Assembly: GCF_003461245.1 (NCBI RefSeq)
Contig: NZ_QTWS01000031.1
Location: 1 to 44,039 of the forward strand
Length of the DNA stretch: 44,039 bases
DNA from: Blautia sp. AF19-10LB
GTDB taxonomy: Bacteria > Bacillota > Clostridia > Lachnospirales > Lachnospiraceae
Direction: 5' to 3'
This document shows positions 1 to 44,039 of this stretch, one piece after another; within the stretch, counting starts at the first letter, position 1; every line of letters starts with the position of its first letter. The notes under the pieces were generated by a model, which saw only the letters and a program-made list of their open reading frames with translations, did not search any database and had not been told where the DNA came from. The translations under genes and the position numbers were made by a program.

Positions 1-98
1 TTTTATTCTTCATAATCTTCCTCGCAGTATAACTCCGTTTTATTGTCCCAACTTTATTTCAGTACTTGTTCCAACTATTTTCAATACTTATTTTCTTA

Positions 99-127
99 TT
101 GACTCATTTCTTTGTCAATCCTATAAT
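99..127 (+). promoter_or_regulatory. Candidate sigma-A promoter facing the abiF terminator
   Basis: TTGACT (99-104) and TATAAT (122-127) are separated by 17 bases, which is close to the sigma-A consensus. Initiation near 134 would run straight into the hairpin at 140-180 and then antisense to the Abi gene. No + strand ORF follows. It could make a short or antisense RNA, or be a chance match in AT-rich DNA. Confidence 0.4.
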
Positions 128-133
128 TAATAC

Positions 134-180
134 AAAAAAATCCTCTAAGACAATAGGTATTTCACTATCTCTTAGAGGAT
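134..180 (-). terminator. Rho-independent terminator of the Abi gene
   Basis: An 11-bp perfect stem (140-150 with 170-180), extended inward by ATAG/CTAT, is followed on the minus strand by seven T residues (134-140). It lies directly after the stop codon of the minus-strand Abi gene. Confidence 0.85.
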
Positions 181-186
181 ATTTCT

Positions 187-1128
187 TTACTTTAAATGGT
201 ATCTGGTAATATTTTTCCAGTTTTCCGGGAAACCCATTTTATTCAATAATTCCGTTTCGCTTATATGCTCTACCTCTCTGTTTACTCGGTCAATCTCTTT
301 TATAAGCTTTCTTTTAAATTCCAGAAAATCTTTTCCAGGTAATAGATATCTAAAAGCAATCACCACAGCAAACAGATCCTGTTTTCCTTTTTCATACTGG
401 TTACCGCTCTGTGGTAATGAAAGTTTTTTATGAAGCGGTGTATCCGCAATAGCATCTACTGTTCTGTATGTAAACAGTCGTTCCCCATGGGCACATACAT
501 TCCTATACTTAGTGAGAACAGATAGAAACTGCTCCATCTGATGCTGATTCAAAGGTTCAAAGTTTTTTGATACTTTTGATTTTAAAGATTGAGGAAATAC
601 TCGAAACATTTTTGATAAGTTTCCAAACGTAAGTACATTTGCCAAAACCCATAATGGAATTTCACCATATGTCTTGCGGTAATAGTTGATATATGTATAA
701 TCTGTGGTCGTTGTTGCCCGTTTCAAGGTCGCTATCAACTTTACGATTGTTGCATGATTTCTTTTTGTATTATTATAATTATTAGCATCCAGGTACTGCT
801 TCTGCTCTGCTCCATACATTTCAGTAAAATAGTATGACATCAAAGAACGCATCTGTCGCTCAATCTGCAGTAAATATTTAAAGAACAACTCTCTAAGCTC
901 TGCATCAAACTTATACAGACTGACTATTTCTTCAAAACTTGTTCCTACTTTATATTTCTTTGTATTCGATATTCTAAAAAGATGTTTATATCCTCCCATA
1001 AGAGGAAAATATCCTATTTGACGTAACATCTCTTCCGCATATTCTCTGTCTTTTATTTTTATTCCCTTTTCATCACTGATCCAAGAAACCTGGTCACTAA
1101 AAGAAGAGAATTTTTTCGGTGTCTGCAT
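187..1128 (-). CDS. Abi_2/AbiF-type HEPN protein (abortive infection / RNA-antitoxin toxin candidate)
   Basis: This 313-aa protein belongs to the Abi_2 (AbiD/AbiF) family. The diagnostic segment LWVLANVLTFGNLSKMF lies at about 159-175. A HEPN RNase-type motif RNVCAH (R209-H214, R-x4-H) follows, and an upstream helix carries IERQMRS. Members are phage-defence effectors thought to act as HEPN ribonucleases and are often controlled by a small RNA. I chose the ATG at 1126-1128 because AAGGAG sits 7 bases ahead; the longer reading would translate the terminator stem of the small RNA just upstream. The gene is preceded by that RNA unit (1142-1249) and followed by a strong terminator. Family assignment is firm; toxin or antiphage activity here is inference. 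Confidence 0.88.
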   Translation of the reverse strand: MQTPKKFSSFSDQVSWISDEKGIKIKDREYAEEMLRQIGYFPLMGGYKHLFRISNTKKYKVGTSFEEIVSLYKFDAELRELFFKYLLQIERQMRSLMSYYFTEMYGAEQKQYLDANNYNNTKRNHATIVKLIATLKRATTTTDYTYINYYRKTYGEIPLWVLANVLTFGNLSKMFRVFPQSLKSKVSKNFEPLNQHQMEQFLSVLTKYRNVCAHGERLFTYRTVDAIADTPLHKKLSLPQSGNQYEKGKQDLFAVVIAFRYLLPGKDFLEFKRKLIKEIDRVNREVEHISETELLNKMGFPENWKNITRYHLK

Positions 1129-1141
1129 ATCATTTCTCCTT

Positions 1142-1213
1142 AAAACAAAAGAGGGAGAGACCCGCAGGCTCTCCCCCGCCTGTAGGCTTCGCAAGTTTCT
1201 ACAGAACGATCAC
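1142..1213 (-). ncRNA. Small structured RNA upstream of abiF (candidate abiF-type antitoxin RNA)
   Basis: Between a near-perfect promoter and the abiF Shine-Dalgarno lies a unit of about 70 nt with no ORF. Its first hairpin pairs 1199-1204 with 1180-1185 (CTGTAG/CTACAG, 13-nt loop). The second pairs GGGAGAG with CTCTCCC (1169-1175 with 1153-1159, 9-nt loop) and is followed by a T-rich tail (TCTTTTGTTTT), so it works as an intrinsic terminator. A structured 'abiF' RNA is known from comparative work next to such genes, and RNA antitoxins of Abi HEPN proteins have been proposed. I recall this and did not check it. The transcript start near 1213 is inferred from the promoter. Confidence 0.65.
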
Positions 1214-1220
1214 TGAGCTT

Positions 1221-1249
1221 AGTATACGTCATTTTAAATGTCCTGTCAA
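1221..1249 (-). promoter_or_regulatory. Strong promoter of the abiF-associated RNA
   Basis: On the minus strand TTGACA (1249-1244) and TATACT (1226-1221) are exactly 17 bases apart. It is the best sigma-A promoter in this part of the window. The first thing it transcribes is the terminated small RNA, so full-length abiF mRNA would require read-through. Confidence 0.8.
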
Positions 1250-1289
1250 TACGCCAAAACATTCTTAGCCATACCCGCTCAGAAGTATT

Positions 1290-1415
1290 CTATGCTGTTT
1301 TTTCTTCCTTATTCTGTTTTTCTTCCTCCAACTCCCGGAGGACTTCTTCGCCGTACTTATCAATCATCCGTACCAGAAAATCAATGCACCGCTCAAATTC
1401 AATATTCTGTTGCAT
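1290..1415 (-). CDS. 41-aa hypothetical protein, related to the small protein before the serine recombinase
   Basis: The ORF starts at an ATG preceded by GGGAGGAG. It reads F-E-R-C-I-D-F-L-V-R-M-I-D-K-Y-G-E-E-V-L-R-E-L and then a charged Glu/Lys tail. The pattern F..(x)I..(x)V..I..KYG..VL.EL is shared with the 50-aa protein at 22583-22735, which precedes the large serine recombinase in the same orientation. Function is unknown. Here the position where a recombinase might be expected holds the AbiF unit instead, which suggests a shared leader-type gene of integrative elements. Confidence 0.6.
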   Translation of the reverse strand: MQQNIEFERCIDFLVRMIDKYGEEVLRELEEEKQNKEEKTA

Positions 1416-1538
1416 AAGCTCCTCCCGTCATTGTTTTGATCTGAGCTTATTTTACAGAACCTGCCGGAAAACCACATTGAATAGAAATTGATTGCAAATT
1501 GACACAATCACTTTAAAAATATCCACATTTTCTCGAAC

Positions 1539-1561
1539 CGAATATATGTTCGTGTTATGAT
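1539..1561 (+). promoter_or_regulatory. LexA/DinR-like box overlapping a -10 element
   Basis: CGAATATATGTTCG (1539-1552) differs at one position from the Bacillota SOS-box consensus CGAAC-N4-GTTCG. It abuts TATGAT (1556-1561), a good -10, about 39 bases before the STAND gene start. No convincing -35 is visible. Repression by LexA and induction by DNA damage are inferences. Confidence 0.5.
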
Positions 1562-1599
1562 AGATATACTCAATCTTAACTACGAAAGGGGAATTTCTA

Positions 1600-3912
1600 T
1601 TGAATCGATGCGATTTTTCTTCTATTATCACTTGCTTAAAAAATCATATCAGCGAAAGTAATCAAATGAGTCAGCCTGATTTTTTATACGAATTATTTGA
1701 AGATTTTATGGATGATCCGGCAAATCAGGATTTTTCAATGGACAACGGTCTGGTTTGCCGCTGGATGACTGGTCAGGCTAAAATCAGTCCTAAAATATCC
1801 GCTTACTATTCCAAGACATCCAATCAGGAAAAATTAGCCCATACCATCCACCAGAATCTTCTTCCACTGATGTCTGACTGTAATATGACTATACAAGATA
1901 TTTACACTTTATTCATTCAGGATGACAGCATCTCAGATGCAAAAAAGAAAAATCTGGCTTCTCTGTACAAACCAGCCAGTTCAAGACTGCTGTTTCTTGC
2001 AAAACTGATTTCTTTTGGCATGGAACGCCAATTCATCAAACGTAATACCAAAAATCAGAAGCTACTCGCCGGAGGGGCTTTATCCCCCATTGTGCTGGAT
2101 TATATTATGGATAGTGAGGTTCCGAAACCATGCCGTCATTTTATCGGAAGAGATAAAGAACTGGAAGAATTATATACCATGCTTGAGGAAAACCGTCATG
2201 TTTTTCTTTGCGGAATCGCCGGAATCGGAAAAAGTGAACTTGTCAAAGCCTACGCAAAGCGGTACATAAAGCAATACACCAATATACTTTATGTAGAATA
2301 TACCGGCAATCTTCATCAGGATATTACTGACATGGATTTTATTGACGATTTGCCGGAAAGCACTGAACAGGAACGGTTTCAAAGACATAACCGTTTCCTG
2401 CGTTCCCTGAAATCCGATACTCTGCTTATCATAGATAATTTTAATGTCACTGCGACACAGGACAGCTTTCTGTCAGTAGTATTAAAATATCGCTGCCAGA
2501 TTTTGTTTACAACCAGAAGCAAACTGGATGAATACTGTACTCTGCCATTAAAAGAAATAGAGGATATGAACGCTCTCTTCCAGCTGGCATCAGTATTTTA
2601 TTCAGAGGCAGACACGTACCGGGCAACAGTTGAAAAGATCATCGAAACTGTTCACTCACATACTTTTGCCGTGGAACTGGCAGCAAAACTTCTGGAAAAT
2701 GGAATCTCAACTCCAGACCAGTTATTAGCAAGACTTCAGGTGGAAAAAGCATCTTTCCATAACGAAGATAAAATTAAAATAATCAAAGATGGACAAAGCA
2801 GCAAAGCCACCTATTACAGTCATATCCATACGCTGTTTTCTTTATACACTTTATCTCTTGAACAGCAGGATATCATGTGTAATATGTGCTTTCTTCCTTC
2901 CACCGGTATTTCTGCCCGTATATTTGCCAAATGGCTGGAACTGCCCACACTAAATGAAATCAACAATTTAATTGAGACTGGTTTCGTTCAGACAACAACA
3001 CGTCGCACTATCTCTCTGCATCCGATGATTCAGGAAATCACCCTTTCAGAGACAAAACCATCTGTAACTCGCTGCCACATATTACTGGATTCTTTACAGA
3101 AAATATGTTTAATGCATGGAATGGAAGTAGATTATTACAAAAAGCTATTTCAAACAATCGGAAATATCATAGTATTGATTGAAAAGGATGATATACCAAA
3201 GTATCTGCTTTTTCTGGAAAATGCATTTCCATACATGGATAACTATAACTATCACAAAGGTATGAATGGAATCATTCAGGAACTGACGGGGCTGTTAAAG
3301 ACAAAAAACATTGGAACCGACTCTGACCGGGCATTATTACTAGATTTTCAGGCAACTCTTGAAACCAAACCTGAAAAAGCAATAAAACTGGAAAAGGATG
3401 CACTTGCCCAGATAGAAAATATCACTGCCGACAATGCTCGCCTTGTTTCCAACCTTCATGCCAATCTCGGTGGACTTTACCGCATGAACGGTCATCCCGA
3501 TCTTGCAAGAGAACACATGGAAAAAAGTATCTCACTGCTTGACCAATTTAACCTGCTTCATATAAATGACAGCATACCTCAGATTGCCAATTATGCAATG
3601 TTCCTGACAGAACAGCAGGAACCTGAAAGAGGCATCTCCGAATTGCAAAAATTATCCGGCATCATCAAGGAATACCATTCCGATGACTGTCTGGATTATG
3701 CCAAAGTACAGGAAACCCTTGGAACCATTTATCTGATGACTGCCAATCTTCCGCAAACCAAAACACATTTTAAAAGAGCTTTCAAAATATATGAAAAGAT
3801 CTGGGCTGATGAACCAGAAATGATTGAAGCAAAATATCAGGAAATTCAGGAGTTATATCCACAGATTGGATTTTGCATTGGAAAAAATCTATCCGGTCTT
3901 TTAACAAAATAA
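1600..3912 (+). CDS. STAND/NB-ARC-type NTPase with C-terminal TPR-like repeats
   Basis: This 770-aa cytoplasmic protein has three parts. Residues 1-170 are an uncharacterised helical region with a possible DNA-binding or effector role. An NB-ARC-like ATPase follows, with Walker A GIAGIGKS (205-212), Walker B TLLIIDN (274-280) and the TTRS element (304-307). The C-terminal third, from about 560, has helical TPR-like repeats (LHANLGGLYRMNGHPDLA, then ETLGTIYLM). STAND proteins act as ligand-triggered switches in transcription control, signalling or antiphage defence. Translation starts at TTG 1600 behind GAAAGGGG. The gene is monocistronic, behind a LexA-like box and ahead of a 9-bp terminator. 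Close relatives are, from memory, common in gut clostridial mobile elements without known function. Confidence 0.82.
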   Translation: MNRCDFSSIITCLKNHISESNQMSQPDFLYELFEDFMDDPANQDFSMDNGLVCRWMTGQAKISPKISAYYSKTSNQEKLAHTIHQNLLPLMSDCNMTIQDIYTLFIQDDSISDAKKKNLASLYKPASSRLLFLAKLISFGMERQFIKRNTKNQKLLAGGALSPIVLDYIMDSEVPKPCRHFIGRDKELEELYTMLEENRHVFLCGIAGIGKSELVKAYAKRYIKQYTNILYVEYTGNLHQDITDMDFIDDLPESTEQERFQRHNRFLRSLKSDTLLIIDNFNVTATQDSFLSVVLKYRCQILFTTRSKLDEYCTLPLKEIEDMNALFQLASVFYSEADTYRATVEKIIETVHSHTFAVELAAKLLENGISTPDQLLARLQVEKASFHNEDKIKIIKDGQSSKATYYSHIHTLFSLYTLSLEQQDIMCNMCFLPSTGISARIFAKWLELPTLNEINNLIETGFVQTTTRRTISLHPMIQEITLSETKPSVTRCHILLDSLQKICLMHGMEVDYYKKLFQTIGNIIVLIEKDDIPKYLLFLENAFPYMDNYNYHKGMNGIIQELTGLLKTKNIGTDSDRALLLDFQATLETKPEKAIKLEKDALAQIENITADNARLVSNLHANLGGLYRMNGHPDLAREHMEKSISLLDQFNLLHINDSIPQIANYAMFLTEQQEPERGISELQKLSGIIKEYHSDDCLDYAKVQETLGTIYLMTANLPQTKTHFKRAFKIYEKIWADEPEMIEAKYQEIQELYPQIGFCIGKNLSGLLTK

Positions 3913-3921
3913 GTACAATTT

Positions 3922-3950
3922 ACGGCGGGCAACTTGCCCGCCGTTATATT
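3922..3950. terminator. Bidirectional terminator between convergent genes
   Basis: A 9-bp perfect stem ACGGCGGGC/GCCCGCCGT (3922-3930 with 3936-3944) has a 5-nt loop and AT-rich flanks on both sides. It separates the + strand STAND gene from the - strand ABC operon. Confidence 0.75.
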
Positions 3951-4822
3951 CAACTATTCGTCAAATAAATATACGCATCTTCCAAAGTGATATCATTATC
4001 CGGGACACAATTCTCATTTGGCTTTCCTTTGCTTAATACTTTCATATGAATTCCATTTTCTACATACTGCTTAGATGATATAGAATAATTGGCTTCTAAC
4101 AAACGGGCTTCTTCTGCATTTTGTACCGTACAATTCCAAACACAGCCCTTTGCATTTTCCAGCAATCCACTCACGCTTCCGGAATATAAAAAACTTCCCT
4201 TTTTCATAATGGCAAGCTGTGTACAGGTTGCTGCTAAATCTTCTACTACATGAGTGGAAAACAGCACAGTTCTATCCTTTGAAAAATCAACCAAAAGATT
4301 GCGGATCCTGATTCTTTCTTCCGGATCTAACCCGGTGGTAGGTTCATCAATAATCAAAAAATCCGGATTATTAAGAAGTGCCTGTATGAGTCCGACACGT
4401 CTCTTCATACCACCAGATAATTGCCGCATTTTTTTATTCTGATGCTCTGTAAGAGAAGTCTTTTCCAAATAATAGGTAATTCTTTGTTTGAGGTCATTTG
4501 TGGATACTCCTGATAGTCCACCCATATATACAAGGCATTCTTTCACCGTAAGATTCGGATATAAGTCGATTTCCTGTGGAAGATAACCAATCTTTTTCTG
4601 TATTTTTTCATAATTTCCCTCGTTATACAGAATTCCATCAAGGGAAACCATTCCTTCCGTTTGTTTTAAAACAGTTGTAAGAACCCTCATCAAAGTGGTT
4701 TTTCCAGCACCATTCTCTCCCAAAAGTCCGTAAATTCCCTTAGGTATTTCAAGAGATGCCTTATTTACTGCAACTACACCATTTTTAAATCTAACTGTTA
4801 AATCATTTATTCTAATACTCAT
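3950..4822 (-). CDS. ABC transporter ATP-binding protein (BcrA/ABC-2 type)
   Basis: A 290-aa nucleotide-binding subunit. Walker A GENGAGKT lies at 35-42, signature LSGGM at 135-139, and Walker B LIIDE ends at D159-E160, followed by PTTGLDPEE. The roughly 70-residue C-terminal extension is typical of ABC-2 drug/peptide exporters. It would energise the two permeases encoded immediately upstream (4826-6549). It is the last gene of a five-gene unit: regulator, kinase, permease, permease, ATPase. Such two-component-plus-ABC-2 modules usually confer resistance to, or immunity from, antimicrobial peptides; the substrate here is unknown. Confidence 0.9.
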   Translation of the reverse strand: MSIRINDLTVRFKNGVVAVNKASLEIPKGIYGLLGENGAGKTTLMRVLTTVLKQTEGMVSLDGILYNEGNYEKIQKKIGYLPQEIDLYPNLTVKECLVYMGGLSGVSTNDLKQRITYYLEKTSLTEHQNKKMRQLSGGMKRRVGLIQALLNNPDFLIIDEPTTGLDPEERIRIRNLLVDFSKDRTVLFSTHVVEDLAATCTQLAIMKKGSFLYSGSVSGLLENAKGCVWNCTVQNAEEARLLEANYSISSKQYVENGIHMKVLSKGKPNENCVPDNDITLEDAYIYLTNS

Positions 4823-4825
4823 AAT

Positions 4826-5482
4826 CTATCCCCTTTTCTTTAAAGCCATTGGTAATACTGCAAATAAAAGCAGACCCACTATAAAAGACACAAGCGTTCC
4901 ATAAATCCAACTCTCGGACATTAATTGATTAAGTTCACAAGAGCTGAAAGAAAACAATCCCAGATTCCCGAAAAATGAACTGCCCGCTTTCGATATAAGA
5001 CCAATGACAATTCCAAATAAGCATCCTATACCTGCCCACATATTTCCAAGCAATGTACACAAAATCACAGAGCATATACTCCAAAGCCAGATGGTTCCGA
5101 ACATTGCAATGGAAAATAAAAGGAATATCTGAGTGCCCGAAACGCCTTCGTTTACACTGCCCGGTTTTTGCCAGAAAAACAAAACATATCCAACACAGGA
5201 AAGTATTAATAAATATAATATTTGAACGCACACTCTCTGTGATATTACTTTTAACTGCTTTTTTTGATCATACAAATGAAATACATCGGCACGCTTACTT
5301 TTTACTTCCATCAAATATGTGTCACTACAAAAAATAATTGTTAAAAATGCTATTGGAGACTGAATCGCTGAACCGATTTCTTCATAGTATATAATCGGAT
5401 GAATAGCACACAATATCAGTATAAATGCACATGAATAAAAAATCTTATATAACGACAGGCAGTTTTTTAGTTCCGTTTTCAA
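4826..5482 (-). CDS. ABC-2 type transporter permease
   Basis: A hydrophobic protein of 218 aa from the chosen start, with about six membrane helices (IFYSCAFILILCAIHPIIYY; the Leu/Ile block before CVGYVLFFW; FIVGLLLFAVLPMAL). I place the start at TTG 5482: it is preceded by AAGGAGGAGG and overlaps the TGA of the upstream permease in TTGA, giving translational coupling. An in-frame ATG at 5521 lacks such a site. It ends 3 bases before the ATPase gene. The best reading is the second permease of a heterodimeric peptide or drug exporter. Confidence 0.78.
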   Translation of the reverse strand: MKTELKNCLSLYKIFYSCAFILILCAIHPIIYYEEIGSAIQSPIAFLTIIFCSDTYLMEVKSKRADVFHLYDQKKQLKVISQRVCVQILYLLILSCVGYVLFFWQKPGSVNEGVSGTQIFLLFSIAMFGTIWLWSICSVILCTLLGNMWAGIGCLFGIVIGLISKAGSSFFGNLGLFSFSSCELNQLMSESWIYGTLVSFIVGLLLFAVLPMALKKRG

Positions 5483-6549
5483 TGAACCCTCCTCCTTTTC
5501 CAGATTGTAACAGAAATACATACTAATATAACTGATGAAATTACAAGAATAATCTGATTTATGTTTGACATTTTGGCTACATGTGTTTCAAAAAATCTGC
5601 CAGGGAATCGCACCATAATAGAGAACGGTCTCATATAATAAATATCATTCTTCATGGTCAGCATATTTGAATATATAATGTGTAAAAACAAGATTGGTGC
5701 TGCCGGAAGCGGATTTTTAAATATTAATGCTGTAATTGTATAGACACAACATATCATCAAAAGATTCGGAACAATATAGATCAGAGAATTCACGCAAAAA
5801 TCAATTGGTGTTACTGGAAAGCCCGATTCTAAAGACGTTTTCAAACACAGCATAAAGAATATAACATTCAAAATCACTAATACGCCCAACATACTAAAGA
5901 ATCCGCTTATTACTTTCCCGCCTATATATTGGATTGCCGTAACAGGCTTTGTATGTAATAATTCATAGGTGTTTTTTCGTGTATCCTGAATAAATAAAAA
6001 TGATAGCAAGACTGTTGCAAAAAAGGCCATATGCAATCCTGCAAAATCCGTGAACTTTTTGGCAAAGTACCAGGAAAAAGAATGTTCGGATAATTTCCGC
6101 TCGATATAATGATTGATTTCTTCTGCTGTCCCCTTATGAATTTCAAGGTCCTCATAAGCATATATTGCATTATAATAGCCATATTGGGATTCCAAAAACT
6201 CAGAAGCAGTCTTTACATCCATATTCTGAATTTTTTTCACTACATCATCCGCTTCTTGCCTGCTAAATCCAAAACCATTTTTGGAGGTGTCCATTAAAGT
6301 CTCTCTGATCGTATCTTCCCACTCCCTTCTTCTTTCCTTATCATCAGATGTGGGAATGTAGCCATCCATGACATCGGCATCTCCCAATGCTACATCATTT
6401 TGTGTAACCTGTTCATTCGGTTTGATATAATGAATTTGCAAATACGGTGACAGACATTGATATATACTGGCGACTATAATAATCAAGCCAATCCACAAAA
6501 CAGGGTTCTTTAAATAATCAAGTATACTTCTTTTTATGATTGTTTTCAT
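5479..6549 (-). CDS. ABC-2 type transporter permease with large extracytoplasmic loop
   Basis: A protein of 356 aa from the ATG at 6549, preceded by AAGGAAGAG. One N-terminal membrane helix (LWIGLIIIVASIYQCL) is followed by about 130 polar residues likely outside the membrane. Five or six helices follow (FFATVLLSFLFI; FFSMLGVLVILNVIFFMLC; LLMICCVYTITALIF; IILVISSVILVCISVTI). This is the layout of ABC-2 permeases of bacteriocin-immunity exporters. It is separated from the kinase gene by 116 bases that contain a terminator, so the transporter may have its own transcription control. Confidence 0.8.
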   Translation of the reverse strand: MKTIIKRSILDYLKNPVLWIGLIIIVASIYQCLSPYLQIHYIKPNEQVTQNDVALGDADVMDGYIPTSDDKERRREWEDTIRETLMDTSKNGFGFSRQEADDVVKKIQNMDVKTASEFLESQYGYYNAIYAYEDLEIHKGTAEEINHYIERKLSEHSFSWYFAKKFTDFAGLHMAFFATVLLSFLFIQDTRKNTYELLHTKPVTAIQYIGGKVISGFFSMLGVLVILNVIFFMLCLKTSLESGFPVTPIDFCVNSLIYIVPNLLMICCVYTITALIFKNPLPAAPILFLHIIYSNMLTMKNDIYYMRPFSIMVRFPGRFFETHVAKMSNINQIILVISSVILVCISVTIWKRRRVH

Positions 6550-6614
6550 TGTATCTCTTCCTTTCTTTATTTCTTTAACAGCATCATACAAATCAATTCT
6601 CAATAAATTCACAA

Positions 6615-6652
6615 CAAAAAAGACTAAAACCACTTTATTTATGATCTTAGCC
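6615..6652 (-). terminator. Terminator between sensor kinase and transporter genes
   Basis: On the minus strand, 10 bases (6652-6643) pair with 6631-6622 through seven Watson-Crick and three G-U pairs. A run of T follows (6621-6615). It would end most transcription after the two-component genes and uncouple them from the transporter operon. Confidence 0.6.
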
Positions 6653-6665
6653 TTCTAACATATTT

Positions 6666-7844
6666 TTATTCAGCTTTGAAAAGAGCTTCTACATGAGCAC
6701 CGCCCTGTCTGGCATTATATATTTTCAAATTTCCTCCATGCTTTTCACAGAAAATACGAGAAATATACATGCCAAGACCAAAATGCTTTAAATCATCTTG
6801 TGGATTCTTATGATAAAACGGCTCTGTTACTTTTTCCTCAGTATCCACAAAACCTATTCCATCATCTTCAACAGAAATTATAAGAAAACCATTTTTTTTC
6901 CTTATCTGCAGAGCAATACTTTTTTGCGCATATCGAACCGCATTTTCCAGTAAGTTGTCTGTCACTTCCATGACAAGTTCCTCATCCACTTTCACAACGT
7001 TTTGTTCCTGTACGCTTTCTACCTTACATAGTTTACTTTCCTTCTTGGACAGCATGGCAGCTTCTGTCTCAATCTTTTTTGCCAGCTCCGATAATACTAT
7101 CTCTGAACATTGCAGTTCCCTCTGTTCTAAATGGGACATTTTTCTCATGTTTTCCGTGAAATGTTCTATTCGGTCAATCTGATACATGCCTGTTTGCAAG
7201 ATATCCATAATATCCTCTGTTTTTATACTCTCAGCAGAAATAAACTCTAAGAGCATTTCCTGATACCCTCGCAATATGGAAAGTGGAGAACGTATATCAT
7301 GTGCAATTGCATTCCGCAAAGCCTTCTCGTCATCAATCATTCGCCACATCTTTCTGTTGTTATCTGCTAAAGCACTTCGCATCATTTCAAATTCTTTACA
7401 CAAAGTTCCCATCTCATCTTTATTTTCATAGGACACATGAAAATCCAGTTCATTATCTGCAATCATTTGTGAGGCATCTTTTAGTTCCTGTAGAGGTGTC
7501 TTTAACTTATTTTTATAAAAAAAGAATACCGCAGCAACACTCCCAACAATCGAAAAAATCAGTACCGAATATGTTTCCATAAAGTCACACATTTCCGAAA
7601 GATGATAGTCCAAACGATTCATCTGCGATTGATTAGGTCTTGATATCTCAATCTCGTATTTCTTTCCATATTGCTGAAATACGTCCGTATAATCTGCATA
7701 ATCAATATATTTTTCCCATATTTTATTCTGCATATTTCCTGCAAAATGAACTGTAAATCCAGATAACAGAAATGCTGCCGTTAAGCTGATCACAAAATAA
7801 AGCAGAATTGTTTTTTTCAGTGACAAGTTTCTTATTTTTTCCAT
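6666..7844 (-). CDS. Sensor histidine kinase (transmembrane, HAMP-containing)
   Basis: A 392-aa kinase read from ATG 7844, 13 bases inside the response-regulator gene (overlap 7832-7844). It has two membrane helices (about 12-32 and 94-110) with an extracytoplasmic stretch of about 60 residues. A HAMP-like linker follows, then a HisKA domain with phospho-acceptor H182 in AIAHDIRSP. The HATPase has N (NLLENAVRYA), G1 (DDGIGF) and G2 (FGLGMYIS) boxes. It is predicted to sense a cell-envelope-active compound and phosphorylate the neighbouring regulator. The 60-residue loop argues against a Bce-type 'no-loop' kinase. Confidence 0.88.
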   Translation of the reverse strand: MEKIRNLSLKKTILLYFVISLTAAFLLSGFTVHFAGNMQNKIWEKYIDYADYTDVFQQYGKKYEIEISRPNQSQMNRLDYHLSEMCDFMETYSVLIFSIVGSVAAVFFFYKNKLKTPLQELKDASQMIADNELDFHVSYENKDEMGTLCKEFEMMRSALADNNRKMWRMIDDEKALRNAIAHDIRSPLSILRGYQEMLLEFISAESIKTEDIMDILQTGMYQIDRIEHFTENMRKMSHLEQRELQCSEIVLSELAKKIETEAAMLSKKESKLCKVESVQEQNVVKVDEELVMEVTDNLLENAVRYAQKSIALQIRKKNGFLIISVEDDGIGFVDTEEKVTEPFYHKNPQDDLKHFGLGMYISRIFCEKHGGNLKIYNARQGGAHVEALFKAE

Positions 7845-8506
7845 CGGTATCCAATCCCCCATACAGTTTCTATGTATTCTTTTTCTGAATAATCCGCTAT
7901 TTTTTTCCTTATACGCCGTACTAATTCCGTTATCGTTCTACTGTCCCCTTCCGCATCATATCCACAGACTTGTGCATATATACGTTCTTTATCAAACACC
8001 TGCCCTGGATGCATGGATAAGAATTCAATAATCTGATATTCAATTTTTGTGAACTCCATCCTGTGTCCAGCTATAGCTACTATTTTTTCAGAATAATCAA
8101 TCAGCATTTCATCCATGAAGCGGTATTCTGTTTTTTGTTGATGCCTTTCTTCTCTCTTTATGTTTGTGACAATCCTCGCTTCCAACTCCCGAAGACTAAA
8201 TGGTTTCGTAATATAGTCATCCCCACCTGAAAGCAACCCATTAATTTTATCATCTTCGTCAACTCTTGCTGTCAGAAATAAAATTGGACATAACACTTTA
8301 CTGCGTATCAGACGACATACTTCAATCCCATCCATACGTGGCATATTGATATCCAACAAAATAATATCCGGTTTCATTTTTATTTTATTTAATGCTTCCA
8401 TTCCATCTGTAGCCGTAATGGTTTCATATTGTTTCATATTAAAATAACTACAAAGCATTTTCACCAATTCTTTATCATCATCGACAACTAAAATCTTGTA
8501 TTTCAT
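7832..8506 (-). CDS. OmpR/PhoB-family response regulator
   Basis: 224 aa. The receiver domain has the acidic pair D10-D11, phospho-acceptor D52 (IILLDINMPRMDG) and the conserved Lys in ITKPF. A winged-helix trans_reg_C domain ends in ETVWGIGYRWKK. The start is ATG 8506 behind GGAGGTGG; an upstream in-frame ATG would overlap the promoter. It is the first gene of the 3950-8506 operon and likely drives the downstream ABC exporter. Confidence 0.92.
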   Translation of the reverse strand: MKYKILVVDDDKELVKMLCSYFNMKQYETITATDGMEALNKIKMKPDIILLDINMPRMDGIEVCRLIRSKVLCPILFLTARVDEDDKINGLLSGGDDYITKPFSLRELEARIVTNIKREERHQQKTEYRFMDEMLIDYSEKIVAIAGHRMEFTKIEYQIIEFLSMHPGQVFDKERIYAQVCGYDAEGDSRTITELVRRIRKKIADYSEKEYIETVWGIGYRWKK

Positions 8507-8528
8507 CCAAACCACCTCCAGTATCCAT

Positions 8529-8558
8529 ATTATACGATAAAAAACAATGAAATCACAA
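8529..8558 (-). promoter_or_regulatory. Promoter of the response-regulator operon
   Basis: Minus-strand TTGTGA (8558-8553) and TATAAT (8534-8529) are 18 bases apart, with the Shine-Dalgarno GGAGGTGG and start codon 23 bases further on. Confidence 0.6.
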
Positions 8559-8660
8559 CAAGAGTACATGAAGAACGTAAGCACAATATATCTTTTTTCT
8601 CAATTCCTGCTCAATTTCCCCTCAATGCCTTTTTCCTCCGATCTTCGTATGCTTATCTCA

Positions 8661-8694
8661 CAGCAGAGCAGTACCACACCGGTACGACCTGCTG
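8661..8694 (+). repeat. Inverted repeat upstream of parMR (candidate operator or centromere part)
   Basis: GTACC-acacc-GGTAC (8671-8685) is nested in a wider dyad AGCA/TGCT (8667-8670 with 8690-8693). It lies 33 bases before the parM start in a 220-base gene-free stretch (8507-8726). ParM/ParR systems keep parC and the operator at this position. I see no set of iterated repeats, so the assignment is weak. Confidence 0.3.
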
Positions 8695-8726
8695 AATCAA
8701 TCAATACGAAAACGGAGGTATTTTTT

Positions 8727-9644
8727 ATGCGAGAACTCAGAAACACAAAAATCATCGCTGTAGATCATGGCTACGGCAACATGAAAACAGCAAACACAGT
8801 CACACCAACCGGAATCAAAGCCTATGAAACAGAACCAATCTTCACCGGAAATATTCTGGAATATAACGGCATTTACTACCGGATTGGCGAAGGACACAAA
8901 GAATTTATCCCGGATAAAGCTATGGACGAAGAATATTATCTTCTGACGCTAATGGCTATTACAAGGGAACTGAATGTCTTTTCCATCCGTGAAGCAGATG
9001 TTCATCTGGCTGCCGGACTTCCTCTGACATGGATCAGAAATCAAAGAGAAGCTTTTCGTTCCTATCTGCTCCAGAGTCCAGAAGTCCATTATCGTTTCAA
9101 CGGCAAAGAATATCATCTCCACTTTGTGGGATGTAGCCTTTACCCACAGGGATATCCAGCTATTGTAAACCACCTTGGAAATTTCAAGGGAATTAATCTC
9201 CTTGCAGATATCGGAAACGGAACCATGAACATTCTGTATATCAACAATAAGAAAGCTCAAGAAAGCCGATGCTGGACAGAAAAACTTGGTGTAAACCAAT
9301 GCATGATTGCTGCAAAGAACGCTGTTCTGGACAAGTTTGGAGTGAAGATTGAAGAATCCACAGTAGAACAGATTCTGCGGTTTGGAACAGCTGACATTTC
9401 AGCACCATATCTGGATTGTATCAGTTCTATTGCCAGACAGTATGTGGCAGAACTTTTTTCCACACTCCGCAAATATGAATACAATCCTGACCTAATGCGC
9501 CTGTATGTAGTTGGCGGCGGTGGATGTCTGATCCGTAACTTCGGAACTTATGACAAATCACGAGTCACTATCATTGATGACATCTGTGCCACCGCCAAAG
9601 GTTATGAATCTCTGGCTTATATGAGCCTGAAAAGGAGGGGATAA
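8727..9644 (+). CDS. ParM/StbA-like actin-type plasmid segregation ATPase
   Basis: 305 aa from ATG 8727 (Shine-Dalgarno GGAGGT). It has an actin-fold phosphate-1 motif IIAVDHGYGNMKTAN near the N-terminus, LLADIGNGTMNILYI as phosphate-2 and VVGGGGCLIR as the adenosine motif. ParM polymerises with ATP to push DNA copies apart and needs an adaptor, here the next gene 3 bases downstream. Together with the RepA_N and DnaC-like genes it shows that this block can, or once could, behave as a replicon. No recognised centromere was found. Confidence 0.85.
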   Translation: MRELRNTKIIAVDHGYGNMKTANTVTPTGIKAYETEPIFTGNILEYNGIYYRIGEGHKEFIPDKAMDEEYYLLTLMAITRELNVFSIREADVHLAAGLPLTWIRNQREAFRSYLLQSPEVHYRFNGKEYHLHFVGCSLYPQGYPAIVNHLGNFKGINLLADIGNGTMNILYINNKKAQESRCWTEKLGVNQCMIAAKNAVLDKFGVKIEESTVEQILRFGTADISAPYLDCISSIARQYVAELFSTLRKYEYNPDLMRLYVVGGGGCLIRNFGTYDKSRVTIIDDICATAKGYESLAYMSLKRRG

Positions 9645-9647
9645 ATC

Positions 9648-10031
9648 ATGCAGAACAATATCCGCAACACAAACCTGCGTTTTAATCTGGACAAAGAACA
9701 GCAACGGAGAGCCTGGGAATATTTACAGACGATGGACAGGCAGGATTTTAAATCTTACAGTCAGGTAATCTCTCTTGCGCTGGTAGATTATTTTGACCGC
9801 TACTATCGCACACAGGCTGATCCTTATCTGGAAACAAGAGAACGAGAAGAACTTTTTGTAAAGCAGATTGTAGATGCAGTGGAATACAGCCTGAAACAGT
9901 CATTGCCACTTTTTCTTTCCGGACTGACTGCAGGCATGGTGCAAAGGGAGCCCCAAATCAGGGCGCCCTTTCCAACACCTGAAAATTCACAGCCAGCTAG
10001 TGATGTAGACTGGGATTTTCTTGGAGAATAA
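9648..10031 (+). CDS. ParR-like adaptor/DNA-binding protein
   Basis: 127 aa, starting 3 bases after parM. The N-terminal LRFNLDKEQQRRAWEYL and SYSQVISLALVDYFDRYY pattern fits a ribbon-helix-helix fold, as in ParR/StbB centromere-binding proteins. The C-terminus is acidic and aromatic (DVDWDFLGE), a plausible ParM-contacting tail. The role rests on position next to ParM and on fold appearance, not on strong sequence identity. Confidence 0.65.
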   Translation: MQNNIRNTNLRFNLDKEQQRRAWEYLQTMDRQDFKSYSQVISLALVDYFDRYYRTQADPYLETREREELFVKQIVDAVEYSLKQSLPLFLSGLTAGMVQREPQIRAPFPTPENSQPASDVDWDFLGE

Positions 10032-10055
10032 ACCCTTTTGATTGGAGGTGAACAC

Positions 10056-10772
10056 ATGACTGACTTTCTGACAGCAGACACCAACCTGCCATCTTATATG
10101 ATATTTCCCCGTTTCCTTCTGGACATGGAAATAAACGAAACTGCCAAAATGCTTTATATTATCCTGCTCGACCGGGCAAGGCTTTCCCAAAAAAATGAGG
10201 GCTGGTCAGATATCAATGGTCATGTGTTCATTTACTTTACAATTGAAGCACTGGCAGAAGTTCTCCATAAAAGCCAGATGACGGTTAAAACTGCTCTGGC
10301 AGTACTGGAAAAACAGGAGCTTATCTTCCGAAAACGGCAGGGACCCGGACAGCCCAATCGGATTTATGTAAAACTCCCAAAAGAAACCATCCACTATACA
10401 GACAGATTTCTTTCCCTAAGACAGACAGAAAACTGTCCTATTGACAGACAGGATTCTTTCCCTGATACAGACAGAAAACTGTCTGGTAATAAGAAAGAGA
10501 TAAAAAAGAACAATTTAGAAAAAAGAGGGAGTAAGGAGCCACTCTCACCCTATGGAAAATTTCAAAATGTTTTTCTGTCAGAAAAAGAGCTGGAAGATAT
10601 CCGACAGACAATCCCTGACTGGAAGGATTATATTGAACGCTTATCCGGTTATATGGCTTCTACCGGAAAGCAATACCAGAACCATGCAGCTACCATCATC
10701 AGCTGGGCAAGCCAGGATCATCCTGCTTCCCGGCAAAGAAATTACGAAAGTGAGGAATACGAAACACTATGA
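10056..10772 (+). CDS. RepA_N-family replication initiator-like protein
   Basis: 238 aa from ATG 10056 behind GGAGGTG; a TTG at 10038 would swallow the Shine-Dalgarno. The N-terminal 110 residues (LPSYMIFPRFLLDMEINETAKMLY... then YFTIEALAEVLHKSQMTVKTALAVLE) match the winged-helix RepA_N initiator domain. The C-terminus (LEDIRQTIPDWKDYIERL, YMASTGKQYQNHAATI) looks like the DnaD-like tail seen in such proteins. It overlaps the DnaC-like gene by ATGA. It likely recruits the helicase loader to an origin nearby. Confidence 0.83.
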   Translation: MTDFLTADTNLPSYMIFPRFLLDMEINETAKMLYIILLDRARLSQKNEGWSDINGHVFIYFTIEALAEVLHKSQMTVKTALAVLEKQELIFRKRQGPGQPNRIYVKLPKETIHYTDRFLSLRQTENCPIDRQDSFPDTDRKLSGNKKEIKKNNLEKRGSKEPLSPYGKFQNVFLSEKELEDIRQTIPDWKDYIERLSGYMASTGKQYQNHAATIISWASQDHPASRQRNYESEEYETL

Positions 10773-11626
10773 CAAGATTTACAGAAAAAGCAACCGCTAT
10801 AACACCAAACAGAGAGCTTCAGCCTGATGAATATTTTAACGAAACAGACCACCTGATCTACTGTTCCAAATGCAATACGCCAAGACAATGCCGGCTTGAA
10901 TTACAGGGAAAGGTTCTTATTCCTTCCATCCGCTGTAAATGCCAGCAGGAAATCTTTGAGCAGGAAGAAGCCCAGAGAAAACTTCATGAAAAACAAATGG
11001 AAATAGAGCATCTTAAAACCAACGGCTTACAGGACAAAGCACTCTATGACTACACTTTTGCCAGAGATAACGGCATCAATCCAGAAATAAAACTGGCACA
11101 CAATTATGTAAGCAACTGGGAAGAGATGAAAGCAAACGCTTCCGGACTTCTCATCTGGGGTGATGTCGGTACTGGAAAATCTTTTTTTGCAGGCTGCATT
11201 GCCAATGCCCTTCTGGAAAAAGGCGTTCCTGTACTGATGACCAACTTTTCCCGGATTCTGAATACCCTTACCGGAATGCATTTTGAAGACAGAAACCAGT
11301 TCATCAACAGCTTAAACCGCTACAGTCTTCTGATTATTGATGATCTCGGAATTGAGCGGAACTCTGACTTTGCACTGGAACAGGTATTCAATGTGATCGA
11401 CAGCCGTTACCGCAGTAAAAAGCCTCTGATCATAACGACCAATCTCACTTTATCAGAGCTGAATAACGCCGCTGATATCGCACACAAACGAATTTATGAC
11501 CGTATTCTGGAGAGATGTATTCCTGTCCGTATCAATAACCGGAATATTCGTCAGGACAATGCAACAGCTAATTTAAAACAGGCGAAAAAAATCCTGTTGA
11601 ACAATCATGCTCCGAACCAGAATTGA
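10769..11626 (+). CDS. DnaC/IstB-like helicase loader ATPase
   Basis: 285 aa. A Cys cluster (C32, C35, C41, C56, C58) suggests an N-terminal zinc-binding knob. The AAA+ core has Walker A GDVGTGKS (131-138) and Walker B LLIIDDLG, then IITTNLTLSEL as sensor region. These features mark DnaC/DnaI-type loaders, which deliver the replicative helicase to an initiator-melted origin. It is translationally coupled to the RepA_N gene, as in many clostridial integrative elements. Confidence 0.88.
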   Translation: MTRFTEKATAITPNRELQPDEYFNETDHLIYCSKCNTPRQCRLELQGKVLIPSIRCKCQQEIFEQEEAQRKLHEKQMEIEHLKTNGLQDKALYDYTFARDNGINPEIKLAHNYVSNWEEMKANASGLLIWGDVGTGKSFFAGCIANALLEKGVPVLMTNFSRILNTLTGMHFEDRNQFINSLNRYSLLIIDDLGIERNSDFALEQVFNVIDSRYRSKKPLIITTNLTLSELNNAADIAHKRIYDRILERCIPVRINNRNIRQDNATANLKQAKKILLNNHAPNQN

Positions 11627-11657
11627 CTCGAAAAAGTATAACACAATGATTATTTTT

Positions 11658-11736
11658 CACTGACAGTGGTACTACTTTCTTTCCTCATTTATTACCGGAA
11701 ATATGTCACTGTCAGTTATTTAAAACCATAGTACCA
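11658..11736 (+). repeat. Nested inverted repeats between dnaC-like gene and DUF3847
   Basis: ACTGACAGTG (11659-11668) and CACTGTCAGT (11707-11716) form a perfect 10-bp dyad. Each arm is itself a near-palindrome of the form CACTG-N-CAGTG. TGGTACTA (11667-11674) can instead pair with TAGTACCA (11729-11736), and the two foldings exclude each other. A small GCCCG-gata-CGGGC hairpin follows before the DUF3847 Shine-Dalgarno. It could be an origin, operator or attenuator; nothing here decides between these. Confidence 0.4.
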
Positions 11737-11796
11737 AATCAAAAGATTTTAAAACCAAAATTGCCCGGATACGGGCATAAAAAGGAGGTGCCAGAT

Positions 11797-12018
11797 ATGG
11801 CAGATAAAAAAATTATGACACCGGAAGAAAAAGCACTTTTACAGGCAAGACACCGCCAGGAAGAAGCCGAAGCAAGAAATCGCAAAAAAGAACGTGATAC
11901 CAGAACACACAGGTTAGTCCAGGAAGGAGCAATTCTGGAAAGTATTGTTCCCCATATTAAAGAAATGGATTTAGATTCCCTGAAACGGGAGCTGATGATC
12001 CGGCTACGGGGAATGTAA
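11797..12018 (+). CDS. DUF3847-family small protein of the mobilization module
   Basis: 73 aa from ATG 11797 (Shine-Dalgarno AAGGAGGTG). It is a highly charged, probably coiled-coil protein (TPEEKALLQARHRQEEAEAR) ending in IKEMDLDSLKRELMIRL. This pattern matches DUF3847 proteins, which sit just before MobA/MobL relaxases and are presumed relaxosome accessories. Its ribosome-binding leader is identical over 22 bases to that of the relaxase gene (11781-11802 and 12140-12161). Confidence 0.75.
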   Translation: MADKKIMTPEEKALLQARHRQEEAEARNRKKERDTRTHRLVQEGAILESIVPHIKEMDLDSLKRELMIRLRGM

Positions 12019-12033
12019 ACGCACAAGTTCTAC

Positions 12034-12115
12034 TCCCGAAGGGCGCACTTACTCACCACCTGATAAATCAGGCAGTGGTATCCCCTTCGGGGCTCGTGCG
12101 CTCTGCCGAGGGCTT
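12034..12115 (-). other. oriT of the MOBQ (IncQ/pIP501-like) type
   Basis: The minus strand carries TAAGTGCGCCCT (12051-12040), the nic core of RSF1010, pIP501 and pGO1-type origins, in which cleavage falls between G and CCC (here 12044/12043). On its 5' side is the expected relaxase-binding hairpin: ACCAC and CTGAT arms pair with ATCAG and GTGGT (12057-12080). A CCCCTTCGGGG hairpin adjoins. It lies between DUF3847 and the MobA/MobL gene, so the cognate relaxase is next door. The match is visible directly; function is by analogy. Confidence 0.82.
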
Positions 12116-12155
12116 TATCCGCTGTTGCAGGCAACATCGAAAGGAGGTGCCAGAT

Positions 12156-13865
12156 ATGGCAATTTATCATATGCAAGCTAAAGTCGTCAGTCGTGGTTCC
12201 GGTCGGTCTGCTGTTGCTGCTTCTGCTTATATGAACTGTAGCCGGATGTACAATGATTACGATGGTATTCAGCATGACTATACCCGAAAGCATGGTCTCA
12301 TTTATCAGGAAGTATTGCTCCCACCGATGGCTCCACCAGAATGGAAAGACCGTGAACAACTCTGGAATGCTGTGGAAGCTGCTGAAAAGACAAAAGACAG
12401 CCGACTGGCAAGGGAATTTGTTGTCGCACTTCCCGTTGAGTTGGATAAAGACAGCAATATTTCTCTTCTTCAGGATTTTATTAAAAAGAATTTTGTAGAT
12501 ATGGGAATGTGTGCTGATTTTGCCATTCACGATACAGATGGTCACAATCCCCATGCACACATTCTTCTTACTGTCCGACCACTAAATGAAAATGGAACAT
12601 GGCAGTATAAAACCGAAAAAGAATATCTCTGTATCAAAGATGGGGAAGAAAAAGGATTTACTGCTTTTGAATTTAAAACTGCTCAAAAACAGGGATGGGA
12701 AAAGCAATATCGCTATAAAGTTGGGAAAAAGAAAGAATATCTGACTCCATCTTCCGCACAGGAAAAAGGATATGAACGGATTGATAAGCACCCCAAGAGC
12801 AGCCGCTACGGCAGACAAAATCCTATTTCCGAACAATGGAACAGTGATGAACAACTTTGCATCTGGCGGGCAAACTGGGCAGATGCCGTAAATAAAATGC
12901 TTGCACGTAATCAGATAAATGCTACCATTGATCACCGCAGCTTTGCAGATCAGGGAATCACCGAACAGCCGACCATCCACGAAGGCTATATTGCCCAGAA
13001 TATGGAAAAGAATGACATGATAGCAGACCGTTGTGAAATCAACCGTCAGATTCGTGCGGATAACAAAATGCTCCGAGAATTAAAAGCAAAAGTAGCAAAA
13101 CTGGCTGAAGCTGTAGAAAAGTCTGTTCCGATAATTGCAGAAACATTGGAAGTAATCCGAAATCACATGATTTTTACACAATATCATTTGCTCCACAATG
13201 AGATGCAAAAAGAAGTGATCCATGACTGGATGAATCATTTTAATCCAATACTGAATAAATACAACAACGTTAAAAAGAAACTCAAAGCTAAAGTTACAGA
13301 ACGGAAAGAGCTGAATGTAAAAAAAGAGAAAACCAGTATTTTGAATCCCATTCAGCATATAAAATTGAATCAGCAACTTACCACTGTTACCGAAGAAATT
13401 GAAGAACTGAAATCAAGGAAAGAGCAGCTAATCTTCCAGGCACAATGCTCTACCGATAAAGATATGACAAATCTATCCAAGAAATATGACCAGATGAATA
13501 ACAATCTTGATATCCTGGATTCTCAGGACATCTCGCTCCAAAAACAGCTTGAAAAAGACGCCGCCGCTTTCCGGGAAGAAAAATTTCGTCCTGAACCAGA
13601 ACAATATACCGAGTTACTGGATACCAGAATCCAGATACGTCCTGATTTCCGGGATAAGCTGATTGAACAGCTCAAGGGGACTTTCGGTAAATATTATGAC
13701 TATCACCGTCGTGATATTGCAGCCGATGAGGTGGATTATCTCAATGTGGAGGATCCTGATGTTTTCTCCCATCGTGCATGGGAACTTGAATATCAGAGGA
13801 AACAGGAGATGCGACAAAATCAGCCTGCTCGGACTAAGAAAAAATCATATGATATAGAATTATAA
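12156..13865 (+). CDS. mobL: MobA/MobL-family (MOBQ) conjugative relaxase
   Basis: 569 aa from ATG 12156 (Shine-Dalgarno AAGGAGGTG). The N-terminal relaxase domain begins MAIYHMQAKVVSRGSGRSAV. The metal-binding His triad is HNPHAH (H130, H133, H135). The catalytic Tyr is probably among the Tyr residues near residues 24-50. The C-terminal half is a long coiled coil (about 290-500), perhaps for binding accessory factors or a coupling protein. It should nick the adjacent oriT and pilot the strand through a helper transfer apparatus, because this block has no secretion genes of its own. A hairpin terminator follows. Confidence 0.9.
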   Translation: MAIYHMQAKVVSRGSGRSAVAASAYMNCSRMYNDYDGIQHDYTRKHGLIYQEVLLPPMAPPEWKDREQLWNAVEAAEKTKDSRLAREFVVALPVELDKDSNISLLQDFIKKNFVDMGMCADFAIHDTDGHNPHAHILLTVRPLNENGTWQYKTEKEYLCIKDGEEKGFTAFEFKTAQKQGWEKQYRYKVGKKKEYLTPSSAQEKGYERIDKHPKSSRYGRQNPISEQWNSDEQLCIWRANWADAVNKMLARNQINATIDHRSFADQGITEQPTIHEGYIAQNMEKNDMIADRCEINRQIRADNKMLRELKAKVAKLAEAVEKSVPIIAETLEVIRNHMIFTQYHLLHNEMQKEVIHDWMNHFNPILNKYNNVKKKLKAKVTERKELNVKKEKTSILNPIQHIKLNQQLTTVTEEIEELKSRKEQLIFQAQCSTDKDMTNLSKKYDQMNNNLDILDSQDISLQKQLEKDAAAFREEKFRPEPEQYTELLDTRIQIRPDFRDKLIEQLKGTFGKYYDYHRRDIAADEVDYLNVEDPDVFSHRAWELEYQRKQEMRQNQPARTKKKSYDIEL

Positions 13866-13879
13866 TTTCTTTAAAAAGA

Positions 13880-13918
13880 GGCGCATGGATCAGCAAATCC
13901 ATACGCCTAATTTATATA
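13880..13918. terminator. Terminator between convergent mobL and ABC permease genes
   Basis: ATGGAT/ATCCAT (13885-13890 with 13897-13902) and outer GGCG/CGCC form a 10-bp stem with one mismatch and a 6-nt loop. AT-rich tracts flank both sides, so it can serve both strands. Confidence 0.65.
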
Positions 13919-13924
13919 TTGTTA

Positions 13925-16474
13925 TTATTCCTTACTAATTCTTTCAACTACACTTTCCTGACTCATCTTTTCAAACTGATACTTTGGTATCACATACGCA
14001 ATCCCAACCAAAATTGGAATCATAAGCACACATGGCACTATCGTAAGATGCAGCCGGAAGAAAAATGCCGTACCGAGCGTATTTATTAAAATCTGCTTTG
14101 CTCCAACCACAACTAACAATACTGCAATCACAAATGCGCCTCCCAAATATAGGAATCCCTCAGTCACAAGCATTTTCGATACCTGTTTTTTCGTCATTCC
14201 AACAACTTCCAAAAGTGCCAGTTCTTTTTTTCTGCTAATTACAGAAGTTGCTGTTGTATTAAAGAAATTCATAATGCCAATAAAGGCTAAAATAACGACA
14301 AGAAAACTACCGATCATATAATATTTGCTGACAAACTGCTGAAAACTCTCCTCCATATCCAATACAGAAAAAACATTTATCATATCATTTTCTTTCAAAA
14401 CATTTTTATCAATGTATTCTTTTACTTGCTTATCCTCTCCCTTCTTGGCATCGATGGCAGCATACATTGCTGATTGATTTTCTGTCTGGGTGATATACTC
14501 TTCTTCTGGGACCATTACTGTAATATAAACAGAATCTGCATACGGATAATCCAGGGAATATGGCATCATAGCTTCTCCGATCACCCCATAATCTTTCTGC
14601 TTTCCGTTTCCGTACTCCATTTTAAAAGTTTCGCCAGACTGATAATAAGAAACTGGTTGTTCTGTATATTTATCACTATAGTCCACAATCACATAATCCC
14701 CACTTTTAAACGTATCCCAGGAACATTTTTCCCCTTTCCATTCTAACATATCAAACACCGCTTCACTAATTCCGAGGAAATGAACCTTTACAGTATTATC
14801 CGCTTTTGTTTCCTCCCAGATTTGCTTTTCATAATCTGTCCAGTTTTCTTTGTTTTTTTCTGCCAATGTCTCCCACGTTTTCAAAAGTGCCGGTTCCATC
14901 TTATGTCTTTCTTCCGAATAATACACATATCCTGTTTTCTCACTTTCCGGACACTTATTCAGAATCTCTTTGATTTCAGGTGTAATACCGTTGAAATTTG
15001 TATTCGATAAAGTGTCGGTCATCTGATCCAGTTGAAAATCGGAAGCTAAAAACACTTTTCGGTAAGAATCAAAATCATATCCCTGCACCAACATCACGAT
15101 ACAGTTGACAACCACCATAGAAAGAGCGATAGAAAGCATAACAATCAATCCCTTTTTCCAATTTCGTAACACATTTTGAACTGCCATCCCCCACCAGGTT
15201 ACAGAAGTATTCTTTTTTACTTTCCTATGTAACTGCTCTCCTTCTGCCAAACGCAGAGCTTCCACAGGCGAAACTCTTTCCACCATTTTACAAGCCTGCA
15301 GACTGGAGAGATACACCGTTAAAAGCGTTAAAAGTATCGCTGCAAGGAAAATCAAAGGATTTGCTGATACTACTGTCTGAGCCGTTTTTCCTGCCTGTGC
15401 ACTAATTTGGGCATCTGCAGTCAAGGACGGAGCCATACAAAGACCTGCAAGATAACCGAAGATCAATCCGATTGGAATCCCCACTGCTGACAATTTCCAT
15501 GCCTGCATACGTACAATTTTTTTCAATTGTTTTCCTGTTGTTCCCACGTTCTTCAATAATCCGTAAGCTCTAATATCCGTTTTCACGGATATATTAAAAA
15601 TATTATAAATAATTAAGTAACCAGCCAATATCACAAACAGTACCATTACAATAAGGGAAGTGAATGAAAATGAATCCTCTTCAAAAAGATTATATGCCGG
15701 ATTGATCTCCAATCCTGTCCCTGCTTTCGTAAATCCTGCTGTCTTAGATATATTTTCTGTTTTCTTTTCCAGATTCCAAAGATTCTTGTACCAGACAGAA
15801 TACTCCTTTCCCCCATTATAGATACCATTTTCTAATTCTTTCTGTGTAACAGGATAACAATTCTCCTTCGCATAGGCTTCAGATACCCAGACCATCTGAC
15901 CTAAAACAGTCTTATCACCCTGCCAAAATCCACATATCTGGAATGTATCTGTTTTGTATTGTTTCAGCATTGGATTTACTTCCCACGTCAGCGTGACTTC
16001 TTCCCCAATCTTTGGTGTAACTCCCAGTGCTTCCAGTACCAAGCTGCTGACTGCTACTTCATTTTCCTTCTCTGGCAGTCTTCCTGTAGTTGGCAGACAA
16101 TTAAAGCTTTCTGCCATATTTTTATCTGCATATCTAACTTCTACTGAAAAGCCAAAATGTTTATCTCTTCCTGCTCCCAGAAAAATGCCTGTTCCATATC
16201 GTTCCACCTCATCACTTTGTTCTATTGTTTTTTGCAATCTCTCCGCATCTTCTTCTGACAAATTCTGCGCAATAGCATGGGATGAATCCATAAATTGCTT
16301 AATTTCCGTTGCTCTTTTGGAAAGTATCATGGATACGCTCCCCACAAAGAGGCTTGTAAATAACAGTGATGTCAACATAATTGCAATAACAGCAATAATA
16401 TTTCTTGCTCGGTTCATTTTCATAAAACGTTTCGTCAATAATCGTAACGTTTCTTTATTCTCTACTTTTACCAT
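13925..16474 (-). CDS. FtsX-family ABC transporter permease (MacB/BceB-like)
   Basis: 849 aa from ATG 16474, preceded by GAGGGCG. An N-terminal membrane helix (IIAVIAIMLTSLLFTSLFVG) leads to an extracytoplasmic domain of about 240 residues, then an FtsX domain (SLIVMVLFVILAGYLIIYN). After the cytoplasmic linker RVSPVEALRLAEGE the arrangement repeats: helix, large outer domain, FtsX domain with ISRKKELALLEVVGMTKKQ. Such duplicated FtsX permeases export or sense antimicrobial peptides or lipoproteins by mechanotransmission. Its ATPase lies 13 bases upstream and a two-component pair follows further upstream, so it forms a regulated resistance-type module. Confidence 0.88.
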   Translation of the reverse strand: MVKVENKETLRLLTKRFMKMNRARNIIAVIAIMLTSLLFTSLFVGSVSMILSKRATEIKQFMDSSHAIAQNLSEEDAERLQKTIEQSDEVERYGTGIFLGAGRDKHFGFSVEVRYADKNMAESFNCLPTTGRLPEKENEVAVSSLVLEALGVTPKIGEEVTLTWEVNPMLKQYKTDTFQICGFWQGDKTVLGQMVWVSEAYAKENCYPVTQKELENGIYNGGKEYSVWYKNLWNLEKKTENISKTAGFTKAGTGLEINPAYNLFEEDSFSFTSLIVMVLFVILAGYLIIYNIFNISVKTDIRAYGLLKNVGTTGKQLKKIVRMQAWKLSAVGIPIGLIFGYLAGLCMAPSLTADAQISAQAGKTAQTVVSANPLIFLAAILLTLLTVYLSSLQACKMVERVSPVEALRLAEGEQLHRKVKKNTSVTWWGMAVQNVLRNWKKGLIVMLSIALSMVVVNCIVMLVQGYDFDSYRKVFLASDFQLDQMTDTLSNTNFNGITPEIKEILNKCPESEKTGYVYYSEERHKMEPALLKTWETLAEKNKENWTDYEKQIWEETKADNTVKVHFLGISEAVFDMLEWKGEKCSWDTFKSGDYVIVDYSDKYTEQPVSYYQSGETFKMEYGNGKQKDYGVIGEAMMPYSLDYPYADSVYITVMVPEEEYITQTENQSAMYAAIDAKKGEDKQVKEYIDKNVLKENDMINVFSVLDMEESFQQFVSKYYMIGSFLVVILAFIGIMNFFNTTATSVISRKKELALLEVVGMTKKQVSKMLVTEGFLYLGGAFVIAVLLVVVGAKQILINTLGTAFFFRLHLTIVPCVLMIPILVGIAYVIPKYQFEKMSQESVVERISKE

Positions 16475-16487
16475 ATAATCGCCCTCA

Positions 16488-17168
16488 CTATACCAAACCA
16501 CTGTCTGAAACAATTTTTCCGTCTTCAATCTGTAAAATCCTGTCAGCCATCTGGGCAATCTCCTCATTGTGAGTAATCATTACAATCGTTTGATGAAAAC
16601 GCTTACTGGTGACTTTTAAAAGTCCCAATACATCCTGACTCGTTTTGGAGTCCAGATTGCCTGTCGGTTCATCTGCCAGTAAAATAGCAGGTTTTGCCGC
16701 TAATGCTCTTGCGATTGCCACCCTTTGCTGCTGACCCCCTGACAGTGCACTTGGAAGATTTTCCAGTTTTGTCCGAATACCCAGTGTATCTATGATTTCA
16801 TTTACATAACCTTTTTCAATCTTTTTTCCATCCAGTTTTACAGGAAGAACAATATTTTCCCATACATTCAGCATCGGAACCAGATTATACTGTTGAAATA
16901 CAAATCCAATATTTCTACGCCTAAAAATAGTAAGCTCTTCATCTGGCATATGGCTTAAATTCTGTCCGTCAACAATGACCTGACCGGATGTTGGATTATC
17001 CAAACCACCAATGATATGAAGCAATGTAGACTTTCCACTTCCAGAGGTTCCAACAATCGCTACAAACTCCCCTTTTTCTACTTCCAGGTTTATACCATCA
17101 AGAGCCCTGACTTCTGTTTCTCCCTGCCCATATATTTTTCGTAAATTTACTGCTTTTAATATATTCAT
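16488..17168 (-). CDS. MacB/LolD-type ABC transporter ATP-binding protein
   Basis: 226 aa. Walker A GTSGSGKS spans 40-47, signature LSGGQ 142-146, and Walker B LLADE ends at D166-E167, followed by PTGNLDSKT. FRRRNIGFVFQQYNLVP is the typical MacB-class Q-loop region. It powers the FtsX permease encoded next. The Shine-Dalgarno GGGAGG lies only a dozen bases downstream of a terminator hairpin, so its expression is probably attenuated (see 17183-17256). Confidence 0.93.
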   Translation of the reverse strand: MNILKAVNLRKIYGQGETEVRALDGINLEVEKGEFVAIVGTSGSGKSTLLHIIGGLDNPTSGQVIVDGQNLSHMPDEELTIFRRRNIGFVFQQYNLVPMLNVWENIVLPVKLDGKKIEKGYVNEIIDTLGIRTKLENLPSALSGGQQQRVAIARALAAKPAILLADEPTGNLDSKTSQDVLGLLKVTSKRFHQTIVMITHNEEIAQMADRILQIEDGKIVSDSGLV

Positions 17169-17182
17169 GCCATCCTCCCATC

Positions 17183-17213
17183 AAAAAAGCCTGTATTGAT
17201 CTTTACAATACAG
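17183..17213 (-). terminator. Terminator/attenuator directly before the MacB-type ATPase gene
   Basis: Minus-strand CTGTATTG (17213-17206) pairs with CAATACAG (17198-17191) across a 7-nt loop, and six T follow (17188-17183). The ATPase Shine-Dalgarno starts immediately after, leaving no room for a promoter between them. It either ends the kinase transcript or attenuates a transcript starting near 17212. Confidence 0.75.
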
Positions 17214-17218
17214 ACTTT

Positions 17219-17256
17219 ATCATAACAATGTCTCCATCTGGTTTCTGAAATGTCAC
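17219..17256 (-). promoter_or_regulatory. Promoter with 22-bp-spaced direct repeats (probable response-regulator site)
   Basis: TATGAT (17224-17219, minus strand) is a good -10. Upstream, GTGACATT (17256-17249) and GAGACATT (17234-17227) repeat with a 22-base period, two helical turns. That is typical of OmpR-family operators that replace a poor -35. The operator lies just after the kinase stop codon and would drive the ABC genes. Confidence 0.5.
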
Positions 17257-17266
17257 AGTTTTGATA

Positions 17267-18175
17267 CTATTCCTTCTTTGCTATCGGAAGAAACACAGAA
17301 AATGTAGAACCCTTTCCTCTCTTTGATGTCACTTTTATATACCCCTTTTGTGCCTGAATGATCTCTCTTGCAAGGAATAAGCCAATTCCTACTCCTGGCT
17401 GGTCTGCCACTGACAGACTCCGATAAAACCTTCCAAATATCTTTGGTATTTCTTCTTTTTCTATTCCAATGCCATCATCAATGATATCAATCTTTACAAA
17501 AAAAGAATACTGCTCGACTTTTATCTGAACATTTCCCCCACATGCTGTGTATTTAATCGCATTGTCTACAATATTTCCGAGTGCCTCCACTGTCCATTTT
17601 GAATCACATCGAACATGCAAATCCGTGTCACATAGGCTCAGAGTAATATTCTTCTCCCTTACTTTTACGTTAAACTGCTGCTGTATAGATTCAAGCATCT
17701 GCTTAATAGTAGTATCCTCCGAATGTACTGCGATAATTCCACTCTCCATCCGTGATAATTTGACCAATGATTGTATCAAAAAATCTAATTTCTCTGTTTG
17801 CTCCAAAATGGTAGCTATCTCATCCTGATTTTCATTACTCACTTCAGAGAGTATTTCTCCATAGATTTTCAGATTTGAAATAGGAGTCAGTGTCTGATGC
17901 GCAATATCTGAAATAAGTTTTTGTATCACTTCTTTCTGTTCCTGTTGATTTTTTCCTGCCAGAAGGCTACTGTCTATATATTGTTTCATGCTGTTTTCAA
18001 GAGCAGAATACTTTTCTTCTGATACTTCTGTCCGTTCCAATTCTCCATCTATTGCACAATCCAGCATTTGCTGCAGCCGGTTCAAAAGCTTTTTTTCTTT
18101 CTGATAAAAAAAGCTGTACCAAAAAACTCCGCTCAGGACAAATATAACTACAATCAACATAATTGTTTCTATCAT
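17267..18175 (-). CDS. Sensor histidine kinase with a single N-terminal membrane helix
   Basis: 302 aa. Its start codon overlaps the regulator's stop in ATGA (18172-18175). One N-terminal helix (MLIVVIFVLSGVFWYSFFY) leads to a cytoplasmic linker, HisKA with H93 (DIAHQTLTPI), then HATPase N box NIVDNAIKY, G1 DDGIGIE and G2 GVGIGLFLARE. There is almost no extracellular sensor, so the signal may come through the membrane or the partner FtsX transporter, as in Bce-type systems. The -TLTP- in the H-box (instead of LKTP) is a modest variant. Confidence 0.88.
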   Translation of the reverse strand: MIETIMLIVVIFVLSGVFWYSFFYQKEKKLLNRLQQMLDCAIDGELERTEVSEEKYSALENSMKQYIDSSLLAGKNQQEQKEVIQKLISDIAHQTLTPISNLKIYGEILSEVSNENQDEIATILEQTEKLDFLIQSLVKLSRMESGIIAVHSEDTTIKQMLESIQQQFNVKVREKNITLSLCDTDLHVRCDSKWTVEALGNIVDNAIKYTACGGNVQIKVEQYSFFVKIDIIDDGIGIEKEEIPKIFGRFYRSLSVADQPGVGIGLFLAREIIQAQKGYIKVTSKRGKGSTFSVFLPIAKKE

Positions 18176-18855
18176 CCATTCACCGCCCATGTATATCCAA
18201 TTCCATAAACCGTCTTGATATATTCAGGCTTCTGCGTATCATCTTCTAATTTGTCTCTGAGGCGTTTGACTGCAACAGTCAGAGCATGAGCATCCACAAA
18301 CTCTGTATCTCCCTGCCATACCTCGTCAATCAGATATTCCCGTTTCAATACTTTTCCTCTGTTTTCACACAGCACTCTAAGGAGCTTTTGTTCTGTCTTA
18401 CTAAGTTCAATAGGTTCTCCATCTTTGAAAAATTCCATTTTATCGAAATAGAACTCAAATCCATCAAGCTCCATAGAATTCTTAGCTGCTGCCTCTTTAT
18501 TTCTAAGCTGCACAGACACTCTTGCACGCAAAACCATCAAGCTAAACGGTTTCGTAATATAATCATTTGCCCCAGCTTCCAATCCTGTTACAATATCTAC
18601 TTCCATGTTATTTACTGTAAGCAGAATAATCGGCACCTGACTATTTTTCCTTATTTCTCTTACAAAATCAATCCCATTCCCATCCGGCAAATTCACATCT
18701 AATAAAACCAATGTGATATCTTCCTTTTTCAAGATTTCTCTAGCTTCCTGCAAAGTTCTGCACTGATAAAAGAAATAAGCATCATTCTTTAAAGCCAGAC
18801 GGATTCCATCATTTAATTTTTTGTCATCTTCAACAATCAGTAACTTTTCACTCAT
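18172..18855 (-). CDS. OmpR/PhoB-family response regulator
   Basis: 227 aa. Acidic pocket D10-D11, phospho-acceptor D53 (LVLLDVNLPDGNG), Lys of ITKPFSL, and a C-terminal winged helix ending KTVYGIGYTWAVNG. It is coupled to the kinase by ATGA. The likely target is the pair of 22-bp-spaced repeats before the ABC genes (17227-17256). The Shine-Dalgarno ahead of ATG 18855 is weak (AGAAAGCAGAG). Confidence 0.92.
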   Translation of the reverse strand: MSEKLLIVEDDKKLNDGIRLALKNDAYFFYQCRTLQEAREILKKEDITLVLLDVNLPDGNGIDFVREIRKNSQVPIILLTVNNMEVDIVTGLEAGANDYITKPFSLMVLRARVSVQLRNKEAAAKNSMELDGFEFYFDKMEFFKDGEPIELSKTEQKLLRVLCENRGKVLKREYLIDEVWQGDTEFVDAHALTVAVKRLRDKLEDDTQKPEYIKTVYGIGYTWAVNG

Positions 18856-18958
18856 ATTTTCTCTGCTTTCTTACAAATTACGCTAATTGTATCATTGCCA
18901 GTTTTATAAATCAAATCATTAAGTCAAAATCTCCGGCAGAATTTATCTTATAAACAGC

Positions 18959-18980
18959 AAAAAACTCCCGAAGGAGCTTT
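18959..18980 (-). terminator. UUCG-loop terminator after a tnpV remnant
   Basis: Minus strand: AAAGCTCC, UUCG tetraloop, GGAGTTTT with further T. It stands directly downstream of the degenerate tnpV tail at 18988-19032 and may be the original terminator of that lost gene. Confidence 0.7.
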
Positions 18981-18987
18981 CCACGTT

Positions 18988-19032
18988 TTAAATGTACACT
19001 AATTCTCTTAACACAACCTCTTCTGCATCATT
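18988..19032 (-). pseudogene. 3' remnant of a second tnpV gene
   Basis: The last codons of a TnpV survive here as N-D-A-E-E-V-V-L-R-E-L-V-Y-I-stop. They match the end of the intact TnpV at 20181 (N-A-A-E-E-I-V-L-K-E-L-I-Y-R-stop). Reading further upstream hits a stop at once and the similarity ends. It is divergent enough that it is not a fresh duplication of the neighbour. It marks the eroded end of another Tn4451/serine-recombinase type element. Confidence 0.7.
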
Positions 19033-19094
19033 TCATATTTCCCATGAAGAATGTTGTAAATTAGTACTATCCACAACGATAACAGGTAATTTAA

Positions 19095-19856
19095 TTATTC
19101 GTATTTTTTCCCGATAATGTAAATCGAAACTACCATACCGCCTAATATCATAATTAAGAAAATTTTATTCAAAATATCCCATAAAGCTATATTGAAACAA
19201 TTGATTATTATAATACCTGCAAGAGGATATAGAACAACTGTTGCAAGTGTCCATATTTTTAAAGTTGTGCAGATGTATATCCAATTTCCATTGTTAAAAG
19301 ATAAACCAACTAGATGTATTCTAAAAATTCCTTGCGAAACATAATTTATCTTGTTGGCATCATAATATGTTGGTAATATGTCTTTTGCAAAGAAACAAAA
19401 CCATGCACCAAATAAAAGCATTCCCACGGTAACCAGCAATATATCCCCTTTCATCTCAGCTAATGAACTTCCAGATACAACTAACATAATAATTTCTGTA
19501 ATAGATATAAAAAAACATAACAAATATGCTAATATCCAGTTTTTTCTATGCTGATGAATAGAATTCCTAACAGCCATATCGAGAGAGCCTACTACCAATT
19601 CCTCGACTTCTTTTGTATCAATATTTTTCTGTGTATCTATTTTTTCTCCACGTAACAATTCTGTAACGGTAACATCTAATATATCAGCTATTGGTATGAG
19701 TAATACGACATTGGGCATACTAAGACCACGTTCCCATTTGCTAACTGTTTTATCTGATACATATAATTTTTCAGCCAAATCCTTTTGAGTTAAATTCTTT
19801 TCCTTTCTTAATTCGGTTACAAATAAACCAAATTTTTCATTACTAATCTGATACAT
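19095..19856 (-). CDS. XRE-family regulator fused to membrane helices
   Basis: 253 aa from ATG 19856 behind GGAGGTG. The N-terminal HTH (FVTELRKEKNLTQKDLAEKL, VSDKTVSKWERGLSMPNV) is a canonical Cro/C1 domain. From about residue 120 there are four or five hydrophobic helices (ILAYLLCFFISITEIIMLVV; ILLVTVGMLLFGAWFCFFA; WTLATVVLYPLAGIIIIN; IFLIMILGGMVVSIYIIG). Membrane-anchored XRE regulators of this layout are common in clostridia; signal and targets are unknown. It lies alone between the tnpV remnant and the intact tnpV. Confidence 0.82.
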   Translation of the reverse strand: MYQISNEKFGLFVTELRKEKNLTQKDLAEKLYVSDKTVSKWERGLSMPNVVLLIPIADILDVTVTELLRGEKIDTQKNIDTKEVEELVVGSLDMAVRNSIHQHRKNWILAYLLCFFISITEIIMLVVSGSSLAEMKGDILLVTVGMLLFGAWFCFFAKDILPTYYDANKINYVSQGIFRIHLVGLSFNNGNWIYICTTLKIWTLATVVLYPLAGIIIINCFNIALWDILNKIFLIMILGGMVVSIYIIGKKYE

Positions 19857-19877
19857 ATATCCACCTCCTGCACACAT

Positions 19878-19906
19878 ATTATAATGAGAGCGTGCATAAA
19901 TCAATC
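19878..19906 (-). promoter_or_regulatory. Promoter of the membrane XRE gene
   Basis: Minus-strand TATAAT (19883-19878) lies 17 bases after a poor -35, GATTGA (19906-19901), and shortly before the GGAGGTG and ATG of the XRE gene. The rest of the stretch up to 20130 holds no ORF that I can support. Confidence 0.45.
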
Positions 19907-20132
19907 GACTAGCAGTAGAATTGCAGAATATTAGCACATAATTCATCAAATAATCTCCCCATCATGATTATTTCTATAAAGTTATATTCGAATATTTTTT
20001 AAGCCATACTATGGAATAATTAAATCGGCAACTTATAACTATGACGGAAAAAACCAGCCTTCCGAAACTTAGAAAAGATCACTTGCTATAGAATTGTAAT
20101 TTGCTTCTTCTTTGACCCCTTATAAACATAAA

Positions 20133-20171
20133 AGCCGAACAAACAGGATTTTTCGTCCTACTTGTTCAGCT
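20133..20171 (-). terminator. Terminator downstream of tnpV
   Basis: An imperfect long stem (GAACAA and AGGA pair with TCCT and TTGTTC, outer AGC/GCT) with a CGAAAAA loop is followed by TTTTATGTTT on the minus strand. It ends the recombinase-tnpV transcript. Confidence 0.7.
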
Positions 20172-20180
20172 CTTATTCTA

Positions 20181-20552
20181 CTACCTATAAATCAATTCTT
20201 TTAACACAATCTCTTCTGCTGCATTCCGGATGTTATTTACAACTCCAACCCACACCATCTGATCACGAGCTTTCAATTCTTCCGTAACGCCTTGCTTCTC
20301 CATCATCTGACGCACCAGAATACCCATCCTCTCCTGTGCTTCATCATCCACAGCATTCAGATGTTTTGTCAATCTGTCTTCCAACATATACAGAGAATAC
20401 ATTGCCGGACGATGCTCTTTCAGATACGTTTTCCGCAGCATTCCATATTTTCCATAATGCGGTTCTTCATCTGTACTGACAAGATTCGGATAGTAAATTC
20501 CGTCTGCTCCCAGTGTGTAGGTTCCACCCATTTTTTCAAATGTGCTTTTCAT
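20181..20552 (-). CDS. tnpV: TnpV family transposon-encoded protein
   Basis: 123 aa. The core YGKYGMLRKTYLKEHRPAMY and the C-terminal end VGVVNNIRNAAEEIVLKEL are hallmarks of TnpV, a protein of unknown biochemical role found with Tn4451-type serine recombinases. It begins 31 bases after the recombinase stop codon and shares its transcript. It may assist excision, but this has not been shown to my knowledge. A 3' remnant of a second copy lies at 18988-19032. Confidence 0.87.
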   Translation of the reverse strand: MKSTFEKMGGTYTLGADGIYYPNLVSTDEEPHYGKYGMLRKTYLKEHRPAMYSLYMLEDRLTKHLNAVDDEAQERMGILVRQMMEKQGVTEELKARDQMVWVGVVNNIRNAAEEIVLKELIYR

Positions 20553-20583
20553 GTGTTATTCCTCCTTGAAATCAGCGATATCC

Positions 20584-22530
20584 TTAGATCATCGCAAAAT
20601 ATTTCAGGGCAGCCTTGATAGCATCTTCTTTCTCTTTCGGACACTGTGGCACTTTTGGATTTTCTGTCTTTGGCAGATTATAGTTCTCTCCTACTTCGAT
20701 TCCACATTTCCTTTTGATTTGAGAAATATATAAATTTGAAACCTTCAAGCCAAATTCTTTCAGCACATAATCTTTGATTTCCTGATAGGTCGCTTTCGTC
20801 TCTGCACTGGTTGCATCCAGCTCATCTAAGTCTAAGTCGATCTCTATCGTGTCATCTGGTTTTTGTTGGGACAAAAGAACAACCGTCTCAACGGTATTAC
20901 CTTTTTCCCACAAGAGCCGCCTTACCTCTTGACCATCCCGATATATTGGGAAATTAAACTCTATTGACTTCAAAGGCTGCTCTGACTCCCCATTTGGATA
21001 TATCTGAATTTCTTTTATGAGATAAGTAATAAGGCTTTTCTTTTCCTCGTCACTTATTATATCATAGAGCTTTCCGAAATTCAGCATAAGCTTGTAAATA
21101 TTGTCCAGAGTGATTGCTTCCATTTCGATAGAACTTTTTCTCAGCTTTGCATCTTCAATCCGTTCTTCCAACTCGACAATCGTATCATACAATCCATCAA
21201 GCCTTAATGTCATGTCGTGGATTTTTCTTTCTCTGAAACGAGCATCAATAGGCAGATTATCAATTTCTCGCTCCAGACGGGCTTTATTCAAATCTACTTC
21301 TTTCAGCTTGCTCTCATAATTGGCAAGTTCCTTATCAATAGCAGTGGTATCGGTCTGTACGCCAATACGCTTTTCTATCTCTTTTGCAAAATATTTATCA
21401 CTTACCAATTCTTTAACAGCTTCAATTACAAGTGGTTCAATGTCTGTTTTTCTAAGCGATGCCTTGTAATCACAATGATGCCCTCGCTCCTGCTTGTTCC
21501 TACCGCAGATATAATAGTAAACTTCTTTGTATGTGCCATCTTTATTCGTCCACGCATGTTTATTCGTATACATTGAGCTTCCACAAAGAGGACACTTTAA
21601 TATTCCCGTCAACAGATGTGACCTGTCCTTACCTATTTTGGACGGCTGCTTAATTCCTGTTGCCATACGTTTTGTGTGAGCTTTTTGCCATAATTCTTCG
21701 CTAACTATTCCTTCGTGTTGTCCATCTTCCAGAATATAATCATCTGTATGAACCTGCTTATATTCATTTTTTGTGCCTTTTACCTTTTCTCGTGTTCTTC
21801 TGCCATAAGCAATCTTTCCACAATAAACAGGATTGTCTAATATCAACCGTATAAAATGACTGCTCCAAGTTTCTAATGTGCCGTTCTGACGAGGTATCTT
21901 CTTTATACCTTGAAGATTAAGATATTTTGCTACCCCGCCAAGTCCTATGTCAGAATTAGCAAATTTATCAAATATAATTCTGATTGCTTCAGCTTCCGTT
22001 TCTTCTATCAAGAGCTGATTGTCTTTCAGATAATATCCGTATGGTGCAAATCCACCATTCCACCCACCTTGTCGTGCTTTTTCTCTCCGTCCATTCATTG
22101 TCTGTTCAATGATATTTTCTCTTTCAATTTCTGCAACCGCAGATAATACAGAAATTAAAAGTTTTCCGCTTGTCTGTGATGAGTCAATACCTTCCTCAAT
22201 ACAAATAAGATTTATTCCATACGACTGCACAAACTCCAATGAATTTAGAATATCTGCTGCGTTTCTTCCAAATCGTGAAAGTTTATAGACCAGAATATAA
22301 TCTATCTCCAATCCGTTCTTTATATCGGAAAGCATCTTCTTAAAAGCAGGTCTCCCCTCAATAGATTTTCCCGATTTACCCGCATCTTCATATATACCAA
22401 CAATCTCCATTTCCTCTCTGTCAGCAAATCGTTTCAGGCTATTCTTCTGCCCTTCAAGGCTATATCCGTCCACCTGCATTTCAGTACTTACTCTCGGATA
22501 TAGGACACATTTCTTTCCTTCTCTGTTCAT
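20584..22530 (-). CDS. Large serine recombinase (TnpX/TndX type integrase-excisionase)
   Basis: 648 aa, Shine-Dalgarno GGAGGTGG. The N-terminal resolvase domain (1-145) has the nucleophile S15 in YPRVST and conserved Arg in YKLSRFGRN. A Recombinase domain (about 165-280) is followed by a zinc ribbon (CPLCG ... CGRNK...HHC, about 315-350). A coiled-coil region (about 380-470) leads to a DNA-binding C-terminus. Such enzymes integrate and excise conjugative elements without an accessory integration factor. Its position at one end of the transfer operon suggests it is the integrase of the 20.2-44 kb element. The attachment sites could not be defined. Confidence 0.93.
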   Translation of the reverse strand: MNREGKKCVLYPRVSTEMQVDGYSLEGQKNSLKRFADREEMEIVGIYEDAGKSGKSIEGRPAFKKMLSDIKNGLEIDYILVYKLSRFGRNAADILNSLEFVQSYGINLICIEEGIDSSQTSGKLLISVLSAVAEIERENIIEQTMNGRREKARQGGWNGGFAPYGYYLKDNQLLIEETEAEAIRIIFDKFANSDIGLGGVAKYLNLQGIKKIPRQNGTLETWSSHFIRLILDNPVYCGKIAYGRRTREKVKGTKNEYKQVHTDDYILEDGQHEGIVSEELWQKAHTKRMATGIKQPSKIGKDRSHLLTGILKCPLCGSSMYTNKHAWTNKDGTYKEVYYYICGRNKQERGHHCDYKASLRKTDIEPLVIEAVKELVSDKYFAKEIEKRIGVQTDTTAIDKELANYESKLKEVDLNKARLEREIDNLPIDARFRERKIHDMTLRLDGLYDTIVELEERIEDAKLRKSSIEMEAITLDNIYKLMLNFGKLYDIISDEEKKSLITYLIKEIQIYPNGESEQPLKSIEFNFPIYRDGQEVRRLLWEKGNTVETVVLLSQQKPDDTIEIDLDLDELDATSAETKATYQEIKDYVLKEFGLKVSNLYISQIKRKCGIEVGENYNLPKTENPKVPQCPKEKEDAIKAALKYFAMI

Positions 22531-22572
22531 CGTACCACCTCCATAAATTTATAGGGAAATGTGATATGTAAG

Positions 22573-22591
22573 GCTGCGTAACCTACGCAGC
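22573..22591 (-). promoter_or_regulatory. 8-bp hairpin spanning the stop codon of the 50-aa gene
   Basis: GCTGCGTA-acc-TACGCAGC is a perfect dyad that contains the stop codon of the small upstream gene. It sits about 40 bases before the recombinase start and has no U-run, so it is not a terminator. It could adjust translation or mRNA processing of the recombinase. Confidence 0.45.
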
Positions 22592-22735
22592 ACAATCTAA
22601 TTCCTGCAAAACAGTCTTTCCGTATTTTTCAACTATCTGCACCATAACATTGATAAAAGAATTGAATGTTTCGGTTTCATCTTTCAACTGTTCGTCTTGC
22701 AGTTCTGTATTATGAATTAACTTTTCATTTCCCAT
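22583..22735 (-). CDS. 50-aa protein preceding the serine recombinase
   Basis: It starts at ATG 22735 with GGAGGT ahead. The acidic N-terminal half is followed by F-N-S-F-I-N-V-M-V-Q-I-V-E-K-Y-G-K-T-V-L-Q-E-L. The C-terminal half is homologous to the 41-aa protein at 1290-1415. It lies 52 bases upstream of the recombinase in the same direction, so co-expression is likely. Small proteins at this position may act as directionality or regulatory factors, but none of that is visible here. Confidence 0.65.
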   Translation of the reverse strand: MGNEKLIHNTELQDEQLKDETETFNSFINVMVQIVEKYGKTVLQELDCAA

Positions 22736-22823
22736 AAACGAATACCTCCGCTAAAGCTAAAACGGCTGTACCTCTAAATTATAGAAATACAGCCGCCATT
22801 TTACCAATGTGCAAATCTATCCC

Positions 22824-23204
22824 TCATACCTGCTTTACACATTTGTTTTCATTTTTTTCAAGTGCAACACTAATGGCAAGAGCCTTGTCAACTCTTGCCA
22901 TTATGTTATTGGGCATCATTCCCATATACTGTTTTAACCTCTGCTTATCAATCGTCCGTATCTGCTCAAGCAGGATAACAGAGTCCTTGTCAAGCCCTTC
23001 ATAATTACTTACTGGGGTATGTGTGGGCAACTTTGCTTTTGTGTGTACTCGGCTCGTAATTGCTGCAATGATTACCGTCGGGCTGTGCTTGTTTCCTATA
23101 TCATTGGAAATGATAAGTACAGGTCTTGTGCCGCCTTGTTCCGAGCCGATAACGGGATTAAGCTCCGCATAATAAATGTCGCCACGCTTAATAATTCGTT
23201 CCAT
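22824..23204 (-). CDS. MazF/PemK-family toxin-like protein
   Basis: 126 aa behind GGAGGTCAAACACA. The N-terminal [28 protein letters not shown] and VIIAAITSR segments are the MazF/PemK/CcdB-fold signature. [13 protein letters not shown] supplies the later conserved strand-helix. MazF proteins are sequence-specific mRNA endonucleases normally neutralised by a MazE-type antitoxin. No antitoxin ORF is seen on either side, so this is either an orphan or paired with an unrecognised partner. Confidence 0.87.
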
Positions 23205-23790
23205 TGTGTTTGACCTCCCAATATGATTTAGACAGATGCTTCCTGCCTATGTAGGCAGCCAAACGCAAGGAAGTATTTAAGGTCGGAAGTATCTTAACAA
23301 TATCTCTGTTCTTATGACCGCCTTTCGCTTGGCTGATATGATAGAAGCATTTCAACTTGTCCTCGACACCCCGAAATGCTATGGGAAATCGCCAAACGGT
23401 CAGCAGCGAACTGACACCACGGGAGTTCCACCCCAACTGTCGGTCTGACAGAGCCGCCCTCATTGCCTGCGACGGTTTTTTCACGCTCGGACTGTGACTG
23501 GACGGGAGTATCATTATCCTCTTTGTGGGTTATGGCGAAATCGGGAGCTACCCGATATTTTGAGTCGGTAAAGATAGGCTCACCACCTTTCAATCGCTCG
23601 CTGCCGCTTGGCAGGTCGTGGCGTACCGCTACACACGCTTATGCTCATCACAATCACAAAGAGAAAGTATTTGGCGAATGGGTATTCGATTGTCAAGGAG
23701 CTATCCCGTTTTCGCCACACAAAGGAAAACAGGGTAAGAGGTTTTTTGTCCTCTCACCCTGTAGCCCGTGGGAATATTCAATTTTCCCCT
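23205..23790 (-). other. 586-bp stretch without a credible gene
   Basis: ORFs of 90-119 codons exist on both strands, but their composition is unlike protein and they overlap one another. Visible structure: hairpins GTCAG/CTGAC around 23400-23415 and CTGTC/GACAG around 23440-23455, and a strong stem CAGGGT-AGAGG/CCTCT-ACCCTG (23730-23761, 8-nt loop) just after the sigma-factor stop. The last one probably terminates or processes the sigma transcript. The rest could hold an untranslated RNA or a protein-binding region. Confidence 0.5.
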
Positions 23791-24219
23791 CTACTCAAAA
23801 AACTTTTTTAATTTTTCTTTGAGCCTATCCATTCTTCTGTAAACAGCTTTTTCAGTAATATCCAGATACACCGCAATTTCACGGGTTGAATATCCTTGTA
23901 CCTTCATCAAAGCAATCTGCAGTGTAAGCCTGTCCACCTTAATCAAAACTTGATAGAGGTGCTGATTTTCGATACTGTCCAGAAAATCCTCAACCGTTTT
24001 GACTTCGGGCTGTGTAGTATCTTCAGCAAACTCGTCAAGATATGTACCTGTTTCCTGCACTCGCTGATAATACCGTCTGTCTGAATTAAAAATCGCCCAA
24101 TCGTGAACACGGAGCTTTTCTATATCGTCCTCATTAACGCCCAAGCTCCGTAACTGCTTCTCCTCGGCTTCTTTCCAGAGCCGCCATTTCTTTTCTTCTC
24201 TGGCTTTGTTGTATGCCAT
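23791..24219 (-). CDS. Sigma-70 region 4-like factor (Tn916 Orf7-type)
   Basis: 142 aa from ATG 24219 (Shine-Dalgarno GGAGGTAC). The C-terminal half (LTLQIALMKVQGYSTREIAV, YLDITEKAVYRRMDRLKEKL) is a sigma region-4 helix-turn-helix. The N-terminal half is charged and lacks a clear region 2. In Tn916-like elements this gene family (Orf7) controls expression of excision and transfer genes. Its Shine-Dalgarno can be buried in a long hairpin (24228-24266) and an intrinsic terminator lies further upstream, so expression looks doubly gated. Confidence 0.82.
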   Translation of the reverse strand: MAYNKAREEKKWRLWKEAEEKQLRSLGVNEDDIEKLRVHDWAIFNSDRRYYQRVQETGTYLDEFAEDTTQPEVKTVEDFLDSIENQHLYQVLIKVDRLTLQIALMKVQGYSTREIAVYLDITEKAVYRRMDRLKEKLKKFFE

Positions 24220-24227
24220 AATGTGTA

Positions 24228-24266
24228 CCTCCAATCTGAATTTTTTTGAAAAATTTCAGATTGAGG
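24228..24266 (-). promoter_or_regulatory. Hairpin sequestering the sigma-factor Shine-Dalgarno
   Basis: On the minus strand CCTC-AATCTGAA (24266-24255) pairs with TTCAGATT-GGAGG (24240-24228) with one bulged base. This places the GGAGG ribosome site inside a stem of about 12 bp, and the loop is A/T-rich. It would block ribosome entry unless opened. Confidence 0.65.
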
Positions 24267-24324
24267 TGGGCTACGACAGCCAGCGCCAAAAGCAGGCTTC
24301 TCCTGCGTTCTGATAAAAAGCGAT

Positions 24325-24361
24325 AAACAAAAAGCCGCAAAGGTACTAAGACCTCTACGGC
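24325..24361 (-). terminator. Attenuator-type terminator upstream of the sigma factor gene
   Basis: GCCG...AGGT-loop-ACCT...CGGC (24334-24361) is followed on the minus strand by TTTTTGTTT. A minus-strand ORF starting at ATG 24370 would be translated through the stem, as in leader-peptide attenuators. Tn916 uses transcriptional attenuation upstream of tet(M) and its regulatory genes, so a similar switch is plausible. Confidence 0.65.
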
Positions 24362-24400
24362 AATACGCATAATTATCTCTATAATATAGATATGTGATTT

Positions 24401-24415
24401 CTACTTAAAAAGTAG
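24401..24415. promoter_or_regulatory. Short palindrome, candidate operator
   Basis: CTACTT-aaa-AAGTAG lies about 30 bases before the leader ATG at 24370, where a promoter is expected (AT-rich, TATTAT-like -10 on the minus strand). The remaining stretch up to 24690 has hairpins GCTGCTT-ctgat-AAGCAGC (about 24486-24506) and CCCTC/GAGGG (about 24536-24565). A 88-codon ORF there is not credible. Confidence 0.35.
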
Positions 24416-24691
24416 AAAAGTGCCACGAGCAAGCAAGGCTTTTTTTAACAAGTTATCCTCACTTGTGCGTGACACTATGTAAATAGCTGCTGCTTCTGAT
24501 AAGCAGCGTGGTTGGATTTGCCCAACACATAAAAATCCCTCCAAACTCAAAACGGGTTTAGAGGGAAGATAAGTTTTTATTAGGACATGATAAATCCGCC
24601 CACCAAAAGCACCGTTTTTTTTATTCGGTGGGCTTATCCATCCTATTCTGTATAAAGAAAGAGCCAATGAACTGCAAGTTACCTCGCAAAT

Positions 24692-24880
24692 TCATCGGCT
24701 CTGCGTCTGTGCGTCTGGCTCTTTGATGATAGTTACTTTTAATTGTTGAACATTTATAAGCTGTTCCTGCCTACACTTAGGACAAAAAAGCGGAAAATTA
24801 AGAAGTACCGTATTTTCTCTTATTTTTATCCGTGTTTTGTTTCCGCAAACGGGGCAAAGCACCCATTTTTCATTTTGCAT
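24692..24880 (-). CDS. Cysteine-rich KTR domain protein, copy 1
   Basis: 62 aa, Shine-Dalgarno AAGGGAG. It has two CPxC knuckles (VLCPVCGNKTR and LFCPKCRQE) around a Lys-Thr-Arg motif: a small zinc-ribbon of the Cys_rich_KTR family that accompanies tet(M) and other cargo in Tn916-like elements. Function is unknown. The end TIIKEPDAQTQSR and the following 3' sequence are nearly identical to those of copy 2 at 26999. It sits 12 bases downstream of the MATE gene. Confidence 0.85.
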   Translation of the reverse strand: MQNEKWVLCPVCGNKTRIKIRENTVLLNFPLFCPKCRQEQLINVQQLKVTIIKEPDAQTQSR

Positions 24881-24892
24881 AAAACATCTCCC

Positions 24893-26278
24893 TTAATGTA
24901 CTTCATTAGTTCCTGCAATAGCCACTTGCTTTTCTGCTTCATTTAATTCTCTTTGAAGATGGATAGCCATAAATACCGTAATAATAGCAGAAAGCACATC
25001 TGCAACTGGCTGAGCATACAGAATACCATTCAATCCCCATATCATAGGCAGAACGAGAATAACTGGCACAAAGCAAATTCCCTGCCTGCAAGCTCCGAGA
25101 ATAAAGCCTTCTTTCCCTTTTCCTAAAGCAAGGAATAATGAGGAATATACGGTATAGAAGCCAAACAGCATGAGAGAAAGTCCATTTACCCTTAATGAGC
25201 TTGCCCCTACTTTAATCATCTCCAGATTGCCACTTGCGAATTGTGACACGATGGACGTTGAAAATAAAGCCAGTATCAATCCATAAACAACACAAAATAT
25301 GGTTGACCAGATAATAGAGGTTTTAATTGCTTCATACAGGCGGTTGAATTTTTTCGCTCCATAGCTGTACCCTGCGATTGGCTGAAAGCCTTTAATAAAA
25401 CCAAATATTGTTAGACTTCCCATTGAAACAAGGCGTGTCACAACTCCCATTCCTGCGATTGCAGCATCTCCATAATCAGCCGCCGCATTGTTGATGAGAG
25501 AAATGGAAAGGCTTGTTAATATCTGGAACACAAGCGTTGGAATACCAATCTTAAAAATTTCCGATGCAACCTCTTTTGAAAGGCAGTAATTCTTTATTTT
25601 AAAATCAAATACACTCTTCTTTCCAAAAATATAAAATAGATACACCAGAGTAGATACTACCTGTGAAATTGCAGTAGCAATGGCGGCTCCTGCCACTCCC
25701 AAATCCAGTACATAAATAAATATAGGGTCTAATGCAATATTCAGTACGGCTCCCATCAGCAGAGCGCACATGGTCGTCTTTGCTGCTCCCTCGCTTGTCA
25801 CGATATTATTCATTGTGACATTAAAGACATTGAAGATGCAGGAAATAATATAAATACTTCCATATGTGACCGCATAGGGCAAAATACTCTCTGTCGCTCC
25901 CAAAATACTTAGTATCGGCTTTAGAAAAATGACAGACAGGATAATCATAACTGCCCCGACAAAAACGCTGCTGTATAAGGCTGTGCTGACAACTTGGTTT
26001 GCCTTTTCCTTATCATTGCGTCCTAACAATCTGGAAATGTAGGATGCTGCCCCATTTCCAAATAGCAACCCTAAACCAACCACAACCTGTCCTAATGGGT
26101 ACACAACTGAAATTGCTCCCATCTGGCTCTCTCCCAATCCTCCAACAAAATAGGCATCCACCAGATTGTATAATGCGTTTACCAACATTCCAATCATTGT
26201 CGGGATACCCATTGCTAATAGGGCTTGAGGGATAGGTGCGTTACCTAATAGCTGCATTTTCTTGTTTTGTTGACTCAT
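24893..26278 (-). CDS. MATE family multidrug efflux transporter
   Basis: 461 aa from ATG 26278 behind AAGGAG. Twelve predicted helices form two homologous halves. The first has PTMIGMLVNALYNLVDAYFV and MGAISVVYPL; the second has GIPTLVFQILTSLSISLINN and IAGMGVVTRLV. MATE transporters export cationic drugs in exchange for Na+ or H+. The pump lies divergent to a PadR regulator with a shared operator, and the pair is enclosed by two KTR genes. It occupies the cargo slot where Tn916 carries tet(M). The substrate is unknown. Confidence 0.92.
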   Translation of the reverse strand: MSQQNKKMQLLGNAPIPQALLAMGIPTMIGMLVNALYNLVDAYFVGGLGESQMGAISVVYPLGQVVVGLGLLFGNGAASYISRLLGRNDKEKANQVVSTALYSSVFVGAVMIILSVIFLKPILSILGATESILPYAVTYGSIYIISCIFNVFNVTMNNIVTSEGAAKTTMCALLMGAVLNIALDPIFIYVLDLGVAGAAIATAISQVVSTLVYLFYIFGKKSVFDFKIKNYCLSKEVASEIFKIGIPTLVFQILTSLSISLINNAAADYGDAAIAGMGVVTRLVSMGSLTIFGFIKGFQPIAGYSYGAKKFNRLYEAIKTSIIWSTIFCVVYGLILALFSTSIVSQFASGNLEMIKVGASSLRVNGLSLMLFGFYTVYSSLFLALGKGKEGFILGACRQGICFVPVILVLPMIWGLNGILYAQPVADVLSAIITVFMAIHLQRELNEAEKQVAIAGTNEVH

Positions 26279-26313
26279 AATTAACACTCCTTTTCTTGAC
26301 TTTGAGTATAAAA

Positions 26314-26375
26314 TATAGTAGTATAAATTACAGCAATTAAAGCTGTGTTGTATATACTACTATAAATTATAGTAG
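26314..26375. promoter_or_regulatory. PadR-type operator between the MATE and padR genes
   Basis: TATAGTAGTATA (26314-26325) and its exact inverse TATACTACTATA (26353-26364) are 27 bases apart, with a further TATAGTAG at 26368-26375. Promoter-like elements overlap (TTAAAG 26337-26342 and TATAAA 26361-26366 on the + strand; TTGACA and TAGTAT on the minus strand). PadR regulators bind ATAC/GTAT-type dyads, so both genes are probably repressed from here. Confidence 0.7.
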
Positions 26376-26400
26376 TTGTCAATAGAGAAAGGAGAATATC

Positions 26401-26928
26401 ATGGCAACAATAGATTTAATCGTATTAGGAATGCTGAAAAAGGAAGCCCTAAGTGCTTACGACATCCAAAAATTGGTTGAATACCGCAACATATCAAAAT
26501 GGGTAAAAATCAGCACTCCGTCAATCTATAAAAAAGTTATCCAGTTAGAGGAAAAGGGATACATTTCAAGCGACATAGTCAAAGAGGGAAAAATGCCAGA
26601 AAAGGCAATCTACTCCTTAACAGAAGCGGGTGAAAAACAGCTTGAAAATCTTATGTTTGAAATATCCGCAAAACCCATTCAAATCTTCTTGGATTTTAAT
26701 GCAGTCATTGTCAACTTGGATGCCCTTTTGCCAGAAAATCAAATGAAATGCCTAACAGATATTGAAGCCAATATAAAAACACTAAAATCATATCTGGAAA
26801 AAAATTTGAAAGCGAAAGAAAATGTACCCGAAATCCCACAAACAGGATTAGCGGTCTTGCAACAACAATTCATTCTTGCACAATCCATTGAAACATGGAT
26901 TGATGAATTAAAACTAAAATACGAATAA
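26401..26928 (+). CDS. PadR-family transcriptional regulator
   Basis: 175 aa, Shine-Dalgarno AAGGAGAA. The N-terminal winged helix (DLIVLGMLKKEALSAYDIQK, then STPSIYKKVIQLEEKGYI and KAIYSLTEAGEKQ) is typical PadR. The C-terminal helical part (about 85-175) fits the subfamily with an extended dimerisation domain (Vir_act_alpha_C-like). It is divergent from the MATE pump and probably represses it until a drug ligand binds, as LmrR does. Confidence 0.9.
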   Translation: MATIDLIVLGMLKKEALSAYDIQKLVEYRNISKWVKISTPSIYKKVIQLEEKGYISSDIVKEGKMPEKAIYSLTEAGEKQLENLMFEISAKPIQIFLDFNAVIVNLDALLPENQMKCLTDIEANIKTLKSYLEKNLKAKENVPEIPQTGLAVLQQQFILAQSIETWIDELKLKYE

Positions 26929-26961
26929 TTACAATCCCCCATAAGATACTTTTCCAAATAG

Positions 26962-27011
26962 GCAGAGCCGATGAACTGTGAGTTTATCTCTCACAAGTTC
27001 ATCGGCTCTGC
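26962..27011 (-). terminator. Long stem overlapping the 3' end of KTR copy 2
   Basis: GCAGAGCCGATGAACT (26962-26977) pairs perfectly with its complement at 26996-27011, and GTGAG/CTCAC extends the stem to 21 bp with one bulge. It includes the KTR stop codon. No long U-run follows, so terminator function is only probable. At copy 1 (24662-24710) the same stem is present but degraded. Confidence 0.5.
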
Positions 27012-27190
27012 GTCTGTGCGTCTGGCTCTTTGATGACGGTTACTTGCAAATTCTCGACTTCAATTAAAGTTTCCTGTCTACATTTCGGGCAGTAAAGAGG
27101 ATAGTTTTTTAATTCTGTATCTTCTCGTATCCGATTACGGGTTTTATTTCCGCAAACAGGACATAAAACCCATTCTGTTTTTAATATCAT
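26999..27190 (-). CDS. Cysteine-rich KTR domain protein, copy 2
   Basis: 63 aa. It has the same VLCPVCGNKTR and LYCPKCRQE zinc knuckles as copy 1 and the same C-terminal KEPDAQTQSR. The Shine-Dalgarno is AAGGAAG. The two copies differ at many positions in the middle but are identical over 38 bases at the 3' end and hairpin. Together they bracket the MATE/padR cargo (24893-26928) as direct repeats of about 220 bp. Confidence 0.85.
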   Translation of the reverse strand: MILKTEWVLCPVCGNKTRNRIREDTELKNYPLYCPKCRQETLIEVENLQVTVIKEPDAQTQSR

Positions 27191-27258
27191 ACGCCCGTAC
27201 TTCCTTTCGCAAAGTTATTCTTTTTCAAATCAATAAAATTGTTTGTCGAACAATAAAG

Positions 27259-27531
27259 TCAAATCATAGCTACACAAAAAATCAATCCACCTAACATATC
27301 GGTAAACAAATGCACACCGCAAATAAGCCGTCTAATAACCATAAAGGCAGTAAACAAGCCACACAAAGCATTTGTTGTATTACATAGTTTATGTTTTTTA
27401 ATCAGCCGATGATATTGCATCATAGCAGTCATTGCGATAGATGACGGATAAGATGCTTCCAAAATACCACCTATTAGAATAGGACGGAGATTGATTACAT
27501 TAAATTCGAAAAAGGTATAAGCACTCCAGCC
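27259..27531 (-). pseudogene. Truncated PAP2-superfamily phosphatase
   Basis: An open frame of 90 codons without a proper start reads TFFEFNVINLRPILIGGILE, then ASYPSS and RRLICGVHLFTD. These correspond to the middle and third motifs of membrane PAP2 phosphatases (PSGH and SRxxxGVHxxxD), with the first His lost. The N-terminal half is missing. The frame begins 5 bases after the acetyltransferase stop codon, so the truncation is a recombination junction. It is probably non-functional. Confidence 0.7.
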
Positions 27532-27536
27532 TTACC

Positions 27537-28064
27537 TCATAATCTTAATAAATACACATACGCTTCTTCATTTTCAAAGATAAAACTCCTGCTAAATTCC
27601 CCACCATTTTTTTCAATCGTTTTTATTGAAGCAACATTGTCTTTTTCAACTGATAATTGCAACTGCTTCAAACCGTGCTCTTTTGCAACAAGACATATTT
27701 GTCTTAATATTTCAGTAGCATATCCTTTTCTTCTTTCTGACGGTCTTACACTATAGCCACAATTACCAAAATCCTTCAGAAAATCATTTAACCGATACCT
27801 CAAATCGACGATACCAACAATTTTATTATCTGACACTCTAACTGCAAAAAAGGTATCTGTCAAAACCCAATTTGGGTCAACCGTTTTCAAACTTGCATTG
27901 GCAATTACTTTCTCAAGCCATTCAGAATAAGAACTAATCTTATCGAACAATTCACTCCCATTGATTACTTGTTCCCCAAAATCAAAATGTTCCTGTCGGT
28001 ATTTAAGTGCTTCTTTCTCCAGTTCCAATGTCGGCTTTACAAGCCGTATTTCTTCACATGTCAT
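27537..28064 (-). CDS. GNAT-family acetyltransferase
   Basis: 175 aa, Shine-Dalgarno GGAGGAATG. The acetyl-CoA-binding motif A is GYSVRPSERRKGYATEIL; motif B follows as LQLSVEKDNVASIKTIEKNG. These place it among Gcn5-related N-acetyltransferases of the RimJ/antibiotic-modifying class. The substrate cannot be told from sequence. It lies 3 bases after the TetR gene and is surely co-transcribed with it, and formerly with the PAP2 gene. Confidence 0.85.
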   Translation of the reverse strand: MTCEEIRLVKPTLELEKEALKYRQEHFDFGEQVINGSELFDKISSYSEWLEKVIANASLKTVDPNWVLTDTFFAVRVSDNKIVGIVDLRYRLNDFLKDFGNCGYSVRPSERRKGYATEILRQICLVAKEHGLKQLQLSVEKDNVASIKTIEKNGGEFSRSFIFENEEAYVYLLRL

Positions 28065-28067
28065 CTT

Positions 28068-28655
28068 TCATTCCTCCGTTTTTTTGTTTAACAAAAGTAA
28101 CTTTATCTGTTCGATTATTCTTTCAGGTGTTTCATTAGGAATAGGCATAAGCTGGCTATACATCCGTACTCCTTGATATGTGAACAAGATTATATCGAAG
28201 ACCCCCTTTATATCAACTTGCTTAAACTCGTTACGAGAAATACCATATTCGATTAGCTTCTTCCAAGAATGGTATGACAAATTGTACTGCTTTGATAAAA
28301 CATTTTCCTCGTTCTCTCTACTACTAAAATATTCGTAAATTGCCATACTTAAAGAACCTTGAGTATCGTTCATTTCAGACTTATACCTGTTAAGTATCTC
28401 ATTCAATATCTCAATGGCAGGCAAACCTTTATCTATGCTTTCCGAAAACAAATCATTCTGCACTTCTAAAAATTCTGATATTATTTCAGAAAATAATTGT
28501 TCCGTGCTATTATAATGGCGATATAATCCTCCTCGGCTAAGCTCTGTTACCTCGCAAATATCTTTCATCGTAACATTTTTAAAACCCTTATCAGCAAATA
28601 ATACTTTTGCCTGTTGTTTTATAAACTGCTTTGTTTTATCTCCTTTAATTCCCAT
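28068..28655 (-). CDS. TetR-family transcriptional regulator
   Basis: 195 aa from ATG 28655 (GGAGG 8 bases ahead). The N-terminal TetR helix-turn-helix is FIKQQAKVLFADKGFKNVTM, KDICEVTELSRGGLYRHY. The C-terminal ligand domain is divergent. The promoter just upstream contains a matching palindrome (28701-28714), so the gene is probably autoregulated together with the downstream acetyltransferase. Confidence 0.9.
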   Translation of the reverse strand: MGIKGDKTKQFIKQQAKVLFADKGFKNVTMKDICEVTELSRGGLYRHYNSTEQLFSEIISEFLEVQNDLFSESIDKGLPAIEILNEILNRYKSEMNDTQGSLSMAIYEYFSSRENEENVLSKQYNLSYHSWKKLIEYGISRNEFKQVDIKGVFDIILFTYQGVRMYSQLMPIPNETPERIIEQIKLLLLNKKTEE

Positions 28656-28683
28656 TATTTTCGCCTCCATTTTTGCGATGGTT

Positions 28684-28724
28684 GTGTCGCTTTTATTATA
28701 CGACACTGATGTCGCTTTTGTCAA
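28684..28724 (-). promoter_or_regulatory. TetR-operon promoter with embedded palindromic operator
   Basis: TTGACA (28724-28719) and TATAAT (28700-28695) are 18 bases apart on the minus strand. CGACA-ctga-TGTCG (28701-28714) fills the spacer and another GTGTCGC half-site lies at 28684-28690. This is the expected layout of a self-repressing TetR gene. Confidence 0.8.
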
Positions 28725-28783
28725 TCCATCTTGCTTAAAGTTTATAAACAATTTGCTTTCGGATTTTTTATAACTATGTATAA

Positions 28784-28798
28784 GAGATATAATATCTC
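28784..28798. promoter_or_regulatory. 15-bp palindrome upstream of the XRE gene
   Basis: GAGATAT-A-ATATCTC is a perfect dyad, with another GAGAT nearby at 28806. It lies between the divergent TetR and XRE genes. It may be an operator for the XRE regulator. A TATAAT-like -10 for the XRE gene is at about 28848. Confidence 0.5.
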
Positions 28799-28886
28799 AT
28801 TACAAGAGATTTCAAAGCGTTCAATAAGAACTCCCATTTCTGTAAAATATAATAGAAATATTATATTGCTACAAGGTGGTGAGTTT

Positions 28887-29246
28887 ATGGACGCAAGAAA
28901 CAATGATTTTGACTTCGATTTTACACCGATAGGACAGGCAATTAAGAAAGCAAGGACAACAATGGGTATGACCATAGATGAGCTTGCCCGTATTGTAGAT
29001 TATGACCCAAGGCATCTGCAAGCAATCGAAAACGAAGGACAATACCCAAGTCTGGAGCTGTTCATTCAGCTTGTAACAATGTTCGGTGTATCGGTTGATG
29101 AATACATATTCCCAGATAATGATGTCAAAAGAAGTTCCGTCCGCAGACGCTTAGACGCAGAACTCGACAAACTAAACGATAAAGAGCTGTCCGTAGTTGA
29201 AGCAACCGTCGGAGGACTATGTAAGGCAAAAGAGCCAGAGGAATAA
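28887..29246 (+). CDS. XRE-family regulator (Tn916 Orf9-like)
   Basis: 119 aa from ATG 28887 (AAGGTGGTG). The HTH is IGQAIKKARTTMGMTIDELA, RIVDYDPRHLQAIENEG, followed by LVTMFGVSVDEYIF and a short acidic tail. It is the only + strand regulator inside the right block. Tn916 Orf9 is likewise an oppositely oriented XRE repressor near the cargo gene that controls transfer-gene transcription. The link to this element's regulation is by analogy. Confidence 0.85.
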   Translation: MDARNNDFDFDFTPIGQAIKKARTTMGMTIDELARIVDYDPRHLQAIENEGQYPSLELFIQLVTMFGVSVDEYIFPDNDVKRSSVRRRLDAELDKLNDKELSVVEATVGGLCKAKEPEE

Positions 29247-29267
29247 ACCTCTGGTTTTTCTTTTGCC
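29225..29267. terminator. Strong bidirectional terminator between XRE and the cell-wall hydrolase gene
   Basis: CCAGAGG/CCTCTGG (29235-29241 with 29248-29254) plus an outer GGCAAAAGA/TCTTTTGCC stem gives a 16-bp helix in total. T runs follow on the + strand and T-rich sequence on the minus strand. It insulates the XRE gene from the transfer operon. Confidence 0.85.
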
Positions 29268-29272
29268 CATTC

Positions 29273-31048
29273 TTAATAGGCAGGAACACCGTAACCATAG
29301 ATGGAGCTGCTTCCAACCGTATATTGATTTTGCCTGCAAGCGTCTCCAGAGTTACCCTCCACGGTGTAAACGACGCCGTTTTCGCATTTCTCCACAATGC
29401 CTACATGGTCGGTTTCTCCGTCGCCTTCCCAATCAAAGAAAATAATATCGCCTGCCTGCGGCTCGTAGTTTCTGTCTTGCCATTGTCCGTTACCCTTAAA
29501 CCAATTTGAGCCGTCCACGCAGCCAGAAAATTTAGGGATAATCCCTCTCTCAATATATCCGCATTGGTCGGCACACCATGACACAAAGCAGGCACACCAT
29601 TCCACACGCCCCTCAAAGCCATACCAACTCCAATAAGGCTGACCGCCCTCATTTCCGAGCTGTGTCAAAGCGACCTCCACAATCGCCTGGTTACCGCCGC
29701 TTGTGAACGCCCGCCCGTATGGATAATACCGCAGCACATGGGCGGGATACTGCGTGTCGCCATAGCTGTCCCAACCTAACCGTGCCGCCTGCATGGTGGA
29801 GAACTCTACCGCATTGGCATAGGAATAGCCGCCATAGTTGGTCTTAGCCCACGAGATATAGCCGTTGCCGAAATTGTAACCCTGCAAGGCAAGTTTGATA
29901 TGCTCCATATCAATCGGGTTTTCTACCTCGGCAGAGATAAGGGCAGCCTTTAATTCCTGTACACCGCACTCAATCGAATATTCTGGGTCTTGTATCCCGT
30001 TCGGCTCGTGGGGATACCTTGTGTTAAAGCTGCCCTCCGCCGCCTGCATCGGGTCAAGTCCACGCCCACCACTTTCCTGCATCATTACCGCCTTGATAAG
30101 CTCCACATATTCGGGAATATCGTACTGTTTGGCATATTTCTGTATCAAAGGCTCATAGGCTTCCACCTCTGCACTGACAGGGGTATAGGCGTTGCTCCCT
30201 CTTCCGCCACCAAACATGGAAACAGCACAGCCGAGCAGGACGACAATGAGAATAATCACAACTGCAATCCAACCACCTGCAATTAAAGCGGAAATCAGAG
30301 CTTTTGTTCCTGCAATAATCGCCTTGACCGCAGCTATGGTGGCTCTGACCGTAGCTTTTGTTGCTTCAGCGGTTGCCTTTGCGGTGGCTTTTGCCGCCTG
30401 TGCTGCCTTTTGAGCAGTTTTCGCAGACGCCTTTGCCACTGCCTGTGCCGTTTTTACCGAGGTTTCCGTCGTTTTGATTGCCGCCTTAGAAGTTGCCTGT
30501 GCGGTTTTAATTCCCTTTTCGGTAGTCTTGACCGTTCCCTTAGCAGTTGATTTCACCGCTTTTTCTGCATTTCGGGCTGTGGTCTTAATCATTTTTCGCC
30601 CCTGCTGTCGGGTCTTTATCAACTGCGATTTTGCTGTCTGGGAAACATCGGGGGCAGAGGAACGGCTTGCAGCCCCGTGACGGATCTGCAAGCCGTGTTG
30701 TTCTGACATATTCTGTGTGGCTTTCTGTTCTGCGGCTTTGACAGCCCGACTTTGCTTGAAATCGGTTATTTTATCTTTTGCCTTACCGATATTCTCCTGC
30801 GTTGTCTTGACCGCCTTTTGCCCCTGCTTATTGAACTGGTGGATACCTTCGTCTTTTACACGGTCTGCCGCATAAGAAATCCTATCCGCAGCATATTCTG
30901 TGGCAGAGTTTTCATCAGCGTAATATCCCTGTTCCGCTTTTTCCTTTATCCCCACATAGGCAGATTTCATACGCTCACTGGCTATGGCGGCTTTATCTAT
31001 GGTCTTTATCGTGCCTTTGACCGCATCTCTGGTTTTTATATCAGCCAT
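29273..31048 (-). CDS. Bifunctional lytic transglycosylase / CHAP endopeptidase (Tn916 Orf14-like, VirB1 role)
   Basis: 591 aa, Shine-Dalgarno AAGGAGG. Residues 1-135 are charged. Residues 140-245 are a low-complexity Lys/Ala/Thr helix (KTTARNAEKAVKSTAKGTVK style repeats). One membrane anchor spans about 257-275. A lysozyme-like domain has E325 in MMQESGG. A C-terminal CHAP domain carries a catalytic Cys at C485 or C487, H548, and E564/N565 as third member. The enzyme opens peptidoglycan for the conjugation channel. It is the distal gene of the transfer operon. Confidence 0.9.
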   Translation of the reverse strand: MADIKTRDAVKGTIKTIDKAAIASERMKSAYVGIKEKAEQGYYADENSATEYAADRISYAADRVKDEGIHQFNKQGQKAVKTTQENIGKAKDKITDFKQSRAVKAAEQKATQNMSEQHGLQIRHGAASRSSAPDVSQTAKSQLIKTRQQGRKMIKTTARNAEKAVKSTAKGTVKTTEKGIKTAQATSKAAIKTTETSVKTAQAVAKASAKTAQKAAQAAKATAKATAEATKATVRATIAAVKAIIAGTKALISALIAGGWIAVVIILIVVLLGCAVSMFGGGRGSNAYTPVSAEVEAYEPLIQKYAKQYDIPEYVELIKAVMMQESGGRGLDPMQAAEGSFNTRYPHEPNGIQDPEYSIECGVQELKAALISAEVENPIDMEHIKLALQGYNFGNGYISWAKTNYGGYSYANAVEFSTMQAARLGWDSYGDTQYPAHVLRYYPYGRAFTSGGNQAIVEVALTQLGNEGGQPYWSWYGFEGRVEWCACFVSWCADQCGYIERGIIPKFSGCVDGSNWFKGNGQWQDRNYEPQAGDIIFFDWEGDGETDHVGIVEKCENGVVYTVEGNSGDACRQNQYTVGSSSIYGYGVPAY

Positions 31049-31083
31049 AGAAAACCTCCTTTCCCAGAGGATTTGCGTTCAAA

Positions 31084-31857
31084 TCAGCCGACCTTTTTTG
31101 CCACTACAACGAGCCTGCCGTTCTGTGCGGAGTATTCGCAGGTGGAAAGGGTAATGAGCCTGTCGCCGTATCCAGCGGTCACACCTGTATCATACAAAGC
31201 AAGCTCCTTGCACTTCCCGATATAGGAATTAAAATCTTCCTCATTCTCCGCATCAACAAAGTCGTAGTATCGGAAGCCCTCGGAGCTATACGCCACAGTC
31301 TTAAATACAGCGACGATTTCATACTCTGTCTGCTCTGTGAGGGTATCAAACTGAATAGTCTTGTGTTCCTCATAGAAGCTCTTGGACTTGTAATCCTCCA
31401 ACGCTCCAAACATCTTGCCACCCTTGATGTGATGACCGTAGATAACCAGATTGTCACTTTCGGCAATATCACAATTCTCCTGCACATAAGGCGTACCTAA
31501 GTCGCTGTACTCTTTTTCAAAATTGTGCTTCAGATAAAAATTCGGATTGTTCCTGCTCTGCATCACAGGATAATTGATTGTCGTGCCGGCAATGGAAATC
31601 CAACCGACCATATCCTCATTCTGTAAATACAATTCCTGATACTTGGCAAGCACATCTTCCCCCTCGCTGACAGGGGCATCGTCTGGCACGGTTTCATCCG
31701 TGGGAGCCTGCTCTACCATCTCGGCAATCTCCTCAAAAGCTTCCGTCTGCTCGTCCACCTCTGCATAGTAATGATAAATGCGGAAGCCACAAAAAGCCGC
31801 CGTACCTAACAGGCACACGGCGACTACAACACAGATAATAGATTTATAATTCTTCAT
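31084..31857 (-). CDS. Class B sortase
   Basis: 257 aa from ATG 31857 behind AAGGAAAAG. An N-terminal membrane anchor (IICVVVAVCLLGTAAFCGF) precedes a Glu-rich linker. The sortase fold has catalytic H142 (YGHH), C240 (LSTCEYS) and R248 (NGR). Class B sortases attach surface proteins to cell wall. In Tn1549-like elements one is encoded beside the VirB4 gene and may anchor a transfer or adhesion protein. No LPxTG- or NPxTG-type substrate was recognised in the window. Confidence 0.9.
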   Translation of the reverse strand: MKNYKSIICVVVAVCLLGTAAFCGFRIYHYYAEVDEQTEAFEEIAEMVEQAPTDETVPDDAPVSEGEDVLAKYQELYLQNEDMVGWISIAGTTINYPVMQSRNNPNFYLKHNFEKEYSDLGTPYVQENCDIAESDNLVIYGHHIKGGKMFGALEDYKSKSFYEEHKTIQFDTLTEQTEYEIVAVFKTVAYSSEGFRYYDFVDAENEEDFNSYIGKCKELALYDTGVTAGYGDRLITLSTCEYSAQNGRLVVVAKKVG

Positions 31858-31871
31858 AGGCTTTTCCTTTC

Positions 31872-32276
31872 TTATCTTGAAATTTCCGTCTGTTTTCTGG
31901 GAGCAGGAAGCTCCCTGCAATATTCGGGGTATCTGACCTTGATACCCTCCATAAAGTAGGGAGCAAACTCACAGCAGAACAACTCCTCTGGCGTGAAATA
32001 CCGTTCCCGCCCTTCCTCTGCATACCCGTTCCATAGGTTAAAAGCAAGATGGCAGACCTTGACTGTTCCGCTTGTCTGCCAGCCGCCGTGCATACCCTCT
32101 GGCTCGATGCAGTCCTCCTTGAAATTGAACATCTGGTTGATGTTCGCCCTCGTTTCCGAAGCGATACCCATCACATAGAAAAACGCCCTGTGATAACAGT
32201 CGTTCACTCTGCATTTCATCATATTTTCCAGAAAGAAATCACGGTGAGCCGTATCACGGAATTTAATATCAGCCAT
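31872..32276 (-). CDS. Conserved transfer-region protein (DUF6075-like)
   Basis: 134 aa. Recognisable segments: FRDTAHRDFF, DCYHRAFFYVMGIASETR, FNFKEDCIEPEGMHGGWQTS and VKVCHLAFNLWNGY. I recall this pattern as DUF6075, a soluble protein of unknown role found between VirB4 and sortase genes in Tn1549-type elements. No catalytic motif or membrane helix is evident. It starts 15 bases after virB4 and lies 14 bases before sortase. Confidence 0.6.
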   Translation of the reverse strand: MADIKFRDTAHRDFFLENMMKCRVNDCYHRAFFYVMGIASETRANINQMFNFKEDCIEPEGMHGGWQTSGTVKVCHLAFNLWNGYAEEGRERYFTPEELFCCEFAPYFMEGIKVRYPEYCRELPAPRKQTEISR

Positions 32277-32291
32277 AAAAGACCTCCTTTC

Positions 32292-34625
32292 TTAGACCTC
32301 ACCGAACTTAGTCGTCATCAACTTGTAAAGCTCGGTATTTCGTGGGAACTTGTTTACAAACGGTACAAGGGAGCTGCCTACTTTGAGTAATCCCTGTCCT
32401 GCACCGACATTCGTGATATAACTCATCTGAAGGTCGGAGATATTAAGGAGCTTGGCAAGCTCAAGTCTGTCCGTAGATGCTTGGTTAAGCATAATGATAA
32501 ATTCGCTGTTAGCAAGCATAGTCCTTGCCGTATGGCTCTGCAAAAGATCGTCCACATTCTGCGTAATACCCGTACAGTACGCACCGTATTTACGCACACG
32601 CTTCCAGAGGGTAAAGAGAAAGTTTGCAGAGTATTCGTGCTGAAAGAGCAGATAGATTTCATCAATGAAAATAAAGGTATTTCTGCCTTTGGCTCTGTTC
32701 TGCGTGATACGGTTTAAGATACTGTCAAGCACCACAAGCATACCGATAGGCTGTAACTGCTTACCCAAATCCAGAATGTCATAGCAGATAAGGCGGCTGT
32801 GAGTATCAACATTCGTGTGCTTTGCAAAGGTGTTGAGCGAACCGTCCGTAAACAGCTCAATCGCAAGAGCGATTTCCTGTGCTTCTGGCTCATTCTGTTT
32901 TAACAGCTCCTCACGGAAGTCCTGCAAGGTGGGCGGCGTTCCCATATAGTTGCCCTGCTGATAGTAGCGGTACACGCTTGCCGTACATCGGTCAATAATG
33001 GATTTCTGCTTTGCTCCCAAGTTCGTGCCGCCGATGAGCTGTTCGCAAAGGGATAAAATAAACTCCGATTTCAGAATGACAGGGTTTGCACCGTCACCGT
33101 AATCGGAGTTCATATCCATAGCATTGATGTGATTTTCACTTGTCGCAGAGATATGAATGACTTCTCCCTGCATTGCTTTCACAAGCGGGGAATACTCACG
33201 CTCTGGGTCAATGATGATTATATCGGCATTAGGGTCGGTCAGAATGATATTCGTCATTTCTTCCTTTGCGGTAAAAGATTTTCCTGCACCTGACACACCG
33301 AGAATAAAGGAATTGCCGTTAAGGAGCTGCCTGCGGTTGGCAATAATCATATTTTTGCTGATGACATTCTGACCGTAATACACACCGTTTTCGTGGTAAA
33401 TTTCCTGCACACGGAACGGTATAAACACTGCAAGGCTCTCTGTTGTGAGGGTACGCAGGGCATCTATCTTCCGTACACCAAATGGCAGAGCTGTATTTAA
33501 TCCGTCCATCTGTTGATATTTCAGCACCGCAAACTGGCACAAGTGCTTTCTTGCGGTAGTCAAGAGAGCTTCTGTATCATTGTCGAGCTGCTCTTTAGTG
33601 TCAGCCGTATGCACCATCGTCAGCACGGCAAACATCATTCTCTGGTCACGGGTTGTCAAATCGTCCAGAAATTCCTTACTTTCCTTTCGCTGCTGTTCCA
33701 AATCATAGGGGATAACGGCTGAAAAATTGTTGTTCTGGTTCTGCTTCCTCTGCCAATTCGTAATGTTAGTTTCCACACCAAGCAGACGGTTTTCCACCTC
33801 CTGCACGGCTTCATCTGTGGGAACGGGGATAATGTCAACGGACAGCATCATATTCCTGTTCAACTCACAAAGCTCCGCCACCATACTGTCCTTGATATAT
33901 GCCGCATACTCTCTGAGAAAAATCACACGCCCATATCTGTCACCCATTCTGAAGCAGTCGCTCTCAAATTCAAAGGTATCAGGGCAGATAAAATCCTTGA
34001 AATTGTGACCTTTCCGCATCGTCTGGGTAATATCGAAGTGGAACGCTGTTTCTTCTCCTGTACGGTAGAAGTCGTGGAAGATACGCAGCTTGTCGCCTGC
34101 GTCCAGTTCCACACACTTCGACCCCAGACGGTTAAAGTGGGCGATAAGGTCAGCACCCACACGGGCAAAGTAGTTTCGGGCTTCCTCGATATTCTTCTTG
34201 CAGACAGATACGGTTACATACTTATCCTGTACGATGGAATTAGCCCCTGTCGCCTTATCCAAAAGCATTTTGTTGTATTCCTTGCGGTACTTATCCAGAC
34301 CGTCATCAGCCATTGGGATTAAAATGGTCTGTTCAAAATCAGCTTTGTTCAAGCGACGGTTGTTGATAGTGATTTTCGTGGTCGCACCGCTGTCAAGGGA
34401 ATTAAGAAGCTCCGAGTATTCAAGGAACATTGCTTCCTTATCCTCACGGCTTGCCACGGCATAGTTTATATCCTCAAACTTAAAGGTCTTTGCGTACTTG
34501 TTCCTGCCTACAAGAAATATGCCGTCCTCCCAGATTGTCTTAATCGGGATAACATTTTGTACCGACTTCGGCACAACAAACTTTTCCCTGTCCTGCTTGA
34601 ACAGATTTTTAAGAGTTCTCAGCAT
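32292..34625 (-). CDS. VirB4-like conjugation ATPase (CD1110 family)
   Basis: 777 aa, Shine-Dalgarno AAGGAGGTAA. The N-terminal half is the substrate/channel-binding region. The C-terminal RecA-like ATPase has Walker A GVSGAGKS (443-450) and Walker B FIFIDEIYLLF near residue 670. VirB4 drives assembly and substrate translocation of the type IV secretion apparatus at the inner face of the membrane. The start lies 17 bases inside the PrgI gene. Confidence 0.93.
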   Translation of the reverse strand: MLRTLKNLFKQDREKFVVPKSVQNVIPIKTIWEDGIFLVGRNKYAKTFKFEDINYAVASREDKEAMFLEYSELLNSLDSGATTKITINNRRLNKADFEQTILIPMADDGLDKYRKEYNKMLLDKATGANSIVQDKYVTVSVCKKNIEEARNYFARVGADLIAHFNRLGSKCVELDAGDKLRIFHDFYRTGEETAFHFDITQTMRKGHNFKDFICPDTFEFESDCFRMGDRYGRVIFLREYAAYIKDSMVAELCELNRNMMLSVDIIPVPTDEAVQEVENRLLGVETNITNWQRKQNQNNNFSAVIPYDLEQQRKESKEFLDDLTTRDQRMMFAVLTMVHTADTKEQLDNDTEALLTTARKHLCQFAVLKYQQMDGLNTALPFGVRKIDALRTLTTESLAVFIPFRVQEIYHENGVYYGQNVISKNMIIANRRQLLNGNSFILGVSGAGKSFTAKEEMTNIILTDPNADIIIIDPEREYSPLVKAMQGEVIHISATSENHINAMDMNSDYGDGANPVILKSEFILSLCEQLIGGTNLGAKQKSIIDRCTASVYRYYQQGNYMGTPPTLQDFREELLKQNEPEAQEIALAIELFTDGSLNTFAKHTNVDTHSRLICYDILDLGKQLQPIGMLVVLDSILNRITQNRAKGRNTFIFIDEIYLLFQHEYSANFLFTLWKRVRKYGAYCTGITQNVDDLLQSHTARTMLANSEFIIMLNQASTDRLELAKLLNISDLQMSYITNVGAGQGLLKVGSSLVPFVNKFPRNTELYKLMTTKFGEV

Positions 34626-35061
34626 TGTTTACCTCCTTGCTGCATTTCGCTTTTTTCTTTTTCGATTTCTTTGGTTTTGGTGTCCTGCCTTTCTGCTTTT
34701 TCCGTACTGTCGTCAACCCTTTTTCATAGGCTTCAATGGTTGGCTTCACCGTTTCGTAATAGAGATTATCTGGCAGGAACATCAGCTTTTTCGGCATCAG
34801 AAATTCTGATTTAATCCACGCCCAGACAAACTGCTCTGCGGTCATACCGTTGTATTTGATAAAGCCCATAGCCGCAAAGGGGAATGCACCTAAGATACAA
34901 ACCCAACTGAGTGTTTCCGTTCCAAACCGTGGACGGAGAAGAAAATACAAACCCATCGCCACGCCGCAGGCAAGGACAGAAAAAATGAACTGTCTGAGTG
35001 ACAGTCCAAAAAACATACTCTCCGTATAATTACGGATTTCCTTATTTATCTTTACTTCCAA
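34609..35061 (-). CDS. PrgI-family membrane protein (VirB3-like)
   Basis: 150 aa. NYTESMFFGLSLRQFIFSVL is the PrgI opening, followed by two membrane helices (LACGVAMGLYFLL and WVCILGAFPFAAMGF) and a Lys-rich tail (TPKPKKSKKKKAK). PrgI proteins occupy the VirB3 position next to VirB4. Order VirB6-PrgI-VirB4 is conserved in Gram-positive transfer modules. Confidence 0.9.
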   Translation of the reverse strand: MEVKINKEIRNYTESMFFGLSLRQFIFSVLACGVAMGLYFLLRPRFGTETLSWVCILGAFPFAAMGFIKYNGMTAEQFVWAWIKSEFLMPKKLMFLPDNLYYETVKPTIEAYEKGLTTVRKKQKGRTPKPKKSKKKKAKCSKEVNNAENS

Positions 35062-35075
35062 TCATAGCACCTCCC

Positions 35076-35912
35076 TTACAAGCCCATCATTTCTCTTACA
35101 ACACGGTCTGCCATTTTGACCGCACCGACAAGGACGAGCATATTGAACACAAGTTCCCCGATATAGCTCCATACCATTGTAACCGCCGCCGCATCGGGAT
35201 TGACCACAGGCGGAGAAGAAGCAAATAGGGAAAAGATAATGCAGGCAAGCACGATAACCGCACCTTCAAGGCATACAGCGGCATAGCTCTTAATGAAGCT
35301 CTTGCCGACGCTTTGGCTCGGCTCTCCCGCAAAAGCGGAAAGGGGTACGGGTGCTATGGCAGTATAGATATACAGCTTGAAAAACCTGCCATATACCGAC
35401 ATAATCATTATGAATGACAGCACCGTAATAAACAGTCCGCCTATCAGCGTGACCGCCCATAGCGGGATACTCTCAAAAAATCCGCAATCTTCAACGGCTG
35501 TCACGATTTCCTGCGGCAACACCGTCTGCTGTGCCGAGCCAAATCCTGCGGCATTCATAATCGTGGAAATCATACCCTGCACAATCTTAAACAGTGCCAT
35601 CATCAGTTCTAATCCGTAGGTCACTGCACCTTTGGCAATGGCAAAGCGGATAAACAGCTTCAAAGCCTGCTCTGGTCGCTTGACTTCTGCAAAATTTCCG
35701 CAGGTACGCATCACACCCACAACAAAGAACAGCACGAGCAGGGCAAGTCCAATAGCCTGCACCGCACCGTGAATATCCACGATGACATTCCATATCGTGC
35801 CGCCCTTAAAGTTCTCTGGGGATTGGGTAATGAGTTGCCATATCTCGGCTAATTTCTCATTCCAAGTGTTTAGGGCGTTCTCAAGATTTTGTACGACCCA
35901 ATTATCTGACAC
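35076..35912 (-). CDS. VirB6/TrbL-like channel protein (CD1112 family)
   Basis: 278 aa from GTG 35912 behind GGGAGG. About six membrane helices (AIGLALLVLFFVVGVM; LWAVTLIGGLFITVLSFIMI; AVCLEGAVIVLACIIFSLFA; ELVFNMLVLVGAVKM). It forms the inner-membrane part of the transfer channel. Normally it directly follows the Maff2 gene, but here an 890-base insert with an unrelated + strand gene separates them. Confidence 0.88.
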   Translation of the reverse strand: MSDNWVVQNLENALNTWNEKLAEIWQLITQSPENFKGGTIWNVIVDIHGAVQAIGLALLVLFFVVGVMRTCGNFAEVKRPEQALKLFIRFAIAKGAVTYGLELMMALFKIVQGMISTIMNAAGFGSAQQTVLPQEIVTAVEDCGFFESIPLWAVTLIGGLFITVLSFIMIMSVYGRFFKLYIYTAIAPVPLSAFAGEPSQSVGKSFIKSYAAVCLEGAVIVLACIIFSLFASSPPVVNPDAAAVTMVWSYIGELVFNMLVLVGAVKMADRVVREMMGL

Positions 35913-36011
35913 TGATTACAGCCTCCCTTCAACGAATAGTTTATTTTTGGCATTTTCAAACCTCCTTTCTACTCTCATACTTTGCAGGTAGAAAGCATGA
36001 GAAAAATGTTG

Positions 36012-36066
36012 TATAATATAAAAGCCAACTGCTCCAACAGTTGGAAGCAATTGACTATGTAAGGGG
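36012..36066 (+). promoter_or_regulatory. Own promoter and 5' hairpin of the orphan membrane gene
   Basis: TATAAT (36012-36017) with a weak -35 is followed by a perfect stem CCAACTG-ctccaa-CAGTTGG (36025-36044) and then AAGGGG as Shine-Dalgarno (36061-36066). The hairpin sits in the untranslated leader or acts as a DNA operator. Confidence 0.55.
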
Positions 36067-36073
36067 ATATGTT

Positions 36074-36754
36074 ATGGACAAGTTAATTCCTGCTTTCATC
36101 ATAATAGGAATAATTATATTAGGTTTCATAATGAAGCGTATTGAATTAAGCGATATAATCAAACGGGTTGAATTTACAAATAGCTATCGTCATAAATTCA
36201 TTGAACTAATAAACGGAATTATGTCGAGAAACTGTTTTAATCAACAGTTATACTACGAACTGACATCAGATGTAAAATCAATGCAATATGAACTTGGCTC
36301 TGATGGAATATTTGCTTATGTTACTGATAACCTACGAGGATTTAGTACAAGCAATTACCAATTGCTGGTGAACTTCTTGCCAGAATTACGGAATGCTATC
36401 AACGAACGTGATAATGGCATAATTATGAACAGAATAAATCAGTCGGCACAGGACTGTGATGATATGTTCATACGCCATTTAGGAACTCTTAAAGAAGCTG
36501 AAAAATCCATAAGGAAGAATCTTTTTAATCCGTTTTCCTGTTTTTCTGACGGTATCAAGTTTATTGTTTCGTTACCTATTTTATTGCTCCATTGGTTTGG
36601 GTTTATTTCAGACGAAACCACTCGCAGGGCAAAACATAATTGGATTATAAAACTTCTAAATATAATTGTTACCCTTGTAGGATTTATAGGCGGTCTAATG
36701 TCAATCGTTATGGGATGGAATGAATTTTGGCAAATAATTCGCAACATATTTTAA
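36074..36754 (+). CDS. Hypothetical membrane protein inserted in the transfer operon
   Basis: 226 aa from ATG 36074. One N-terminal helix (IPAFIIIGIIILGFIM) is followed by about 130 soluble residues, mostly helical (IKRVEFTNSYRHKFIELING; SNYQLLVNFLPELRNAINE). Two C-terminal helices follow (FIVSLPILLLHWFGFIS; IIVTLVGFIGGLMSIVM). I recognise no family. It is the only + strand gene within the - strand transfer operon. It has its own promoter and terminator and is more AT-rich than its neighbours, as expected of a late insertion. Entry exclusion, phage defence or a selfish cassette are possibilities; none is shown. Confidence 0.75.
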   Translation: MDKLIPAFIIIGIIILGFIMKRIELSDIIKRVEFTNSYRHKFIELINGIMSRNCFNQQLYYELTSDVKSMQYELGSDGIFAYVTDNLRGFSTSNYQLLVNFLPELRNAINERDNGIIMNRINQSAQDCDDMFIRHLGTLKEAEKSIRKNLFNPFSCFSDGIKFIVSLPILLLHWFGFISDETTRRAKHNWIIKLLNIIVTLVGFIGGLMSIVMGWNEFWQIIRNIF

Positions 36755-36769
36755 ATATCCTTATGTATT

Positions 36770-36803
36770 GCAGCTTACCCCAAAAGGTAAGCTGCTCTTT
36801 TTT
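36770..36803 (+). terminator. Terminator of the orphan membrane gene
   Basis: A 10-bp perfect stem GCAGCTTACC/GGTAAGCTGC with a 6-nt loop is followed by TCTTTTTTA on the + strand only. It lacks a U-run in the other direction, so it should let the minus-strand transfer transcript pass. Confidence 0.88.
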
Positions 36804-37158
36804 AGCCTGTGATAAGAGTCAAGATTTCTTTTGCGAAGGTAATGACAACGCCGCCTGCAAGGGTCAAAAAGCCGTTGGCTCTCTGGGATGGGTCGTGGGA
36901 TTTGAGGGAAAGACCAATCTGCACGATACCAAAGCCGAGCATAATCATACCGACAGCCCTCACCAGACCGAAAATGAAATCGGACAGATTGTTGACTACC
37001 TGAATGGGGTCATTGGCAGCAAAGGCGGTTACGGAAGTACCAAGCACAAATGTCATTGCCATAACAGCCATACAGTAATAGCGGAAGCCTTTCTTAACCT
37101 TTCCAGTCATCGGCAGCTTCGTGGTTTTCTTGTTCTCGTTCTTCTTAAAAAGTTTCAT
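36802..37158 (-). CDS. Maff2-family pilin-like conjugation protein
   Basis: 118 aa, Shine-Dalgarno AAGGAGG. Lys-rich N-terminus, signal-like helix ending TSVTAFAAND (probable cleavage after AFA), then two helices (FIFGLVRAVGMIMLGFGIVQ; GFLTLAGGVVITFAKEIL). The small two-helix mature form resembles VirB2/TrbC pilins, and the Maff2 family sits beside VirD4 and VirB6 in Tn1549-like elements. Confidence 0.85.
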   Translation of the reverse strand: MKLFKKNENKKTTKLPMTGKVKKGFRYYCMAVMAMTFVLGTSVTAFAANDPIQVVNNLSDFIFGLVRAVGMIMLGFGIVQIGLSLKSHDPSQRANGFLTLAGGVVITFAKEILTLITG

Positions 37159-37172
37159 AGGGTAAATCCTCC

Positions 37173-38963
37173 TTATAAATTGAATATTTCTTCCAAGTCC
37201 TCATCGGACAGAAGCTCATAGGAAGTGCTGACAGCTTTCACGCTCACGGCGTTATCTGGAATATCACTGTCAAACACAAGGGTTGCGACAGCCTGCGTAG
37301 GCTCTCCGTGGATATACGGTGGTTGCCCTCCGTCAGCCGTCAGCTTCACATTCGGGTGCTTCAAGATGTCATACTTGAAGTCCATAACGGGGCGTTCTCC
37401 ACGCACAAAAAGAAGTGCGTAACGGTTATCAAGCATACGCACTTCGTCTGGGGTCATCAGCTCACGCCCCGAAATCTGATAATTTGTTGAATAGTTACCA
37501 CTCCGCCCAGAGCTTTTCCCGTAGGTGTTGGTATCAATGGTTTCCTTGCCCAAAAGCTCTGACACATATTTATGGGTGCTTTGCTCGTTGCCGCCCAGAT
37601 ACAGAAACTCATCGCAGTTGCCGACAATGCTTTCCCATTGCTTTTCAAAAAGGGCTTTGAGCTGTGCCAGATTTTGCAGAATAATGGATACCGATACCCC
37701 TCTGGAACGCATAACAGACAGGATTTTATCAAAGTCATCAGGCAATGAAACATTCGCAAATTCGTCCATTATGAAATGGCAATGCACAGGCAGGCTTCCG
37801 CCGTACTTGTGGTCTGCCAGATAAAAAAGCTGTTGAAAGAGCTGGGTATAAAGGATACTGACAAGGAAGTTAAAGCTCGTGTCGTTGTCGGGTATCAGAG
37901 CGAACAGAGCGACCTTCTTTTCTCCCAGACTTGGCAGGTCAAGCTCATCGGTGGCGGTCAGTCCTGCAAGGCTCTCCAGATTGAATTTTTCAAGCCTTGC
38001 GGCAAGGGTTATCTGGATACTCTTTAAGGTCTTTGCACTACCAGAGTGGTAATCCCTGTAATACTTAAGGGCGATATGCTCTGGGTTTACCATTTCCAGA
38101 CGGTCAAACAGCTCATCCAGAGGGCTTACATAGCTGTCATCGTCCTCTCGGACTTCGCCTGCACGGAGCAGCTCCATAACCATCGGGAAATTCTGCTCGT
38201 CTGGCGGTGCTTCATATTTCAGATAAAAAACCAGAGCCAGAAGCAGCATACTCGCCGCCGTATCCCAGAACGGGTCTTGCGACTGTGAGCCTTTCGGCGT
38301 GGTCGCCTTAAACAAGTTTGTTACCAACCTCTGAACATCGTTATCGTTCCGCAGATAGACAAAGGGATTGTAACAATGGCTGCAGTGCATATTGATAAGG
38401 TCAAGCACACGCACCTCATAGCCTTTATTTTCCAACAGACCCCCGATGTCACGGACGATTTCGCCCTTTGGGTCGAGTATTACAAAAGATGTGTTGCACT
38501 GCATAGCATTTGGCTTGCAGAAAAACCTTTTTTTACCCGCACCAGAGCCGCCGCAGACTAAAATATTCAGATTCCTGCGGTGCTTTTTCCCGTCCAACCC
38601 AATACGGACATTCTGGGTCAAGAGCTTATTAGCTGACGGGTCTTTATCTCGGTACTTCTTATTCAAAGCACCTGCGTTGCCCCATTTCGCAGAGCCGTGT
38701 TCCTCACGCCTGCGGTAGTTCCTGCGTGTAGAGAAATAAACGCCGATGCCCATAGCGTAGGCAAGCCAAAAAATAAGGACAGTCTTTATGCTGTCCTCAC
38801 ACATCGTTATTTCAAGCGGATTGCCCATCGCCACGGGCATACCTCGGATAATCTCTACAAGACCGCCGCTGACATAGGGTGCTGTCAGCAGGGCAAGCCA
38901 TACAACAGGAAGTATGCCGCAAACAGTAAGGATTAGGCTCGTTTTCTGGTCATCGTTCCTCAT
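37173..38963 (-). CDS. VirD4-like coupling protein (CD1115 family) with altered Walker A
   Basis: 596 aa. Two N-terminal membrane helices (ILTVCGILPVVWLALLTAPY; TVLIFWLAYAMGIGVYF) precede an ATPase with Walker A GGSGAGKK (138-145), FVILDPKGEI, and Walker B CHFIMDEFANV. Coupling proteins dock the relaxase-DNA complex to the secretion channel. The residue after the catalytic Lys is normally Thr or Ser and coordinates Mg; here it is Lys (codon 38531-38529, inside a run of seven A). The frame is otherwise intact at full length. The start overlaps the preceding small gene by 14 bases. Confidence 0.9.
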   Translation of the reverse strand: MRNDDQKTSLILTVCGILPVVWLALLTAPYVSGGLVEIIRGMPVAMGNPLEITMCEDSIKTVLIFWLAYAMGIGVYFSTRRNYRRREEHGSAKWGNAGALNKKYRDKDPSANKLLTQNVRIGLDGKKHRRNLNILVCGGSGAGKKRFFCKPNAMQCNTSFVILDPKGEIVRDIGGLLENKGYEVRVLDLINMHCSHCYNPFVYLRNDNDVQRLVTNLFKATTPKGSQSQDPFWDTAASMLLLALVFYLKYEAPPDEQNFPMVMELLRAGEVREDDDSYVSPLDELFDRLEMVNPEHIALKYYRDYHSGSAKTLKSIQITLAARLEKFNLESLAGLTATDELDLPSLGEKKVALFALIPDNDTSFNFLVSILYTQLFQQLFYLADHKYGGSLPVHCHFIMDEFANVSLPDDFDKILSVMRSRGVSVSIILQNLAQLKALFEKQWESIVGNCDEFLYLGGNEQSTHKYVSELLGKETIDTNTYGKSSGRSGNYSTNYQISGRELMTPDEVRMLDNRYALLFVRGERPVMDFKYDILKHPNVKLTADGGQPPYIHGEPTQAVATLVFDSDIPDNAVSVKAVSTSYELLSDEDLEEIFNL

Positions 38964-39147
38964 TACACCTGCAATGCACGACCTTAACCTTTTTTGTCGG
39001 AGCGTGTGCCACCTTACTTATCAGCTCGTCAACAGGCTCGGTGGGGCGTTCCTCCTGTAACTGCCTTGTACGCAGGGTGTTTAAGGCGTTGATGACGATA
39101 TTCTTATCGTACTTATCAAGTGCGATATGGTATCGTTCCTCTCTCAT
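38950..39147 (-). CDS. Small conserved transfer-region protein
   Basis: 65 aa from ATG 39147 (GGAGG 8 bases ahead; a GTG at 39156 is too close). It begins MREERYHIALDKYDKNIVIN, then ALNTLRTRQLQEERPTEPVD, and ends in a basic, Cys-containing tail. Such proteins sit just before the coupling-protein gene in Tn1549-type elements. Function is unknown; a nucleic-acid or coupling-protein partner is a guess from position. Confidence 0.65.
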   Translation of the reverse strand: MREERYHIALDKYDKNIVINALNTLRTRQLQEERPTEPVDELISKVAHAPTKKVKVVHCRCNEER

Positions 39148-39162
39148 AGTCTGCACCTCCGA

Positions 39163-40026
39163 TTAGCGTTCCTGCTCTTTGTTCTTTGCAGGCTTGTTCT
39201 TCTCCATACTCTTATACATATCGCTCTGGATTTCGCCCAGAACATCACGCATCGTGCCAAGCTCTCCCTTGAACGCCTGCGTATCCATTTCCGCATACTC
39301 TCTGGGAAGTCTGGAAAAGTCAAAACCTCTGGTATCCACGCCGTAACGGGAGTTTACCATATAGGCAACGCAGAAAGATTTGAAGTCGGAAGCATCACGG
39401 CTCTCGTTGTACTTAAAATCATAGACCGCCGCCGACACTTCTTTTGCCATACTCACGAACAGCACTTCCTCGGAAAGCCCCTTCTTGACAAAAATGGTCT
39501 GCTGAGAGCCGTCATAATAGGCAGGCAGTTCAAGCTCATCGACAGGAACACAGGGTACAGGGCTTGCATCAATCAGAGCTGACACAAGCTCACGCATGGA
39601 TTTCGGCTCCTGTTCCTGCCGCCTGTCCTTTGCCGAGGTTTCAGAAATGTCATAAACCACTTTGGCATTGTAGGAGACGCCCTTTGTTCCGTTCTCACGG
39701 GTGTATTCCTTGCTCGGCTCAAGGATAATGATTTTCTGTGCGTCCTTGTTCACATAGACACGGTTCGCTTTCCATTTGCTGTACTCTTTAAGCTGCGTTG
39801 CTTCGGGCATCTGTGCTGACACCAGAATAGCGTTAGCCACGGAGTAACGGTCAAAGCGACCCTGCACATCAAGATACTGACGGAAGCTGTCGCCGCTTGC
39901 CATCATTTCAGAGCAGGTATTGTCAATCAGCTCATAGGCTTCTTTCCGCTGTGCCTGCTTTGCGGCAGCCCATTCCTCTTTATCAAAAGGTCTGTTGCCG
40001 CCGCTGAATACATCGTAAATACTCAT
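39163..40026 (-). CDS. ArdC-like ssDNA-binding domain protein
   Basis: 287 aa. The stretch QYLDVQGRFDRYSVANAILV, SAQMPEATQLKEYSKWK and KIIILEP matches the N-terminal ssDNA-binding part of ArdC-type antirestriction proteins. A C-terminal portion (LFVSMAKEVSAAVYDFKYNE) has a protease-like shape but without a recognisable HExxH, so it is probably non-catalytic. It may protect or escort incoming single-stranded element DNA. It sits between PcfB and the coupling-protein genes. Confidence 0.7.
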   Translation of the reverse strand: MSIYDVFSGGNRPFDKEEWAAAKQAQRKEAYELIDNTCSEMMASGDSFRQYLDVQGRFDRYSVANAILVSAQMPEATQLKEYSKWKANRVYVNKDAQKIIILEPSKEYTRENGTKGVSYNAKVVYDISETSAKDRRQEQEPKSMRELVSALIDASPVPCVPVDELELPAYYDGSQQTIFVKKGLSEEVLFVSMAKEVSAAVYDFKYNESRDASDFKSFCVAYMVNSRYGVDTRGFDFSRLPREYAEMDTQAFKGELGTMRDVLGEIQSDMYKSMEKNKPAKNKEQER

Positions 40027-40032
40027 AGCTGT

Positions 40033-40845
40033 TTACCTCGTTTCTTTGGATTTTGGTTTCTTTTTCTTTCTCTGGGGCTGTTTATGCTCCGTTTTCCCGT
40101 TAACACTTTTCGCCCTGTCGGAAGCTCCGCTTTTGTCCAGGACGGAAGTGTTAATCTCTGCTTTCTGCTCCTTGCGGCTCTCCTTGATTTTCCGCAGTTC
40201 CTCTCTGACAGAAGGTTTCTCCTTAGTCATAGTAGCCCCCTCTGCGGATTTCTTTGGCTGCTCTGAGGTAGGCTCGGACTGAGGGGATTTTTCTGTCTTT
40301 GCCACCGAGGGGTTTGGTGCGTTTTCCTCCTTCTGGACAGGCTTGCCCATAAGCTCGTCAAGCAGCTTATCTTTCTCCGCCTTTTCCTGCACACCAATAT
40401 CTGGCTCTGGCTGACCGTCCTTTGCATCTTTGGATTTCTCGGCTTCCGTCACAATAGAAGCGGTATCCACCGAAGCAAGATTAAAGCGTTCCACAATACG
40501 GCTGATTTTCGATGCGTCCTCGGCACGAGCGATGACATCGACCTCTGCATTTGGGTCTTTGTTTTTTCTGTCCGTGAGGACGCAGTAAAGCACACCGTAT
40601 TTTTTTGCTTCCTGCGTGAACTTCTTTAAGTCGCCGCTTTTGACGGTAAAGACTTTCAGCTCCTTGCCAGAACGGAGCATACTTGTCAGCCTTGCTTTTC
40701 CTTTGGTTTTCTTTTCTTCTTTGAGAATGGAATACAACAGGATAGCGATGTTCTTCGCACCTGCACCTGTGATTTTGGCAGCGACCTCAAAGCCCTCCAA
40801 GCTCATTCGGACGATTTGTTCTGCCGCTTCGCCGCCTGTGTTCAT
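40033..40845 (-). CDS. PcfB-family (DUF3801) relaxosome/coupling accessory protein
   Basis: 270 aa. The conserved half (residues 1-150: GAKNIAILLYSILKEEKKTK, GKELKVFTVKSGDLKKFTQE, GVLYCVLTDRKNKDPNAEVD) is the PcfB/DUF3801 domain. The C-terminal 120 residues are a disordered, Lys/Glu/Pro-rich tail. PcfB binds the relaxase and coupling protein in pCF10-like systems. The gene overlaps the relaxase gene by 59 bases, indicating tight coupling. Confidence 0.87.
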   Translation of the reverse strand: MNTGGEAAEQIVRMSLEGFEVAAKITGAGAKNIAILLYSILKEEKKTKGKARLTSMLRSGKELKVFTVKSGDLKKFTQEAKKYGVLYCVLTDRKNKDPNAEVDVIARAEDASKISRIVERFNLASVDTASIVTEAEKSKDAKDGQPEPDIGVQEKAEKDKLLDELMGKPVQKEENAPNPSVAKTEKSPQSEPTSEQPKKSAEGATMTKEKPSVREELRKIKESRKEQKAEINTSVLDKSGASDRAKSVNGKTEHKQPQRKKKKPKSKETR

Positions 40846-42199
40846 TCTTCATCAGCTCCTTTCTTCGCTGTTCGTTTTCGTCTGCCCGTATCGTCTGCAA
40901 TTTTTCCTTGAGGGTATCACTACGGGCGGAAATGCCCTCGCACAGTCTGACCTCCTTTCGGATAACTTTCAGCCGCCCCGAAATATCGGAAATCTCTGCC
41001 TTGACCGCTTCCTTTTCTTCGCCGCTTATCCTGCGGGATTTGGAGTAAAGCTCCTTTCGCTTCTGAAGCAGGGCAGACATCTCCGTTTCCAGAGAGCCTT
41101 TATATGAACAAAGCTGCTCCGCCGTATCAATGTGATTGCGGCAAAGCAGCCTTGTTTCCTGTGTGATAGCTTCCATCTTCATAAGGTCGTCCTTTAAGAG
41201 ATAATGAAGCCGTGCATAATTTTGTTTTCTGCCTTTTGGCAGGATACCGAGCTTGTAGCAGTAATGGAGATACAGTCCACGCAAGCCACCGATTTTCTTA
41301 GCGTTCTTCAAAGAGCCTTTGACCCGATAGACCTTAATCTGTGGCTGTGGCTCCGAGAAGCTCTGGAATTTGACCGCATAGGAATTTTCTCTGATACGCT
41401 CCATAATCCTGTCATTGGTGTATTCCTCTCCGAGCTTATAAAGCCGCTTGGGTCTTTGCCAGCCCTTGCCGATAATCGTCCAATACTTGCGGTTGGGGTC
41501 AAAGTTTATGCGGTAGCCCATTTCTGCCAACTGGCGGTCAAAGTCTTTCAGCGTAAATGATTTGCTGATAGCTTCATCCACCGCTTGTCTGGCAACATTA
41601 TCCCTCGTGGGTCGCCCCTGCTTTTCGGCTTGGTAAAGGGCGTAGGGCTTTTTCTTGCCGCTTGGGTATTCGATGACGGACAGGGCATACTCACGGCAAA
41701 GCTCATCGGAACGCTGACGGAGCAGCCGCAGATTTGCTTTGTTGTCGTGATAGTGCATACCATCGGCAAAAGAAACAGAGTTCACAACAAAGTGATTATG
41801 CAGGCAGTCGGTATTTAGGTGAGTGGCAACGATGACTTGAAATCTGTCGCCCCACATTCGCTCGGCAAGTTTAACGCCGACTTCGTGAGCCTGCTCTGGC
41901 GTAACCTCACCGTGCTTGAAGCTCTGAAAGCCGTGATAGCAGACAATCCCGCTCATATCGTTCCATTGTGCTTTGGCAATCATCATTTCATCTCTGGCAG
42001 TGTTCGGGTCACAATTTACACCTGTGACAAAGAAACGCTGCTCGGTCTTATTCTTATTAGTAGCGTACTCCATTACATCGACCATCGCCTGCAGGTCGGC
42101 TTCGGTGTATTTAGGGTTGACGGTCTTTTCGGGATTTTCGGCATAGTCAATTGGATGGTCGAGCCTGCCACGCACATCCCATATCTCGCAGACCGCCAT
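40787..42199 (-). CDS. MOBP-type conjugative relaxase (Relaxase/mobilization nuclease)
   Basis: 470 aa. The relaxase core lies in residues 1-210, with the metal-binding His set H127, H134 and H136 (HLNTDCLHNHFVVNSVSF) and CYHGFQSFKHGEVTPEQAHE before it; a Tyr within the first 50 residues is the likely nucleophile. The C-terminal half is coiled coil and basic (ends RRRSGRTNRPNELGGL). It nicks the element's own oriT, probably around 42641-42731. The start overlaps mobC by TAATG. Confidence 0.92.
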   Translation of the reverse strand: MAVCEIWDVRGRLDHPIDYAENPEKTVNPKYTEADLQAMVDVMEYATNKNKTEQRFFVTGVNCDPNTARDEMMIAKAQWNDMSGIVCYHGFQSFKHGEVTPEQAHEVGVKLAERMWGDRFQVIVATHLNTDCLHNHFVVNSVSFADGMHYHDNKANLRLLRQRSDELCREYALSVIEYPSGKKKPYALYQAEKQGRPTRDNVARQAVDEAISKSFTLKDFDRQLAEMGYRINFDPNRKYWTIIGKGWQRPKRLYKLGEEYTNDRIMERIRENSYAVKFQSFSEPQPQIKVYRVKGSLKNAKKIGGLRGLYLHYCYKLGILPKGRKQNYARLHYLLKDDLMKMEAITQETRLLCRNHIDTAEQLCSYKGSLETEMSALLQKRKELYSKSRRISGEEKEAVKAEISDISGRLKVIRKEVRLCEGISARSDTLKEKLQTIRADENEQRRKELMKNEHRRRSGRTNRPNELGGL

Positions 42200-42528
42200 T
42201 ACGATGACCTGCGTGGAAGCAGATACCTTTTGCGAATGTCAATCTGAAATTCGTGCCACTTCCTTGCTTCCTCACGGAGCATCGGGGTATCCACAAAGCC
42301 GAGGGCGTTTGCCTTAACCGCAAGCTGATTGATACGGTTTCCAATGGCGGACAGCTCACGCATCATTTTATAGAACTCTGAGTCGGGCTTTTCGCAGAGC
42401 TGATAGCCCCTTACCATTTCTCTTAAAAAAGCTTCTTTTGAGCGACCCGATTTCCGCACAAGCTCATTAAGGTGTTCGGCTTCCTCCTCAGTCAGACGGA
42501 AAAGTATCTGCACATTTCTTTTTCGCAT
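42199..42528 (-). CDS. mobC: MobC-family relaxosome protein
   Basis: 109 aa. A ribbon-helix-helix N-terminus (RNVQILFRLTEEEAEHLNEL, VRKSGRSKEAFLREMVRG) precedes the MobC core (MMRELSAIGNRINQLAVKAN). MobC melts or marks oriT for the relaxase encoded next. Its start lies within the 3' end of the DUF3789 gene. Confidence 0.9.
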   Translation of the reverse strand: MRKRNVQILFRLTEEEAEHLNELVRKSGRSKEAFLREMVRGYQLCEKPDSEFYKMMRELSAIGNRINQLAVKANALGFVDTPMLREEARKWHEFQIDIRKRYLLPRRSS

Positions 42529-42640
42529 TGTCCACTTCCTTTCTCTCGGAAAGTCTGTTTATCTGCAAGCAGCACATACACACAACGCCGAACAGACCGC
42601 CGAGCATTGTGCCTATAATGAAAAATAAGAACTCACTCAT
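42488..42640 (-). CDS. DUF3789-like small membrane protein
   Basis: 50 aa, not a long ORF but with a good GAAAGGAG site before ATG 42640. MSEFLFFIIGTMLGGLFGVV, CMCCLQINRL: one membrane helix with Gly-zipper-like spacing, then a charged tail. Such DUF3789 proteins appear before mobC in related elements. It overlaps mobC by 41 bases in another frame, so its last 17 residues are constrained by that gene. Confidence 0.65.
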   Translation of the reverse strand: MSEFLFFIIGTMLGGLFGVVCMCCLQINRLSERKEVDNAKKKCADTFPSD

Positions 42641-42670
42641 TCTTGAACTCCTTTCTGTTCTCACGGGGTA

Positions 42671-42713
42671 TTAGGGGCTGACCCCTAACAAGCGAATTTG
42701 GCTAACCAAATTC
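42671..42713 (-). other. Candidate oriT of the conjugative element
   Basis: Two perfect dyads stand side by side upstream of mobC: TTAGGGG-ctga-CCCCTAA (42671-42688) and GAATTTGG-ctaa-CCAAATTC (42694-42713). Adjacent inverted repeats in a non-coding gap in front of mobC/relaxase are the usual oriT layout. I could not match a known MOBP nic core, so the nick position is open. Confidence 0.5.
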
Positions 42714-42731
42714 AGTGCTTGGTAAGACATC

Positions 42732-43025
42732 TCATTCTTCGCAGTCGTCCTCATACATACACTCACCGCACACTGGGCAGAAGTACGGACAGTCCGAACA
42801 ATCCTCATTTTCCTGTGGTGTGTTCTCACCCGCACCATCAAGACCGTCCCCGCTCTGCTCGGTAATATCGGCTTCGCCGCAGGCAAAATCATCATCAGTA
42901 AAGTTGATAAGGTCGGTATCGAACAGGATAATTTTTGTCTTTTCCTTTGCCTGTTCGGGGCTTTCCGCACAGACGGAAACGGTCTTTTGGTAATGGGCAG
43001 TAAGGGTTACATCATACTTTTTCAA
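42732..43025 (-). CDS. PcfM/DpnD-like protein with Cys-rich tail
   Basis: 97 aa if started at TTG 43025 (GAGG 9 bases ahead), giving LKKYDVTLTAHYQKTVSVCA, ESPEQAKEK, the usual opening of DpnD/PcfM-family proteins. An ATG at 43049 lacks a ribosome site but would add 8 residues. The C-terminal tail CSDCPYFCPVCGECMYEDDC has seven Cys and probably binds zinc. Function is unknown. Confidence 0.6.
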   Translation of the reverse strand: MKKYDVTLTAHYQKTVSVCAESPEQAKEKTKIILFDTDLINFTDDDFACGEADITEQSGDGLDGAGENTPQENEDCSDCPYFCPVCGECMYEDDCEE

Positions 43026-43099
43026 TGATTCATTCCTCGCTTTCTGCATTAAATTTTGATTTGGTTTCAGTGTCGTTCTGGGCAAAAACTGCTACACAA

Positions 43100-43972
43100 T
43101 CAACGGACATCACTCCTTTCACGAGCAGGCTTTGGTCTTGCAATTCCCAGATAGGACAATAAAAAATCGTTGAAGTCCTTGCCGACAGGCGGTGGATCAT
43201 CAACGATTTTGTAGTCTTTCTGCAACAGTTCCTTCAAAGTAGCGGTACAAAGCCTGCCTACCTTGTCATTATCCAGATGCAGAACAATGGTCTTAATTTG
43301 TGGATTGGCACTCAAAAAAGTTGTGAGGGCTATGGGAATTTTGCTGTCCTTCATCTCTTTCTTTGGCTGATACACACCCGAAAGAGAAAGCAGACTTTCC
43401 GATTTGTAGTCCTTGCCCTCGCATTTCAGATAAGTGGCATAGGACAGCAAATCAATGGCGGCTTCAAATAAATGCACGGTATCCGCAGGCTCTCTTGCCA
43501 GAAGTCGGAACGAATACCGCTTGTCGCTGCCCGATGCGTCCTGCTTGAAAGTGCTGCCGAGAGTGCTTCGCAGGGCGGCATATTTCGGTGTTCCGCCTTC
43601 GTCTTTGCCGATAAAAACAGCATTGTGATAATCGGCACTCTCATAAAGCGTGCCGTCTGAGATACACTCCTGTATGAGCTGATAGTCAATACCACGCCCG
43701 AAAAGATACTGTATCACTCTGTTACAATCCTTATTTTTGGACGGCAGGAGCAGGACTTTCGGTTTATCTTTCTTGGGAGCAGGGGGTGGCTTCCAGTCCG
43801 CCATCGTCTGTCCCGTGAGAATTTCCACGGCTTCTACAAAGTCATATTCCTTGACCTTGATGAGATAATCGAGGGCAGAATAGCCGCCGAAACCTCTCGA
43901 CCACCAATACCATTTGCCGTTGGAAATCTTTAAGCTGTCGTGTTCTTTCGTGCAGTAGACATTGCCCGCCAC
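43100..43972 (-). CDS. DUF3991/Toprim domain protein, N-terminally truncated
   Basis: The 290-residue frame contains EHDSLKISNGKWYWWSRGFG, GYSALDYLIKV (the DUF3991 zinc-finger-like primase segment) and a Toprim core (HLFEAAIDLLSYATY; IVLHLDNDKVGR with the DxD metal pair). Toprim/DUF3991 proteins are primase-like enzymes that help replicate transferred strands. Relatives carry about 30-50 more residues upstream. Here in-frame coding continues only to about 43996 (Y-I-K-R-V before the GTG) and then meets TGA in very AT-rich sequence. No Shine-Dalgarno precedes GTG 43972. It is probably a damaged gene at the edge of the element. Confidence 0.72.
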   Translation of the reverse strand: MAGNVYCTKEHDSLKISNGKWYWWSRGFGGYSALDYLIKVKEYDFVEAVEILTGQTMADWKPPPAPKKDKPKVLLLPSKNKDCNRVIQYLFGRGIDYQLIQECISDGTLYESADYHNAVFIGKDEGGTPKYAALRSTLGSTFKQDASGSDKRYSFRLLAREPADTVHLFEAAIDLLSYATYLKCEGKDYKSESLLSLSGVYQPKKEMKDSKIPIALTTFLSANPQIKTIVLHLDNDKVGRLCTATLKELLQKDYKIVDDPPPVGKDFNDFLLSYLGIARPKPARERSDVR

Positions 43973-44039
43973 ACGCTTTATATAGTGGTTCAGTTGTCAA
44001 GACAAAAAACTAAGCTTTTTATAATGAACTGATATATGT
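43973..44039. other. AT-rich right edge beyond the truncated Toprim gene
   Basis: This segment is unlike the GC-richer transfer genes. It contains TTGACA on the minus strand (about 44000) and an A/T-rich stretch with TATAAT-like words. No ORF runs through it. It may be the junction with another insertion or chromosomal DNA. Confidence 0.4.

Follow-up and report, generated by a model that had tools for sequence, protein, structure and literature searches.

In the window (the whole stretch of DNA analyzed, 44,039 nucleotides of a Blautia sp. AF19-10LB contig), abiF and the small RNA encoded directly upstream of it probably constitute a type-III-like RNA-antitoxin/HEPN-toxin module in which the toxin gene is reached by read-through of a terminator. 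The pair is of the AbiF RNA-antitoxin kind, which is already known, and its RNA belongs to a covarying class, R1, that is unlisted in Rfam 15; no paper on R1 was among those listed by literature searches. The features of the locus are as follows.

187–1128, minus strand: abiF, intact, encoding an Abi_2/HEPN protein of 313 aa (PF07751, 167.7 bits)
487–504, minus strand: HEPN motif RNVCAH, residues 209–214, the only Rx4H motif of AbiF
1126–1128, minus strand: ATG start codon of abiF (from sequence)
1136–1141, minus strand: Shine-Dalgarno AAGGAG of abiF (from sequence)
1142–1150, minus strand: U-rich tail of the terminator (from sequence)
1142–1215, minus strand: R1-class small RNA, predicted transcript (R1 model match 1148–1215, 76.8 bits, the window RNA being itself among the 19 sequences that built the model)
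1151–1177, minus strand: hairpin 2, the terminator hairpin (from folding; U-rich tail directly 3')
1179–1205, minus strand: hairpin 1, candidate AbiF-binding element (1205–1199 pairs with 1185–1179)
1221–1249, minus strand: SigA-type promoter TTGACA-17-TATACT (11 of 12 consensus bases)
1600–3912, plus strand: STAND/TPR NTPase gene, divergent, adjoining abiF

The near-perfect promoter claimed by the sequence-only reading holds up. Its boxes (TTGACA, 1249–1244; TATACT, 1226–1221) are separated by a 17 nt spacer and it ends 5 nt upstream of the predicted RNA (model match 1215–1148). Hairpin 1 consists of a 7-bp outer stem, a 3-bp inner stem, and a conserved loop. Hairpin 2 was missed by a simple terminator scan. 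The 22 nt between hairpin 2 and the ATG are too short for a second promoter, so abiF is predicted to be expressed by read-through, as that reading had concluded. Taken on its own, the window sequence is weak evidence for an RNA: promoter-like sites in 4 kb number 17 versus 13.2 ± 3.2 in shuffles, a count not beyond chance, and the single-sequence fold is modest (z of −1.75 to −1.95 across four cuts, with 7 to 9 of 200 shuffles equally stable). The RNA is beyond chance because its pairing and the position of its promoter are conserved in relatives.

A protein search of genome contigs yielded 50 abiF loci, the closer of which have the same RNA upstream of the gene; the copy in the commensal Butyribacter intestini encodes a protein 100% identical to that of the window. 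In a set of 19 distinct copies, pairing holds in 96.0% of pair cells versus 83.7% ± 1.1% in shuffles and 47–60% with slid partners, hairpin 1 is 100% paired, and double changes occur at 13 of 20 pairs. Covariation in homologues, whose absence the sequence-only reading had named as a refutation, is thus present, and the two-hairpin RNA of about 70 nt that it placed ahead of abiF is upheld. Further pair types are not above shuffles in the 19 copies (26 versus 28.3) and number 57 versus 41.3 in a larger set. The R1 covariance model detects the RNA in 67 of 397 genomes from the family of the nearest genome and in 17 of 391 from its class. In total there are 93 R1 matches (the window plus 87 fetched loci), with double changes at 18 of 20 pairs; the 19-copy test is the cleaner of the two since the alignment made by the R1 model favors its own structure. 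Among copies linked to abiF, 377 of 378 hairpin-1 pair cells are formed, 52 of 57 copies have a promoter of at least 9/12 sited 2–9 nt before R1 (versus 40 of 1,860 random positions), and 56 of 57 terminate in a T-rich tail. No plasmid homologues of the window RNA region were found.

The protein belongs securely to its family, as its PF07751 score compares with a curated cut-off of 25.6 bits, and PADLOC calls it AbiD. The RNVCAH motif noted from sequence is confirmed as its sole Rx4H motif, and R209, N210, A213, and H214 are invariant in alignments of 18 and of 30 AbiF proteins. Its computed fold is that of PbAbiF. By analogy with characterized relatives, AbiF is probably a HEPN RNase and a toxin.

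R1 is distinct from RF03085, the abiF RNA family for which Weinberg 2017 is reportedly the source. The abiF-type covariance model to which the sequence-only reading had pointed failed to detect the window RNA: RF03085 has no match at E ≤ 10 in positions 1000–1600, a scan of the complete window yielded nothing that reached the gathering score, and none of 12 R1 loci is matched at E ≤ 0.5. Both are small hairpin RNAs upstream of abiF, but in the RF03085 loci examined here the hairpin continues, by eye, straight into a T-rich stretch, whereas R1 has a separate terminator hairpin. Among 30 loci chosen for the best Abi_2 protein matches (L088–L117), the upstream RNA is R1 in 12, an RF03085 match (E ≤ 0.5) in 11, neither in seven, and both in none; most of those 11 score slightly below the gathering threshold.

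The R1 class is associated with one clade of AbiF. In a tree of 94 proteins, thinned by similarity from 135, the 57 R1 carriers make up one side of a branch (95/89); 14 rows were relabeled from RNA-search matches before the clade count. Because some R1 rows entered through the RNA search, this tests that no non-R1 protein of the 94 lies inside the clade and does not measure how often its members lose the RNA. The branch appears in 97% of bootstrap trees, none of 500 shuffles was as low, and all 15 proteins with RF03085-type RNAs are in the other main branch. Two AbiFs outside the tree count against the pair reading: L278, by HMM score a likely member of the R1 clade, has R1 solely downstream of its gene, and L279 has no R1.

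The leader arrangement extends beyond R1. A rule of a promoter, 25–130 nt, a hairpin with T-run, and then the gene fits 57 of 92 non-redundant AbiF genes, including that of the window, versus nine of 113 other genes in the same loci. Among the Bacilli, the AbiFs of L027, L028, L030, and L031 fail the rule and that of L029 passes; the failures were counted against the pair reading. By eye, all five have a −10-like box immediately ahead of the ribosome site. Sequence comparison revealed recurrent leaders, CAGAGTTGCC...GGGACCA in six AbiF loci, TTGCCAGTTTGTCCTCCGGTGTCC in three, and four more types in two to four loci each. These six types beyond R1 and Rfam are found in L116, L263–L265, L269, L273–L277, L280–L283, L288, L294, L295, L297, and L299, and that of L274–L277 may be an RF03085 variant. 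Upstream of abiF in Indiicoccus explosivorum (L033:2810–2940), a hairpin-1-like unit occurs in two nearly identical copies; a T-run follows each copy, and a promoter-like stretch separates them.

In classical type III systems (ToxIN), the gene for a ribonuclease toxin follows that for an RNA antitoxin, and a terminator separates the two. The window pair is alike in that an RNA with its own predicted promoter and terminator is upstream of the toxin gene. It differs in that the classical antitoxin RNA is tandemly repeated and its toxin is not of the HEPN/Abi_2 type, whereas the window has a single copy (positions 900–2000 contain no repeats at the RNA) and a HEPN/Abi_2 toxin. A nearer likeness is RCd22/AbiF of C. 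difficile phage phi027, which excerpts of PMC12373285 describe as a SigA promoter, an RNA, a terminator, read-through, and a toxic AbiF that RCd22 neutralizes in cis and in trans by direct binding and whose toxicity is abolished by changes of R202/H207. SigA promoter, structured RNA, terminator, and read-through into an Abi_2/HEPN gene are shared, but RCd22, in the same excerpts, has two RF03085 motifs, whereas the window RNA has one hairpin of another class and a separate terminator hairpin. The AbiF relative in phiC2 is 25% identical to that of the window. For PbAbiF/AbiFr (PDB 8vz6; Zilberzwige-Tal et al. 2025, as referred to in excerpts of PMC12373285 and PMC12737573), with one RNA bound per monomer (excerpts of PMC12737573), the likeness is known here from the protein through its shared fold. 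Structure, covariation, clade association, and published likeness together support the RNA-antitoxin/HEPN-toxin architecture that the sequence-only reading had expected.

By analogy with these systems, the R1 RNA would be the antitoxin and hairpin 1 the element recognized by AbiF. The strong promoter would produce many copies of the ∼70-nt RNA, with most transcripts ending at hairpin 2 and a minority reading through to yield AbiF, such that termination would hold the AbiF dose low. Two RNVCAH motifs in an AbiF dimer would build the RNase site, and hairpin 1 would bind and block the dimer. Disturbance of host transcription, for example by a phage, would cause a shortage of R1, and AbiF would then halt growth. 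Carried on a mobile element, the pair would also stabilize that element.

Copies of R1 away from abiF count against reading it as half of a toxin-antitoxin pair. Of the 93 matches, 57 directly precede abiF, 33 lack it within 400 nt, and contig ends cut the other three; in the class-wide search, four of 12 further matches are before abiF and eight are without it. A clear abiF remnant is present at only one of 49 unlinked places, viral ones included (L151, E of 4e-7). By eye, L131 seems to retain the start of abiF. Hairpin 1 is paired in 227 of 232 cells of unlinked copies, a figure that is not independent proof since the model search itself favors paired copies; 19 of 36 retain a promoter of at least 9/12. 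Some of these copies may be relics, because their conserved columns match less well (84% agreement versus 96% in abiF-linked copies). There are also doubled copies: a second R1 lies about 30–60 nt behind abiF, in an RNA-abiF-RNA arrangement, at L132:3067–3130, L124:2001–2068, L150:37–95, L017:1248–1315 (likewise L047), and L053:1321–1389, and in genomes G013 and G202, RF03085 matches flank an Abi_2 match on both sides. At four loci (L143, L160, L232, and L237), each in a different genome and three of them within a single genus, R1 has no recognizable promoter and is followed by an ORF of 59–70 aa and a P-loop ORF that by eye is zeta-toxin-like.

R1 also occurs in phages. Pattern scans of viral contigs followed by R1 scoring identified ten contigs whose R1 match scores at least 44 bits, with the remaining pattern stretches at 31 bits or less. 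Two kinds of match were not counted as R1, one to hairpin 1 only (24.7 bits) in a tRNA-rich stretch (L244/L252/L253) and one of 30.9 bits (L245/L250). An Abi_2 gene is in two of the ten whole viral records (L211 and L247, the reading frame of the latter being split), and a search by peptide patterns for viral relatives of AbiF found one, 100% identical to the window protein. The other eight contigs, five by distinct RNA, have R1 without Abi_2. In two phage groups (L209/L228 and L216/L225/L226), R1 sits within a tRNA array, with tRNA-Met on one side and tRNA-Arg on the other, no more than 3 nt from each tRNA and, in L216, overlapping tRNA-Met by one base. Between the groups, R1 differs at six of 68 positions with the same fold and one compensated pair, while the product of the neighboring gene is 36% identical and matching flanking DNA 77–79% identical. 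These array copies retain both hairpins, with no promoter above 7/12 and no four-T run. BLAST of the array RNA against isolated phages gave no match. The R1 copies of L224, L229, and L210 do not adjoin tRNA genes.

The phage copies bear on the alternative that the RNA is solely a cis-acting attenuator, with the terminator setting abiF expression and AbiF not binding the RNA. The terminator hairpin is immediately upstream of the gene, the T-rich tail is kept in nearly all abiF-linked copies, and excerpts of PMC12373285 indicate that RCd22 works partly through termination. Yet the best conserved covarying element is hairpin 1, not the terminator, and in phage tRNA arrays R1 is retained in the absence of abiF, with both hairpins but neither a promoter above 7/12 nor a four-T run, to which attenuation is a poor fit and a trans-acting RNA an easy one. 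We regard attenuation alone as improbable. A still smaller chance is given to the RNA being a positive cofactor or guide that takes AbiF to a target RNA, in the manner of a Cas13 crRNA. AbiF/RNA pairs have been proposed as ancestral to RNA-guided Cas13 (excerpts of PMC12373285 and PMC12737573). Cas13 itself has two HEPN domains per chain, and the window AbiF has one Rx4H motif in its 313 aa; a CRISPR-type repeat array was not found within positions 900–2000.

It is hard to credit the RNA with antisense control of abiF translation: by sequence its end adjoins the abiF start region, but pairing between hairpin 1 and that region does not exceed shuffles at any of nine loci (best rank 31 of 200, in L007). 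Finally, the unremarkable single-sequence fold and promoter count would suit a chance promoter with hairpins and no functional RNA, but covariation, conserved promoter position, and clade association reduce this to a negligible prospect. The RNA-antitoxin/HEPN-toxin module is the preferred reading.

Beside abiF, the STAND/TPR gene is also found at full length in L001 and as shorter pieces in L036, L037, L107, and L242. Between it and the R1 promoter, by eye, is a small ORF of ∼41 aa with a ribosome site (1291–1416, minus strand). The window contains another toxin-like gene preceded by a leader RNA: a MazF/PemK-like ORF, named by eye (22824–23204, minus strand), with an Rfam pemK RNA upstream (RF02913, 44.9 bits; 23417–23517, minus strand). 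Other ORFs named by eye are serine-recombinase-like (20584–22530), VirB4-like (32292–34625), VirD4-like (37173–38963), and relaxase-like (40787–42199), suggesting that the abiF module rides an integrative conjugative element.

RF03085-type RNAs are likewise found in viral contigs and isolated phages (L300–L400 and L431–L433). An exact loop pattern hit 101 viral-contig stretches, of which 97 remained after dropping three without the outer stem (L309, L344, and L350) and one at a stretch edge (L329), and 79 are distinct by flank. Ten of 20 sampled loci, two of the 20 being dropped ones, reach the Rfam gathering score; many others have longer loops. Only one of the 79 viral records, which may be fragments, has an Abi_2 gene (none of 50 and one of 29). 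Among the initial 80 loci, with the four dropped ones counted, the bases adjoining the RNA were available for 76 (75 without AbiF and one with) and four are cut. In the 397 bacterial genomes there are 36 RF03085 matches at E ≤ 0.05, of which, by coordinates and with Abi_2 among the matches listed, at least 19 are before Abi_2, 14 are not, and three are undecided. Linkage to Abi_2 differs between the viral and bacterial sets (Fisher P of 6e-11, undecided cases taken as unlinked), sets that are not strictly alike since a pattern located the viral RNAs and a model the bacterial ones.

Six of the 79 RNAs are within 60 nt of a tRNA (versus 188 of 15,800 random positions); of the tRNA-near loci, L308 and L373 reach the gathering score, the tRNA-array loci L321 and L323 have no RF03085 match at E ≤ 0.5, and the case for tRNA clusters in this class is carried by L373 and L433. 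BLAST identified three isolated phages that have the RNA between annotated genes and above the gathering score: Aeromonas phage PZL-Ah8 (50.1 bits), Salicola phage CGphi29 (50.1 bits), and Synechococcus phage S-SZBM1 (55.7 bits), where it ends 4 nt before tRNA-Ala within a tRNA cluster. All three records lack an Abi_2 match. A lone abiF RNA was already described for S-CREM1 (excerpt of PMC9964418).

The boldest reading, held at roughly even odds, is that AbiF antitoxin RNAs escaped from their toxins into phages, where they would act in trans as counter-defense by disarming host AbiF, with R1 fitted into the tRNA operon of two diverged phage groups in the manner of an additional tRNA; alternatively, these RNAs may serve phages as terminators or in some other way. 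According to a reference title, a region of lactococcal phage sk1 protects against AbiF, and no paper on phage AbiF RNAs as counter-defense was among those listed by literature searches. Lone phage copies of both R1 and RF03085 RNAs predict RNA-based anti-AbiF counter-defense, which is testable, and if this is true, R1 would be one of several lineage-specific classes of AbiF antitoxin RNA mimicked by phages. Where Rfam searches met one AbiF RNA family, R1 is a second, strongly covarying one that tracks a single protein clade. The matched series of toxins and RNAs makes it possible to ask how a single protein family came to exchange its RNA partner, as was required for RNA guidance.
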